52,387 bases of DNA from Myxococcales bacterium (GTDB lineage Bacteria; Myxococcota; UBA727; VGSZ01), in NCBI GenBank assembly GCA_023248635.1, contig JAHFED010000039.1:1-52387 (forward strand), written 5' to 3'. The stretch's first letter is position 1. Each line of letters begins with the position of its first letter. A program made the position numbers and the translations under genes. Shown here piece after piece: positions 1 to 52,387 of the stretch. The notes beneath the pieces were generated by a model. It was not told the origin of the DNA. It saw only the letters and a list, made by a program, of their open reading frames with translations, and did not search any database.

Positions 1-30
1 GGCGGCTTCCCGTTAGCGGTTCGGCTCTCT

Positions 31-120
31 AGCAGGGTGCGGAAAAACTCCGTTTTTCGCACCCTGCTGTACTTCCGGAGGGTCTGTCCCAGACCCTCCC
101 TCGTCGAGGCGAAGCCTCGA
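31..120. terminator. Cluster of three hairpins downstream of the SRPBCC gene
   Basis: Three inverted repeats stand in a row. Positions 31-68 form a near-perfect palindrome with 18-nt arms that begin AGCAGGGTGCG. Positions 77-86 and 90-99 pair perfectly (GGAGGGTCTG with its complement) around a 3-nt loop. Positions 104-110 and 114-120 pair perfectly (TCGAGGC). They lie just beyond the stop of the minus-strand gene at 176, so transcription of that gene would run into them. A termination or 3'-end stabilising role is inferred. The U-run expected of an intrinsic terminator is weak. The remainder of 121-175 shows nothing clear apart from a short AAAAC-TTC-GTTTT hairpin near 153-165. Confidence 0.45.
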
Positions 121-175
121 TGAGCCTCCCTCCCAAGGACGCGTCTGCCTCAAAACTTCGTTTTTCAGCAGCCTG

Positions 176-775
176 CTAGCCCTTGGGATGAGCGTTGTGC
201 TCGAGGAGCTCGGCGCGACCCTTCAGAGCCCGGATGGTGGCCATGGCGCTCGAGAGGGCCACGCTGATGGTGATGGTCTGGTGCACGTCGTCGAGGGCGT
301 CGACGACGCTGTTCATGTTGCGCGGCCAGGCGGTGTGGAACATGCGGGTCTTGCCCGCGCCCAGAGAGACCAGGCGCCACTCGTAGCGCGAGCCCACCAT
401 GTCGCCGTCGATGGTGCGGGCCCGCACCAACATCTTGTCGATGTCGGCGGTGTTGGAGTTGGTGTGCTCCGTGGTGACCACCGGGGTGTCGATGGTCCAT
501 CTCACGATGGTGGCGCCCGCCGGCCCCGGGCTCGCTTCGACGTCGGCGACGCGGGGCATGAAGAAGCGGTAGCTCGGGTAGTCGACGAGCACGGTCCACA
601 CCTGAGCGATGGGCGCATCGATGTCGGTGACCGAAAAAACGGAGGCAAACCTGCCAGCGTTGTCGACGTCGATACCGGCCATGGGCCCTTTTTCGAGCAT
701 CCCGGTCAGATCATCGGCGTGCGCCGGCGCCGCGAGGACCGTCAGCGAAAACAAGACGACGAAAGCACGGCTCAT
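176..775 (-). CDS. Secreted SRPBCC (START/polyketide-cyclase-like) protein
   Basis: This 199-residue protein starts with a clear signal peptide (MSRAFVVLFSLTVLAAPAHA, cleavage after AHA), so it should act in the periplasm or be secreted. The mature part fits the SRPBCC helix-grip fold: an early segment with DIDAPIAQVWTVLVDYPSY, typical of the first strand and helix of START/polyketide-cyclase-like proteins, strands in the middle, and a long C-terminal helix (about residues 165-195). The family binds hydrophobic ligands in a central cavity. No ligand can be named from the sequence. It stands alone on its strand, 107 bases from the divergent lipoprotein gene at 883, and a cluster of hairpins follows its stop. 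The family call is moderately sure; the function is unknown. Confidence 0.7.
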   Translation of the reverse strand: MSRAFVVLFSLTVLAAPAHADDLTGMLEKGPMAGIDVDNAGRFASVFSVTDIDAPIAQVWTVLVDYPSYRFFMPRVADVEASPGPAGATIVRWTIDTPVVTTEHTNSNTADIDKMLVRARTIDGDMVGSRYEWRLVSLGAGKTRMFHTAWPRNMNSVVDALDDVHQTITISVALSSAMATIRALKGRAELLEHNAHPKG

Positions 776-882
776 GTCGGGTCCTGCGATTGGGGCGCGA
801 TGTCACGACCGCGCGGGCAGAGGCCGCTTCATGCCATCGGCAGGACGAGACGCAAGCGCCTCTGGCGCGTTAGGAGCACGGG

Positions 883-1602
883 GTGAGCGCCCAGAAACCC
901 GCCGTGTCTGTCAACCCACGGCTCGACAGCAGGCCACCCACGAGGCTGTGGCCGTGCCTGCTGTTCGTCGTCGTCGTCGCTGGCGGCTGTTTGCGCCCCT
1001 GGCTGCGGCGGCTGGGCAACACGCCGCCGGCCCCTCCCGTCCCGGCCTTGATCGGGGGGATGGTGGCCCGCTTCGATGGACCCTGGTCCCTCGCCGATCT
1101 CGCCGAGAGCGGGGGCCTCGACGAGTTCGGGCGCAGCACCGTCGACCCCCTGACCCGCGCCCTGGCTTTTCAGGGCTACACATTGAGCTTCGACAAAGAG
1201 CGCGCTGCCCTCCTCGACGACGTGGCCTTCGACGGCGACGAGCCCCCACCGACCGCGGCCCAGTGGCGTCATCCTGAGGGCTCGGCCTGGACGCCGGATC
1301 GGGTGGAGTCGACGCCGACGCTGCCCCGCTCCTTGGTCAACCGGCTCCGCGAGCACTACGACAAGGAGCACTACGCCTTCGTCGGCCTCGACATCAACGA
1401 CGTCGGCAGCCTCTTTCGCGAGCCCATCGTCATCGCGCGCATCACCGTCTACGACGACGACGCCACCAAGGTGCTCGACCTGCGGGGCATCGGCACCGGC
1501 AAGACGTCGTTCTTGTTCGCCAACCGATCCCCAGAGAACCTGCGGGTCGCCTTCGACGAAGCCGTGGCGTCCTTGGCGACGGTGAGCGCCGAGCCGCTGT
1601 AG
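883..1602 (+). CDS. Putative lipoprotein or membrane-anchored protein of unknown function
   Basis: This is a 239-residue protein. The GTG start at 883 is supported by AGGAG seven bases upstream. A hydrophobic stretch ends in VVVVAGGC (about residues 28-35), which can serve as a lipoprotein signal although the lipobox is weak; the hydrophobic core is written as a GTC repeat. The remainder is soluble and acidic. The central region (DKEHYAFVGLDINDVGSLFREP) and the C-terminal part (DDDATKVLDLRGIGTGK) suggest an alpha/beta domain, but I do not recognise a family. The gene ends 32 bases before the start of the GH57-like gene on the same strand, so the two may be cotranscribed. Confidence 0.65.
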   Translation: MSAQKPAVSVNPRLDSRPPTRLWPCLLFVVVVAGGCLRPWLRRLGNTPPAPPVPALIGGMVARFDGPWSLADLAESGGLDEFGRSTVDPLTRALAFQGYTLSFDKERAALLDDVAFDGDEPPPTAAQWRHPEGSAWTPDRVESTPTLPRSLVNRLREHYDKEHYAFVGLDINDVGSLFREPIVIARITVYDDDATKVLDLRGIGTGKTSFLFANRSPENLRVAFDEAVASLATVSAEPL

Positions 1603-1634
1603 CGTCCTCGCGGCGAGACCCGGAGGCGATGAGC

Positions 1635-4070
1635 ATGAAGAAGCTGGTGTGCATTCACGGTCATTTCTACCAGCCACCCCGCGAGAACCCCTGGTTGGAA
1701 GAAAACGAGCGTGAGGCGTCGGCAGCACCCCACCACGACTGGAACGCCCGCATCACCGAGGAGTGCTACGCGCCCAACGCCAACGCCCGCATCCTCGGCG
1801 CCGACGGCCGCGTGTCGCGCCTCTTCGACAACTACGCCCGCATGTCCTTCAACGTCGGCCCCACACTGCTCTCGTGGATGGAGAGACACGCCACCGACAC
1901 CTTGCAAGCCATCGTCGATGCCGACGCCGCCTCCGTCGCCCGCCTCAAGGCCGGCAACGCCATCGCTCAGGTGTACAATCATACGATCATGCCGCTGTGC
2001 AATGAGCGGGATAAACGCACCCAGGTGCGCTGGGGCCTGGCCGATTTTCGACGACGCTTCGGCCGCGAGGCCCGGGGCATCTGGCTGGCCGAAACCGCGA
2101 TCGATGCGGCAACTCTCGAAGTTCTCGCCGACGAAGGCGTCGAATTCACCATCCTCTCTCCGCACCAGGCGCGACGCTTCCGGCCCGACGGAGGCCAGTG
2201 GCACGAATGCGGCGACGGCTCGATCCCCACGGGTCGTGCATATCGATACATCACAAAAAGCGGCAAGAAAGTGAGTCTCTTCTTCTACGACGGCGCCATC
2301 GCCAAGGGCATCGCCTTCGACCGTTTGCTCGCCGACGCCTCGCACTTGGTGGGATCGCTGCACCATTCCTTCGCCAACCGGCGCGCGTTGGCCAACGAGC
2401 CCTGGCTCGTGCACACCGCCACCGACGGTGAGAGCTATGGCCACCACTTCCGCTTTGGTGACATGGCCCTGGCCTCGGCCTTTGCCGCGCTCGAAAACGA
2501 TCCCACCGTCGAGATCGTCAACTACGCAACCTTCCTCGATCGCCATGGCACCCGCGGCGACGTCGAATTGCATCCCGTCAGCGCCTGGTCTTGCTCCCAT
2601 GGCGTCGGACGCTGGGAGCGCGACTGCGGCTGCAAGATGAACCCCGATCCCGCCTGGACCCAGCGCTGGCGCGCGCCCCTGCGCCAATCCCTCAACGAGC
2701 TGCGCGACGAGCTGGCCGCCTTTTACGAACGCAAGATGTCGCACTACGCCCCCGATCCCTGGGCTGCGCGTGATGCCTGGATCGACGTCGTCCACGACCG
2801 ATCCCTGGCCGCTGACTTCGTCGACCGCCACGCCCGCGTTCCCCTGGCTGCTGGCGATCGCGTGCGCTTCTTTCAGCTGCTCGAAATGCAGCGCTCGGCC
2901 CTGCTGATGTTCACCTCGTGTGGATGGTTCTTCGACGACGTCAGCGGCGGCGAGAGCGTGATCTTGATGAAGTACGCCGCGCGGGCCCTGGGTCTGGCCG
3001 AAAAGCTCGGTCTCAAGGCGGACGGTCGCAACGCCGAAGCTGCGTTTTTGCAGGGCCTGGCCCAGGCCGAGAGCAACGTGCGCCGCGCCGACGGCAGCAA
3101 GCAGACCGGACGCGACATCTACCTCGAGAAAGCGCGCCCCGCGGCCCTCGACCACGAGCGCGTCGTCGTCTCGGTGGCCCTTGGAGCAGCCACCGGACAC
3201 GCCCCCGAAGCGCGCATCGCGGCCTTCACCATCGCCCACCACGAAGAGCACGCCGTCGACGACGCTGCTGTCCCCTGCGTGGCCGGCCGGGTCGATCTCA
3301 AAGACGAGCGCACCGGAGAAGAGCGGGCCCTGGCCTTCGCCGTCGTCGGCTTCGGCGGCCTCGATTGGCGCGGTGTGTTGCACCCCGCCGAGGAGCTGAC
3401 GCGCCTGCGCACCCGCCTCGAGGCCGAGCCCGAGGGCAGCGCCTTGGGTCGCATCCTGGACGACGAAATCGCCCGCGGTGGCCGAGGCTTCACCCTCAAA
3501 GACGCGCCTGCTGACGTCAAGGATGTGGTGGCTTCGCGGGCCATCGCCCGCCGCGTCGACGTCGTCGATGGACTCCTGGTCGAGCTGCTCTTGTCCGAGC
3601 GCGCGCTCTTGCGCGGCGTCGTCGGCCTCGGTGGCGCGTTGTCCCCCTCGCTCAAGGCCCTCACCGCCCATGCCCTGGGCCGGCGCGCCAACGACGTCGT
3701 CGACGCTCTGCTCTCGTCGTCGGGGAGCTCCGCGTCCTTCGTGCGCCAGCTGCGCACCGTGCTCGATGACGGCGCCGAGCTCGGGATCGAAGTCGATCTG
3801 CGCGAGCCGGCCCGGGCCGTCGAAGCCGCCGTCGCCGTCGCCCTGTCTGAGCTCTTGGCCTCTGCCGAACCCGTCGACGCCGTCGGCTCGGTGGCCCGTT
3901 TGCTCGACGTGCTGGCGTTGTTGGGGGGCAGTGGGGCCCTTCCGCGGGTCTTGCCCTTGTCGGCGCGCTTGGCCCTGAGAGCGAAGACCGATGCCGAGCT
4001 GCGGACGGCGACAGCGACCTTGTTGCCCGCCCTCAACCGCGCTTGCCGGGCCAGCTTCGCCAGCGGCTGA
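1635..4070 (+). CDS. GH57-like alpha-glucan-active protein (DUF3536 family)
   Basis: An 811-residue protein of the glycoside hydrolase 57 superfamily, DUF3536 branch. The N-terminus opens with CIHGHFYQPPRENPW, the family's first conserved motif. The nucleophile motif is GIWLAETAID, in which the Glu is intact, and DGESYGHHFRFGDMAL carries the conserved Asp of the fourth motif. The last 300 residues are helical and lie outside the catalytic barrel. GH57 enzymes cleave or rearrange alpha-1,4/1,6-glucans; the substrate of the DUF3536 branch is unsettled, so only a glycogen-like role is suggested. Two ATGs compete at 1629 and 1635. The GGAGG at 1622-1626 sits 8 bases from 1635 but only 2 from 1629, so 1635 is preferred. 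No signal peptide is present, so it is cytoplasmic. Confidence 0.88.
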   Translation: MKKLVCIHGHFYQPPRENPWLEENEREASAAPHHDWNARITEECYAPNANARILGADGRVSRLFDNYARMSFNVGPTLLSWMERHATDTLQAIVDADAASVARLKAGNAIAQVYNHTIMPLCNERDKRTQVRWGLADFRRRFGREARGIWLAETAIDAATLEVLADEGVEFTILSPHQARRFRPDGGQWHECGDGSIPTGRAYRYITKSGKKVSLFFYDGAIAKGIAFDRLLADASHLVGSLHHSFANRRALANEPWLVHTATDGESYGHHFRFGDMALASAFAALENDPTVEIVNYATFLDRHGTRGDVELHPVSAWSCSHGVGRWERDCGCKMNPDPAWTQRWRAPLRQSLNELRDELAAFYERKMSHYAPDPWAARDAWIDVVHDRSLAADFVDRHARVPLAAGDRVRFFQLLEMQRSALLMFTSCGWFFDDVSGGESVILMKYAARALGLAEKLGLKADGRNAEAAFLQGLAQAESNVRRADGSKQTGRDIYLEKARPAALDHERVVVSVALGAATGHAPEARIAAFTIAHHEEHAVDDAAVPCVAGRVDLKDERTGEERALAFAVVGFGGLDWRGVLHPAEELTRLRTRLEAEPEGSALGRILDDEIARGGRGFTLKDAPADVKDVVASRAIARRVDVVDGLLVELLLSERALLRGVVGLGGALSPSLKALTAHALGRRANDVVDALLSSSGSSASFVRQLRTVLDDGAELGIEVDLREPARAVEAAVAVALSELLASAEPVDAVGSVARLLDVLALLGGSGALPRVLPLSARLALRAKTDAELRTATATLLPALNRACRASFASG

Positions 4071-4086
4071 CATCGTCGCCCTGCGG

Positions 4087-5097
4087 CTACTGGGCCAGCC
4101 GCTCGCGCAGCTCCGGCAAACGCCCTTGGGCCACGAACCAGGCGTACGCGTCGGCGATGGTCTCTTTGGTCGGACGCGGCGCGTGGCCGAGCTCGGCGGC
4201 CGCGCGGGCCCCGTTGATGTTGCGGCTGCCCCGCAAGGCGTGCAGGGCTTCGCGCGTGAGGTGGGGCCGTTGTCCCCGCAGCCTCGACCACGCGGTCGAG
4301 ACGACGGCGGCAACATCCTCGATCACTGCGGGCGCGACCAAGCGCGGGGCGGGCACACCCGTGATCTCGGCGGCCATCCGAGCGACGTCGGCGACGGTGG
4401 CGTAGTGCCCCGAGAGCAGATAGTTCTGCCCCGTGCGACCCCGCTCGGCGGCCGCCATGACACCGCTGGCGACGTCGCGCACATCGACCCAGTCGAAGCC
4501 GCCGCCGCTGAGTCCCGGGAGCTTGCGCTGGGCGAGGTAGAGCAACACCTGGCCCATGCGCGAGGGCGCAAAATCCAGCGGCCCGATGATGCCCGAGGGG
4601 TTGACGATGACGGCGTCGAGGCCCTGGGCGACGACGGCGCGCACAGCGACTTCGCCTTCGGCTTTGCTGCGATCGTAGGCGGGATGGGCGGCACCGGGGC
4701 GAGCACGGGACTCGTCGAGAGGCGCGTCGACGGGATGGTGATCGAAGGCGTGCACCGAGCTCATGTGCACGAAGCGGCGCACCCCGCTGGCCAGAGCAGC
4801 CGACGCCGCGTTGCCAGCGCCGTCGACGTTGACCCGCCGCACCTTGCCGTCGCGATCGCCGTCGATGGAGATCAAGCCGGCGAGGTGAAAGACGATCTCG
4901 CACCCGGAAAAAGCCGAGCGCAACGAAGGCAGATAGCAGACGTCGCCAACGACGCTGTCGACGTCGAGCCCCGCCAGCGACGCTGGCATGTTGGTCTCAG
5001 GATGGGCGACCACCCGCACCTGCTCACCACGGGCGAGCAGGGCACGCACCAGCGCAGCACCGACGTGCCCAGAGGCACCTGTCACGACGACCTTCAC
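4087..5097 (-). CDS. NAD(P)-dependent epimerase/dehydratase family protein (extended SDR)
   Basis: This is an extended short-chain dehydrogenase/reductase of about 336 residues. The Rossmann motif VVVTGASGHVG sits right at the N-terminus. The active-site Tyr-Lys pair is in AYDRSKAEGE (YxxxK). A conserved VNVDGAGN segment and IVNPSGIIGP follow, as in dihydroflavonol-reductase-like and HpnA-like sugar epimerases. The reaction is redox chemistry or epimerisation on a small alcohol or nucleotide sugar; the substrate cannot be read. GTG 5097 is chosen over GTG 5133 because AGGCGG lies 6 bases upstream and the fold then begins at once. It runs towards the GH57-like gene, with only 16 bases between the two stops, so the pair is convergent rather than an operon. 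Confidence 0.82.
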   Translation of the reverse strand: MKVVVTGASGHVGAALVRALLARGEQVRVVAHPETNMPASLAGLDVDSVVGDVCYLPSLRSAFSGCEIVFHLAGLISIDGDRDGKVRRVNVDGAGNAASAALASGVRRFVHMSSVHAFDHHPVDAPLDESRARPGAAHPAYDRSKAEGEVAVRAVVAQGLDAVIVNPSGIIGPLDFAPSRMGQVLLYLAQRKLPGLSGGGFDWVDVRDVASGVMAAAERGRTGQNYLLSGHYATVADVARMAAEITGVPAPRLVAPAVIEDVAAVVSTAWSRLRGQRPHLTREALHALRGSRNINGARAAAELGHAPRPTKETIADAYAWFVAQGRLPELRERLAQ

Positions 5098-5249
5098 GCT
5101 GGGCCGCCTAGCAGTTTCCTTGGGCGAAGGCACCCCGAAGCGCTGGAGCCCAGGCGTGTCCAGCGACAGTGGAACGGATCAAAACAGAGTGACGCCGGGC
5201 ACGCACCACGGCCCAGAGCGGATCTAGCCTGCTTCTTCGAGGTCGTTCC

Positions 5250-6917
5250 TTGTCCCACCTGCCCACAGGTCGAAGAGGGGAGAGCGCGCCTGCCGTCGAG
5301 CAGGTTCGCAGCGCGTTGCCCCCTCCCAACGCCGCGCCGGTCGGCGAGGTCTCGCCCGAGGAACAACCCAACGGCCAACAGCTCAACGATCTCAATCCCT
5401 ACTCCCTCGACGCCGACGGCTGGTGCGTCCCCACTGAAACCCGCATCAAGCAGTACGACCGCAAAGGCCCCCCCGTCGACGCCCGCGCCAATGTTGATGG
5501 CCCCCGTGCCCACGACGCTGGCCGCTCCGCCATCGCCGGCCAGCTCGCAGCCCTGCTGCAGCAATCGCGACGGGGCGTGGCCTTCGAAGTGTTGTGGGAT
5601 CGCTGGGCTTCGCACCCGCGACTCGACCTCGTGCGCGCGCTCTTTCCCTGGTTGAGCGATGCCCCCCGTCGTCGACACCTGCACGAGGAGGTCTCCAACT
5701 TCCTGGTGCGCACCACCCGCGACGACCCCACCCCCCTCGCTGAGAAGCTGCTCTCGAGTGGGCTGTCCACCGTGCACGCCAGCACCGTGTTGAAGTTGCT
5801 CGTCGAGCTGCGCCACGCCTGGACCAGCCGCAGCCACGATTCCGCCGACGCCGGCTACGACGACGTCAACTGGCGCCACGCTTGCGGTGAGCTGGCCCAG
5901 GTGCTCGACATCGCCCACGATGCAGGCCTCGGCGACGACGCCACCGCTGATGCTGCTCTGTGCTCCTTGCTGTCGGACTGCGCCAAGCTGCGTGGTAATT
6001 TCCTGACCCACCACGTCGACGGCGCCGTTGCTGCTTTCTTGCTGCTGCCGCGGGTGTTGCCCGCCGACACACCCAAGGAACGGCAGCGCATCGTCGGCAT
6101 CTGCCAGGCCATCCTCGAGCACCAGGTCGGTCCGCCGCGCTTCATGGCCGCCATGTGCAAGATGGGCATTGCCGCCGTGCTCAACAAGATGGGGGCCAGC
6201 GTCGACGAAAACCTGAACCTCGCTGGGGGGCTCTCGACGGCCGCCGCCGTGCTCGACGGGCTGCACACAAAAATCGCGGATCCGATGAACCCCGCCCACG
6301 TCGAGCGCCAGGGTGAGGGCTACGGCGCCTTGCGACTCACCCGCGACGAGCGCGCGCTGCTGAAGTTGATCGACCTCCCCGATTGGTACGTGCCCCATCC
6401 CCTCACGCCCTGGTTCGTGGTGAGCTCGGCCGTCATCGACGCCGACAGCCTCGTCAACTACGTCACCGCCGACGGCGTGGGGAAGATCGTCGCCATCTGC
6501 GGCCCAGGCACGCCCTTCCAAGATGCGACGGTGTTTCACTCGATTTTCTCCTGCGGGGCCTCCTTCGTCGACGCCGTCAGCGTCATGAGCGACGTCGCCA
6601 TGGGATCGGTACAACAGGGGCTCGGTCGTACCCGCACCGTCATCGAGAAAGTGCGCGAAGGCGTGTCGCGCGAGCTGGGCCGCGGCATCCTCGCTTTTCC
6701 CCAAGACCTCTTCGATCGCGTTGTCGGTGAAGAGAACGTCGATCTCAGCGTGCTGAAGCTGCGACGCCTGCGTGGGCTGGCCGTCGTCGAAGTTGGCGCC
6801 ACGCCCAACCGCTTGCCCTATTGGAGCATCCCCCTCGACTACAAGACGCCGGGACCCTCCGTTGAGATCGCCAAGCTGCTGCGCCGCAAGGTCGCCGATC
6901 TCCTGCGCAGCGTATGA
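5250..6917 (+). CDS. Unknown 555-residue protein
   Basis: I do not recognise this protein. A TTG start at 5250 is supported by GAGG seven bases upstream. The first 90 residues are low in complexity and rich in Pro, Asn and Asp. A largely helical region follows (about 95-330), with many Leu/Ala heptad-like stretches and conserved-looking HASTVLKLLVELRHAW and CKMGIAAVLNKMGAS. The C-terminal third (about 370-555) is alpha/beta with hydrophobic strands, for example GKIVAICGPGTPFQDA and LRGLAVVEVGATPNR. There is no signal peptide and no clear membrane segment. It is followed, after 117 bases, by the transporter gene on the same strand. Third-position GC is high across the frame, which supports it being a real gene. 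Confidence 0.75.
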   Translation: MSHLPTGRRGESAPAVEQVRSALPPPNAAPVGEVSPEEQPNGQQLNDLNPYSLDADGWCVPTETRIKQYDRKGPPVDARANVDGPRAHDAGRSAIAGQLAALLQQSRRGVAFEVLWDRWASHPRLDLVRALFPWLSDAPRRRHLHEEVSNFLVRTTRDDPTPLAEKLLSSGLSTVHASTVLKLLVELRHAWTSRSHDSADAGYDDVNWRHACGELAQVLDIAHDAGLGDDATADAALCSLLSDCAKLRGNFLTHHVDGAVAAFLLLPRVLPADTPKERQRIVGICQAILEHQVGPPRFMAAMCKMGIAAVLNKMGASVDENLNLAGGLSTAAAVLDGLHTKIADPMNPAHVERQGEGYGALRLTRDERALLKLIDLPDWYVPHPLTPWFVVSSAVIDADSLVNYVTADGVGKIVAICGPGTPFQDATVFHSIFSCGASFVDAVSVMSDVAMGSVQQGLGRTRTVIEKVREGVSRELGRGILAFPQDLFDRVVGEENVDLSVLKLRRLRGLAVVEVGATPNRLPYWSIPLDYKTPGPSVEIAKLLRRKVADLLRSV

Positions 6918-7034
6918 ACAGTTTGCCCGCTCCGCTCGGGCGGCCCTGTCGGCTTCCCAAAGCGGAAGTGGAGGCGCCGAATTTGGCGACGACCCGCCGG
7001 GTCTTGAGTGTTGTCCTCGCGCTATGATGGCCCC

Positions 7035-8435
7035 ATGACGACGTCGTCGCCGCCGCTCTCCTCGACGACGAAGCTGGCGTTGTTGTCGACTCTCTATTTT
7101 TCCCAGGGCTTGCCCTATGGCTTCTTCACCAAAGCCCTGCCGGTGTGGATGCGCCAAGAAGGCATGGCCCTCGAGGTCATCGGCTTCTCCTCGCTGCTGG
7201 CCCTGCCCTGGGGGCTGAAGTTCCTCTGGGCGCCGCTGGTGGATCGCTGGGGGGGCTCGCGTTGGGGACGTCGTCGCGGCTGGATCTTGCCGCTGCAGGC
7301 CCTCACCGTCGTCACCCTCGTGCTGCTCGCGGGGCTCGGAGCCGCCGGTCAGCCTTTGGTCACCGCCCTCGCCATCGGGATGCTCGTCACCAGCCTGCTG
7401 GCCGCCTCACAGGACATCGCCACCGATGGCCTCGCCGTCGACCTGTTGACGTCGTCGGAGCGCGGCTTGGGCAACGGCATCCAGGTCGCCGCCTATCGCT
7501 TGGGCATGATCGCCGGCGGCGGCGGTCTGCTGGCGGTGCTCTCCCATTGGGGCTGGACCCCGACCTTCCTGCTGATGGCGGCCCTGGTGCTCTACATGAG
7601 CATCCCCATCGCGAGCTGGCAGGAGCCCACCAGCGCATCGACGACGACGACGACGACGACGACGACCGTCTCCTTGGCTGCGGTGCTGCAGTTCCTCTTC
7701 GCCAACCAGGGCCGGATGTTGCTGTGGTGTGGGGGCCTGGCGCTCTTCAAGCTGGGCGACGCTTTTGGATCGCCGATGACCAGCCCGCTGCTGATCGACA
7801 AGCACTACACCATCGACGACGTCGCTTTGCTGCTGGGCACGCTCGGCTCGGGTGCTGGCTTGGTGGGAGCGATGCTGGGCGGTCTCTTGGCGCGGCGCGG
7901 ACGCTTGTTGGCGCTGGTGGTGTGCGGCCTGGTGCACGCGGCCTTGATGGCGTCGTACGCGCTGCCGGTGTGCTGGGATCTCGACCAAGCCTACGTCGGC
8001 GCTCTCGTCGTCGTCGAACACCTCACGGGCGGCATGGCCACGGTGGCGCTCTTCACCGCGATGATGGACGCCTGTGACCCACGGACGGGAGCCACCGACT
8101 ACACCACCCAAGCCAGCGTCGTCGTGCTCATCTCGGGCATCGGCAGCGCGCTCTCGGGCGTCTCTGCGTCGAACCTGGGCTTCGCTGCCCACTTCGGCGT
8201 CGCTGGCGGCTTGTGCGTGGTGGGGACGTTGGTGATGGTGCCGCTGTACCGCGCAAAGATCGCCCCCCGCGATCCTGCCTTCGACGACGAGCTCTTGCTC
8301 GTTCCTGCCCCCGACGGCGCGGTGTCGTGGTCGTCGTCGGCGGCGGTGCCGGCGTGCAACGCTCCGGCCTCCGGCTCCAAGGCTGCACCCTCCGGCCTGC
8401 GCGCCGGGTCCTCGCGTCCCCTGGACCCCCCATGA
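7035..8435 (+). CDS. MFS transporter, AmpG-like (PAT family)
   Basis: A membrane protein of 466 residues with about 12 predicted helices. The N-terminal block LYFSQGLPYGFFTKALPVW and the following LPWGLKFLWAPLVDRW match AmpG-type permeases, which import anhydromuropeptides or other small solutes across the inner membrane by proton symport. The first inter-helix loop carries GRRRGWILPLQ. The central loop between helices 6 and 7 contains ten Thr in a row, coded by an ACG repeat at about 7640-7668. The start is taken at ATG 7035; GTG 7008 is possible but lacks a ribosome site. The C-terminal 40 residues are rich in Ala, Ser and Pro and probably disordered. The stop overlaps the next start (ATGA), so translation with the hydrolase gene is likely coupled. 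The substrate is uncertain. Confidence 0.82.
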   Translation: MTTSSPPLSSTTKLALLSTLYFSQGLPYGFFTKALPVWMRQEGMALEVIGFSSLLALPWGLKFLWAPLVDRWGGSRWGRRRGWILPLQALTVVTLVLLAGLGAAGQPLVTALAIGMLVTSLLAASQDIATDGLAVDLLTSSERGLGNGIQVAAYRLGMIAGGGGLLAVLSHWGWTPTFLLMAALVLYMSIPIASWQEPTSASTTTTTTTTTVSLAAVLQFLFANQGRMLLWCGGLALFKLGDAFGSPMTSPLLIDKHYTIDDVALLLGTLGSGAGLVGAMLGGLLARRGRLLALVVCGLVHAALMASYALPVCWDLDQAYVGALVVVEHLTGGMATVALFTAMMDACDPRTGATDYTTQASVVVLISGIGSALSGVSASNLGFAAHFGVAGGLCVVGTLVMVPLYRAKIAPRDPAFDDELLLVPAPDGAVSWSSSAAVPACNAPASGSKAAPSGLRAGSSRPLDPP

Positions 8436-9178
8436 AAATCACGGCCCTTGGCACCGGCGACGCGTTTTCGGCCGATCGCTATTCGTCGTGCCTGCTCGTC
8501 GAAGAAGGCGACACGCGCCTGCTCATCGATTGCCCGCACCCGATCCGGAAGATCTTGAAGGAGTCGACCAAAGGCCGCGTCGACGTCGGCGACATCGATG
8601 CCTTGATCCTCACCCACTTGCACGCCGATCATGCCAGTGGCGTCGAAGGCTTCGCTTGGTTCTGCCGCTTCGCCTTGCACAAGAAGGCCCGCATCTGCGC
8701 CCACCCCGGCGTGCTCGAGCACCTCTGGGGACAGGTGCAAGGCAGCATGTCCGAACTGCTCCACGTCGACGACGACAACAAACCCCACCATCGATCGCGT
8801 CTCGAGGCCGACGACGTCTTCGACACGGTCCCGCTGACGTCGTCCATGAAGATCGGCGTCTTCGACGTCGAGAGCCGCCTCACGATCCATCACATTCCGA
8901 CGACGGCGCTCTTCTTTCGCGGCCAGAGAGACACCTTCGGCTACTCCGCCGACACCGCCTTCGATCCCGAGCTCATCGCCTGGCTGGCCCGCGGCGACGT
9001 CGTCGCGCACGAGACCAACTTCGGCGCCCACACCCCCTACGCGAAGTTGAGAGATCTACCGGCAGAGCTCCGCAAAAAGATGCGCTTGATTCACTGGCCC
9101 GACGGCTTCGACATCGACCACGACGGCGCCATCGCCGTGTTGCACGACGGCGACACCATTGAGCTTCAGGCGACCTGA
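8432..9178 (+). CDS. Metallo-beta-lactamase-fold hydrolase
   Basis: A 248-residue soluble protein of the MBL superfamily. The signature THLHADHASG (HxHxDH) lies near residue 60. The N-terminus MKITALGTGDAFSADRYSS is typical of the RNase Z/PhnP-like branch. Later metal ligands are plausibly the Asp in GYSADTAFDPE and the His in VVAHETNFG and LIHWPDGFDID. The substrate could be a phosphodiester or an ester; the sequence does not decide. The start overlaps the stop of the AmpG-like gene by four bases, which points to joint expression. A repeat element begins about a dozen bases after the stop. Confidence 0.85.
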   Translation: MKITALGTGDAFSADRYSSCLLVEEGDTRLLIDCPHPIRKILKESTKGRVDVGDIDALILTHLHADHASGVEGFAWFCRFALHKKARICAHPGVLEHLWGQVQGSMSELLHVDDDNKPHHRSRLEADDVFDTVPLTSSMKIGVFDVESRLTIHHIPTTALFFRGQRDTFGYSADTAFDPELIAWLARGDVVAHETNFGAHTPYAKLRDLPAELRKKMRLIHWPDGFDIDHDGAIAVLHDGDTIELQAT

Positions 9179-9189
9179 CCGCCGCAGTC

Positions 9190-9265
9190 GAGAAATTCAT
9201 CGCCGCCAGGCGATGACCTGTAGACAATTCACCGGCACGCGCAGCGCTGTCGGTGAATTCTCCGA
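9190..9265. repeat. Dispersed 3'-end repeat, copy A (CGCCGCCAGGCGATGA / ATTCACCG palindrome)
   Basis: This stretch shares its parts, in the same order, with 44491-44622 and partly with 48742-48781. A hairpin CATCGCC-GCCA-GGCGATG is followed by CCTGTAGACAATTC and then by a palindrome with arms ATTCACCG and CGGTGAAT around a CAGCGCTG-like centre. It begins about 12 bases after the MBL hydrolase stop and ends before the yidD stop, so it lies between two convergent genes. No coding frame explains it. Confidence 0.75.
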
Positions 9266-9284
9266 GGTCGGCTTCGTCGTGCGG

Positions 9285-9536
9285 TCACGCAGGGTCGGGC
9301 TCCTTGGGGACCGGCAGGGGGACGGGATCGTAACCGCCGGGGCGAAAGGGATGGCAGCGACAGATGCGGCGCGTCGCCAACCAACTGCCCTGCCACGGTC
9401 CGTGCAGGCGCAGCGCTTCGAGGGCGTACTCGGAACAGCTCGGTTGGTAGCGGCAGGCGGGCGGCAGCCAGGGGCGCACGAAGCCCTGATAGGCGCGCAC
9501 GCCCATGCTTAGAATTCGGGCGAGCAGGGCGCGCAT
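9285..9536 (-). CDS. yidD: Membrane protein insertion efficiency factor YidD
   Basis: An 83-residue protein that matches YidD closely. It has the amphipathic N-terminus with YQGFVRPWLPPACRYQPSCS, then EYALEALRLHGPWQGSWLATRR, and the Cys/His-containing RCHPFRPGGYDPVP. YidD is a small membrane-associated factor that helps YidC insert inner-membrane proteins. The start is the ATG at 9536, which gives the family's usual length; the frame stays open further upstream but that part does not resemble YidD. In many genomes yidD sits between rnpA and yidC, next to mnmE. Here it stands alone, and mnmE is 29 kb away. Confidence 0.93.
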   Translation of the reverse strand: MRALLARILSMGVRAYQGFVRPWLPPACRYQPSCSEYALEALRLHGPWQGSWLATRRICRCHPFRPGGYDPVPLPVPKEPDPA

Positions 9537-9648
9537 GCCAGGCTGATAGCAACCCGCGGCTCTCGACGTCAGTGGTCTCCTGCTGGCTCCACGTGGAGCC
9601 AGGCGAAGAAAAGTCGATCCGGCGCTGTTGATCGCTGAGGGTTCGATC

Positions 9649-9966
9649 ATGCGGAAGATCTTCCCCCTGATCGAGGTTCGTGATCGCACCACCCTGCTGC
9701 CCGGCGAGGTGCCCAGCCTGCCGGCGCCGCAGCTCGGCCTCGTCATCGATTGCCTCTTCACATTGAGAGGGAATGCTCACGATCGCAGCGCGAGGATCCA
9801 ACTGACGCTCTTGCGCCAGCGGCCAGATTGCGCCTGCCCGTCCTGCGGCGACGACGTCACCCTGGATGGATTTCGCCGCACCCGCACCAGCTATGTCGTT
9901 CGTGATGAATGGAGTTGCAGCGGCTGCGATCAGCGCTTCCTGCTGTGCGAGGAAAACGTCTGCTGA
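9649..9966 (+). CDS. Small zinc-ribbon protein, unknown function
   Basis: This is a 105-residue protein. Two Cys pairs, CPSC and CSGC, about 28 residues apart, fit a zinc ribbon near the C-terminus (about residues 63-95), with short strands between them (FRRTRTSYVVRDEWS). A further Cys precedes the first pair and another is the last residue. The ATG at 9649 has GAGGG seven bases upstream, which decides for it over TTG 9628. It is divergent from yidD, 112 bases away. The zinc-ribbon reading is fairly safe; whether it binds nucleic acid or protein is unknown. Confidence 0.6.
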   Translation: MRKIFPLIEVRDRTTLLPGEVPSLPAPQLGLVIDCLFTLRGNAHDRSARIQLTLLRQRPDCACPSCGDDVTLDGFRRTRTSYVVRDEWSCSGCDQRFLLCEENVC

Positions 9967-10113
9967 GGCTCCCCGGTTCGGCTCAGGGCCCGACGGCGTC
10001 GGCTCAGCCAGACAGGGATGCTCTTTTGCCGAGCAGGCGGCCGAAGTACGGCGTCGCTGAGCTCGCGGTTCAACACGAGCGCCCAGGTTCCTCCGCGTCA
10101 GGATGCCCAGCGC

Positions 10114-11511
10114 ATGAGTCCAGGTCTCGTTCGAACCCTTCGCATTCGCAGCAAGCGACGCCCCGGCGGCCTCGGGACCCTGGCCTCGGCCTTCGGCGAC
10201 GCCGGCGCCTCGCTGGGTGAGATCCAGACGATTCGGATCGGACATAATACTACATTGCGAGATTTTCAGCTTCTTCTGGATGATGAAGACCACCTCGCGG
10301 CCGTGCTCGACGCGATCAAGCCCCTCGAAGGCTGCGAGGTCGTCGAAGTCATCGACACCGTCGAACGCTTGCACCGCGGCGGCAAGATCAGGATGCGTTC
10401 CCGCGTGGCGTTCAGCGGCGTGAGCGATCTCTCCGCAGCCACCCTCCCGGGCATGAAGCAGGTGGCCCAGGCCGTCGCCGACGATCCCAGCCGGGTGACG
10501 CTCTACTCCGCAGTGGCCCGCACCGTCGCCGTCGTCACCGATGGATCGGGCGTGACCGGCTTGAACCAGGTGGAGCCGGCCGCCGCCCTGCCCGTCGTCG
10601 AAGCGAAGTGCGCGCTCTTGGCCCATTTCGCCGGACTCTCGGGCCTGCCCCTGTGCCTCGACATCGACACCGAGGATCGCTTCGTCGAGACCCTGGTGGC
10701 CTTGGCGCCCTCCTATGGAGCCATCGTCGTCGAGAGCGTATCGGCGCCGCGCGGACCGCGGGTGGCGCAGCGGCTGGCCGAACGTCTGCGAATTCCGATC
10801 TTTCACGAAGGGGCTGACGGGCCGGCCATCGTCGGCCTGGCGACCATCATCAACGCAGTCCGTTTCGTAGGCCGCAGCTTCGGCGACGTCGTCATCGGCC
10901 AGATCGGCTTGGGCACAGCCGGGGGCGCCATCGCACGGCTGGTGATGAAGCACCAAGGCAAGCCCGTGCTCGGCGAGGACTTTCACCCCGGTTCCGTGTC
11001 TCGCCACGTGGCCCAGGGCGGCAGGGCCTCGAGCATCGAAGAGATCATGAGCGCCTGCGACGTCGTCGTCATGAACACCGGCGCACCGGGGCTTATCAAG
11101 CCGAGCCAGGTGCGCGAAGGACAGGTCATCCTCGCGCTCTCGGAACCGCGGCCCGAGATCGAGCCCTTCGACGCCCTGCTGGCCGGCGCCGCCTTCGCCG
11201 CCGACGGGCGGGCCATCTCGACGGCGTCCGCCTTCCCCGGCGTGCTGCTGGGCTCCTTGGCGGTGCAGGCGAGCACCATTGACGACGGGATGCGCATCGC
11301 CGCGGCCCTGGCGATGGCCGGGCTTGCCGAAGGACACGACCTGGTGCCAGGCCCTTTACAGCCGGGCATTCACGCCGAGATCGCAGCCGCCGTGGCCCGC
11401 GCCGCCGTGCAAAGAGGCGTGGCCCGCGTCGTCGTCGACAACGCGCTGCTGGTGGCCGCCGTCTTTCAGGAGCTCATCGCCGACGAGCGCTTGCTGCCCC
11501 TGCGCGATTGA
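10114..11511 (+). CDS. Malic-enzyme-like protein with an ACT-like N-terminal domain and altered metal site
   Basis: This 465-residue protein has two parts. Residues 1-85 resemble an ACT domain (GGLGTLASAFGDAGASLGEI, then a paired-strand pattern), a small-molecule sensor often fused to malic enzymes. Residues 90-465 follow malic enzymes of the MaeB type: TVAVVTDGSGVTGL, ALPVVEAKCALLAHFAG (the catalytic Lys is kept), and a Rossmann segment IGQIGLGTAGGAIARLV. Two metal-binding motifs are not kept. The usual GINLED reads AIVVES, and the usual HDDQxGTA reads HEGADGPA. The family decarboxylates malate to pyruvate with NAD(P). Given these changes, the activity here may differ or be lost, leaving a regulatory or other role. 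It is the first gene of the microcompartment-type operon; the vertex gene starts 33 bases after its stop. Confidence 0.75.
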   Translation: MSPGLVRTLRIRSKRRPGGLGTLASAFGDAGASLGEIQTIRIGHNTTLRDFQLLLDDEDHLAAVLDAIKPLEGCEVVEVIDTVERLHRGGKIRMRSRVAFSGVSDLSAATLPGMKQVAQAVADDPSRVTLYSAVARTVAVVTDGSGVTGLNQVEPAAALPVVEAKCALLAHFAGLSGLPLCLDIDTEDRFVETLVALAPSYGAIVVESVSAPRGPRVAQRLAERLRIPIFHEGADGPAIVGLATIINAVRFVGRSFGDVVIGQIGLGTAGGAIARLVMKHQGKPVLGEDFHPGSVSRHVAQGGRASSIEEIMSACDVVVMNTGAPGLIKPSQVREGQVILALSEPRPEIEPFDALLAGAAFAADGRAISTASAFPGVLLGSLAVQASTIDDGMRIAAALAMAGLAEGHDLVPGPLQPGIHAEIAAAVARAAVQRGVARVVVDNALLVAAVFQELIADERLLPLRD

Positions 11512-11544
11512 CGAGTGCGCACGTCGTCGGTGACGATGCCGCCG

Positions 11545-11943
11545 ATGTTGCTCGCCGAAGTCACCGGAACTGTCGTCATGAGCGTGAAGCACAAGGCCTT
11601 CGACGGCGAAAAGCTGCTCTTGGTGCAGCCCCTCGATGAGCACGGCAAGCACGCGGGCTCCGCCGTCGTCGCCATCGACCGGGCCCAGGCCGGCGTCGGC
11701 GATCGGGTGTTGGTCTTGCGCGAAGGCAGCGGCATCCGCCAGATCGTCGGGCGCGATCAGGGCGTCGTCGTCGCCGAAGCCGTGAAGATGGACTGGCCGG
11801 TGCGCTCGATGATCGTGGGTATCGTCGATCGCGTCGACGTCCCGGTGCTCATTGGTTCAGGCTCTGGCGCGCCTGACGGGTTCCTTGCTTCAGGCCGGGT
11901 GGCTTCGGGCGTTGGCGTGGCCACAACGCGGCGGGCCCGTTGA
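11545..11943 (+). CDS. Bacterial microcompartment vertex (BMC-P) protein, EutN/CcmL family
   Basis: This protein matches the EutN/CcmL family. It begins MLLAEVTGTVVMSVKH, as these do, then KLLLVQPLD, AVVAIDRAQAGVGDRVLVL, GSGIRQ and the closing MIVGIVDRVDV. The family forms pentamers that cap the corners of protein-shelled microcompartments. The core is about 100 residues; here about 33 more Gly/Ala/Arg-rich residues follow and look disordered. ATG 11545 places the first strand correctly; ATG 11536 would add three residues. The stop overlaps the aldolase start (TGATG), so the two products should be made together. No hexamer (BMC-H) or tandem (BMC-T) shell gene is present in the window, so a complete shell would need genes elsewhere. 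Confidence 0.9.
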   Translation: MLLAEVTGTVVMSVKHKAFDGEKLLLVQPLDEHGKHAGSAVVAIDRAQAGVGDRVLVLREGSGIRQIVGRDQGVVVAEAVKMDWPVRSMIVGIVDRVDVPVLIGSGSGAPDGFLASGRVASGVGVATTRRAR

Positions 11944-12605
11944 TGGGACTGCAACAAGAGGTCGCGGTCTTCGCCCGCCAGCTGCATGCCGCCGGCTGGG
12001 TGGCCAACCACGATGGCAACGTCTCAGCCCGCGCCAACGACCTCAAGCGCTTCTTCGCCACGCCGACGGCGGCCTCCAAGCGTCTCATCGATGCCGACGA
12101 CGTCATCACCGTCGACCTCGCCGGCAAGATGTTGGCGGGCCGCAAGAAGCTCTTTGGTGAGTGGCACCTGCACGCCGCCTGCTACGCCGCCCGCAGCGAC
12201 GTCGGCGCCGTCGTGCATGCTCATCCAGCCCATGCCACCGCCATCGGCTTGGCGCGTCGATCGCTGGGTGTGCCGGCCTTGCCCGAGATGCTCGTCTCGC
12301 TGGGCAAGAGCATCCCGACCCTCGAGTACGCCCCGCCCAAGAGCGCCCCCCAGGACGCAGCGCTGAAGCAAGCCCTCACCAACGGCGATGCCGACGTCGT
12401 CTTGCTGGCCGGCAATGGTGTGGTGGCTGTGGGGGTCGATCTCGAACAAGCCTTTCTGCGTCTCGAGCTCGTCGAGCACTACAGCCGGATGTGGCTCGCG
12501 GCTCTTCCCCTCGGCGGCGTCACCGCCCTGCCGGAGGCCGACGTGCAGAAGCTGCTCGACGCCCGCACCAAGGCGGGGCTGGGCCTGGCGGCTCGACGTG
12601 GCTGA
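11943..12605 (+). CDS. Class II aldolase/adducin family protein lacking the third zinc His
   Basis: A 220-residue protein of the class II aldolase family, as in L-fuculose-phosphate aldolase. The phosphate-binding GNVSAR is near residue 25. The zinc site begins with GEWHLH (catalytic Glu) and VVHAHPAHATA (two His). The third ligand normally lies in an HHG or NHG motif. Here the segment reads LLAGNGVVAVG, with Asn where the His should be. The family splits phosphorylated deoxy-sugars into dihydroxyacetone phosphate and an aldehyde, a typical use of microcompartments that handle fucose or rhamnose. Coupling with the vertex gene by TGATG supports that setting. The Asn change could reduce zinc binding or shift the reaction. 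Confidence 0.85.
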   Translation: MGLQQEVAVFARQLHAAGWVANHDGNVSARANDLKRFFATPTAASKRLIDADDVITVDLAGKMLAGRKKLFGEWHLHAACYAARSDVGAVVHAHPAHATAIGLARRSLGVPALPEMLVSLGKSIPTLEYAPPKSAPQDAALKQALTNGDADVVLLAGNGVVAVGVDLEQAFLRLELVEHYSRMWLAALPLGGVTALPEADVQKLLDARTKAGLGLAARRG

Positions 12606-13089
12606 GCGTGTCTCCCTGGCCCTGGTGCTCCTGCTGTGCAGCTGCGCCCCCGGCGTTGGCGAGGGCGAGGGCGAAGGCGAGGGCGACGAAGGGGAGGGCG
12701 AACCAGCCTGCGAGCTCGGATCCTTGCTGGCCACATCGACGACGCTGGACCTTTCCGTCTGCCTCGATGTCGCCTCGGCACCCAGCGAGACCGATCTCGG
12801 CTTCCACTTCGCCGTCGGCGACGCCTTCGACCTCATCATGACGCCCTTTCAGGAAGTGGCGACGACGCCGGCGACCCTCGACGCCAGCAACTCGAGCTCC
12901 TTTGGTTTCTTCGTCGACGCCGGCCTGCGCTGGAACGTCGCCACCGGCGGCATCGGCGGCGTGCCCCAGGGCCAAGCCGCGCTCAGCATCGACAGCCTCG
13001 ACGACCTCGAGGGAGGCGTCGACGCCGTCGCTGTCCCCGACAGCGACAACGACAGTCTCGACAGCGTCTTTCTCACGCTGCGGTTTTAG
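12598..13089 (+). CDS. Small lipoprotein with a Gly-Glu repeat linker
   Basis: This is a 163-residue protein. The GTG start at 12598 lies inside the aldolase gene (8-base overlap), so it ends the operon. The signal sequence runs to LVLLLCSC, a fair lipobox. Directly after comes GEGEGEGEGDEGEGE, a flexible acidic linker of the kind seen in myxobacterial and Bradymonadales lipoproteins. The rest is Asp/Ser/Leu-rich, with short strands and a Ca-like DSDNDSLDS stretch near the end. I do not recognise the domain. Its stop overlaps the stop of the convergent kamA-like gene by three bases. A link to the microcompartment is not evident, since the protein should sit in the outer membrane. Confidence 0.75.
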   Translation: MAERVSLALVLLLCSCAPGVGEGEGEGEGDEGEGEPACELGSLLATSTTLDLSVCLDVASAPSETDLGFHFAVGDAFDLIMTPFQEVATTPATLDASNSSSFGFFVDAGLRWNVATGGIGGVPQGQAALSIDSLDDLEGGVDAVAVPDSDNDSLDSVFLTLRF

Positions 13090-14522
13090 ATCGCCTTCGC
13101 CTTCGCCGCCGCCAAGGCGTCGTCGACCATCTGGGTGCGCCTCGCTGGAACCTGCCAATCCGCCTGCGCCGACGACGACAACGACGAAATGGGATCGAAG
13201 GTCGCAAAGAACTCATCCTTGCGAACGCTGGGAGCCGTATACACTGAAATGCCGGTTTCGGTGTCGTAATGCTCATAGCTGTGCATGTCACGCTTGCCGC
13301 CGCCGCCGGGGGCGTCGACGACGAACATCGGCGTATTGAAGCCCGCCGTGCTCCCCCGTACGCGCTTTTCGACCTGGATGCCCGTCGCGACACTGGTGCG
13401 CAGGTCTTCGGTGCCTTTTACCAGATCATGAATGTAGACATAATATGGGTGTACGTTGACCCACGATAGCTTCTTCACCAGCCTGACCATGGTCTCGGCG
13501 CTGTCGTTGACGCCGCGCTGGAACACGCTCTGGTTGCGCACGGTGATGCCACGCTCGAAGAGCATGTTGCAGGCGCGCCGGGTGATATCGGTGATTTCGT
13601 TCGGGTGGTTGAAGTGCGTATGAATCACGACTTCTTTATGTATCTTTCGACCCTTGTCGACGATCTCGGTAATCGCATCGAGCCAGGGAGCATCGGTCAG
13701 AATCTTCATCGGTTGGATCGCGATGCCCTTGGTCGCAAAGCGAAAGCGCCGGATGTGGGGCATGGCAAGCAGCTTGTCGCCAATCGCGCGGATCTGGTCC
13801 GCCCGCAAGCGGTAGGTGTCGCCGCCGGAGATGACGACGTCTTCGATTTCCGGTCTTTCTGACAAGTATTGGATCGCGCGATCCCAGCGTTCATCTGTCG
13901 CCTTCAATGATACTTTTTCAACCAAATCGGTATCCAATCCGACGGCGTAGCTGCGGGTGCAGAACCTGCAGTACACGGGACAGGTGTCGAGCACGAGAAA
14001 GAGCGCCTTGTCGGGATAGCGGTGGGTCAGGCCGGGCACCGGGGCGTCGCTTTGCTCGTGCAGCGAATCGAGCGTGAGCATCGGGTGATCGGGCTCGAGC
14101 TGGCTCTTGACGGGGAGAAACTGTCGGCGAATGGGATCTTCGTAGGGCTTGTGCCAATCGATCAGGGCCAGCAGATAGGGCGAAATGCGCACGGCCATCG
14201 GAGCCGCGCCGAAGCCGCCTTCGACGTCTTTGATGAACTCGGGGGCCGCCAGATCGCGCACGGTGGCGACCAGCTTCTCGACATTGGTGATCGCGTTCTT
14301 CTCTTGCCAGATGTGCGAGAGAAAAGTGGCTTCGTCGACGTCCTTCCAGGCCGGGATGGCCTGCCACCACGGACCGTCTTTGAGCTGCCGCCAGGCCAGT
14401 GACGCCGGGTCGACGGCGGCCTTCAGGTGAACGATGGGCTCCAGCCCCGCGGGGACGATGGCCAGCGGCTTCTGTGGCGTACTTTGGGCGTTGGACGACG
14501 TCGAAATTGGCTCGGTGGCCAT
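13086..14522 (-). CDS. kamA: Lysine 2,3-aminomutase family radical SAM enzyme (KamA-like)
   Basis: A 478-residue radical SAM enzyme. The iron-sulfur motif CPVYCRFCTRS (CxxxCxxC) lies near residue 175. It is followed by VISGGD, HTHFNHPNEIT, NQSVFQRGVND, YVYIHDLVKGTEDLRT and FVVDAPGGGGKR. The Asp in IHDL and the Asp in FVVDAPGGGG match the two that bind the lysine amino group in KamA, which favours lysine over glutamate as substrate. The enzyme moves the alpha-amino group of L-lysine to give beta-lysine, using PLP, SAM and a 4Fe-4S cluster. Beta-lysine serves as an osmolyte precursor, an antibiotic precursor or an EF-P modifier. The start at 14522 has GAGG seven bases upstream. Stretches near 13610-13640 and 13860-13925 are richer in AT than the neighbours. 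Confidence 0.88.
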   Translation of the reverse strand: MATEPISTSSNAQSTPQKPLAIVPAGLEPIVHLKAAVDPASLAWRQLKDGPWWQAIPAWKDVDEATFLSHIWQEKNAITNVEKLVATVRDLAAPEFIKDVEGGFGAAPMAVRISPYLLALIDWHKPYEDPIRRQFLPVKSQLEPDHPMLTLDSLHEQSDAPVPGLTHRYPDKALFLVLDTCPVYCRFCTRSYAVGLDTDLVEKVSLKATDERWDRAIQYLSERPEIEDVVISGGDTYRLRADQIRAIGDKLLAMPHIRRFRFATKGIAIQPMKILTDAPWLDAITEIVDKGRKIHKEVVIHTHFNHPNEITDITRRACNMLFERGITVRNQSVFQRGVNDSAETMVRLVKKLSWVNVHPYYVYIHDLVKGTEDLRTSVATGIQVEKRVRGSTAGFNTPMFVVDAPGGGGKRDMHSYEHYDTETGISVYTAPSVRKDEFFATFDPISSLSSSAQADWQVPARRTQMVDDALAAAKAKAI

Positions 14523-14739
14523 GGCGGTACCTCGGGCGTGCAGGATGTCGGGAGCTGGGTGCAGGTGCGCGGTGCGGCCGGCCCGTCGACAAACGGGCTC
14601 AGCGCGACGCTACGTCGGGACAGTGAAAGACGACGCCTTTGAACCACATGGGCGCATGGTAGCTGCCGCAGACGGCCTGCTCAAGGAGTGCTGCCGGAAA
14701 CCCGCTTGCGCCTTCCGTGTCGCCAGCAACACTCCGCCC

Positions 14740-15327
14740 ATGCGCGTTTTCATCCTCTCGAGCTTCGTCGCTGTCCTCCTGCCTGCTCTCAGCGCTTGTC
14801 CCGCCGGAGGCGGAGGCACGGGTGAAGGAGAGGGCGAGGTCGACATCGTCGATGGCGGCGTCGGCGAAGGTGAAGGTGAAGGCGAAGGTGAAGGCGAAGG
14901 CGAAGGCGAAGGCGAAGGTGAGGGGGAAGGCGAAATCCAGGGCGAGGAGTACACGACCGGCGTCGCCGAAGACGGTGTGGTCTGCGCTGCGGCCACCTGC
15001 ACCGACGCCACTCCTTCGTGCTGCATTGGCTTTGCCGGCACCACCTGCGGCGCAACTGGAAGCTGTGCGGCCGCCTTGGCCGTCGAAGCTGGCTGCGATG
15101 GACCCGAGGACTGCGACGTCGGCTCCGAGTGCTGCTTCGCGAACTTCCAGACCAGCTGCGTCGCCGAGGGAAGCTGCCGCGCCAATGGCAGCGAGATCTG
15201 CGTGAGCGGCGCCGACTGCGAGGCGGCCACCGAGACCTGCTGCGGCTCCGACCAACTGGCCCAGTTTGGCGTCGACGCCGGCATCTGCCTCCCCAATGAA
15301 GATCAATGCACGGGCACTGCGCCCTGA
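14740..15327 (+). CDS. Cys-rich lipoprotein with a long Gly-Glu repeat
   Basis: A 195-residue protein with a signal sequence ending VLLPALSAC, a good lipobox. After a short Gly-rich stretch there is a long run of Gly-Glu pairs (about residues 41-67), coded by a GGNGAA hexanucleotide repeat at about 14863-14935. The rest holds three similar Cys modules, for example CDGPEDCDVGSECC and CVSGADCEAATETCC, each close to C-x4-DC-x6-CC-...-C. Such modules are held by disulfides and act in binding outside the cell. The gene is preceded by the divergent kamA-like gene, 217 bases away. The function is unknown. Confidence 0.8.
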   Translation: MRVFILSSFVAVLLPALSACPAGGGGTGEGEGEVDIVDGGVGEGEGEGEGEGEGEGEGEGEGEGEIQGEEYTTGVAEDGVVCAAATCTDATPSCCIGFAGTTCGATGSCAAALAVEAGCDGPEDCDVGSECCFANFQTSCVAEGSCRANGSEICVSGADCEAATETCCGSDQLAQFGVDAGICLPNEDQCTGTAP

Positions 15328-15421
15328 GCTGAAAATCCCCACTGGGGAGATCTTGCGCGCGGCACCCTTGCGCGTCCAAGCGCACAACGCAGCGACGCCG
15401 ATCCCTGCCGCGTCGGTCACT

Positions 15422-15454
15422 TCTCGCTGACGCGGCGGCGGGCCGTCACAGAGA
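15422..15454 (+). repeat. 33-bp intergenic motif, copy 1
   Basis: The motif follows the pattern TCTCGC-GACGCGG-GCGGGC-GTCACAGA. The same string with a few changes stands at 22976-23008 and, inverted, at 34950-34982. All three copies are in intergenic DNA. This one is 95 bases after the Cys-rich lipoprotein and 81 before the next start. The remainder of 15328-15534 shows only a short TCCCC-ACT-GGGGA hairpin at 15336-15348. Confidence 0.7.
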
Positions 15455-15534
15455 AGCGATCCGCGCATCGCCGCGCAGGGCACAGACATTGAACCCGCCC
15501 GCGGCGACGACGACGTCGCTGCGGGGGTGGTGCC

Positions 15535-16854
15535 ATGAGCGTCAGCGAAACCTTGTTCGTGGACGTGGTGGAGACCGAAGAGGGCTTCGATCAGCTGCGC
15601 TCCGAGTGGGATCGGCTGTTCCTGCGGGGCGGGCGGTCGGTGTTTCAGTCCTTCGAGTGGCAGCGCGCTTGGTGGCGACACTTCGGCGAAGGCTGCGTCG
15701 ATCGGCGGCTGCACCTCGCGGTGGTCCGATCGGCCGGCGACGACATCGTCGGCTTCGCGCCCTGCTTCATCCAGCGGGTGAAGGCCTTCGGCGTCGTCGC
15801 TGTGCAGCGGCTCGCTTTCTTGGGGCGGTGCATCTCGGACTACCTCGACGTCGTCGCCGCCGACGAACAGCGGGTCGCTGTGGCCCAGGCCTTCGCTCGT
15901 CACATCGTCGACAATGCCGCAACTTTCGACGTCTGCGTGCTCGAGGACATGAGCGCGCGCTCCTCCACGGCCAACGCGCTGCGCGACGAGCTCAGCAGCC
16001 TTGGCGTGCAGTCGGCGCTGTTCACCAACGCTCGCTGCCCGCGCGCCCCGCTCAAACACCGCTGGGAGGACACGCTGGCGTCGCTCAAGGCCGAACACCG
16101 GCGGGACATCAAGCTGCGCCGTCGCACTTTCGAGAAGCGCTGTGCCTTCGAGCTCGAGATCGCTGGTGGCGCCACTGCCATCGACGCCGACATCGAACAC
16201 GTCCTTGCCTTGCACCGCGAGCGCTCGACGACGACGGCGCGCACACGGACCCTTGACGCCGACACTGTGGAGCGCTTTCACCGCGAAGTGGCGCGGGACC
16301 TGGCGGCGCGGGGTTGGACCTTCCTCGCCTTCTTGCGGGTCCGGGGTCGGCGCATCGCCGTGCTTTACGGCTTCTGCTTCAACAACGAGCTCGCGGTCTA
16401 TCTGGCGGGTGCCCACAATGCGGGCGAGCTCCGACAGCTCTCACCCGGGCGCGTCCTCACGAGCCTGGTGATGGAGCACGCCGTGGGCTGCTCGCTTTCA
16501 GCAGTCGACTTCATGCGCGGAAGCGAGCCCTACAAATACGAGTTGGGCGGCGTCGACGTCGACAACCGCACCCTGGTCGTGCCGGGGGCCCGATCGCGCT
16601 TCTCCGCCGACAAACACCGGGCGACGCTGGTCAGTGAGTCTTTGTCGTGTCGCGTCGCGGAAGAACGTGGTCTCTGGTCCCAGGCCACCGCCGGCGCCCG
16701 GGCGCTCTCGGTCCGATCGGCGATGCACCTCCAAGATCGCATCGGCGTCCTCTACCGCGACGGCCTGGCAACGCTCCGCCAAGGGCCCCAAGGCGACGTC
16801 GGCTCGGTCCGCAACGGGAGCGTCTTCAGCCCCGCGCCTGCAACAAGTCGGTGA
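15535..16854 (+). CDS. FemAB/BcsL-like GNAT-fold acetyl- or aminoacyltransferase
   Basis: This 439-residue protein fits the GNAT family branch often labelled CelD/BcsL or FemAB-like. The N-terminal part has SVFQSFEWQRAWWRHFGEG, the usual signature of this branch, followed by VVRSAGDDIVGFAPC. The C-terminal half has RGWTFLAFLRVRGRRIAVLYGF and, near residue 330, VDFMRGSEPYKYELG, the conserved lysine/tyrosine motif of the second GNAT domain. These proteins transfer acyl groups during cell-envelope or polysaccharide synthesis; the acceptor here is not evident. The end overlaps the convergent HD-GYP gene by 29 bases. A GGTGG stretch lies close upstream of the start, but the ribosome site is weak. 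Confidence 0.75.
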   Translation: MSVSETLFVDVVETEEGFDQLRSEWDRLFLRGGRSVFQSFEWQRAWWRHFGEGCVDRRLHLAVVRSAGDDIVGFAPCFIQRVKAFGVVAVQRLAFLGRCISDYLDVVAADEQRVAVAQAFARHIVDNAATFDVCVLEDMSARSSTANALRDELSSLGVQSALFTNARCPRAPLKHRWEDTLASLKAEHRRDIKLRRRTFEKRCAFELEIAGGATAIDADIEHVLALHRERSTTTARTRTLDADTVERFHREVARDLAARGWTFLAFLRVRGRRIAVLYGFCFNNELAVYLAGAHNAGELRQLSPGRVLTSLVMEHAVGCSLSAVDFMRGSEPYKYELGGVDVDNRTLVVPGARSRFSADKHRATLVSESLSCRVAEERGLWSQATAGARALSVRSAMHLQDRIGVLYRDGLATLRQGPQGDVGSVRNGSVFSPAPATSR

Positions 16855-18289
16855 GGCGCCCTTCGCGGTGCAGGCCCCGCAGGGCGTCGATCACGACGGC
16901 ATCGAGGTGGGGCCCCACCATGGGCTCCATGATCTCGAAGGCCTCGTCCGCACCCGATCCCGGGCGGTAGGGACGGGTGGAGGTGATGGCGTCCATGACG
17001 TCGGCGCCGGAAACGATGCGCACCTCGAGGGGGATGTCGGCGGCCACCTTGCGATCGGGATAGCCGGTGCCGTCGAGCTTCTCGTGGTGGTTGCGCACGA
17101 TGGGCACGGCACAGACCAGGCTTTCGATGCCTTCGAGGATGCGCGCGCCGATGGTCGTGTGGGTCTTGATGATCTCGAATTCCACAGGTGTCAGACGAAT
17201 GGGCTTGTAGAGCACCTCGTCGCGGATGCCGATCTTGCCGATGTCATGCAGCAGCGCCCCGACGCGAATCACCTCGAGCTGCATGGTCGCCAGCCCCAGC
17301 ACCTCACCACAGCGCACCGAGATGTCCGCCACTCGATCGGTGTGCCCCGCGGTGTAGGGGTCGCGGGCCTCGAGCGCGCGCACGAGGCCATTCAACAACC
17401 TAACCTGCCCCGCTTCGACGCGACGGTTGGCGTTGTGCAGCTCGCGGTTCGCCACGACGACGTCGAAGGTGAGCCGACGCAGCTCTCTTTTGTCCCGAGG
17501 TCGCGCCGCCGCTCGCTCCATGCGCACCGAGAGCAGCACTTCGTCGGGCCAGGGTGCGGTGAGGCAGTCGGTAGCGCCGATGGAGAAGGCCAAGGACAAC
17601 GACTGGATCGAGGTCTCGGGATCGACGAGCACCAAGGCCGTGGCTTCGTCGACGTTGTTCGCCAAGCGAGCGACCTCGCGCACCTCGGGCTCGCCCATGC
17701 CCACATGAACGACGACGACGTCGACGCCGCCGGCCCCCACCACGCGTTCGAGATCGTTCAGGTTGCGCGCGCGCACCACCTGGAAGCCGCGGCGCCCGCA
17801 GGCCTGCTCGATGCGATCGCCATTGTCGCCCTCACACAGCACGGCCACGCGCGTCGACGGCAACTTTTGCTTTTGCTGCCGCAGCGTCTGCAGCTCGATC
17901 CGCAAGGCGTCGTCGGCGCGGGCCCGGGCGATGAGCTCGAGCAGCGCGCGCTTGACCTCCATCAGCTTGAGGGGCTTGGTGTAGAAGCGGTGGATCTCGC
18001 CGTGGTTCACCGCCTCCATCGCGGCCGCTGGATCCCCCGACGCCGTCATCAGCAAGCGCGGGACCTCGGGCATCATCTCTTTGGCCAGGCGCAGGACCGC
18101 AGAGCCCGGAGCGCCCGGCATCATTTCGTCGACGAGGATGGCCGCTGGGTGCGTGGCCTTCAGCAAGGCGATGGCCTCGTTGCCGTCCTTGGCGATCAAG
18201 AGGCGAAACTCACCGCGGAACGCCCGCGAGCAGAGGTCACGGATCGTCGGATCGTCGTCGGCGATGAGGAGCTCAAGCTCGGGTTGCAT
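16826..18289 (-). CDS. Response regulator: receiver, pseudo-receiver and HD-GYP domains
   Basis: This protein of 487 residues has three parts. Residues 5-122 are a receiver with the phospho-acceptor in AILVDEMMPG, a conserved Thr in LLMTASG and Lys in FYTKPL. Residues 150-270 look like a second receiver fold in which the Asp position reads VVVVHVGMG, so it is probably not phosphorylated. Residues 290-480 form an HD-GYP domain with LLHDIGKIG and HHEKLDGTGYP intact. HD-GYP proteins hydrolyse cyclic di-GMP. The start is ATG 18289, two bases after the stop of the flavin reductase on the same strand, so the two form an operon. Phosphorylation by an unlinked histidine kinase probably controls the phosphodiesterase. 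Confidence 0.88.
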   Translation of the reverse strand: MQPELELLIADDDPTIRDLCSRAFRGEFRLLIAKDGNEAIALLKATHPAAILVDEMMPGAPGSAVLRLAKEMMPEVPRLLMTASGDPAAAMEAVNHGEIHRFYTKPLKLMEVKRALLELIARARADDALRIELQTLRQQKQKLPSTRVAVLCEGDNGDRIEQACGRRGFQVVRARNLNDLERVVGAGGVDVVVVHVGMGEPEVREVARLANNVDEATALVLVDPETSIQSLSLAFSIGATDCLTAPWPDEVLLSVRMERAAARPRDKRELRRLTFDVVVANRELHNANRRVEAGQVRLLNGLVRALEARDPYTAGHTDRVADISVRCGEVLGLATMQLEVIRVGALLHDIGKIGIRDEVLYKPIRLTPVEFEIIKTHTTIGARILEGIESLVCAVPIVRNHHEKLDGTGYPDRKVAADIPLEVRIVSGADVMDAITSTRPYRPGSGADEAFEIMEPMVGPHLDAVVIDALRGLHREGRLTDLLQARG

Positions 18290-18291
18290 GG

Positions 18292-18990
18292 TCACCAATT
18301 TCGAAACACCTGATCGGGTCCGACGCCGCGCTCGAGCAGCTGCTCGCACACGGCCTTCTCCATCTCTGGCAGACCGCAGACGAAGGCGGTGACCTGAGCG
18401 GGCTTGTCGAAGCTGCGCGGCAGCTGGTGCTGAACGTGCCCCGTCTTGCCATCCCAGCTCGCACGCGTCGCAGGTCGCGAGACCACGGGGATCACCGAGA
18501 CCGAGTGTCCCACCCAAGTGCCGAAGCGATCGCGGAAGGCGAGCTCGTTGGCCTCACGGACGCCGTAGACGACGACGACGTCGCGGAAGGCTGTGCGATC
18601 CTCGAGCACCACGTCGAGCACCGCCTTCAGGGGTCCGATCCCGCTGCCGACGCCGAAGAGCCAGAGATCGCCGCCGCGGGCCTGCTCGATGGGAAAGCCC
18701 TTGCCCTGGGCCAAGCCGACGTCGACGCGATCCCCTTTTTGCATCCCCAGCAGCTGGGTCCGGCGAACATCGGGCACCTTCAAGAGCAGCTCGAAGGTGC
18801 CGGTCCCAGGCTTGTTGCAGAGCGCCAGCGGCCGAGCGACGTCGTCGTCGAAGAAGCCAGCCTTCACGTATTGGCCCGGAGCGGTGTGGCTGCTGGCCAA
18901 CGGCGTGCCGGCGACGTCGAGCACCACGAAAGCCTGTCGCGCCGCGATGGCGTGCACCTCGAGAACGGGGATGTGGGCGGTGTCCGGCAT
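18292..18990 (-). CDS. Ferredoxin-NADP+ reductase family oxidoreductase
   Basis: This is a 232-residue protein. The flavin-binding part has APGQYVKAG and RPLALCNKPGTG, and the nucleotide-binding part has LWLFGVGSGIGPLKAVLD, then YGVREANELAF and FVCGLPEMEKAVCEQL. This is the two-domain layout of ferredoxin-NADP reductase-like enzymes without an extra iron-sulfur domain. It would pass electrons between NAD(P)H and a partner that is not visible here. ATG 18990 has AAGGACGAG just upstream, which decides the start. It is the first gene of a two-gene operon with the receiver/HD-GYP regulator, an unusual pairing of redox and cyclic di-GMP functions. Confidence 0.82.
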   Translation of the reverse strand: MPDTAHIPVLEVHAIAARQAFVVLDVAGTPLASSHTAPGQYVKAGFFDDDVARPLALCNKPGTGTFELLLKVPDVRRTQLLGMQKGDRVDVGLAQGKGFPIEQARGGDLWLFGVGSGIGPLKAVLDVVLEDRTAFRDVVVVYGVREANELAFRDRFGTWVGHSVSVIPVVSRPATRASWDGKTGHVQHQLPRSFDKPAQVTAFVCGLPEMEKAVCEQLLERGVGPDQVFRNW

Positions 18991-19225
18991 CTCGTCCTTG
19001 CTACCACAGTCGATCCTCGGCCAACGTCGCGCCATGGTCGCAAAGAGATCCCGAAGCAGCTCGTCGAAGAAGTCCGTGCCAAAGGCGGCGAGCCAGAAAC
19101 GAAGCGCTGCGCGCCCACCGCAGCCCCTGCGAAAAAAGAGGGCGAAGAAGGAGAAGCCCCAGAAGCAGGGCTCAAAAACGACGACGACGACCCATTCTGG
19201 GCCTGCCTTGTCCGGCCATGAAACC

Positions 19226-20086
19226 GTGGTCGTGCGCACGGCCTCGGAGGTGCAAGCGCGCATGATGAGAGCCCGGGCCGAAGGTCTCACCATCGGCTTT
19301 GTGCCCACCATGGGGGCCCTGCACAGCGGGCACGCAGCCTTGTTCGACGAAGCCCGGCGCCGCGCCGACGTCGTCGTCGTCAGCGTCTTTGTGAACCCCA
19401 AGCAGTTTGGCCTCGGCGAAGACCTCTCGAAGTACCCGCGTCCCCTCGAAGCCGACGTGGCCCTGTGCGCCCGCTGCGGCGTCGACGTCGTCTTCGTGCC
19501 GGGGATTGATGAGATCTACCCCGCGGGCTTCGACACCAAGGTGGTCGCTGGCGCTGCCGCTGCCGACCTCGAGGGGGCGTCGCGCCCTGGGCACTTCGAC
19601 GGTGTGCTGACCGTCGTCGCGCTGCTCTTTTCCATCGTGCAACCCCACTTCAGCGTCTTCGGCGAAAAGGACTTCCAGCAGCTCTTGTTGGTGCGTCGCC
19701 TCGCAAAGGACCTGCGCCTCACCACCGAGATCGTCGCGATGCCGGTGATCCGCGACGTCGACGGCCTCGCCCTGTCGTCTCGCAACCTCTACCTCTCCCC
19801 CGAGGATCGACGGCGCGCGGTCTGCCTCTCCCGCGGCCTGGTCGCCGCCCAAGACACCCTGCAACGCGGTGAGACGGACGCCAGCCTCATCGGCGCTGCC
19901 GCCGCAGCCGTTGTCGAGGCCACCGCCGGCACCGAGATCGCTTACGTCGAGGTGCGCGATGCCCGCACCTTGGCCAAGATCGAGCGTGTCGAGCGCGAAG
20001 CCCGGGTGCTCTTGGCGGTCAAGCTCGGCGGGGTGCGGCTCATCGACAACGGTCCGCTCTTTCACAGCGTGCGCTGGCAACGCTAG
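19226..20086 (+). CDS. panC: Pantothenate synthetase PanC
   Basis: A 286-residue enzyme that joins pantoate and beta-alanine with ATP to give pantothenate, the coenzyme A precursor. The motifs are FVPTMGALHSGHAAL (the HxGH nucleotide site), VSVFVNPKQFG, YPRPLEADV, FGEKDFQQLLLVRRL and DGLALSSRNLYL. The GTG at 19226 gives the usual length, with VVRTASEV near the N-terminus. The frame stays open upstream to an ATG at 19034, which would add about 64 residues rich in Lys, Arg and Ser. That piece has weaker codon bias and no ribosome site, so I do not include it. The divergent flavin reductase starts 235 bases away. FtsE follows 100 bases after the stop. Confidence 0.92.
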   Translation: MVVRTASEVQARMMRARAEGLTIGFVPTMGALHSGHAALFDEARRRADVVVVSVFVNPKQFGLGEDLSKYPRPLEADVALCARCGVDVVFVPGIDEIYPAGFDTKVVAGAAAADLEGASRPGHFDGVLTVVALLFSIVQPHFSVFGEKDFQQLLLVRRLAKDLRLTTEIVAMPVIRDVDGLALSSRNLYLSPEDRRRAVCLSRGLVAAQDTLQRGETDASLIGAAAAAVVEATAGTEIAYVEVRDARTLAKIERVEREARVLLAVKLGGVRLIDNGPLFHSVRWQR

Positions 20087-20186
20087 CTGTGCTGGCACGC
20101 CTTGCAGTTTGATGGTCCAAGCCGCTGGCGCGCCTCGAACAGTTCGAGAACTTCTGCGCCGGATTCGAGCGTGACAAGCTGGTGCG

Positions 20187-20894
20187 GTGATTGAGCTGTA
20201 CCACGTCGGCAAGGTCTATCCGGGAGCGGACCGGCCCGCCCTCGACGACGTCAACCTCTCCATCGGCAAGAGCGAGTTCATCATCTTGGCTGGTGCGTCG
20301 GGGGCCGGCAAAAGCACGCTGCTGCGGCTCTTGTTCTGTGCCGAACAGGCCTCGAGTGGGCAGGTCATCTTGCAAGGCAAGAACCTCGCGCGCCTCAGTC
20401 GTCATGAAATGGCGAAGGCGAGACGGAGCATCGGCGTCGTCTTTCAGGACTTCAAGCTGCTGCCAGCGCTCTCGGTGCTCGACAACATCGCCCTCGCTCT
20501 CGAGGTGCAGGGCCTGAGCCGCGACGACGTCGTCCGGCGCTGTTTGAAGGTGCTCAACGAGGTGGGCCTCTCCCACAAGACCCACCAACCCATCGCCGCG
20601 CTCTCCGGCGGTGAACAACAACGGGTGGCCATCGCCCGCGCCCTCGTCGTCGAACCCGCCGTGCTCTTGTGCGACGAGCCCACCGGCAACCTCGACGCCG
20701 AGCGGGCCCGCGAAGTGATGGAGCTGCTCATCACCGCCCACGTCCGCGGCACCACCGTCGTCGTCGCCACCCATGATCCCGCGCTGCTTTCGGGCGGGCG
20801 GCGCCGCGTCGTCGCTCTCGATCAAGGACGCATCGCCCACGACGCCCCCGCTGCCGCCGCGCGCCGCAGCGACCAGCGCTTCGACGCCGCGTGA
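20187..20894 (+). CDS. ftsE: Cell division ATP-binding protein FtsE
   Basis: A 235-residue ABC ATPase. It begins [13 protein letters not shown], with Walker [10 protein letters not shown] (about residues 36-44), Q-loop VFQDFKLLP, signature LSGGEQQR, Walker [13 protein letters not shown] and switch THD. This order and the text around LIELYHVSKxYP match FtsE. It sits with FtsX in the inner membrane at the division site, where ATP use controls peptidoglycan hydrolases outside the membrane. The GTG start at 20187 gives the standard N-terminus. The stop overlaps the ftsX start (GTGA), and an EnvC-like activator gene comes right after, which confirms the assignment over other ABC exporters. Confidence 0.93.
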
Positions 20895-21793
20895 TCGGCG
20901 CTTTGTCGGCCAGCGTCGTCAAACACGGTTGGCGCTCCGTGCGCTCGGGAGGCCTGCCCTTCTTCTTCGCCGTGTTGATGACTGCGCTGGGCATGTTCTC
21001 GCTGACGGCCTTCGGCACCGTGTTGTGGAACTTTCGCGCCCTTGCCCGGGCCGTCGGTGAGAGCGTGGCCGCCGTGGCTTTCCTGAAGGTCGACGATGCC
21101 GCCGCTGCGGAGGAGACCCGGGCCCGCATTCAGCTGACGCCCGGCGTCGAGAGCGCGACGCTGATGACCCCCGAAGAGGCCTTGCAGCGCGCGCGCCGCG
21201 GACTCTCGGGCAGCGCGGCCCTGCAAGCATCGGCGGGGCTCACGATGCCTTGGGTCGTCGAGGTCGTTCCCCGCTTTTCCTTGGAAGACGGCGAGAGCGC
21301 GCGGCTGGAGCTGGTGCAGCGCATCGGCGCCCTCGACGGCGTCGACGAGGTCCTGCACCCAGGCGGCGAGCTCAAGCGCATCGACGCCCTCTTGCGCCTG
21401 TTGCACGGTGCTGGCCTCTTTTTGGCGGTGCTGATCGTTTTGGTGGTGGTGGTCGTCGTCAGCAACGCGGTCCGCTTGACGGTGCTGGTGCGCAAAGATG
21501 AGATCGCGATCCAGAAACTGGTGGGTGCCTCCGACGCCTTCGTGGCCCTGCCTCTGCTGCTGTCGGGGGTGGTGCAGGGCACACTCGGCGCCGTCATCGC
21601 CCTCGTCACCTCGGGCATCGCCCACGCTTCTTTGGCCCGCGTGGTGCGCGTGGCCCTCTCGGGGGCCCTGGGCACCTTCACCCTCGATCCCCTGCCGTGG
21701 TGGATCCTGGCTTGCGTCATCGTCGGCGGCGCCCTGTTGGGCGCGGTGGGTGCCTTGCTGAGCGTGGCGCGTTTTCTGCGGACCTCGTCGTGA
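20891..21793 (+). CDS. ftsX: Cell division protein FtsX
   Basis: This 300-residue membrane protein has the FtsX layout: a first helix at about 20-45, an extracytoplasmic domain of about 120 residues, and three more helices (about 172-200, 215-245 and 262-290). The segment [16 protein letters not shown] matches the conserved cytoplasmic loop (normally R-x-EI-x-I-x-KLVGA) that contacts FtsE. The third-position pattern and GTGA overlap with ftsE support the start. The second helix is unusually rich in Val, coded by GTG/GTC runs near 21440-21460. With FtsE and the EnvC-like protein it should transmit ATP hydrolysis to cell-wall splitting. Confidence 0.92.
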
Positions 21794-21803
21794 GCGTGCC
21801 TTC

Positions 21804-22937
21804 GTGAGCTTGCTCGTTCTTGTCCTTTGCTTGGGCGGGCAATCGCCCGTCGGCGCGCTGACGGTGAAGCAGGCGGCGGCCAACCTTGATGGCCTGCGCC
21901 GCGAGCTCGCAGCCAAGCAGGGAGCCTTGGCCGATCTGTCGGTGCAAGAGGTGTCGCTGCTCGATTCCCTGGGCGAGCTCGATGAGGGGCTGGCTCATCT
22001 GGACGACGACCGCCGCCTGGCCGAGGCCCGCCTGCAGCAGCTGGCCATTGAAGTCTCCGCCCTGGAACACGCGCAGGGGCTCGATGATCACGAGCTCGCC
22101 ACCCTGCGAGCACGCTTGCAAACGCGCCTGCGCGCCCTCGTCGTCGACGGCGACGGCGGCACCGCCCGGGCGCTCTTGGGGGCCGAGGGCTTCACCGAGC
22201 TGGCGCTGCGTCGGCGCTTCTTGCGCGAGCTGGCCGAAAACGACGCCAAGTTGAGTGCCGATGTGCACCGGGTCGAGGCCTCGGCGGCGGCCCATCGCGA
22301 CGAGATGCGCGCAAAGCTCGCCGAGCTCGAGCTGACCCGCAGGCTGATCGACGAGCAACGCCTCTTGCTGTCCACGACGCGCGAAGAGCGGGAACGCACC
22401 CTCGAGCGCATACGGGGTGAGGCGACCGTGCTGCGCCGTGCCGCGGAGGAGCTCGTGGGCAAGCACCGGGATCTGCAGCTGCTCATCGCCAAGCTGGCCG
22501 AGGGCCCGCGCTACCAGCCGCCCACCGGCAAGAAGGGCATCCTGCGCGCATCGCTGCCCTGGCCCGTCGACGGCGGCACCGTCATCCGCAAGTTCGGCAG
22601 CGTCGTCGACAAAGACACCAAGGCCGAGATCATGTCCAACGGGATCGAGCTGCGCGTCGACGCCGGCGTCGTCGTCGTCGCGGTGGCGGATGGTCGGGTG
22701 GTGCACACGGGATGGCTGCGCGGCTTTGGTCGCATCGTGATCATCGACCACGGCGAAGGCCACCACACCCTCTCTGCCCACCTCTCCCGCGTCGCCGTCG
22801 GCCCCGGTGACGAGGTCAAACGGGGAGAGTCCATCGGCTTCGTCGGCGACACCGAGAGCCAGAATGGTCCCAAGCTCTACTTCGAGCTGCGAGAGAACGG
22901 TCGACCGCGCGATCCGGCGCCTTTCTTGCGTCGCTGA
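21804..22937 (+). CDS. envC: EnvC-like murein hydrolase activator (coiled coil + degenerate LytM)
   Basis: A 377-residue protein with a signal peptide (LLVLVLCLGGQSPVGA), a long coiled coil (about residues 20-215) and a C-terminal LytM/M23 domain (about 245-377). Active LytM domains have HxxxD and HLHFE zinc motifs. Here the last one reads KLYFELRENG, as in the E. coli EnvC SLYFEIR, and the first His is replaced (GIELRVD). So, as in EnvC, the domain probably does not cut peptidoglycan but activates amidases. The gene begins 10 bases after ftsX and is likely controlled by FtsEX through the coiled coil. GTG 21804 is the start. Confidence 0.88.
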   Translation: MSLLVLVLCLGGQSPVGALTVKQAAANLDGLRRELAAKQGALADLSVQEVSLLDSLGELDEGLAHLDDDRRLAEARLQQLAIEVSALEHAQGLDDHELATLRARLQTRLRALVVDGDGGTARALLGAEGFTELALRRRFLRELAENDAKLSADVHRVEASAAAHRDEMRAKLAELELTRRLIDEQRLLLSTTREERERTLERIRGEATVLRRAAEELVGKHRDLQLLIAKLAEGPRYQPPTGKKGILRASLPWPVDGGTVIRKFGSVVDKDTKAEIMSNGIELRVDAGVVVVAVADGRVVHTGWLRGFGRIVIIDHGEGHHTLSAHLSRVAVGPGDEVKRGESIGFVGDTESQNGPKLYFELRENGRPRDPAPFLRR

Positions 22938-22975
22938 GCAACGTCTTGCCGGTGCATTGATTGCCTCGGGTCGAG

Positions 22976-23008
22976 TCTCGCGGACGCGGCAGCGGGCGGT
23001 CACAGAAC
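22976..23008 (+). repeat. 33-bp intergenic motif, copy 2
   Basis: This copy reads TCTCGCGGACGCGGCAGCGG and onward, and agrees with the copy at 15422-15454 at nearly every position up to GTCACAGA. It lies 38 bases after the EnvC-like gene, between two convergent genes. The 3' end of the M19 gene begins 19 bases further on. Confidence 0.7.
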
Positions 23009-23027
23009 ACCGACCCTGCGCAACGGA

Positions 23028-24080
23028 TCAAGGTCGAACGGCGCGCAGGCAACGCAGAAAGTTCTCGCCCAGGATCTTCTTCACGCGCTCCACCGACCAG
23101 CCCCGCTGCAGCATCGCCGCGACCAAGCCCGGCAAGAGGGTGACGTCCTTGAGCTCCGCAGGAGGCGTGATAAAGCCATCCCAATCGGAGCCGAGGGCAG
23201 CGTGGTCTTCGCCGACGACGTCGACGATGTGGGCCAGGTGAGCGACCACCGCCGACAGCCCCAGGCCGGGGCCCAAAAAGCCAGGGTGGAAGATCACGCC
23301 AATGACGCCGCCGGTGCCGGCGACCGCTTTGAGCTGGGCGTCGTCGATGTTGCGCCAGTGGGGAAAGACACCGCTCACGCCCGTGTGCGTGACCAGCAAA
23401 GGCTGAGAGCGATCATGGACGGCGACGACGTCCCAGAAGGTGGATGCGGCGGCGTGAGCGAGATCGATGAGCACCTTTTCGGCGTTCATGCTTTCGACCA
23501 GCAAGTGTCCCCGCGCGCTAAGCCCCCGCGGACCCCAGCGGTGCTTTCCCGGCAGCGGCGTCGAGGTCTCGCCGAGGTTTGACGACGTCAAGTGCACCAG
23601 CGTTGCGCTGACGACGTCGGCACCACCGGCTTCGCGAAAGGAGCTCAACGGCCCGAGGCAGTTCGCACCCTGCACCACCGGGATGACCGCGTGTCGACCC
23701 TGATCGATGGCCGCAGCAAAAGCCGTCGCCGTCGTCACCCAGGCGGCCTGCCGCGAGCCTTCGACCAAGGCCCGCAGGCGGGCGACGTTGTGGCGGAAGA
23801 TGCGCAACCGTGACGACGACGAACGAAAGGGATTGGTGGTGATCGACCACAGTCCGCCCTTGAGACCTCCGCGCGCCGCCCGGGGCAGATCGACGTGTCC
23901 GATCAGATGGCGAAAGGGATAGGCGTGGGTGGCGTCGAAGTCGTAGCCGAAGAGTCGCGTGGGGATGAAGGTGTCGAGATGCAGATCGACAGCCGCCGTC
24001 GTCTGCAAGAGGGCGCGCGCCTCGCTCGTCCGCTCGTCCGCTACAGCTCGAGAACGCGGGCCTGCTAGATCTGGGCTCAT
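23028..24080 (-). CDS. M19 (membrane dipeptidase-like) protein with a changed bridging Glu
   Basis: A 350-residue protein of peptidase family M19. The zinc ligands His and Asp are in AAVDLHLDTF, and later ones in LIDLAHAAAS, LLVTHTGVSG and LGSDWDGF. The Glu that bridges the two metals in renal dipeptidase usually sits in an EGA- or EGG-type motif. Here the motif is VVQGANCLG, with Gln (codon CAG). M19 enzymes cut dipeptides, including D-residue ones, and some act on lactones. The Gln could weaken the two-metal centre, so the activity is in doubt. The ATG start at 24080 shares its CATG with the start of the divergent gene. No clear signal peptide is seen. Confidence 0.85.
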   Translation of the reverse strand: MSPDLAGPRSRAVADERTSEARALLQTTAAVDLHLDTFIPTRLFGYDFDATHAYPFRHLIGHVDLPRAARGGLKGGLWSITTNPFRSSSSRLRIFRHNVARLRALVEGSRQAAWVTTATAFAAAIDQGRHAVIPVVQGANCLGPLSSFREAGGADVVSATLVHLTSSNLGETSTPLPGKHRWGPRGLSARGHLLVESMNAEKVLIDLAHAAASTFWDVVAVHDRSQPLLVTHTGVSGVFPHWRNIDDAQLKAVAGTGGVIGVIFHPGFLGPGLGLSAVVAHLAHIVDVVGEDHAALGSDWDGFITPPAELKDVTLLPGLVAAMLQRGWSVERVKKILGENFLRCLRAVRP

Positions 24081-24534
24081 GCGCTCACTCCTGTGCCTGG
24101 CCATGATCGTTGGGACGTCGTCGTCGTGTGCGGTGTCGTCGTCATTGACTCTGCCCTCGTGCGCCGATCGCCTCGAGGTCGGCGGTCAACACGCCCGTCA
24201 AGGCCGCATGCTGATGTTCGATCATACTTTTGATCTGCCCATGTCACGAACCGAAATCACACTGAAAGGTCCCGATCGCAACGAAACGATCGGTGTCTGG
24301 AACAACCAGCCCGACGGTGGACGCTTGCTCCTGGGGGTCGTTTCTGTCATCGGCGGCGGTCTGCTGTGGACCTCGGCCCTCTATGAGGTCGCGGTGAACG
24401 GACGCACCTTCTCCGACGAGGTTCCCTTCTATGCCTCGGTGACGGGCACCGGGGCTCTGGGCGTCGGCGTCTTGCTCGCCTCGACGGGCTGGCACCCACG
24501 CACCCCGCCCGACGTCGAGAGTTTCTGTCACTAG
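24079..24534 (+). CDS. Small putative lipoprotein with one or two membrane-like stretches
   Basis: This is a 151-residue protein. The N-terminus MRSLLCLAMIVGTSSSC is a lipoprotein-like signal. A segment rich in Gly and hydrophobic residues (LLLGVVSVIGGGLLW, about 92-106) and another near the C-terminus (TGTGALGVGVLLAS) may enter a membrane. I do not recognise the family. The ATG overlaps the start codon of the divergent M19 gene (CATG), so the promoter of each gene must lie in the other coding region, if both starts are right. The gene ends 66 bases before the stop of the convergent methyltransferase. Confidence 0.65.
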   Translation: MRSLLCLAMIVGTSSSCAVSSSLTLPSCADRLEVGGQHARQGRMLMFDHTFDLPMSRTEITLKGPDRNETIGVWNNQPDGGRLLLGVVSVIGGGLLWTSALYEVAVNGRTFSDEVPFYASVTGTGALGVGVLLASTGWHPRTPPDVESFCH

Positions 24535-24600
24535 TTCCTCTCCCGATGGTCCGACTCAACACAGACTGAAGAACGCCACTTTGCTAACAACGCAACCGTG

Positions 24601-25278
24601 TTAAGGCATGGCACCGGAAATGGTAAGGTGTCGATCCGTGAGGACGTCGACCTTCAAGGCCGACAGCCCCGCCGCCGCCAACTGTGCGCGCACCTCGTCG
24701 GGCGTGAACGCGGCGCACAAGGACGCGTGAAAGTCGCGACGCAGGACATCGGGTTCGGCGGCTGCGTATCGATCGACCAGAGCGCTGGCTTTTTCCGTCG
24801 ACGACGGCCTCCGCAGGTCCATCAAGAAGATGTGGGCGCCGCGAGCTGCCGCTTTCCACAGGGTCTTCCAGAGCACAGTCGGATCGTGGAGCTGGTGCAA
24901 GATGCTGTTGCTGATGACGACGTCGTAGCCCGTGCGGGGCAGCGGGTCGTGGGGCAGGAAGGCGCGGTACAGGCGCACGCGGTTTGAGAGCCCCTCGCTC
25001 TGGATGCGGGCCCGACCGTGCACCAACATCGCTTCCGCGCCGTCGACGCCATCGATGACCAGGCCGGGGCAGCGCTTGGCCGTGCGAACGACGACGTCGG
25101 CGGGTCCGCAGCCCAGGTCGAGGGCGATGCCGCCAATGGGCCCGCCCGGCCACGAGGCGACGAAGCGGTCGACGCACATCTCGTGGGGGGCGGCGAAGTC
25201 GGCGCCGGCGTAGGCTGCGGCTTGCTCGGCATCTTCCATCAGCTCGGGCTCAGGAACGCGGTGCATCAAGCTCGGCAC
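24601..25278 (-). CDS. SAM-dependent class I methyltransferase
   Basis: A 225-residue protein with the SAM-binding motif IALDLGCGPADVVV (about residues 50-63), then VIDGVDGAEAML, and YDVVISNSILHQLHDP at the motif IV position. The C-terminal part has LTDRHLTISGAM. These place it with small-molecule methyltransferases of class I; the acceptor is unknown. A GTG at 25278 has GGAGG at a spacing of five bases and is preferred over ATG 25266, which has no such site. The divergent histidine phosphatase gene starts only 35 bases away. Confidence 0.83.
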   Translation of the reverse strand: MPSLMHRVPEPELMEDAEQAAAYAGADFAAPHEMCVDRFVASWPGGPIGGIALDLGCGPADVVVRTAKRCPGLVIDGVDGAEAMLVHGRARIQSEGLSNRVRLYRAFLPHDPLPRTGYDVVISNSILHQLHDPTVLWKTLWKAAARGAHIFLMDLRRPSSTEKASALVDRYAAAEPDVLRRDFHASLCAAFTPDEVRAQLAAAGLSALKVDVLTDRHLTISGAMP

Positions 25279-25313
25279 AGAAACCTCCGGGACCAGGCTG
25301 TATACGTCGAGAC

Positions 25314-25955
25314 ATGGAGCTGCGCGCTGCCCTCATCGAAGCCGCCGCCGGGCACCGCCAGCGCGGCCGACCCACGGCGATCCTGGTGCGCCACGCCGAA
25401 CGAGGCGCCATCACCGATCTCGCTCGTCACCATGAAGTGCTCCTGACCCAACAGGGACACGCCTGCGCAACCACCAGCGGCGAGCGCCTGGCAGCTCGGC
25501 TCTCCGATGACGACGACGTGGCCCTCTTTCACAGCCCCATCGAACGCTGCAAAGAAACGGCCGTCGGCCTGCACAAAGGCCTCACCACCAAAGGCAGGAA
25601 AGCCGTCGTCGTCGGCGCGCGGCACGCTTTTGGAGCGAGCTACCTCAAAGACGATGCCGGCATCGCCCGGGCGTTTCTGCGCCACGGCCGGGGCTTCGTC
25701 AGGGCCTGGTTCGACGGCGACATCGGCGTCGACGTCATCGATCCCTGCGACGTGGTGGCCGAGCGGCAGATCGACGCCCTGCGCTCCGCCCTCGAAGCTC
25801 ATGCCTTCGTCGTCGCCGTCAGCCACGATTGGAACATCGCCGCGCTCAAGGAGCACACCTTGGGGTTGCGCTTCGAAGACCACGGGTGGCCGCAGTTCCT
25901 CGACGGCGTCGTCGCCTGGGTCGACGGCGCCCGGCTCGTCGTCGATCCAGCCTGA
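25314..25955 (+). CDS. Histidine phosphatase superfamily protein
   Basis: This is a 213-residue protein. The catalytic segment is TAILVRHAERGAI (RHxE-type, about residues 22-34), followed by LLTQQGHACA, FHSPIERCKETA (the Arg in the usual SPxxRxxxTA) and VVAVSHDWNIAAL (the second His). All the phosphate-binding residues are present, so a phosphatase or mutase on a soluble phosphate is likely. The substrate cannot be read. The TATACG at 25301-25306 is a possible -10 element in the 35-base divergent gap. The ORF ends 8 bases before the stop of the convergent gene. Confidence 0.82.
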   Translation: MELRAALIEAAAGHRQRGRPTAILVRHAERGAITDLARHHEVLLTQQGHACATTSGERLAARLSDDDDVALFHSPIERCKETAVGLHKGLTTKGRKAVVVGARHAFGASYLKDDAGIARAFLRHGRGFVRAWFDGDIGVDVIDPCDVVAERQIDALRSALEAHAFVVAVSHDWNIAALKEHTLGLRFEDHGWPQFLDGVVAWVDGARLVVDPA

Positions 25956-25963
25956 GGGCGCTC

Positions 25964-26587
25964 TCAGAGATCGTCGCTCTTTTTGCCCTCGGGCGGGCGG
26001 CAGTTGCCCTGAAACGAGCTCCACTCCGTCGCCTTCCACAGGCCTTTGTCGTTCTTCTTGATCTGCATCGGCTTGGGGGCGTCAGCACCCGAGGTGTAGA
26101 CGAAAATCTTGGCCGTGGTGTCTTTGACGTCGCCGTCTTGCTCCTTGAACTTGATGCTCAGCCCTCCCGAGGGGAGCACGTAGCCCGTTTGCGGCGACGT
26201 TCCCTGGAAGGCCGACTTCGCGACCCAGGGCTTGGCCCCGTTTCGATCCTTGAAGTCGCGCAGGATGCCGGGGCTGGGCTGCTTGCCAGAAACGCCGTCT
26301 TTGCCGTCGCTGAGCTTCTCGCTGTCCAAGGCCAGCGTTAGAAATTGAGTACCAAGCTTGGCATCATCACTGTATACAGTCATCGCCACGATCATCACCG
26401 CCACGCCGCCGTGGGGCGTCTTGGCAAGATCGTCGCGCAAGGCCTTGAACTCGTCGACCGTTTTGGGAAGAGCCTTGATTTTCAAGGTGGAATCCTTCGA
26501 TCCAGCGCTGGCTGAGAGGGCAAAGAAGAGGGAAAATACAAGGCTGGAAACCAGAACGAGAACGGCAGCAGGGCTTCGACGTGTCAT
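25964..26587 (-). CDS. Secreted protein of unknown function
   Basis: A 207-residue protein with a signal peptide (LVLVSSLVFSLFFALSASA, cleavage after ASA). The ATG at 26587 has GAGGAG four bases upstream. The mature part opens with STLKIKALPKTVDEFKALR, then PHGGVAVMIVAMTVYSD and later FQGTSPQTGYVLPSGGLSI. It reads as a compact alpha/beta domain. I have the impression of a family spread among spirochaetes and deltaproteobacteria, but I cannot name it. It is divergent from the pilus-motor gene at 26755, with 167 bases between. Confidence 0.72.
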   Translation of the reverse strand: MTRRSPAAVLVLVSSLVFSLFFALSASAGSKDSTLKIKALPKTVDEFKALRDDLAKTPHGGVAVMIVAMTVYSDDAKLGTQFLTLALDSEKLSDGKDGVSGKQPSPGILRDFKDRNGAKPWVAKSAFQGTSPQTGYVLPSGGLSIKFKEQDGDVKDTTAKIFVYTSGADAPKPMQIKKNDKGLWKATEWSSFQGNCRPPEGKKSDDL

Positions 26588-26754
26588 GGTGCTCCTCGAT
26601 GCAATGTTGATGTTCGAGACGCTCGCGCGTCTTGAGCAGGCAGGTGCGTCTCGCTCATAACGTGCGCGTTGGGTCGCCTGCACCTTCGATGCGGTTCAGC
26701 ACGTTTCCCCGGGGCATTTGACGTCGACGTCACTGGCGGCGCAACGTCGGCGCG

Positions 26755-28224
26755 ATGTCGTTTGACGAGGATGCCCAGGATGGTCTGTTCGGCCGGCTTG
26801 CGGTGCACCAGCGGCTGATCACCATGGAGCAGCTGCAAACGGCGACGGCGAAGCAAACCCAAGCAGCGAAGCGCCGGCCGCTGCCGGAGATCCTCGTCGA
26901 GCTCGAGCTGCTCTCACCCGATCAGCGCGGCGAGCTCTGGCAACGCCAGCAAGAAATCCTCGATCGCCGCGCCAAGGACGACGACGAACGCGCTGCCGCC
27001 GTTCCCGTGCCAGTCCCGGCCCCCCTCGAGTTGTCCATCAGCATCGACGTTGTCGAAGAGTTGCGCACGGCGCTCGCGAAAAACGACCTCGACCACGCCG
27101 ATGAAGCCCGCGCCTGGCTGGTCTCGGTCCTCGCCGCCGCCGTCTCGCAGGATGCCTCGGACATTCACATCCACGCCGACGACGCCGTGCGCATGCGCTC
27201 CTTTGGCGAGCTGGTGACGGTCAGCGACGTACCGGTGCCGGCGGCGTTGACCTCGGCGGCCTTGACCTCGCTGCTGCCGGAGCGGGAGCGGCTGAAGCTG
27301 GCGGCCACCGGCCACGTCGACTGCGCCCTGACGCTCCCGGGGGTCGGGCGCTTTCGGGCCAACGTCTACCGTCAACAGCGCGGCATCGATGGCGTGTTCC
27401 GCGCGGTGCGCAGCCGTCCGCCCACCCTCGGCGAGCTGTCGCTGCCGTCGTCACTCGCCCGCTTGACGACCTACCACCAGGGCATCGTGCTCTGCACCGG
27501 TCCCTCATCCTGCGGCAAGTCGTCGACGTTGGCGGCGCTGTTGCACATGATCAACGAAGAGCGCGCTGAGCACGTCGTCACCATCGAGGATCCGATCGAG
27601 GTGCTGCACCCGCCCATTCGTTGCGTGGTCAACCAGCGGCAGGCCGGGCGCCACACGAGCTCCTTCGCCCGGGCCTTGCGGGCAGCGCTGCGGGAGGACC
27701 CCGACGTCATCGTCATCGGCGAGATGCGCGATCGCGAAACGGCCCAGCTCGCCTTGACGGCGGCAGAGACCGGCCACCTCGTGCTCGCCACCATCCACAC
27801 CCACAGCGCCGTGCGAACCATCAACCGCGTCATCGGCGAGTTTGCGCCGGCCCAACAGCCAGGCATTCGCACCATGCTGGCCGAGAGCCTGCGCGCGATC
27901 GTCAGCCAACGACTCTTGCCCCGCAAAGATGGCCGCGGCGTCGTCCCCGCTGTGGAAATCCTGATGAGCACGCCGGCGGTGGCCAATCTGATCCGGGAGA
28001 GCCGCGTGCATCAAATTCGCTCGGCCATGCAGACCGGCGCTGATCTCGGAATGCAGACCCTCGATGCGGCCTTGCAAGATCTCGTGAGCAGCAACGTCGT
28101 CGCTGAAGGCGTCGCTCGCCTCCATGCCGACGACCCACGGGCCATTGTGGCGGGTGCGGCTCCCAGACCACGCGTGAACATCCGCCCCCCCTCCAGACGA
28201 CGGATGTCGAGGGCCGACAACTGA
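26755..28224 (+). CDS. PilT-like type IV pilus ATPase with an N-terminal extension
   Basis: This is a 489-residue protein. Residues 1-110 are a helical extension with LFGRLAVHQRLITMEQLQTA, similar to the N-terminal modules of PilB/GspE-type proteins, then a Pro/Val linker. The motor part has SDIHIHADD, Walker A GPSSCGKSS, VTIEDPIEVLH, Walker B DVIVIGEMRD and TIHTHSAVRTINR. The Walker A is unusual, with S-S-C where PilT proteins have T-G-S/A. These motors drive pilus retraction in the inner-membrane complex. The stop overlaps the next start (TGATG). The pair may act together as PilT and PilU do, but the roles cannot be told apart here. Confidence 0.86.
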   Translation: MSFDEDAQDGLFGRLAVHQRLITMEQLQTATAKQTQAAKRRPLPEILVELELLSPDQRGELWQRQQEILDRRAKDDDERAAAVPVPVPAPLELSISIDVVEELRTALAKNDLDHADEARAWLVSVLAAAVSQDASDIHIHADDAVRMRSFGELVTVSDVPVPAALTSAALTSLLPERERLKLAATGHVDCALTLPGVGRFRANVYRQQRGIDGVFRAVRSRPPTLGELSLPSSLARLTTYHQGIVLCTGPSSCGKSSTLAALLHMINEERAEHVVTIEDPIEVLHPPIRCVVNQRQAGRHTSSFARALRAALREDPDVIVIGEMRDRETAQLALTAAETGHLVLATIHTHSAVRTINRVIGEFAPAQQPGIRTMLAESLRAIVSQRLLPRKDGRGVVPAVEILMSTPAVANLIRESRVHQIRSAMQTGADLGMQTLDAALQDLVSSNVVAEGVARLHADDPRAIVAGAAPRPRVNIRPPSRRRMSRADN

Positions 28225-29297
28225 TGGCTGCCCTCGACGCTCTCCTGCGCCACCTTCGCCGACAACATGGCAGCGATCTGCACCTCGCTGCCGGCCTGGC
28301 TCCGCGTGTGCGCGTGCGCGGCTTGCTCGAAGAGATCCCCGGGCTCGCGGTCCTCAATGGCGAGGCGATGCTCGGACTGTTGCAGGAGGTTTGCGATCCC
28401 GCCCACTGGGAGGTGTACCGACGAGAAAGCGACGTCGACTTCGCCTATTCCCTCGAGGGCGCCGGGCGCTTTCGCGTGAATTGCTTCGAGCAGGAGAACG
28501 GTCCGTCGGCGGTGTTTCGCCTCGTTCCAGAGAACGTGCAGCCGCTTTCCTCCCTCGGCGTTCCAGCTGCCATCGAGCAATTGGCATCCTTGCGATCGGG
28601 CTTGGTGCTCGTGACCGGACCCACGGGCGCCGGCAAATCGACGACGCTGGCGGCCCTGGTCGACCGCATCAACGAGACGTCGGCCCGGCACATCGTCACC
28701 ATCGAGGACCCCATCGAATTCCTGCACAAGCCCAAGCGCTGCGTGTTTTCCCAAAGAGAGATCGGACAGCACGCCGACAGCTTCGCCGGCGCGCTGCGCG
28801 CCGCCATCCGACAGGACGCCGACGTCATCCTCGTCGGCGAATTGCGAGATCCCGAGACCATCTCTCTGGGTCTCTTGGCCGCCGAGATGGGCTGCCTGGT
28901 GCTCTCGACCCTGCACACCAACAGCGCGGCCAAGAGCATCGACCGCCTCATCGACGCCTTCTCTGCCGAAGAGCAGGGCCATGTGCGCTTGATGCTGAGT
29001 GAAGCCCTCGCCGCCGTCGTCGCCCAGATTCTGCTCCCCACCGCCGACGGCCAAGGACGCGTGCCGGTGAACGAGATCCTGCTGAAAACGTCGGCGCTCC
29101 CCAACCTCATCCGCGAAAACAACGTGCCGATGTTGATGACCTTGATGCAGTCGAGCCGAGCCCTCGGCATGCAGACCATGGACGACGCGCTCGAACAGCT
29201 CGTCAAAGACGGCGTCGTCCGCTTCGACGATGCCCTGCGGCGCGCCGTCGATCGCCCCCGCTTCGAGAAGCTCCGACCTGAAGAGACCCCGGCCTGA
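28224..29297 (+). CDS. PilT-like twitching motility ATPase
   Basis: A 357-residue retraction motor. It has HGSDLHLAAG at the start, SDVDFAYSLEGAGRFRVN, the standard Walker A GPTGAGKST, VTIEDPIEFLH, Walker B DVILVGELRD, and STLHTNSAAKSIDR. The usual AIRQDPD reads AIRQDAD. Length and motif order are those of PilT/PilU. It follows the longer PilT-like gene by TGATG coupling. Together they would pull type IV pili in, giving twitching or social motility, DNA uptake or surface sensing. The convergent subtilase gene ends 6 bases after. Confidence 0.9.
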   Translation: MAALDALLRHLRRQHGSDLHLAAGLAPRVRVRGLLEEIPGLAVLNGEAMLGLLQEVCDPAHWEVYRRESDVDFAYSLEGAGRFRVNCFEQENGPSAVFRLVPENVQPLSSLGVPAAIEQLASLRSGLVLVTGPTGAGKSTTLAALVDRINETSARHIVTIEDPIEFLHKPKRCVFSQREIGQHADSFAGALRAAIRQDADVILVGELRDPETISLGLLAAEMGCLVLSTLHTNSAAKSIDRLIDAFSAEEQGHVRLMLSEALAAVVAQILLPTADGQGRVPVNEILLKTSALPNLIRENNVPMLMTLMQSSRALGMQTMDDALEQLVKDGVVRFDDALRRAVDRPRFEKLRPEETPA

Positions 29298-29303
29298 GCG
29301 CGA

Positions 29304-31496
29304 TCACCGTCGGCGACGGCGACCCAAAAACGCGAGCGCCGAAAGGCCCAAGAGTGAGGTCGATGTCGTCGTCGCCGCGCAGCCACCCGCCGCCGCCGGA
29401 GTGCTCGCGATCGCCCGCTGTCCGCGGCAGTTGACCGCCAGCGAGTAGCCTGCTTCGACGTCGCCCTCCGGTACGTGGATGAGGTAGCGGCCGCCCGACA
29501 ACCCGCTGGCCTTGGCCCCGGCGGCCCCCGAGCCCAATACCGTGCCGTCGACGTCGACGATCGCGACCTCGGCATCGTCGGCGCCCCTCTTGTCGATGTC
29601 GAGGGTGTCGCCATCGCGAACCACGACGAAGAACCAGTCGTCGTCGTTGAGCCTGAGGTCGGCCACATCTTGGTTGCAGAAGAGCTCCGCCGCGCTGTCG
29701 ACATCGTCGTTGGGCTCGTTGTGATCGTCGTCGATGGGGGCGTCGGGAGGCGCTGGCTCGGCGGGGTCGGGCTCGACTGGAGCTTCACCGCCCGTGCAGA
29801 CAATCTCGAGCGTGTACGGACCGCTGTGGGCGATGCCATTTTGGGTGTCTTCGAAGGGGTTCACCAACACCTGCAGCACCGCGCTGCCGTCGACGTCGAC
29901 GTCGATGGCTTCGTTGCCGGTGCCGGTCTCGCTGGCGGCCAAGATGGCCCCGTCTTGCACCAAGTAGAGATCGAGGTCGGGAGCGCCCCCGCGCAGGCTG
30001 AGGCTCATCGGTCCGGCGGCGACGCTCACGTTGAACCAATCCTGGTCGCGGGGCAGAGCGATCAGAGCGCGGGTGGTGTTGCAGGCCAGCCCCCGCGCGG
30101 AGCCGACGTCGTCGTTTTCTTCCAATTCGTCGTCGTCACCCACGGGGTCCACGGGGTCCACGGGGTCCACGGGGTCCACTGGGTCCACGTCGGACACGTC
30201 GGACACGGCGGCGACGGCAGCGGCGGCGTCCATCGCCTTCTTGCCTTGGCAGGAGCTGCAGGCCACGCCCGTCGACGACAGGAGTTGCTCGGCTTTCTGG
30301 CGGTTGGTCGCTGGATCCAAGGCCTGCAGCAGCGAGATCACGCCGGTGACGTGAGGGGCGGCCATCGAGGTGCCCTCGTAGAAGGCGTAGTCGCCGGCGT
30401 CGGGGCCGAGGCTCGAGAGCACGCCGCCGGCCTGTCCGAAATTCTGTTGGTCTCCGCCAGGAGCGACGATGTCGACCTGCGATCCGAAGGACGAGTAGGG
30501 AGCCAGGCCGAGGTTGGGTCCGTGGGCGGCGACGGCGACGACGCCGCTGCAGTTCGCCGGGCTGCCCACAGGCCCGCTGTCGTTGCCGGCCGCAGCAACG
30601 AAGACGACGCCGGCGTTGTCGATGGCGGTGACGATGTCCTGCTCGAAAGAGGAGCACTGGCTCGCGCTGCCCAGAGAGAGGTTCATGACGCTCACGCGGT
30701 TGGCGCCGACGTCAGCGACGCCGTCGACCTGACCACCCGCGAGCCAGAACGCACCCTCCATGATGTCGACGAGGTCGCCACCACCAAAGCCGAGGGCCCG
30801 CACGATCATCAGCTGGGCGTTGCGGTTGATGCCGCTGATGCCGACGCCGTTGTTGGTGGCGGCGGCGATGGTGCCGGCGACGTGGGTGCCGTGGAAGCTG
30901 CGCGCGTCGTCACCGGGGTCCTCGAATTCGGCGTCGCGTCCCCCACCGTCTCCCGCCGTGCCGCTGTTGCTGATGAAATCGAAGCCGCCGGCGACCTTGC
31001 CCTGCAGATCCTCGTGCTCGCGAATGAGGCCGGTGTCGACGATGCCGATGCGCTGGGAGGAGAGGCCCTGGGTCACGTCCCAGGCGTCGTTGATGTTGAT
31101 CACATCGAGGGGCCATTCCTGCGCGCGGCCGGGATCGTTGGCGACGGCGAAGGCCTGCATCCACTTGTCGTCACTGCTGGCCGCTACCGCAGGATCCTTC
31201 GCCAGGCGGTGCACCAGCTCGAGGGTGGCGCCTTCGTCAGGGACCTCGCCCCTGGCGTCGCGGACGTCGACGAGCAACCAGCCCAGCACCGAGCGGCGCA
31301 CCAGCGTCACCTGCGCGCCGCTGCGCCCCGACAGAGCCTTCAAGGCCCCTTCGTCGACGATGGCGCCGGCACTCTTGCTGGTGGGTTGCAGCTTCAGCAG
31401 TGCTCGACCGGGAACGCGCTGAGTCGGCACCTTGGCGGCCAGGCCAGGGGTCGCAGCGACGACGGCGAAGATCAGGGCGGATGCGAACGGGCTCAT
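29304..31496 (-). CDS. Secreted subtilisin-like (S8) protease with a Cys/poly-Arg C-terminal sorting tail
   Basis: A 730-residue preproprotein. After a signal peptide (ending ATPGLAA) comes an inhibitor-like propeptide to about 110. The S8 catalytic domain has the Asp in IGIVDTGL, His in SFHGTHVAGT, the oxyanion Asn in VAAAGND and Ser in GTSMAAPHV. A linker of DPV repeats (30141-30206) leads to two PPC-like beta domains with Asp-rich loops. The tail has GGC, a hydrophobic stretch and RRRRR, which resembles the MYXO-CTERM type of sorting signal used for surface anchoring after Cys modification. ATG 31496 has GGAGG five bases upstream. The upstream 325 bases to the next gene hold the divergent promoter region. 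Confidence 0.9.
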   Translation of the reverse strand: MSPFASALIFAVVAATPGLAAKVPTQRVPGRALLKLQPTSKSAGAIVDEGALKALSGRSGAQVTLVRRSVLGWLLVDVRDARGEVPDEGATLELVHRLAKDPAVAASSDDKWMQAFAVANDPGRAQEWPLDVININDAWDVTQGLSSQRIGIVDTGLIREHEDLQGKVAGGFDFISNSGTAGDGGGRDAEFEDPGDDARSFHGTHVAGTIAAATNNGVGISGINRNAQLMIVRALGFGGGDLVDIMEGAFWLAGGQVDGVADVGANRVSVMNLSLGSASQCSSFEQDIVTAIDNAGVVFVAAAGNDSGPVGSPANCSGVVAVAAHGPNLGLAPYSSFGSQVDIVAPGGDQQNFGQAGGVLSSLGPDAGDYAFYEGTSMAAPHVTGVISLLQALDPATNRQKAEQLLSSTGVACSSCQGKKAMDAAAAVAAVSDVSDVDPVDPVDPVDPVDPVGDDDELEENDDVGSARGLACNTTRALIALPRDQDWFNVSVAAGPMSLSLRGGAPDLDLYLVQDGAILAASETGTGNEAIDVDVDGSAVLQVLVNPFEDTQNGIAHSGPYTLEIVCTGGEAPVEPDPAEPAPPDAPIDDDHNEPNDDVDSAAELFCNQDVADLRLNDDDWFFVVVRDGDTLDIDKRGADDAEVAIVDVDGTVLGSGAAGAKASGLSGGRYLIHVPEGDVEAGYSLAVNCRGQRAIASTPAAAGGCAATTTSTSLLGLSALAFLGRRRRR
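30141..30206 (-). repeat. 9-bp minisatellite coding DPV/SDV repeats
   Basis: Read on the given strand, GGGGTCCAC is repeated four to five times, then GTCGGACAC twice. On the coding strand this gives Asp-Pro-Val units followed upstream by Ser-Asp-Val units. The tract joins the protease domain to the first PPC-like domain. The unit length is a multiple of three, so copy changes would lengthen or shorten the linker and keep the frame. Confidence 0.85.
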
Positions 31497-31821
31497 CGAC
31501 ACCTCCACTCATCCAACCCGGCAACGGTACGGAGGGAATGCGTCCTTGCCGCTCGTGTGATCGACGGATGCGACCTGTAGGTGTGTCGGGACGCACCAAG
31601 CTTTGCACCTGCCGAGGCCCGGTGACGACGTTAAGAGCCAGCACCAACAACAAAGTGCCGACGGTTTGAGGCGCCTAAACTCGCCGCCGCAGAAACATCG
31701 GTCCCGGTGCCGATGGTTGCAGCCGTGGGCTGAGGCCGAGGGGCGCCGTGAATGCACATTGACGGCCGTCGTCGAAGGCGCTGAAGGTCCGCGTTCCTTG
31801 GTTGTCCAGCCTGGAGATCCC
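31497..31821. promoter_or_regulatory. Divergent intergenic region between the subtilase and the LolA-like gene
   Basis: These 325 bases hold no convincing gene. The subtilase ribosome site (CCTCC on this strand, 31502-31506) lies at the left edge. A near-palindrome TTTGAGGCGCCTAAA stands at 31665-31679 around AGGCGCCT, a possible operator site. A TTGACG at 31759-31764 looks like a -35 element for the right-hand gene, but no good -10 follows. GGAG precedes the ATG at 31822. Confidence 0.35.
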
Positions 31822-32613
31822 ATGCTTCGTCGTCTTCGCCCGCTCTTCCTCCTCCTCGCCGTTGCTGCCCCCGGCGCGGTGGCGGGCCCGACAGCACCTG
31901 AGCCCACCGTCGAGGAGCTCGTCCAAAAAGCGCTCTCCAAAGGCGCGGTGGGCTTCAAGCAGGGCACAGCCTCCATTCAGATGACCATCGTGACGGCCAA
32001 AGGCGACGCCAAGCCGCGCAGCCTCGAGATCAAGGCCATGCGTGGCGTCGACGGTCTGCTGCGCAGCCTGGTGAAATTCACCACCCCCGCTGACGTCAAC
32101 GGCACCAGCTTCCTCGTCGTCGAAAAGAAGGATGCCCTGCCCGACCAGTATGTCTACGTGCCCAAGGCCAAGGTCGTGCGCCGCATCGCCGCGGGCAACG
32201 CGTCGTCGAGCTTCTTCGGCTCAGACTTCACCTACGCCGACCTGATGCCCTTGCCGATGTCTGAGAAGGACAAAGTCGCCATCGCCCGTCTCCCGGACGC
32301 CGACGTCGGCGGCCAACCGGTCTACGTGCTCGAGGTCGTGCCCAAGATCGAGGGCGCGCCCTACGGCAAGCTCATCGCCTACGTGCACAAGACCCTGCTC
32401 GTGCCGCTGAAGATCGAGTTCTTCGACGGCGCCAAAGCCCCGCTCAAGACTTTGAGGGTCAAGAAGCTGCAGAAGGTGAACGGCGAACAGATCCCCGTCG
32501 AAGTCGAAATGAAGTCCGAGACCGGCGCGCGCACCGAGCTTGTGCTCGAGAAAGTCGACCCCGCCGCCAAGCTCAGCGAAGCCGATTTCACCGAAGAAGC
32601 GATGCAGCGCTGA
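31822..32613 (+). CDS. LolA-like outer membrane lipoprotein-sorting protein
   Basis: A 263-residue periplasmic protein. The signal peptide is LRPLFLLLAVAAPGAVA. The mature protein has AMRGVDGLLRSLVKFTTPADVNGTSFLVVEKKD and later DQYVYVPKAKVVRRIAAG, ASSSFFGSDFTYADL and YVLEVVPK, a pattern I know from proteins called outer membrane lipoprotein-sorting (LolA-like half-barrel with longer loops). Family members often work beside RND exporters or lipid transporters. None is visible here, so a specific partner cannot be given. ATG 31822 is set by GGAG upstream. The frame is open further upstream but without a signal. Confidence 0.82.
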   Translation: MLRRLRPLFLLLAVAAPGAVAGPTAPEPTVEELVQKALSKGAVGFKQGTASIQMTIVTAKGDAKPRSLEIKAMRGVDGLLRSLVKFTTPADVNGTSFLVVEKKDALPDQYVYVPKAKVVRRIAAGNASSSFFGSDFTYADLMPLPMSEKDKVAIARLPDADVGGQPVYVLEVVPKIEGAPYGKLIAYVHKTLLVPLKIEFFDGAKAPLKTLRVKKLQKVNGEQIPVEVEMKSETGARTELVLEKVDPAAKLSEADFTEEAMQR

Positions 32614-32681
32614 TCCCGGGGCGCCCACGATCCCGCGCGCGACCGCTTGCCGACGCGTGGGTTCCGGGTAGAGTCCGCGCG

Positions 32682-33335
32682 ATGGACGTCGACGTCGTCG
32701 TTTCTGCGGGGAGCCAAGGGCGCAAACGTCGACACGCGCGCCGTGCCAAGGGTGCAGGCCAACAGCACAGCGCCGTCGTTGCTCTCGGGCTCTTCCTGAT
32801 CGGTTGCGGACCCTCCTCACCGCTGCAGGGTGTCGACGTCACGCTACAGCCGACGTCTGAGTGCACGCTGACGGGTCAAACCACCCGCGACTGCGAAGAC
32901 GAAACCGTGCTCGCGCAACAATCCATCGAGGGGCGGTGGATCTTCGAACGAGGCGACGACGGGACCAGTCTCAGCCTCACCACCCAGGAGGGCCGCACCC
33001 TGCCGGGCCTCCTCTTCACCAACGACTCCAGCGTACTCACCGCCGACGGCTGCAGCGGCGAGGGTGGAACGTGTGCCTTCACCCGACGCCGCTTCGAGTC
33101 CACCGATGCGAACGACGCCGGCTGCCGACGCTTCGGCGAGCTGATCGCGATGGGGCACTTCGGCCCCGACGACAACAATCGCTTCGTCGGGGTCTTCACC
33201 GACGTGAACGGCCTCGATGTCAGCCAGGCCGTCGATCCCGAGGGGTGTGGCACGCCCACCGTCAACGAGCTGGTGTTCGCCGTCGATGGCGTCGTCGTCG
33301 ACGATGCCGTGCTGGCGCGGGCGAGCGTCGAATGA
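32682..33335 (+). CDS. Lipoprotein 1 of an overlapping three-gene set
   Basis: This is a 217-residue protein. A basic N-terminal stretch of about 30 residues comes before the hydrophobic segment ending GLFLIGC, a plausible lipobox. The mature part begins with short strands and a Cys pair about 12 residues apart (TSECTLTGQTTRDC), then Gly/Thr-rich strands with more Cys (CSGEGGTC). I do not recognise the fold. The next two genes code proteins with a similar plan, so a duplication is likely. Its stop overlaps the following start (ATGA). Confidence 0.75.
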   Translation: MDVDVVVSAGSQGRKRRHARRAKGAGQQHSAVVALGLFLIGCGPSSPLQGVDVTLQPTSECTLTGQTTRDCEDETVLAQQSIEGRWIFERGDDGTSLSLTTQEGRTLPGLLFTNDSSVLTADGCSGEGGTCAFTRRRFESTDANDAGCRRFGELIAMGHFGPDDNNRFVGVFTDVNGLDVSQAVDPEGCGTPTVNELVFAVDGVVVDDAVLARASVE

Positions 33336-33826
33336 GCAAGTCTTCACGCGTCGTCGTCGTCGCTTCCTTCCTGGTCCTCGTGGGCGGCGGCTGTGCTCGT
33401 GACTCGCTGACCTTCTACAAGACCACGCGCACGCGCACGGCCGAGTGCGCCATCCGCGACAACGGCGAATTCTGCGCCGAGCCCGAGCAGTTCTCGGCCC
33501 CCGTCATCGACGTGTGGGCGGTGGAGATCACCGACAAGATCGCGCGCTTGTTCGTCGACGAAGAAGTGTGGGTGCTCGATCCTGTCGCTGAGGGCGAGGA
33601 TCCTTTCGCCGTCGAACGCAGTGCGAGCAAGGCCAGCTCCACCGCCACCGGCAGCGGGCCCTGCACGACGACGACGACCCGGGCGGTGGCCTTTTTCGCC
33701 GACGGCGCCAACCTCGCGGGAACGCTGAAGACCCAGACCGTGCTCGAAGGCCCGGAGTCCTGCGGCAACACTCCCGTGGGCGAGCGTACGACCGACGAAC
33801 TCGTCGGCGTCCTGGACGGGCCGTGA
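33332..33826 (+). CDS. Lipoprotein 2 of the three-gene set
   Basis: This is a 164-residue protein with a poly-Val signal (SSRVVVVASFLVLVGGGC) ending in a lipobox. The mature N-terminus, TFYKTTRTRTAECAIRDNG, and the following FCAEPEQ repeat the plan of the neighbours: a strand, then Cys, about 8 residues, and Cys. A strand with VWAVEITDKIARLFVDEE follows. A run of Thr (coded by ACG repeats) lies in the second half. Start and stop overlap both neighbours. The domain is unknown. Confidence 0.75.
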   Translation: MSKSSRVVVVASFLVLVGGGCARDSLTFYKTTRTRTAECAIRDNGEFCAEPEQFSAPVIDVWAVEITDKIARLFVDEEVWVLDPVAEGEDPFAVERSASKASSTATGSGPCTTTTTRAVAFFADGANLAGTLKTQTVLEGPESCGNTPVGERTTDELVGVLDGP

Positions 33827-34359
33827 GGTTCTTCCTCGCTCTCCTTGGTGTCCTGGCGGCGGGCTGCGCCCCGGAGCGGCTGATCGCGACCTTCACATCG
33901 CGCGTCGTTCAGCTGGAGACGTGCAAGAGCATCGCCGACGGGCCCGAAGGGTGCACGAAGGAAGAGCTCACCTCCGAGCTGCGCAACGACGTCGTCGAAG
34001 CCGACGACGACACCTTTTGGCTCTACGGCCTTCCGCGGGGTGGCGTCGCCGATCGGGCGGTGCTCGGAACGCACGACACCCAAGGAGGTTTCCTCTTCGT
34101 CGATGCCACGACCCAAAGCGATCGCAGCTCGGGTTGCGTGTTGAAAAACCGTCTCGAGCTGAGCCTGATCATCCCGGTCGACCGCATCGACGACGTCGGC
34201 ATTGATGATTGCGTGAGCCTGGTCGGCAGGCAGATCGAGACGACGACGACGACGGCAGAGTGTGATCAGACGAGCGTGCCGCCGCAGCCCCTGACGCGCA
34301 CCGTACGCCGCCGCTGGGAGCCCCTTTCTGCCACCACAACCTGCGGACAAGAGCCCTGA
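33823..34359 (+). CDS. Lipoprotein 3 of the three-gene set
   Basis: This is a 178-residue protein. The GTG start overlaps the previous stop (GTGA). The signal MRFFLALLGVLAAGC has a good lipobox (LAAGC). The mature part again has a strand and a Cys pair (LETCKSIADGPEGC) followed by charged strands (ADDDTFWLYGLP). Thr-rich TTTTTAEC near the C-terminus comes from an ACG repeat at about 34238-34255. With the two genes before it, it forms one transcript and probably one surface structure, as inferred from the layout alone. Confidence 0.75.
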   Translation: MRFFLALLGVLAAGCAPERLIATFTSRVVQLETCKSIADGPEGCTKEELTSELRNDVVEADDDTFWLYGLPRGGVADRAVLGTHDTQGGFLFVDATTQSDRSSGCVLKNRLELSLIIPVDRIDDVGIDDCVSLVGRQIETTTTTAECDQTSVPPQPLTRTVRRRWEPLSATTTCGQEP

Positions 34360-34449
34360 ACGACTGTGCGCGGATGATCCAGGGCTGAGACGGATTCGGC
34401 AGCCGCGATCTCGGTCGCTATGCTGACCCTCAGAACCGAGGAAGACGCC

Positions 34450-34932
34450 ATGCACACCCGCCTCGTCGCCGATCTCCTCTTTCGCTCCCTCCTGGGCTTC
34501 GGGACGGCCCTCGCCGTCTCTGCAGCTCTGCAAGGACAGGGCGTTTTCTTGTCCGAGCACGCGAGCGCGCGGGTCGCCGCCACGGCCTTTGGCATCTACG
34601 ACGAGTGCGACGGCAGTTTTGCGACGACGACCCAGGTCCCTCTCGAGCCGGGCCAGACCTTCTCCTGGCGCGTCGCTGTGCCCGACGGACGGCCGGTGCT
34701 CTGGCGCGAGGAGCTCATTCTCCCCGAGGCGCCCTTGCAGTGGTCGGGCGCACACTTCGTCGACATCCGCGACGACGGCAAGGTGGCGGTCACCGCCGGC
34801 GTCGACGTTCCCTACCAGGGCATCGTCGAACACGCCTGGGCCATCACGCCTGGTGATCCGGCTGGTCGTTACGAGTTGCGCCTGTGGATCGACGGCGAGC
34901 TGCACAAGGTCTTCCACTTCGACGTGAACTAA
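34450..34932 (+). CDS. Membrane-anchored or secreted small protein with a beta-rich domain
   Basis: A 160-residue protein with a hydrophobic N-terminus (LLGFGTALAVSAALQGQGVFL), which could be a signal or an anchor. The rest is beta-rich and ends with PGDPAGRYELRLWIDGELHKVF, which resembles the last strands of Ig-like accessory domains. I do not know a specific family. ATG 34450 has GAGGAA six bases upstream and is chosen over ATG 34420. It begins 90 bases after the lipoprotein set and may be read with it. Confidence 0.68.
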   Translation: MHTRLVADLLFRSLLGFGTALAVSAALQGQGVFLSEHASARVAATAFGIYDECDGSFATTTQVPLEPGQTFSWRVAVPDGRPVLWREELILPEAPLQWSGAHFVDIRDDGKVAVTAGVDVPYQGIVEHAWAITPGDPAGRYELRLWIDGELHKVFHFDVN

Positions 34933-34949
34933 CCGGCGCAGCCGTGCCC

Positions 34950-34982
34950 TCTCTGTGACTGCCCGCTTCCGCGTCGGCGGGA
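34950..34982 (-). repeat. 33-bp intergenic motif, copy 3 (inverted)
   Basis: Read on the minus strand, this is TCCCGCCGACGCGGAAGCGG and onward to GTCACAGAGA, the same motif as at 15422-15454 and 22976-23008. It stands 17 bases after the preceding gene. The rest of 34933-35097 shows nothing definite. Confidence 0.7.
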
Positions 34983-35097
34983 AGGCACCCGAAGCGACCC
35001 AAGAACACTGGGGCGAAGCAGCAAAGAGCCCGCCCAGAGTCCTGGTTGGGCGCAGGCGCTTGCCTTTCACGGCGTTCGCACGGGACAACCTGCAGCG

Positions 35098-36675
35098 ATG
35101 CATTTGACCGGTCGCCTGCAAGCTCTCCCTCTGGTTGTCGCGCTCCTCTCGTGTGCGACGACGCCGTCGACGTCGACGTCAACCGCGCCGCCGAAGAAGA
35201 AGCCGCCCGCTCTGCCGGTCAGCATCGAGCCGCGGTTGGCAGTTCCGACGGCGCTGACGCCCACGCATCCGCCCACCCTCTTGCGTGGGGCCAAGGTGAT
35301 GACGGCCGCGGGTCCCATCTTTGCGCGGGGCCATGTGTTGCTCGTCGATGGACGCATCGCCGAAGTCGGTGACGGCGACGGCACCGCCCCGGCCGGCGCC
35401 GTCGTCGTCGACGTCACCGGCAAAGTGGTGACGCCGGGGCTCATCGACACCCACAGCCACATGGGCGTCTATCCCTCCCCCAGCACGGAATCCAACGCCG
35501 ACGGCAACGAGGTCGGCTCGCCGCGCACGCCCGAGGTGTGGAGCGAGCATGGCTTCTGGCCCCAAGATGCGTCCCTGCCCCGCGCCCTGCAGAAGGGCAT
35601 CACCACCATCCAGGTGCTACCCGGCTCGGCGAACTTGATCGGCGGGCGCTCCAGCACCTTCAAGCTCGGACGCGTGGGCGATGCGTCGTCGACGTCGGCG
35701 CGGGCCTTGCGCTTCCCCGGCGCGCCCCAGGGGCTCAAGATGGCTTGTGGACAAAACCCCAAGCGCGTGTACGGAGAAAAAGGCGGTCGTCCCTCAACTC
35801 GAATGGGCAATATCTTTGCACAACGTGCCGCTTTTCAAGAGGCAACAGAATACCGACGGCGTTGGCAGAAATACCGTCGCGATCTCGCCGCGTGGCAAGA
35901 GCGGCACCCGCCCCGCTTGGACTCCTTCGCCGTGGATCCGGCACCGCACAACGACGAGAAGGACGCCGGCAAGGACGAAAAGAACGACGTCGCCGATGAT
36001 CCTCCCGATCCACCCGCCCGCGATTTGGGGCTGGAGACCTTGGCCGACGTCATCGACGGCAAGATCCTCGTGCACAATCATTGCTACCGCGCCGACGAAA
36101 TGAACCTGATGCTGGATGTGGCCAACGAGTTCGGGTTCAAGATCAGATCTTTTCACCATGCTGTCGAGGCCTACAAGCTCGCCGATCGCCTGGCCCGCGA
36201 AGGCGTCGCCGTCTCCACCTGGGTGGATTGGTGGGGCTTCAAGATGGAGTCCTACGACGGGGTGCGCGAAAACGCGGCGCTGGTGCACGCTGCTGGCGGG
36301 CGCGCGATCATGCACAGCGACTCCGACGTCGAGGTGCGTCAGCTGAATCAGGAGGCCGCCAAAGCGTGGGCGGCTGGACGTCGCATCGGGGTGTCCTTGA
36401 CGGAAAACGATGTGCTGCGCTGGGTCACCGCGAACCCAGCGTGGGCGCTTGGCGTCGATCAGCAGACCGGGACCCTCGAGGCCGGCAAGATGGGCGACGT
36501 CGTCGTCTGGAGCGGCCCGGTGTTTTCGACCTACAGCAAACCCGAGCTCGTCTACGTCGACGGCGCCCTCGCCTTCGATGCTGCGGTCGGCAAGGAGACC
36601 GACATCGACATCGGCACCACGGTGCTTCCCCTCCCCGCCCTCAAAGGTGCCAGCCCAAAAGCGGTGAGCCCGTGA
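35098..36675 (+). CDS. Amidohydrolase family lipoprotein (metal site intact)
   Basis: A 525-residue protein with a lipoprotein-like signal (LPLVVALLSC). The amidohydrolase fold starts at about residue 62 (LLRGAKVMTAAG). Metal and active-site residues are seen in LIDTHSHMG (HxH), KILVHNHCYRADE, SFHHAVEAYK and IMHSDSDV (Asp). Between the fold's halves there is a charged insertion of about 30 residues rich in Asp and Lys (residues 283-310). Substrates for this periplasmic branch are not settled; a cyclic amide or dipeptide is usual. The stop overlaps the second amidohydrolase (GTGA), and the two probably work as a pair. Confidence 0.85.
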   Translation: MHLTGRLQALPLVVALLSCATTPSTSTSTAPPKKKPPALPVSIEPRLAVPTALTPTHPPTLLRGAKVMTAAGPIFARGHVLLVDGRIAEVGDGDGTAPAGAVVVDVTGKVVTPGLIDTHSHMGVYPSPSTESNADGNEVGSPRTPEVWSEHGFWPQDASLPRALQKGITTIQVLPGSANLIGGRSSTFKLGRVGDASSTSARALRFPGAPQGLKMACGQNPKRVYGEKGGRPSTRMGNIFAQRAAFQEATEYRRRWQKYRRDLAAWQERHPPRLDSFAVDPAPHNDEKDAGKDEKNDVADDPPDPPARDLGLETLADVIDGKILVHNHCYRADEMNLMLDVANEFGFKIRSFHHAVEAYKLADRLAREGVAVSTWVDWWGFKMESYDGVRENAALVHAAGGRAIMHSDSDVEVRQLNQEAAKAWAAGRRIGVSLTENDVLRWVTANPAWALGVDQQTGTLEAGKMGDVVVWSGPVFSTYSKPELVYVDGALAFDAAVGKETDIDIGTTVLPLPALKGASPKAVSP

Positions 36676-38105
36676 TCGCTCTGTCCCTGCTCGCCTGTAT
36701 CATCAGCGCCCCGGTGGCCGTCGTCGACGTCGCTGTCGAGGTCGGCGACGGCACTCGCCTCGAGCGGGCCACGGTCATCTTCGACGGTCCAGCGATCACG
36801 GCAGTCGGCGTCGACCTTGCTGTGCCCGTCGGAGCCCGGCGCATCGAAGGCCAGGGCAAGGTGCTCTCGCCGGGGCTGGTGGCCGCCGGCAGCCAGCTTG
36901 GGCTCTTCGAGATCGGGCTCGAAGCCAGCGCCGTCGACGACGCCATGAACGGAGCAGCGACGCCGGGCTTTCGCGCGGGCGACGGCTTCAATCCGCTCTC
37001 GCCCCACATTGCCGTCGATCGCGAAGAGGGCGTGACTTCGGTGGTGCTCTCTCCCGGCGGGGCCAAGTTGCTCTCGGGTCAAGCCTTCGTCGTCGAGCTC
37101 GGCTCGCGCTTGGATTCCCTGCCCGACCTGAACAAGCCGGTGGCCGTCTTTGGCGCTTTCGACGGCTACGTCGCCGAGAGCTTTGGCGGTTCTCGGGGTT
37201 CGCTGTTGCTGGCGCTGCGTGAGATCTTCGAGGACGTCCGCTTCTACAAAGCCAACAAGGCGGCCTTCGACAAGGGCGCATCACGAGCACTGGCCTTGTC
37301 GCCAACCCACTTGCGCGCGCTCTTTCCCGTCGTCGACGGCAAGGTGCCGCTGGTGGTGAAGGTCGATCGCGCCGCCGACATCCGCGCGCTGCTCGCCTTC
37401 GCCAAAGAGCAGAAGCTGAAGCTCGTCGTCGAAGGCGGCGTCGAAGCCTGGTTGGTCGGCGCCGAGCTGCGAGCCGCGGGGGTGCCGGTGATCGTGCACC
37501 CCTCTCAAAGTGGCGTGAAGAGCTTCGATGCACTGCACGCCCGCGACGACCTGGCCGCTGTGCTGCATTCCCAGGGCGTCGTCGTCGTCATTTCCTCGTG
37601 GGACTCCCAAAACGGGACCAGCCGTGTGCGCCAAGAGGCGGGCATCGCCGTGCAGAATGGCCTGCCCCACGCCGTCGCCGTCGCCGCCATCACCTCGGGA
37701 CCGGCGGCCTTGTTCGGTGGCGCCAGAGGCTCGAGCGTCGTGCAGAAGGGCGGGCGATCATCGCTGGTGCTGTGGTCGGGCGATCCCCTCGAGGCGCTGA
37801 CCTTGGCGGAGCAAATCTGGGTCGGCGGCGTCGAGATCACGGCGCCTTCGCGCGAGCGCTTGCTGGCCGAGAAGTACCGACCCAAGACGTTTCAGATGCC
37901 GAAGTCGAACACTCCGGTGATGGTGAATGCGGGCGCGAAGAAGAGAGCAGATGGCGCTTTCTTTTTGCACTTTGAGGCGATATCTGTGCTGAGGAATTCG
38001 TCGCCGAAATTGCGGTTCTCGGAGGGCCGCTGTTCCAGTCCACTGGGACCAAAGGCCTTGGCGCCGTCGGTGCACAAGCCTTCACCGTCGCCGAAGTCGG
38101 TGTAG
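36672..38105 (+). CDS. Second amidohydrolase-like protein (no HxH motif), stop overrun into the convergent gene
   Basis: A 477-residue protein with a short hydrophobic N-terminus (VIALSLLACII). It keeps the outer beta domain of amidohydrolases (GDGTRLERATVIFDG, GKVLSPGLVAAGSQLGL), but the HxH site is replaced by AGS. The barrel follows, with VVVVISSWDSQNG and GIAVQNGLPHAVAVAAI. The usual end, like LLAEKYRPKTF, comes at about 37893. Reading continues another 70 residues to 38105 because no stop is met, and this part is antisense to the barrel protein gene at 37892-38665. It may be a non-catalytic partner of the preceding enzyme. The extended tail is most likely not functional. Confidence 0.8.
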   Translation: MIALSLLACIISAPVAVVDVAVEVGDGTRLERATVIFDGPAITAVGVDLAVPVGARRIEGQGKVLSPGLVAAGSQLGLFEIGLEASAVDDAMNGAATPGFRAGDGFNPLSPHIAVDREEGVTSVVLSPGGAKLLSGQAFVVELGSRLDSLPDLNKPVAVFGAFDGYVAESFGGSRGSLLLALREIFEDVRFYKANKAAFDKGASRALALSPTHLRALFPVVDGKVPLVVKVDRAADIRALLAFAKEQKLKLVVEGGVEAWLVGAELRAAGVPVIVHPSQSGVKSFDALHARDDLAAVLHSQGVVVVISSWDSQNGTSRVRQEAGIAVQNGLPHAVAVAAITSGPAALFGGARGSSVVQKGGRSSLVLWSGDPLEALTLAEQIWVGGVEITAPSRERLLAEKYRPKTFQMPKSNTPVMVNAGAKKRADGAFFLHFEAISVLRNSSPKLRFSEGRCSSPLGPKALAPSVHKPSPSPKSV

Positions 38106-38665
38106 CGGAAGGGCTGGTAGTTGGCGTAGCGGAAGGGAAATTCGAGGCCGAGCGCGAAATTCGGCGTTACGTAGTACTTCAGGTCGAATCCCCACTGAAA
38201 ATAAGATCCTTGATATGCATAATCTTCGCCGATAATCGTATAGCCGCCGCCGACAGAGATGCCGAGGTCGAAGGGGCGGTCCTTCCACGGACCCGCGGGG
38301 GTCGCCGACATCTGCGGCAGCTCGAGGTCCGCGGGGAGCACGTAGGTCAGGACCTCGAGGGGCGTGATGCGAAAGACGCCGCCGGCGTAGCCGCCGCCAC
38401 CCGGATCGGCGCCGACGCCCCAAAAGTGGCCAGCGAATTGGGCTTCGGCGCCGGCCCAACCAAAGAGGTTCACGCCCAGCTTCAGCCCCGGCGAAAAGCT
38501 CGACTCGCCGAACTTGCCGGTGCCGTCGTCGTTGTTCTCGACGATCACGTCATCGGTGACAAAGAGGCCGTAGGCTGGGGCGAGCTCGAAATAGAGCCCG
38601 CCATGTCGAGCGGCGGCAGGCGTGGCGAAAGCGAAGACGACCAGGGCAAGGGCGAGGGCGCGCAT
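37892..38665 (-). CDS. Outer membrane beta-barrel protein
   Basis: A 257-residue protein with a signal peptide (MRALALALVVFAFATPAAA) and alternating strands, for example GGLYFELAPAYGLFV, LGVNLFGWAGAEAQF, DLGISVGGGYTIIG, FQWGFDLKYYVTPNFALGLEF and finally FTITGVFDFGI, which ends on a membrane-type strand. The family resembles other OMP-b-barrel (porin-like) proteins of myxobacteria. It overlaps the tail of the amidohydrolase-like frame by 214 bases on the other strand. Its ATG is 118 bases from the mnmE start, with which it is divergent. Function unknown. Confidence 0.78.
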   Translation of the reverse strand: MRALALALVVFAFATPAAARHGGLYFELAPAYGLFVTDDVIVENNDDGTGKFGESSFSPGLKLGVNLFGWAGAEAQFAGHFWGVGADPGGGGYAGGVFRITPLEVLTYVLPADLELPQMSATPAGPWKDRPFDLGISVGGGYTIIGEDYAYQGSYFQWGFDLKYYVTPNFALGLEFPFRYANYQPFRYTDFGDGEGLCTDGAKAFGPSGLEQRPSENRNFGDEFLSTDIASKCKKKAPSALFFAPAFTITGVFDFGI

Positions 38666-38783
38666 GCAGAGGCTTCTGCCCGGACCTCGACAGCGACGCA
38701 ATCCGAGTTGGGATGCGCCGGACGAAGGTAGCTTGGGCCCTGACCTCCGAGATCTGCCGCCCAGCGCAGGAGCTGACGAGAAC

Positions 38784-40127
38784 TTGAGCGTGTTCGACCT
38801 TCACCAAAGAGACACCATCTGCGCCCTGGCCACCCCGCGCGGTCGCAGCGCCATCGCTGTGGTGCGGCTGTCTGGACCCCGGGCCTTCGCCTGGCGAGAC
38901 CTGATCTTTCGACGACGACGGATCGCGGCATGTCCCGCCTTCGTGGCGCTGCGGGGTGACGTCGTCGACGCGGACGATCGGGTGGTCGACGACGCCGTGT
39001 GCACCTCTTTCCCGGGGCCCCGCAGCTACAGCGGCGAAGACCTCGTCGAGCTTTCCCTGCACGGCTCGCCCCTCGTCGTCGATCTGGTGATGAAGCGCTT
39101 GCTCGAGCTGGGAGCGCGCCCGGCCGAACCCGGCGAGCTCACGCTGCGGGCGGTGTTGAACCAGCGCATCGATCTGGCCAGCGCCGAGGCCGTCGACGTC
39201 GTCGTTGCCAGCAAGACCGCCGCAGCCTTGTTCGCCGCCCAGCGCGCCTTGCGCGGAGGATTGGCCGACGCCGTCGCGCCGATCCGCGCGATCTTCGTCG
39301 ACGCCCTGGCCGAGCTCGAAGCCCGCCTCGATTTTCCCGACGACGAGCTCGGCCTGGCTTCGCGGGATGCTCTGCGTGCCCAGCTCGGCGCTGCTGCGGC
39401 TGGTCTCGACGACGTCCTGCAGGGGGCACAGCGCGGACGACGCCTGTCCGAAGGTGCGCGTGTGCTGCTCTATGGGGCGCCCAACGCTGGCAAGTCCACG
39501 CTGCTGAACGCCCTGGTCGGACACGAGCGCGCCCTCGTGCACGACGAGCCGGGCACCACCCGCGACGTCCTCGAAGCCGAAGCGGAGATCGAAGGCGTGG
39601 CCGTCGTCGTCGTCGACGTCGCCGGGATCCGCGATCCCCTGACAGGCGACCTGCATCCGGTGGAACGCGCGGGCATCGCTCGGGCCCTGAGCGAGGTGAA
39701 AAAGGCCGACGTCGTTGTCGTCGTCACCCCTGCTGGTACGACCCCCTTTCCGCCACCCCTCGCTGCCTGCGTGCTCCCCGTGTGCAGCAAGATCGATCTG
39801 GTCGAGCCGCTGCCGGCATCCACGCTTGGCGTGTCGGCGCTCAGCGGGGCGGGGCTGCCCGAGCTGCGCGCCGCCATCGCCCGCGCCTTGGGCGCGGCCT
39901 GCGTCGACGACGACGAAAGCCTGGTGCAGACCGCCCGCCAAGAGCACACCCTGCGCGAATGCCGGGGCGCCGTCGAGGAAGCCAGCAGATCCCTGAAGGA
40001 CGCGCCCGATGAGGTGGTGTGCAGCGAGCTGCGGCGGGCCGCCCGCTGTCTGGACCGTCTGCTCGGCAAAGACGTGTCCGCCGACGTGCTCGAGCTCGTC
40101 TTCACGCGCTTCTGCATCGGCAAGTAG
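38784..40127 (+). CDS. mnmE: tRNA uridine-5-carboxymethylaminomethyl modification GTPase MnmE
   Basis: A 447-residue protein that, with MnmG, modifies the wobble uridine of several tRNAs. The N-terminal tetrahydrofolate domain begins DTICALATPRGRSAIAVVRLSG and has FTSFPGPRSYSGEDLVEL-like text. The G domain has GAPNAGKSTLLN (G1), GTTRDV (G2), DVAGIRD (G3, normally DTAG) and SKIDL (G4). The C-terminus ends FCIGK, the diagnostic CxGK motif. TTG 38784 or GTG 38790 is the start; neither has a good ribosome site. Unlike in many genomes it is not next to rnpA/yidD. The central part is slightly shorter than usual. Confidence 0.93.
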   Translation: MSVFDLHQRDTICALATPRGRSAIAVVRLSGPRAFAWRDLIFRRRRIAACPAFVALRGDVVDADDRVVDDAVCTSFPGPRSYSGEDLVELSLHGSPLVVDLVMKRLLELGARPAEPGELTLRAVLNQRIDLASAEAVDVVVASKTAAALFAAQRALRGGLADAVAPIRAIFVDALAELEARLDFPDDELGLASRDALRAQLGAAAAGLDDVLQGAQRGRRLSEGARVLLYGAPNAGKSTLLNALVGHERALVHDEPGTTRDVLEAEAEIEGVAVVVVDVAGIRDPLTGDLHPVERAGIARALSEVKKADVVVVVTPAGTTPFPPPLAACVLPVCSKIDLVEPLPASTLGVSALSGAGLPELRAAIARALGAACVDDDESLVQTARQEHTLRECRGAVEEASRSLKDAPDEVVCSELRRAARCLDRLLGKDVSADVLELVFTRFCIGK

Positions 40128-40270
40128 CGCTACAGCGGCGGCCACTCCGGTTGATCAAGCCCAGCGCCGGGATTTCGTGCGAGCTCGAGGAGCACCTCAG
40201 GGCCGGCCTCTCTGGCCGGACCAAGGACGCGACGAAGAGATCGCGCGAAAGACCAGGCCTGGCGCCGTAT

Positions 40271-40447
40271 CATCCCGCGTCCGCTTGATGTTCGACCGCG
40301 TTCTGAATTGGAAAGATGCGGGATGATGCGCGTGAAGCGCGCCCGCGGAACGCGGAGTTGGTGGGGCTGCACCAGACCTCCAGAAGAGCATCCCCGAGGG
40401 AGATGAACGAGACCGCTCCGCGGTCGACGTTCAGCGAGATCGGGGAT
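40271..40447. repeat. Dispersed structured element, copy 1 (177 bp)
   Basis: This stretch matches 47136-47350 over its length except for an insertion there. Left, CATCCCGCGTC pairs with GATGCGGGATG about 45 bases away. Right, an outer pair ATCCCCGA ... TCGGGGAT encloses a perfect inner hairpin GACCGC-TCC-GCGGTC. It lies in the 352-base gap between mnmE and the next gene. The part before it (40128-40270) has only a GGCCGG hairpin near 40203-40221 and no gene. Confidence 0.8.
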
Positions 40448-40479
40448 CAAACGAGGTGATCGCCGCTGTAGGATCACGC

Positions 40480-41076
40480 ATGCTCTTCGTCGTCGCCCTC
40501 GCGCTTGCTGCCGCCGCCTCCCCCTTTGACGAGGCGAAGAAAAGCGCCGTCGTCGTCGAGCGCTTGCCCTCGACTGTCGCGGCTCTGGTTGGCGTCTGCC
40601 CCGACGGCCTGCTGCCCGACGAGCTCGCCGAGTGCAAAGAGAACCTCGCGTCGGCAGCGAAGAACTGGGCGGGCAAGAAGATCTATTTGAACTTCGGCGT
40701 GGTCGACCCCGCCTTCTTGGGCTTCGTCACCAAGAGCAGCGACAAGGCCAAGCTCACCTGGGCGCCGTTGCTCGACCTCGGCAACGGTCTGGCCCTCACC
40801 GTCGGCAAGCCCGACAAGCTCTCGGACAAAGGCAACGTCGTCGTCGCCCGCCAGCCCTTCGAAGGACCCTCGGATCCCGAGCTGCTGGCCTCGGATCTCG
40901 AACGAGCGGTCAAGACCGGACAGGTCGCCGTCGAAGTCGTCGGCGTCTTTGGCAAGCCTTGGCAGCTCAAGGGGAAGGGCCAGATCGTGCGCGGTGTGCC
41001 CCTGCAACCATCGGCGGTCCGCTTCTCTCACAGCCGCAGCGGCAAGGTGCTCCTCGAGATCAACGATCTCAAGTGA
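40480..41076 (+). CDS. Secreted protein of unknown function
   Basis: This is a 198-residue protein. The signal is MLFVVALALAAAASPF. AGGA stands six bases before ATG 40480. The mature part contains a Cys pair (GVCPDGLLPDELAECK), a strand-rich middle (KIYLNFGVVDPAFLGFVT), then GNGLALTVGKPDKLSD, VAVEVVGVFGKPWQLKGKG and a final FSHSRSGKVLLEINDLK. The domain appears compact and periplasmic. I have seen similar sequences in myxobacteria but cannot name the family. Confidence 0.7.
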   Translation: MLFVVALALAAAASPFDEAKKSAVVVERLPSTVAALVGVCPDGLLPDELAECKENLASAAKNWAGKKIYLNFGVVDPAFLGFVTKSSDKAKLTWAPLLDLGNGLALTVGKPDKLSDKGNVVVARQPFEGPSDPELLASDLERAVKTGQVAVEVVGVFGKPWQLKGKGQIVRGVPLQPSAVRFSHSRSGKVLLEINDLK

Positions 41077-41323
41077 TTCGTCGTCGACGCGGTCTGAGCG
41101 GCGACGGCGCAGGCAGCGAGCAAGTACGCTGGGCCCAGGGCGCAAAGCAGGAAGCAGCTCCTGCCCGTTCTCGTCGCTGGCGAGGGCCGCTTTGTTGAAG
41201 TTCCCCTGCCCCTGCCGCTAGATTGGACAAGCAGCGTCTTGCACAGTCACGGCGTCGTGGTCTTCCCGCCCGGTCCTGTCCGCGCAGGATGCCCACGGAC
41301 CCGGGCACCGTTTCGAGGAACAC
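41077..41323. other. Intergenic region with a lone 35-bp-repeat fragment
   Basis: These 247 bases hold no gene. At 41139-41156 there is GGCGCAAAGCAGGAAGCA, the same half-unit that makes up the arrays at 46503 and 52227, but without the paired left arm. A TGGGCCCA palindrome stands just before it. The ribosome site GAGGA precedes the next ATG. Confidence 0.6.
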
Positions 41324-41893
41324 ATGGCCCAGCAGTACAAACGCCGACTGATTCCCATCGTCGATCGAGCGTTCCAGTTCAAGTACACCGGCATCATCTT
41401 GGCGGTGGCGGCGTTGACGTCGACGGTGCTCGGGCTCTTCTTGCTGAAGGCCTACAAAGAGATGAACGAGATCATCCAGATCGCCGGCATGGCGCCGGAG
41501 ATCAGCGAGAGGCTCGACGCCGACGACACCCGCCGGGTCTTCACCATCACGGTGGCGGCCCTGATCGGCGAAGTCGCCATCCTCGGCATTCTCGGCCTCA
41601 TCATCACGCACCGCGTGTGCGGCCCCATCTTCGTGATCACGCGCCACATCAACACCATGGTCGAGGGCAAGCACCCCTCGCTGCGGCCTTTGCGCCAGGG
41701 CGATGAGTTCGCGGCGATGTTTCTGTCCTTCCAACGCTTGATCGATGGCAACAAAGCCAAAGACAAAGACGACGTCGACAAACTCAAGCCCATCATCGCC
41801 GCCGTCCGGACCCTGGGGCTCGCCGACACCGACGTCGCCGTGCTGCAGGCCCTGGTCGATCAGCGGGAGGCTCGGCTCGACGAGAAGAGGTAG
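41324..41893 (+). CDS. Two-helix membrane protein with a HAMP-like domain and no output domain
   Basis: This is a 189-residue protein. Two membrane helices are clear (IILAVAALTSTVLGLFLL and TVAALIGEVAILGILGLII). After the second, a HAMP-like segment follows: THRVCGPIFVITRHINTMVEG, then HPSLRPLRQGDEFAAMFLSFQRL, with the characteristic P and DE/F positions. In receptors, HAMP passes a signal to a kinase or methyl-acceptor part. Here only a charged helix follows (DKDDVDKLKPIIAAV). A role as a scaffold or a split sensor is possible. The pseudokinase-like gene starts 11 bases downstream. The ATG has GAGGA at a good spacing. Confidence 0.78.
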   Translation: MAQQYKRRLIPIVDRAFQFKYTGIILAVAALTSTVLGLFLLKAYKEMNEIIQIAGMAPEISERLDADDTRRVFTITVAALIGEVAILGILGLIITHRVCGPIFVITRHINTMVEGKHPSLRPLRQGDEFAAMFLSFQRLIDGNKAKDKDDVDKLKPIIAAVRTLGLADTDVAVLQALVDQREARLDEKR

Positions 41894-41904
41894 TCGGCGC
41901 ACCC

Positions 41905-44475
41905 ATGTCCTCGTTCGCAGACTTCGCGCTCCTCGCGGCCATCCCCAGCTACGGTGGCGTCGAGCTCTTGCGCGCCCAGCGGGTGTTGCCCTCAGGGCCC
42001 GGGCCCCTGGTGCACTTGGCGCTCTTTGGCCGCAGCGACGCCATCGCCCGCCGCGTCGTCGAGGTCGCCAGCGTCGCCACCAATGTGCGCCATCCGGCGA
42101 TGGAGCGCATTCTCGAGGTCGGACGCTTCGACGGCGTCGTCTACGGCGTCGCTGACCCCACCGAAGGCGTCGACGCCTCGGCCTTGCTTGCCGTCGACAA
42201 CACCCGCCGCCGCGCGCCTCCGGCTGAGCTGGCCGTCGGCATCGCCCTCTCCCTCGCCCGCGTCCTCGGCGCTTTGCACGAGTCGGGCGTGGGCGGTGGG
42301 AGCGTGTTTCCAACGGGACTGAGCCCCGACACCGTCTTTCTCGAGCCCGGCGGCGCGGTGCGCTTGCGCGTGCTGGCGGCGGCGGCGGGAGATCCCGCTG
42401 GACCCGCGCCCTTTCGCGCCCCCGAGGGTCCTTCCTCTCGTGCCGCCGACGTCTATTCGCTGGGCCGTGTCTTGGCTGCCTTGCTCGCCGGGGATCCGGC
42501 GGGGCTCGAAGCGCCGCGCTTGTCGATGGGCTCGCCGCTCTTGCGGCTCTTGCCCCGCATGCTCGACGCACGACCCCACGAGCGCCCAGAGCTGCAAGAG
42601 GTCAGCGGCCGCTTCGACGCCTTGCTGGCCGAGCTGGGCACCACACCCGAGCAAGCGGTCCGCCAGGCTCTTGCCGGCACCTACCGCTCCCTGGTCGTCG
42701 ACTCCGCTGCCGCCGGCTTCTTGCCCGCGCCGCGCATCATCGACGAGATCCGCATGCGCCTGGGCACCGTCTACAGCACCACCCAGCGCCTCTATCCCAT
42801 CGACGGACGCTCGGTTCCCGGTCGGCCCCTCGCCACGCTGCCCCCCTCCACCAGCGACGAAGGGGCAGCGGTCTTCACCGACGCGCGCCAGCAAGCGCGC
42901 TCCAGCAAGAGAGGCAAGACGGCGGCCACCATTCTCATCGCCGACGTCCAGGCGCTGGTCCAGGGCATGACCCCGCGGCCGACGGCGCCCACCAAGCTGA
43001 TGGCCACCGCCGACATTCTCAAGGCCCTGCCCGCGCCGGCGCCAGACGCCGACACGGGCTTCGAGGAGCCGGTGAACCGCACCACCCTCATCGACCCGGC
43101 GGCTTTCGTGCCTTTTGCGCCGCCCGCGGGGCCGACGCCACTGCCGGGTCGGGTGATGCCGCCGCCGCCGCCGCCGCCACCACCCTCGGCGCCCGTCATG
43201 GCCCGGCCGACGCCGCCTTCGCCCTCCGAGTTGAGCGCACCCGTGCTTCGCGCGCCGCCGCCCGCGCCCACGGCCAGTGGACCTGCCTTGGGCAGCCGGA
43301 AGTCCACCGTCGAAGGCGGGATCGGGCAGACGACGGCGGAGCGAAAACGCGCGACGCCAGGAACGGTCTCTGGCAGCTTCCGCGTGGCCGAGCTGCCCCT
43401 GTTGCCCGAAGACCGGCGGGCCGGCCCTGAGGACAGGCGTCAAAGCGCCCGCGCTCCCGCCCCCGACGACTCGTTTCAGGACACGCAGCGTCTTGAACCG
43501 TCAACACGGCAAGCGCAGAGGCACAACGCGCCGACGACGTCGGACCGCGCCGCGCGCCCTGCTGCGAGCCGGCCGCAGCCGACGCCGCCCTCGGATCTCG
43601 ATGCCATGTTCGACGACATCTTCGTCGACGAGGCCGAACGTCCCGAGCGCACGATGATCGCCCCGACTGCCCTGCCCTCGATCTCCCAGGGCGAGACTGC
43701 GAAGCAACGGGCGCATCCGCGCACCGAGGTCGCCAACGCGCCCAGCCGCATGGGCTCGAGCGTCCCGCGCGGCATCACCGGGTTGCAGAGCAACCTGCGA
43801 CCCCAGATCTCCGACGTCGATCAGAGCGAAGACAGCGACGGCGAGCACACGGCCATCATCTCCGCCAACATCCCCACTCTCGACGTCGTCGCTGCCGACC
43901 CCGACGATCCAGAGCCCCTCAACGACAGCGGCGCCTTCGAGATGGTGGGCGACGACGGGCGCACCTTCGACAACGACCACAACCCCTTCAACCAGAGCAC
44001 GCGCATGGTCCCCGGCCAAGCCTTGCAGGTCGCCCGTCCCGCCGACGAAGCCTCCGAAGCGCCGCCGGCCAGCGATCAAGAGGGGGCCACCGAGAGCTTC
44101 ACCGCGGAGCGCATGCGCGAGCTGATGATGAGCGCCGAGAAGTCCTTCCGACCCGGCGGCCCGGCGCGCCCGACGACCGAAGCGCCGCGCCGCATCTCTG
44201 AGCCCTCGGCGCCGATCCCGCGCGCCACCAAGCTTTCGCAGGCGCCGACCCCCGGCCTTCATGTGCTCATGGTGGACGCGCCAGACGGAGCGACCGTGGC
44301 CATCAATGGCAAGGTAGTGGGCACCGGCAAGGTCTCCGTCGACGTCGACGGCAACGCTCGGGCCTTGGTGCGTGTGGAGCTGGCGGGCTTTTCACCCTGG
44401 TCCAGCGTGGTGCAGGTGCAGTCGCGGCCCCGGGTGCGGGTGCGGCCGACGTTGAAGCCCAAACCCGCGCACTGA
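41905..44475 (+). CDS. Kinase-like (pseudokinase) protein with a Pro-rich linker and C-terminal PEGA domain
   Basis: An 856-residue protein. Residues 15-255 look like a Ser/Thr kinase fold: FRAPEGPSSRAADVYSLGRVLAALLAG matches the APE and DxxxxG motifs. The catalytic loop, however, reads GLSPDTVFLEPGG in place of HRDLKPxN, no DFG is seen, and the ATP-binding Lys is not evident, so it is probably inactive. Residues 270-770 are disordered and rich in Pro, Ala and Thr, with a run of ten Pro at about 418-428. The end (residues 795-850, APDGATVAINGKVVGTG) is a PEGA domain, which usually binds envelope or surface layers. There is no signal peptide. It may act with the HAMP-stub protein coded just upstream. 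Confidence 0.8.
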   Translation: MSSFADFALLAAIPSYGGVELLRAQRVLPSGPGPLVHLALFGRSDAIARRVVEVASVATNVRHPAMERILEVGRFDGVVYGVADPTEGVDASALLAVDNTRRRAPPAELAVGIALSLARVLGALHESGVGGGSVFPTGLSPDTVFLEPGGAVRLRVLAAAAGDPAGPAPFRAPEGPSSRAADVYSLGRVLAALLAGDPAGLEAPRLSMGSPLLRLLPRMLDARPHERPELQEVSGRFDALLAELGTTPEQAVRQALAGTYRSLVVDSAAAGFLPAPRIIDEIRMRLGTVYSTTQRLYPIDGRSVPGRPLATLPPSTSDEGAAVFTDARQQARSSKRGKTAATILIADVQALVQGMTPRPTAPTKLMATADILKALPAPAPDADTGFEEPVNRTTLIDPAAFVPFAPPAGPTPLPGRVMPPPPPPPPPSAPVMARPTPPSPSELSAPVLRAPPPAPTASGPALGSRKSTVEGGIGQTTAERKRATPGTVSGSFRVAELPLLPEDRRAGPEDRRQSARAPAPDDSFQDTQRLEPSTRQAQRHNAPTTSDRAARPAASRPQPTPPSDLDAMFDDIFVDEAERPERTMIAPTALPSISQGETAKQRAHPRTEVANAPSRMGSSVPRGITGLQSNLRPQISDVDQSEDSDGEHTAIISANIPTLDVVAADPDDPEPLNDSGAFEMVGDDGRTFDNDHNPFNQSTRMVPGQALQVARPADEASEAPPASDQEGATESFTAERMRELMMSAEKSFRPGGPARPTTEAPRRISEPSAPIPRATKLSQAPTPGLHVLMVDAPDGATVAINGKVVGTGKVSVDVDGNARALVRVELAGFSPWSSVVQVQSRPRVRVRPTLKPKPAH

Positions 44476-44490
44476 GGTCGCCGCGCGGAG

Positions 44491-44622
44491 CAATACATCG
44501 CCGCCAGGCGATGAACCTGTAGAGAATTCATTGCCGCAGGCGATGAACCTGTAGACAATTCACCGACACGCGAAGCGCTGTCGGTGAATTCTCCGACAGC
44601 GCTTCGCGTGTCGGTGAATTCT
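44491..44622. repeat. Dispersed 3'-end repeat, copy B (duplicated core plus 27-bp inverted repeat)
   Basis: The unit CATCGCCGCCAGGCGATGAA...CCTGTAGA-AATTC occurs twice in tandem (44496-44558), followed by an inverted repeat with perfect 27-base arms at 44558-44584 and 44593-44619 around TGAATTCT. The arms hold ATTCACCGACA and TGTCGG. Copies A (9190-9265) and C (48742-48781) have parts of it. It lies 15 bases after the pseudokinase stop. The remainder of the 342-base gap carries one more hairpin at 44652-44673. Confidence 0.85.
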
Positions 44623-44651
44623 CTGCCGATCCTGTTCTTCGCGCGCTTCGG

Positions 44652-44673
44652 GGAGCACCCACGGGGTTGCTCC
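44652..44673. terminator. Hairpin after the repeat block, possible terminator
   Basis: GGAGCA at 44652 pairs with TGCTCC ending at 44673, and the inside (CCC-ACG-GGG) pairs too. The stem is GC-rich but has no T-run after it. It is about 180 bases after the pseudokinase stop and 145 before the next start. Confidence 0.3.
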
Positions 44674-44817
44674 CTCGCTGAGCCCACGACGCCGATCAGG
44701 CCGAGCGGAGCAACGACTGGCGCGCAAGCCTTCGGACCAAGCTGCACCGCCGGGCCTGCAATCTCGCCAACCCGTCGGGCTCCGGGCTAGCTTTCGACAC
44801 CCACCGAGAGGAACCCG

Positions 44818-45216
44818 ATGACCCGCATCAAACAGCCGCCACCGCTCATGACCAAAAGCGTGACCGACCTGACCACCGATCTCCTGGCGAACCCGGCGAT
44901 CAACCGCGGGGGCAACGACTACTCGGCGTACCTGCGCAGCCGCGACCCGAGCATTCCCATGAACAAGGTGGCCCACCAAACCAAGATGGACGTGCGTGAG
45001 GTCCGCAAGCTCGTCAGCGCCATCGCCAACCTGCCGCCCGCGTGGCGCAGCGGCGTGGTCAGCGAGCTCCACAAGCGCAGCGAGTCGAAGGACCGCTTCG
45101 GCTCCCTCGCGCTCTCGGAAAACGCCGCCAAGGAGCTGAACGCTTTTGCCAAGAAGGCCGGCGTCGATGTCAGCTTCAACCACGGGCAGGCGCGCCCCAT
45201 CCACCCCGTCGGCTGA
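44818..45216 (+). CDS. Small protein of unknown function
   Basis: A 132-residue soluble, basic protein with no signal. AGAGGA lies seven bases before the ATG, so the start is well supported. The middle (NKVAHQTKMDVREVRKLVSAIANLPP) looks like a helix-turn-helix-type helix pair, and SALSENAAKELNAFAKKAGV-like text follows. DNA binding is possible but not shown. The following gene starts three bases after the stop. Confidence 0.65.
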   Translation: MTRIKQPPPLMTKSVTDLTTDLLANPAINRGGNDYSAYLRSRDPSIPMNKVAHQTKMDVREVRKLVSAIANLPPAWRSGVVSELHKRSESKDRFGSLALSENAAKELNAFAKKAGVDVSFNHGQARPIHPVG

Positions 45217-45219
45217 GCG

Positions 45220-45624
45220 ATGGCCAGCGATGAGCCGAGCCCCGAGCAGCTCCGCCGGCTCGTCGACGCCCTCCTCACCGACCTCGGCATCCCCGTCGAG
45301 GCGTCCGCTGCAGCGTTTGACCCTGCGCCGGCTTCGGCGGGACATGTGCCACCCCACCCTTCGACGCCTCCTCTGGCGTCGGCGCCAGAGCGCTTTTGGG
45401 CCGCTCTCGAGCAGGCTGCGGCAGGCGGTACCGCGCTTGAGCTGCGCGCCGGCAAGATCCGCGGCGAAGTCACCAAGGCCGAGGCCCAGCGCGCGTTGCG
45501 CCTGCTTGACGAGCTGCCGCCCGAGCTCCGCAGGGCCGCAGCGCGGAGCGCGCTTGAGGGGGCTTGGGCCAAGACGCTCTCGCCCGCGGCTCGCGAGCTG
45601 ATCGAAGCGGCCGCATCGCCATAG
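45220..45624 (+). CDS. Small acidic/Ala-rich protein of unknown function
   Basis: This is a 134-residue protein. The N-terminus has a helix (EQLRRLVDALLTDLG), the middle (about 33-57) is Pro/Ala/Ser-rich and disordered, and the C-terminal half is helical (AEAQRALRLLDELPPELRR). It is placed three bases after the preceding gene, which points to coexpression. No family recognised. Confidence 0.6.
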   Translation: MASDEPSPEQLRRLVDALLTDLGIPVEASAAAFDPAPASAGHVPPHPSTPPLASAPERFWAALEQAAAGGTALELRAGKIRGEVTKAEAQRALRLLDELPPELRRAAARSALEGAWAKTLSPAARELIEAAASP

Positions 45625-45694
45625 GCGCCGGGCTCGGTGCGCCCTTGGTCCACTCGTGTCGGCGCCACTTGGTCGTTGTCGGAGGCGGAGCATC

Positions 45695-46507
45695 GTGAGG
45701 CGCAGTCGAAAGCTCGTGCCGCTCCGCCGGGGCGACGACGCAACCCGACGGACGCGTCAGGCCTTGCAGGAGCGTGCGGCTGCCGTCGATTTGCTCGCCG
45801 GGGTCGGCTCCTTGCCCGTTTGTCCAGAGGCCGCGCGCTTTTGGAGTGAGCGGGCATGGAGTGAGTTGGCCGCGGTGCCGGCGATGTCGCAAACGGCGCT
45901 GGCCCTGGTGCGCGACAGCGCCGACCTTGATTCGCTCGGGGCGATGATGCAGATCGGCGCCGACGAGGTACGGCACACCGAGCTGTCCCGCGACGTCGCC
46001 AACGGCCTCGGCGGCTACGTCGAGCTGATTCCTGCGGATGCGGCGTGGGAGCCGGCGCTCCTGGGCGAAGCGTCGTCGATGCCCTTGCCCTTTTGGATCG
46101 TCGCCAACGGCTGCATCTCGGAGACCCTTTCGCTGGAGCTCCTGCGCGCCCGCCTCGCCTACGCCGGACAGCCGACGATCCACGCCGTCCTCTCGACCAT
46201 CGTCAAGGACGAAGCCGTACACCAACGCATCGGGTGGCAGCTCGCGGCCCGCGTGTTGCCCGACGTGTCGCGCGCGGTGAAGCGCGAGCTGGCCGGGTAC
46301 GCGCGCGCGATGTTCGAGCTGATCACAAAGACCTTTGCGACGACGGGTCTGCCGCCCCGCTCACGGCGCGAAGCGCGGCGCATCCGCGAGGTGACGGCCG
46401 CAGCGGGTTTGGGTGCGTGCCCGCCCGACGAGGCCGACCAACTCAGCCACGCCACCGTCGCCGACCACATCGTCCCGCGGCTGCGGAAACTCGGCATCGA
46501 CCTTTGA
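45695..46507 (+). CDS. Ferritin-like diiron domain protein
   Basis: This is a 270-residue protein. Two ExxH motifs, DEVRHTE (about residue 92) and DEAVHQR (about 170), with a further Glu in CISETLSLELL between them, fit a four-helix ferritin-like diiron fold. Such domains oxidise or hydroxylate substrates, or store iron. The specific reaction is not readable. GTG 45695 has GGAG upstream and is preferred to GTG 45656. The stop codon at 46505-46507 falls inside the first unit of the 35-bp repeat array, so the last few bases of the gene were shaped by the repeat, or the repeat begins in coding DNA. Confidence 0.75.
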   Translation: MRRSRKLVPLRRGDDATRRTRQALQERAAAVDLLAGVGSLPVCPEAARFWSERAWSELAAVPAMSQTALALVRDSADLDSLGAMMQIGADEVRHTELSRDVANGLGGYVELIPADAAWEPALLGEASSMPLPFWIVANGCISETLSLELLRARLAYAGQPTIHAVLSTIVKDEAVHQRIGWQLAARVLPDVSRAVKRELAGYARAMFELITKTFATTGLPPRSRREARRIREVTAAAGLGACPPDEADQLSHATVADHIVPRLRKLGIDL

Positions 46508-46695
46508 GCCGAGCCAACGGCTCAAAGCAGGAAGCACTTTGAGCCGTGCCAACGGCTCAAAGCAGGAAGCACTTTGAGCCGTGCCAACGGCTCAAAGCAG
46601 GAAGCACTTTGAGCCGTGCCAACGGCTCAAAGCAGGAAGCGAAGCACTTTGAGCTGTGCCGGCGGCTCCAGCGGGAAGTGCAAAGCAGCTGAAGC
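46503..46695. repeat. 35-bp hairpin tandem array 1
   Basis: The units start at 46503, 46538, 46573 and 46608. Each has TTTGAGCCG, then TGCCAA (GAGCCAA in the first), then CGGCTCAAA, then GCAGGAAGCAC. The arms pair perfectly over nine bases. The fourth unit has a five-base insertion (GAAGC), and a degenerate fifth begins at 46648. The array fills the space between two convergent genes and overlaps the ferritin-like stop codon. There are no variable spacers, so it is not CRISPR. Confidence 0.92.
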
Positions 46696-47088
46696 CTACT
46701 TCAGGCGCTTGAGGCGCTCTTGTTTGCGCAGCATGGCCTCGCTGCGCCTCTTTTCGAACTCGGCCTTTTCCTTCTGCTCCGACAGCGGCGTCTTTTCGGG
46801 TCCGGACCCCTTGGGCAGCTTGTCCTTGAGGCGCTCGACGCGTTTGCGGAAGGCCACGGGATCGCAGTTGGGACACTCGATGAAGAGGAAAGGGCGCCCC
46901 TGCTCGATGAGGATGTTCGGCTTGTACAGAGTACCGGCGCACGAAGGACAGCCGATGTCCTGAGAGCAGTAGCCGTAGGAAAGGGGCAGATCACCGTTGC
47001 ATTGGATCTGTTTGTTCTTCTTGTGGGTGGCGTAGTTCTGCCAGGGGCACTGGTCGAGGTTGCGACGCAGCTCGGTCTTTCCGCGCAT
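46696..47088 (-). CDS. Cys-rich small protein, probably zinc-binding
   Basis: This is a 130-residue protein. Cys residues occur as QCPWQNY, IQCNGD, YGYCSQDIGCPSCAG and IECPNCDP, which can make one or two zinc sites. The last 45 residues are highly charged, with repeated Lys/Glu (EKAEFEKRRSEAMLRKQER), likely a helix. Absence of a signal peptide suggests a cytoplasmic place. The ATG at 47088 has GGCGGG close upstream. No family recognised. Confidence 0.65.
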   Translation of the reverse strand: MRGKTELRRNLDQCPWQNYATHKKNKQIQCNGDLPLSYGYCSQDIGCPSCAGTLYKPNILIEQGRPFLFIECPNCDPVAFRKRVERLKDKLPKGSGPEKTPLSEQKEKAEFEKRRSEAMLRKQERLKRLK

Positions 47089-47135
47089 CCCGCCAGCCTA
47101 TGCCAACGCTGCTCGGTTCGTCGCCAAGCTCGCTT

Positions 47136-47350
47136 CATCCCGCGTCCGATTGATGTTCGACCACGTTCTGAGATGGCAAAGACGCGGGATGATGCGCGTG
47201 GAGCGCGCCCGCGGAACGCGGAGTTGGTGGGGGGCCCCGCGTCCGGCTCCGCCGGCGCGGGGGGAGGTCTGCACCAGACCTCCCAGAAGAGCATCCCCGA
47301 CGGCTCTGAACGAGACCGCTCCGCGGTCGAAGTTCAGAGCCGTCGGGGAT
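47136..47350. repeat. Dispersed structured element, copy 2 (215 bp)
   Basis: This is the second copy of the element at 40271-40447. Here the outer right-hand arms are ATCCCCGACGGCTCTGAAC and its exact complement, a perfect 19-base pairing around GACCGC-TCC-GCGGTC. The left CATCCCGCGTC pairs with GACGCGGGATG. About 38 bases are extra in the middle, a GC-rich hairpin (CGCGTCCGGC...GGCGCG). It ends on the first base of the minus-strand stop codon of the SUMF1-like gene. Confidence 0.82.
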
Positions 47351-48186
47351 CAGTCGGCGACGCCGCGGGCGCAGCGAAAGCCGAAGTGGTGAAAGATCGG
47401 GCTGTTCTTGGGGGTATGCGGACGACGGTGCCACGTCGTCAACTGCTCGGCCGGCCAATACCAGGAACCTCCCCGCACCACGCGCTCGGATGCCCCCGGG
47501 CACACCTCGGCGCCGCCGCAGGGTCCCTTGGGATCGACGCCGGCGCAGGCGGCGCCGCACTCTTTCCACGAGGAAGAAAACCAGTCGGCCACCCACTCCC
47601 AAGAGTTGCCGGCCATGTCGTAAAGCCCGTATTGCGTCGCGGGACGGGAGCCGACGGCATCGGGTCGGCCGGTGTCGGCATGGCTCTTTGACTTTTGCTT
47701 GATTCCGCAGGATCGACCGCGTTCATCCATATATACAGCCCGGGCACAGGTCGCCGGCTCGTTGCCCCAAGGGAAGGTCCTGCCGTCGACGCCGCGGGCG
47801 GCTTTCTCCCATTCGGCCTCTGTGGGCAAGCGCTTTTCGTGCGCTTCGCAGTATTGTTTTGCGTGGTACCAGGACACCCCCGTAATGGGTTGCAGCGGGG
47901 CGTCGAAGTCCTGATAGTTGGGCCCCGCTTTGGCGCAGCGCCCTTCGGCCATGCAGGCGCGGTAGTCGACGACGGTGACCTCGTTTTTGTCCATCAAGAA
48001 GGTCTGCACCCACACCGTCGACTGCGGCGTCGCGGCTTTGTTGCCTTTGCCTGCGTCCTTGGGGTTCACGCCGCGCAGGAAGGGACCACCGGGCACGCAG
48101 GCCATATCGGCGGGGGCCGAGGGACAGGCCGAGATCGCAGGCGTCGGCGTCGTCGTCGTCAGCAGCAGCAGGCAGAGCTCGATCAC
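47350..48186 (-). CDS. Secreted SUMF1/FGE-like domain protein without the active-site Cys
   Basis: A 278-residue protein with a short signal-like N-terminus. The fold is that of formylglycine-generating enzymes: MACVPGGPFLRG, DKNEVTVVDYRAC, PITGVSWYHAKQYCEAH, RLPTEAEWEKAARG, YDMAGNSWEWVADWF, RVVRGGSWYW, then FGFRCARG. Real FGE enzymes carry two Cys in the GGSW...C region. Here GGSWYWPAEQLTTWHRRP has none, so the domain probably binds ligand or protein instead of making formylglycine. The GTG start overlaps the stop of the upstream lipoprotein (GTGA). It is the last gene of the glpK operon. Confidence 0.85.
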   Translation of the reverse strand: MIELCLLLLTTTTPTPAISACPSAPADMACVPGGPFLRGVNPKDAGKGNKAATPQSTVWVQTFLMDKNEVTVVDYRACMAEGRCAKAGPNYQDFDAPLQPITGVSWYHAKQYCEAHEKRLPTEAEWEKAARGVDGRTFPWGNEPATCARAVYMDERGRSCGIKQKSKSHADTGRPDAVGSRPATQYGLYDMAGNSWEWVADWFSSSWKECGAACAGVDPKGPCGGAEVCPGASERVVRGGSWYWPAEQLTTWHRRPHTPKNSPIFHHFGFRCARGVAD

Positions 48187-48731
48187 GGGGCGCCCAACTT
48201 CTGCGCGAGCCCACCCAGCAAGCCCTGCATCTTGGCGGCGTTGGCATCGACTGCTTTTTCGGGACTGATGCCCATGACCTGCAGTTGCCCGAAATACTGC
48301 GCCTTGAGCTCACGGCTTTGGGGGTCCACGGCGCGGGTGTCGACGACGACGCTGAAGCTGTTCATGGACGCGCCCAGCACGCTGTCGGCCACCTTGGGCG
48401 CTGCGGTCACGGTGATGTGTCCGAGCACGAGCAGCTCGTCTTTCTGCTTCACCCGACGCAGGCGAAAGCCGTCGGTGTCGCGCGCAAAGGCCGCGCGATC
48501 GGCGTCGCTGAGCTCGATGACGACGTAATCGGGAGCCGGGAAGGTGGGCGCGATGCGCGTCAACAGCGACATCGTCACGGGCGGGATCGGCGCCGCTGGC
48601 GGTCGCCCGACGTCGACCAGACTCTGCTTGGCCTCCAGGGCCGCCACGCGCTCGATGAGGGGACCCACGCGCGGATCCTGGCAGCCAGCGACAACGACGA
48701 CGACGACGATGCTGAACGCCTTTGTGCTCAC
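48183..48731 (-). CDS. Lipoprotein of unknown function
   Basis: This is a 182-residue protein. The signal STKAFSIVVVVVVAGC is a run of six Val, coded by GTC repeats, followed by a lipobox. After a short helix (IERVAALEAKQSL) comes a domain with APDYVVIELSDADRAAFA, LRRVKQKDELLVLGHITV and NSFSVVVDTRAVDPQSR. No family is recognised. Both ends overlap the neighbours (GTGA twice), so it is translated in chain with them. Confidence 0.75.
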   Translation of the reverse strand: MSTKAFSIVVVVVVAGCQDPRVGPLIERVAALEAKQSLVDVGRPPAAPIPPVTMSLLTRIAPTFPAPDYVVIELSDADRAAFARDTDGFRLRRVKQKDELLVLGHITVTAAPKVADSVLGASMNSFSVVVDTRAVDPQSRELKAQYFGQLQVMGISPEKAVDANAAKMQGLLGGLAQKLGAP

Positions 48732-49813
48732 GGGGTCGCCGGAATTTCGTCGCCGCCACGCGATGAACCTGAAGACAATTCGGCCTTGGGCTTGACTGCC
48801 TTGGTCTTGCCGGCTTTCTCGGCGGCGACGCGGGCCTCAAAAGCGGCCTTGGTCTCAGCCGGCGACGTCGACGTGAGCTTGCTGGTGCCCTTTTCGGTGT
48901 CGGCGGGGGCCCACAGCAGGATCTGCCGCGAGGCCCACACCAACGGGTCTTTGGCGAAGGCCTGGAAGCTCAGCCCGCTCTGCACTCCATAGTGATATGA
49001 ATTCCCATCTTTCAGGTAGGGAAGACTCACCCAACCGTGGGTGCGAAGGACCACGCTATCGCCGTCGAACGGCAGCGACGCAAAATTCTCGCGCGTTGAT
49101 TTCTTATACATGAAATATTGCTCTGCATTGGACAAATACAGAGTTCGAATCGGCAGCGCCGCCGTCACAGCCGCCGCCGCGATGGCCTTCATGGTTTGGT
49201 TCGCGGTGAGGTCGCCCCGCACCGCGAAGGCCCGCCCCGAAGTCACGAGCTCGCGCAGGTAGGCATATTGAGCGTCGTCGGTGAGGAAAAAAGTGAGGCC
49301 CTTGGCTCCCATCTGCGTTTCGAGGCGGGCAAAGCGTCTCTCGATGTTCCAGCGCGCCACCTTGAGGGCCTCGAGAGCGCCCGTCCGCACGCCGACGGGC
49401 AAGGCCAGCACGCCCTCACGCAACCCCTTGCGGGACTTGTCGAGCCAGAGAGCCTTGAACTCCTCTTTGGTGGCCGCCTTGGCGAAGGCCACGAGATAGA
49501 CATGCTGGAGGTCGACGATGGCCTGATCGAAATCCATCAACACGACGACCCGTGGCTTCGACCAACCCGCCAAGAGCCAGTTTTGTTCGGCGCCTACGCC
49601 GACGTGGACGCCGCCTTTGTCTTTGACGTCGTCGTAAAAGACGTCGAGGCGGTCTTCGTTGCCGATCCAGTAGTGCGCGCCTCGCGTGATCTCGGCGGGC
49701 GCGGGGTCGGCGGGGAGGGAAGCGAAGCCCGAGAGATTGGGTCCGGGGGGCAACAGAGGTGCGGGCGGGGAGAGAGACGCCAGGCCAGCGACGACGACGA
49801 CGACGTTGATCAT
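48728..49813 (-). CDS. Secreted protein, LIC_10091-like
   Basis: This is a 361-residue protein with a short Val-rich signal (MINVVVVVAGLAS). The mature part has GVGAEQNWLLAGWSKPRVVVLMDFDQ, then LSNAEQYFMYKK, FASLPFDGDSVVLRTHGW and YHYGVQSGLSFQ. The NAEQY and SF-DxDSVVLR-like pieces recall a family of probable methyltransferase-like proteins called LIC_10091, but this is from memory and the match is partial. The ATG at 49813 overlaps the glpK stop (TGATG). The last 14 or so residues (AELSSGSSRGGDEIP) are coded by the dispersed repeat C, which appears to have replaced the original end. Confidence 0.72.
   Translation of the reverse strand: MINVVVVVAGLASLSPPAPLLPPGPNLSGFASLPADPAPAEITRGAHYWIGNEDRLDVFYDDVKDKGGVHVGVGAEQNWLLAGWSKPRVVVLMDFDQAIVDLQHVYLVAFAKAATKEEFKALWLDKSRKGLREGVLALPVGVRTGALEALKVARWNIERRFARLETQMGAKGLTFFLTDDAQYAYLRELVTSGRAFAVRGDLTANQTMKAIAAAAVTAALPIRTLYLSNAEQYFMYKKSTRENFASLPFDGDSVVLRTHGWVSLPYLKDGNSYHYGVQSGLSFQAFAKDPLVWASRQILLWAPADTEKGTSKLTSTSPAETKAAFEARVAAEKAGKTKAVKPKAELSSGSSRGGDEIPATP
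48742..48781. repeat. Dispersed 3'-end repeat, copy C (inside coding DNA)
   Basis: CGCCGCCACGCGATGAACCT and GAAGACAATTC follow the core of copies A and B. The palindromic second half is missing. It lies within the end of the gene at 48728-49813 and supplies its last codons. Confidence 0.65.
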
Positions 49814-51294
49814 CACAGTGCTGCCCTTTGCACGGCTTTTTGCCAGAGCGCGATTTTCTCTTGGCGGCGCCCCGGGGCCATTGAGGGCGTGAAGGTCCGG
49901 TCTTCGCGCCACACCTGTTTCACGGCGTCCTTCGAGGAGAAGATCCCCGTCGACAAACCGGCTAAGGCGGCGGCGCCGAGGGCGGTGGTCTCGACCAGCT
50001 GTGGACGCACGCAAGGCACGTCGAGGAAATCGCTCTGCATCTGCATCAGCAGGTTGTTCGACGACGCGCCGCCGTCGACCTTGAGCACCTTCAGCGCGCC
50101 GGCGTCTTTGGTCATGGCTTGCAACACCTCGACGTTTTGCAGGGCCATGCCCTCGAGCACCGCCCGGGCGATATGGCCCTTGTGCGAGTCGCGACTGAGC
50201 CCGCACAGCAATCCGCGCGCCTCGGGACGCCAATGGGGAGCCCCCAGCCCAGCCAGCGCCGGCACGAAGCAGATGTCGCCGACGTCGTCGACCGAGCGGG
50301 CCAGCGCCTCGATCTCGGAGGCCTTGGTGATCAAGCCCAGCCCATCGCGCAGCCACTGCACCGCGGCACCAGCGATGAAGGCAGCACCTTCGAGGGCGTA
50401 GCAGACCTCGTCGCCGATCTTCGAGGCAATGGTCGTCAGCAAGCCCGCGCTCGAGGGAACGATGCGCGTGCCGGTGTGCAGCAGCATGAACGCACCCGTC
50501 CCGTAGGTGCACTTGGCTTCGCCGGCGGAGAAACAGGCCTGACCAAAGAGCGCTGCCTGCTGATCGCCGGCGATGCCCGCGATGGGAATACCGTCGGGTA
50601 GAAAGCCGATTCCGCGCGTCACTGCATAGATTTCGCTCGACGACCTCACCTCTGGTAGAGCGGTTTTCGGAACATCAAAAATCGACAGCAATTCGTCGTT
50701 CCATTGCACCGATGCCAAGTCAAGCAATAGGGTGCGCGAGGCGTTGGTGGCGTCGGTGACATGCACCTTGCCGCCCGAGAGCTTGTGGACCAGCCAGGTG
50801 TCGATGGTGCCAAAGAGGGCGTCGCCGGCCTTGGTCTTTGCCCGCGCTCCGGGCACATTCTCGAGGAGCCACTGCATCTTGGTGCCCGAAAAATAAGGAT
50901 CGAGCACCAGGCCGGTGCGCTGCTTCACCATCGCCTCGAGCCCGCGGGCCTTGAGCTCGGCGCAGCGCGCGGCGGTGCGGCGGTCCTGCCAGACGATGAA
51001 GTTGTGCAGCGGCTGGCTCTTGCGATCGAAGAGGCAGGTGGTCTCTCGCTGGTTGGTGATGCCAATGGCAGCAATCTCCGACGGCGACGACGACGACGCT
51101 TTCAGGGCTGCGCTGACGCTGGCCTCCACCGACTCCCAGATGGCGCTGGCTTCGTGCTCGACCTGCCCCGGCTGGGGAAAGACCTGGCGGAACTCGCGGG
51201 TCGCCTTGCCCCTGACGGTGAGCTTGTCGTCGACGACGAGGGCGGTGGTGCCGGTGGTCCCCTGATCGATCGCCAAGATGAGCTTGCCTGCCAT
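49813..51294 (-). CDS. glpK: Glycerol kinase GlpK
   Basis: A 493-residue sugar kinase of the FGGY family that phosphorylates glycerol to glycerol 3-phosphate. It begins LILAIDQGTTGTTALVVDD, with GITNQRETTCLFD, IVWQDRRTAARC, DPYFSGTKMQWLL, IAGIAGDQQAALFGQ, KCTYGTGAFMLLHTG and VDGGASSNNLLMQMQSD. These match GlpK motif by motif, and length is the usual. ATG 51294 is the start. It heads a chain of four genes on the minus strand, all overlapping by a few bases. The three that follow code envelope proteins, with no clear tie to glycerol use. No glycerol facilitator or GlpD is in the window. Confidence 0.93.
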   Translation of the reverse strand: MAGKLILAIDQGTTGTTALVVDDKLTVRGKATREFRQVFPQPGQVEHEASAIWESVEASVSAALKASSSSPSEIAAIGITNQRETTCLFDRKSQPLHNFIVWQDRRTAARCAELKARGLEAMVKQRTGLVLDPYFSGTKMQWLLENVPGARAKTKAGDALFGTIDTWLVHKLSGGKVHVTDATNASRTLLLDLASVQWNDELLSIFDVPKTALPEVRSSSEIYAVTRGIGFLPDGIPIAGIAGDQQAALFGQACFSAGEAKCTYGTGAFMLLHTGTRIVPSSAGLLTTIASKIGDEVCYALEGAAFIAGAAVQWLRDGLGLITKASEIEALARSVDDVGDICFVPALAGLGAPHWRPEARGLLCGLSRDSHKGHIARAVLEGMALQNVEVLQAMTKDAGALKVLKVDGGASSNNLLMQMQSDFLDVPCVRPQLVETTALGAAALAGLSTGIFSSKDAVKQVWREDRTFTPSMAPGRRQEKIALWQKAVQRAAL

Positions 51295-51356
51295 GGGGAC
51301 CTGCCTTTCTGCGAAGGTTCTACTACCGTTGCTGCTCTCGACGAGAGGAGTCGGCG

Positions 51357-51731
51357 GTGTCCCCAAGAGACGACCAACGGCCCGGCGCGGTCTCTCAGCC
51401 AGCGGTGCCGTCGCCTTCGCTGCCCGACCACCATCCAGGCTGGAACCACGGCGACGGTGAGCTGCGGCCCGAAATGCCGGCGGCGATCTTGCCCTGGTTG
51501 GTCCTCGCTGTGCTGCAGGTGGTGCTCTGTCTGAACGTGCTGGGGGCGCTTCCCCTCGTCTTTGTGGTGGGCGCCGACCGAGCCTGGACGCGCCGCGATC
51601 GCCCTGCGTTCGAGCGCAACCTGGCACGGGCGAAGCTCGGCACGGCCGTCGCTGTAATGCTCACCCTGCTCCTGTGGTGCGCGTTCCTGCTCTTCTTCCT
51701 CGTCGCCAACGCGGACAACGTCGGCGGATGA
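51357..51731 (+). CDS. CD225/dispanin-like small membrane protein
   Basis: This is a 124-residue protein. After a Pro/Asp-rich N-terminus (about 40 residues), two membrane stretches follow: ILPWLVLAVLQVVLCLNVLGALPLVFVV... and LGTAVAVMLTLLLWCAFLLFFL. Between them is GADRAWTRRDRPAFERNLARAK, like the loop of CD225/dispanin proteins (A-x-A-W...A-x-x-x-A-x-x-A-K). GTG 51357 has GAGGAG six bases upstream. The next gene overlaps it by ATGA and codes a DUF2752 protein, a pairing that is common in bacteria. Confidence 0.7.
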   Translation: MSPRDDQRPGAVSQPAVPSPSLPDHHPGWNHGDGELRPEMPAAILPWLVLAVLQVVLCLNVLGALPLVFVVGADRAWTRRDRPAFERNLARAKLGTAVAVMLTLLLWCAFLLFFLVANADNVGG

Positions 51732-52117
51732 ACGCGTCCGATCGCCCTCTCAGCGCGGCCCCCCAGCCCCCCAATTCTTCGGGGTTCGGGGGCCGAGCGG
51801 CCGCAGCCGTCGTCGCCGCCGGCATCCTCCTTCTGGTATTCTTTGATCCCAGCAGCGCCGGATTTTTTCCACCTTGTCCTTTGCATTATTTCGCTGGTTT
51901 ACAGTGTCCTGGATGTGGAACGACTCGAGCTCTTCATGCCCTTGTTCATGGCGATATCGAGGCCGCGGTGCGCTGGAACCCCTTCACCATGCTGCTCTTG
52001 CTGCTCGGCATGGTGAAAGGGGTGACGCCGTCGTTGCCGCGGGCGGCCCTTGCGCCGGTGGCGGCGTGCGTCATGATCGCCGCTGCAGTCTTTGCCATCG
52101 CACGAAACCTGACCTGA
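51728..52117 (+). CDS. DUF2752 membrane protein
   Basis: This is a 129-residue protein. The motif CPLHYFAGLQCPGCGTTRA, then HALVHGDIEAAVRWNPFTM, is the DUF2752 signature (CPxxxxxxxxCPGCGxTRA...GDxxxAxxxNP). It has about three membrane helices. The role of the family is unknown; the Cys residues may bind a metal or form a disulfide. It starts inside the CD225-like stop (ATGA). Confidence 0.88.
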   Translation: MNASDRPLSAAPQPPNSSGFGGRAAAAVVAAGILLLVFFDPSSAGFFPPCPLHYFAGLQCPGCGTTRALHALVHGDIEAAVRWNPFTMLLLLLGMVKGVTPSLPRAALAPVAACVMIAAAVFAIARNLT

Positions 52118-52226
52118 GGGCCTCGGCTCTGCGATAACGACGACCGCAGGTGCGTCGATCGCATCGGTGCATTCGAGGCACCAGAGAAATGCCATTTGAT
52201 GGGTCGTTATTGGCGACGGCTGAGAG
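52118..52226. other. Intergenic stretch before the second hairpin array
   Basis: I see no gene, promoter or strong structure in these bases. The next unit of the array begins at 52227. Confidence 0.5.
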
Positions 52227-52387
52227 TTTGCGCCCTGTCAGCGGCGCAAAGCAGGAAGCACTTTGAGCCGTGCCAACGGCGCAAAGCAGGAAGCACTGTG
52301 CGCCGTGCCAACGGCGCAAAGCAGGAAGCACTGTGCGCCGTGCCAACGGCGCAAAGCAGGAAGCACTGTGCGCCGTGCCAACGGCGC
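52227..52387. repeat. 35-bp hairpin tandem array 2 (runs off the window)
   Basis: The units begin at 52227, 52262, 52297, 52332 and 52367; the last is cut by the window end. Later units have TGTGCGCCG-TGCCAA-CGGCGCAAA and GCAGGAAGCAC. Compared with array 1, the A-T pair in the stem (GAGCC/GGCTC) is now C-G (GCGCC/GGCGC), so the stem is kept. The second unit (52262-52296) has the left arm of array 1 and the right arm of array 2. The first has a different loop (CTGTCAG). Confidence 0.92.

What the first reader, a model, noticed from the sequence alone, without database searches (positions are those of the whole stretch)
10114..11511. Malic-enzyme-like protein with both metal-binding motifs replaced
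Seen: AIVVES where MaeB-like proteins have GINLED, and HEGADGPA where they have HDDQxGTA, while the Rossmann motif and catalytic-Lys segment stay. An ACT-like domain is at the N-terminus. Known: these acidic residues bind the divalent metal needed for decarboxylation. Inference: the protein may be a sensor or an enzyme for a different hydroxy acid.
Basis: partly seen in the sequence, partly recalled or inferred. Interest (0 to 1): 0.6.

Follow-up and report, generated by a model that had tools for sequence, protein, structure and literature searches.

The report
Malic-enzyme relative stripped of its catalysis
A small class of little-studied bacteria carries a relative of malic enzyme whose metal- and malate-binding residues are gone while the parts that should bind NAD and a second small molecule are kept, so it probably senses rather than decarboxylates.

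Summary
The ORF at 10114-11511 is as described: an ACT domain fused to a malic-enzyme (ME) fold, with AIVVES and HEGADGPA where relatives have xIxLED and HDDQHGTA. It is not a sequencing oddity. All seven sequences found in the window's GTDB class (four families) form one clade (SH-aLRT 100) inside the widespread ACT-malic enzymes. All seven lost metal ligand Asp208, cofactor/substrate Asn344 and Asn370. The other catalytic residues (Tyr110, Glu207, Asp232, Asp233, even Lys165 in one family) eroded later and differently in separate lineages. The 80 other ACT-malic enzymes sampled keep the three metal ligands wherever the column is present. Rossmann invariants, the beta-2 Asp and entangled-dimer residues stay. 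Constraint has inverted: in ordinary ACT-MEs the ACT domain varies most (28% identity) and the catalytic domain least (57%); in this clade it is 49% and 39%. The gene is under purifying selection. Best reading: a non-decarboxylating, NAD(H)-binding, ACT-regulated pseudoenzyme (0.55). Rival: a metal-independent dehydrogenase for another substrate (0.3). The acidic ligands were not moved in any clade-wide way. The downstream microcompartment vertex protein and aldolase genes are a local neighbour only. Nothing has been tested biochemically.

The parts
10114..11511 (+). Whole gene: ACT + malic-enzyme-like protein, 465 aa
   Evidence: start set by ortholog alignment
10126..10356 (+). ACT domain, residues 5-81
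   Evidence: Pfam ACT 25 bits, ACT_4; beta-alpha-beta-beta-alpha-beta in the model
10375..10884 (+). ME N-terminal (substrate/metal) domain, residues 88-257; 10 of 42 ACT-ME invariants kept in all 7
10441..10443 (+). Thr110, column of the catalytic Tyr of YTPGV (EhME Tyr65)
   Evidence: PMC11944484
10606..10608 (+). Lys165, column of the catalytic Lys (EhME Lys120); Arg in family f2
   Evidence: PMC11944484
10720..10737 (+). AIVVES: metal-ligand motif 1, Asp208 lost in all 7 clade members, Glu207 kept here
10804..10827 (+). HEGADGPA: metal-ligand motif 2, Asp232 to Glu and Asp233 to Gly; clade-invariant Asp235
10885..11148 (+). Rossmann part, residues 258-345; GLGTAG and Asp289 invariant
   Evidence: model match to NAD complex 2dvm
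11143..11145 (+). Glu344, column of the SNP/ANP asparagine that contacts nicotinamide ribose
   Evidence: PMC11944484
11218..11223 (+). Ser369-Thr370, column of the NN pair of malic enzymes
11515..11943 (+). Neighbour, not part of the finding: EutN/CcmL microcompartment vertex protein
   Evidence: Pfam EutN_CcmL 73.7 bits; not beside this gene in relatives
11940..12605 (+). Neighbour, not part of the finding: class II aldolase
   Evidence: Pfam Aldolase_II 132.7 bits; pairs with EutN in relatives

Best explanation
The protein descends from an ACT-regulated, NAD-type malic enzyme that has given up malate decarboxylation. It still folds as the intertwined malic-enzyme dimer, still binds NAD(H) in the Rossmann groove, and still carries the ACT domain, so it most likely works as an NAD(H)- and small-molecule-responsive regulatory or scaffold protein. 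Shown by sequence: loss of metal and malate residues, one origin, retention of fold and dinucleotide motifs, purifying selection, and constraint moved from the catalytic domain to the ACT and Rossmann parts. Inferred: that it does not decarboxylate, that it binds NAD(H), that it dimerises, that the ACT domain binds a ligand, and that the output is regulatory. The partner is unknown.
For: All 7 clade members lack Asp208, Asn344, Asn370, and 80 other ACT-MEs have them wherever the column is present. After that first loss the rest of the site eroded independently: Tyr110 lost in f2 and again in f1; Asp233 lost in f2 and in the window's genus; Lys165 to Arg in f2 (topology). A re-tuned active site would be expected to stay fixed instead. 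Kept in all 7: Gly265, Gly267, Gly270, Asp289, Thr322, plus Lys91 and Glu163, which match EhME Lys46 and Glu118 of the intertwined dimer (PMC11944484). Constraint inversion: ACT 49% vs ME-N 39% in the clade, 28% vs 57% in identity-matched ACT-MEs; no canonical pair of 2956 reaches the clade's mean difference. dN 0.24, dS 0.83 against the same-genus ortholog. In three genomes an ordinary malic enzyme coexists (G003, G005, G006), so this gene is not needed as one there. Model pLDDT 94, Z 46 to the NAD complex of P. horikoshii malic enzyme.
Against: Clade-specific invariant charged residues (Arg136, Arg213, Arg216, Asp235) lie in the former catalytic domain, which suggests a ligand there and possibly new chemistry. 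Lys165 is kept in five of seven. Asn344, which contacts the nicotinamide ribose, is lost, so NAD binding may be changed. No conserved partner gene points to a regulatory output. dS is close to saturation in a GC-rich genome.
Confidence: 0.55

Rival explanations
1. A working NAD-dependent enzyme that uses no metal and acts on another substrate, for example a different hydroxy or amino acid, with arginines holding the carboxylate or phosphate in place of the metal.
For: Arg136, Arg213, Arg216 and Asp235 are invariant in the clade and not in ACT-MEs; NAD motifs and, in five of seven, Lys165 are kept; some dehydrogenase profiles (2-Hacid_dh_C, NAD_binding_2) match weakly.
Against: The presumed acid and base (Tyr110, Lys165) and the surrounding pocket differ between sister families, which a shared reaction should not allow. 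Arg213 opens a helix and Arg216 sits in its first turn; whether they face the cleft was not determined.
Confidence: 0.3
2. Still a malic or malolactic enzyme, with the acidic ligands supplied from other positions.
For: In the window copy Glu207, Glu232 and Asp235 are all acidic and Lys165 is present. No other malic enzyme was found in this genome.
Against: In family f2 the columns of the three ligands read T-G-S and A-S-A; Asn344 and Asn370 are gone everywhere.
Confidence: 0.08
3. A decaying gene without function.
For: The ME-N domain evolves fast in this clade; no match in G001 of the same genus.
Against: Open in all seven genomes, dN/dS about 0.29, strong ACT and Rossmann conservation across four families. 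G001 is in about 1270 contigs, so its lack is weak evidence.
Confidence: 0.04

Closest known systems
ACT-domain NAD-type malic enzymes (intact; Bacillota, Chloroflexota, Acidobacteriota, Myxococcota and others)
   Same: Same domain order ACT + malic + Malic_M, about 35-45% identity over the whole length, same Rossmann motif GLG(A/T)AG, same dimer residues
   Different: They keep Tyr, Lys, Glu-Asp, Asp-Asp, SNP and NN; the clade does not. Their ACT domain is variable, the clade's is conserved
P. horikoshii malic enzyme PH1275 (1ww8, NAD complex 2dvm)
   Same: Fold: Z 46, rmsd 2.1 over 376 residues; NAD-binding part
   Different: No ACT domain; full metal site NLED/HDDQQGTA
E. histolytica malic enzyme (3nv9; PMC11944484), used for residue roles
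   Same: Short prokaryotic-type fold with intertwined dimer; Lys46 and Glu118 counterparts present
   Different: Metal ligands Glu168, Asp169, Asp194 and triad Tyr65, Lys120, Asp193 present there, mostly lost here
MaeB hybrid malic enzymes (6zng, 9kru)
   Same: ME domain regulated by an extra small-molecule domain
   Different: Regulator is a C-terminal phosphotransacetylase-like domain (acetyl-CoA), catalysis intact

Membership tests
Malic enzyme (catalytic, decarboxylating or malolactic) | Metal ligands Glu-Asp ... Asp (EhME 168, 169, 194) | tested here: not met
   Asp208 absent in 7 of 7; Asp233 absent in 4 of 7; Glu207 kept as Glu in 2
Malic enzyme (catalytic, decarboxylating or malolactic) | Catalytic Tyr (YTPGV) and Lys | tested here: not met
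   Tyr in 2 of 7 and Thr in the window; Lys in 5 of 7, present in the window
Malic enzyme (catalytic, decarboxylating or malolactic) | Asparagines at SNP/ANP and NN | tested here: not met
   Asn344 and Asn370 absent in 7 of 7; Asn369 in 1 of 7
Malic enzyme (catalytic, decarboxylating or malolactic) | Malate turnover | not testable with these tools
   needs an assay
Malic-enzyme fold superfamily (homology) | Sequence and fold match over both ME domains | tested here: met
   1ww8 E 6e-56; Z 46; Pfam malic and Malic_M over cut-off
ACT-malic enzyme lineage (homology) | N-terminal ACT domain and placement in the ACT-ME tree | tested here: met
   the Pfam ACT score is just under its cut-off in the window
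Dinucleotide-binding Rossmann proteins | GxGxxG and acidic residue ending beta-2 | tested here: met
   GLGTAG and Asp289 invariant in 7 of 7; actual NAD binding not tested
Bacterial microcompartment cargo | Conserved linkage to shell genes | tested here: not met
   EutN/aldolase adjacent only in the window's genome; gene present in f2 genomes that have no EutN

The most novel reading that the evidence does not exclude
A malic-enzyme pseudoenzyme family that has become a dual sensor, reading NAD(H) redox state in the old cofactor groove and a second metabolite in the ACT domain, fixed across one bacterial class.
Probability: 0.35. Interest if true: 0.7.

Novelty: new variant of a known kind. 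Interest (0 to 1): 0.48.

Why it matters
The malic-enzyme catalytic site is very strongly kept. A clade in which that site is dismantled in visible steps while the cofactor and ACT parts are held gives a natural series for how a metabolic enzyme may turn into a regulator. It is also a warning for annotation: such genes are liable to be named malic enzyme and counted as NAD(P)H sources in metabolic models. In the window's genome it is the only malic-enzyme homologue found, so that error would invent a pathway step.

Tried and rejected
Microcompartment link: the ME-like gene is followed within 3 bases by a EutN vertex gene that overlaps a class II aldolase, and MaeB sits in EUT1 microcompartment loci (PMC4207490). 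Rejected, because in relatives the EutN-aldolase pair travels with other vertex genes elsewhere, the same-genus relative has other neighbours, and f2 genomes carry the gene without any EutN. Partner search by synteny: five loci in four families share TPR lipoproteins nearby, four of them an outer-membrane beta-barrel gene, three FeoB, and in G003, G004 and G007 a small lipoprotein sits immediately upstream; none gives a clear function and the window's genus has lost this setting. First alignment used minus-strand loci unflipped and is void; redone. Literature: three searches for inactive or ACT-type malic enzymes gave no report of this; the library lacks most subscription journals.

Full report
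What is there. The ORF at 10114-11511 (+) codes for 465 residues. The longer ORF start at 10018 given by the ORF list is not supported: the same-genus ortholog starts at the residue matching 10114. Residues 5-81 form an ACT domain, 88-257 the malic-enzyme N-terminal domain (ME-N), 258-345 the Rossmann part and 346-440 the C-terminal part. Pfam malic and Malic_M pass their cut-offs, ACT is just below. NCBIfam gives no model over its cut-off. Most solved relatives are malic enzymes, best P. horikoshii 1ww8 at 6e-56. A model built on 39 sequences has mean pLDDT 94 and matches the NAD complex 2dvm at Z 46, rmsd 2.1 over 376 residues.

Residue roles. The E. histolytica malic enzyme paper (PMC11944484) gives metal ligands Glu168, Asp169, Asp194; triad Tyr65, Lys120, Asp193; the ANP motif contacting nicotinamide ribose; and inter-monomer contacts of Lys46 and Glu118. 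By motif alignment these are columns 207, 208, 233; 110, 165, 232; 344; 91 and 163 in the window protein. The offsets are self-consistent (45 for the Tyr, Lys and dimer residues, 39 for the metal motifs). The role of the NN pair (369-370) in binding substrate is from my general knowledge of malic enzymes.

The comparison. A scan of 84,980 species genomes gave 80 loci for relatives. Seventy-seven of these were read, besides two that are copies of clade members (L054 = G002, L055 = G005); together with three from the window's phylum they make 80 ordinary ACT-malic enzymes. YTPGV, the Lys, ED, the second Asp of HDD, SNP and NN are unchanged in all of them where the column is present (two rows are truncated, one row has HND). 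The seven sequences of the window's class differ: ligand columns 207-208-233 read E-S-G (window and G002), D-S-D (G003), D-A-D (G006, G005), T-G-S (G004), A-S-A (G007). Asp208, Asn344 and Asn370 are lost in 7 of 7. The class holds 16 genomes in this collection; the gene is in all four larger-genome families, absent from the eight small genomes (0.3-1.8 Mb) and not found in G001, a MAG in about 1270 contigs. Across 195 genomes of the phylum the seven score 731-782 bits and the next, an intact ACT-ME, 422.

One origin, then erosion. The seven are one clade with SH-aLRT 100, also when 30 positions (the lost positions plus Lys165) are left out of the tree. Which intact ACT-ME is its sister is unsure. 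On the tree, f2 (G004, G007) branches first, then (G006, G005) and (G003, (window, G002)). By parsimony the ancestor had already lost Asp208, Asn344, Asn370, and the neighbours Cys214, Phe215 and Thr237, while keeping Tyr110 and Asp233. These two were then lost separately in f2 and within f1, and f2 replaced the catalytic Lys by Arg. This is inference from seven sequences.

Constraint has moved. Of 42 positions invariant in ACT-MEs within ME-N, 10 are kept in all seven; of 16 in the Rossmann part, 12; of 20 in the C-terminal part, 14. For pairs matched at 40-55% overall identity, ordinary ACT-MEs have 28% identity in ACT and 57% in ME-N; the clade has 49% and 39%. Over all pairs the ACT minus ME-N difference averages -0.29 in 2956 canonical pairs (maximum -0.01) and +0.08 in 21 clade pairs; 39 canonical pairs reach the clade's lowest value and none its mean. 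The pairs are not independent, so this is a description rather than a test. dN 0.24 and dS 0.83 against G002 indicate purifying selection, with dS probably underestimated.

Were the ligands moved? Newly invariant residues of the clade include Arg136, Arg213, Arg216, Asp235, His291, His298 and Asn321. Asp235 is the only new acid near the site; it starts the helix 235-251 in the model, as an N-cap would. In G004 the metal-ligand columns hold no acid at all. So a moved metal site is not supported for the clade. I could not measure geometry, so for the window copy alone it stays open at low probability.

Metabolic setting. No other malic enzyme was found in the window's genome (96.7% complete), G001, G002, G004 or G007; G003 and G005 have SfcA-type ones and G006 a MaeB-type one. 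Thus the protein coexists with a real malic enzyme in three genomes.

Neighbourhood. In the window it is followed by a microcompartment vertex protein and a class II aldolase, and preceded by a small cysteine-rich ORF that is conserved in G002. The vertex-aldolase pair belongs with the class's microcompartment genes, which lie elsewhere in other genomes. In the other five genomes the gene lies near TPR lipoproteins, mostly with an outer-membrane beta-barrel gene and in three with FeoB. No partner emerges.

Verdict. The most likely mechanism is loss of decarboxylation and survival as an NAD(H)- and ACT-ligand-responsive protein (0.55); a metal-free enzyme on another substrate is the main rival (0.3). 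It is a new variant of a known kind; I found no report of it in the papers searched. No activity, binding or output has been measured.

Noticed in passing
11515-12605: EutN-type vertex protein overlapping a class II aldolase. The own genome has further microcompartment genes on contigs C5, C9, C94 and C96, and six of the 16 class genomes have three vertex genes each, reminiscent of Haliangium.
   Followed up: partly
9652-9966: Small ORF with two CxxC pairs (zinc-ribbon-like), 59% identical to the ORF upstream of the same gene in L041.
   Followed up: partly
12388-13089 and 14434-15327: Lipoprotein-like ORFs with long Gly-Glu repeats after the N-terminal region.
   Followed up: no
13086-14522 (-): Lysine 2,3-aminomutase-like radical SAM protein.
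   Followed up: no
L042, L045, L046 (just upstream of the ME-like gene): A small lipoprotein gene without a Pfam match sits immediately upstream of the ME-like gene in three genomes of two families and overlaps its start in L045 and L046.
   Followed up: partly
G008-G015 (family f5): The class includes a family with genomes of 0.3-1.8 Mb, probably host-associated, that lack this gene.
   Followed up: no
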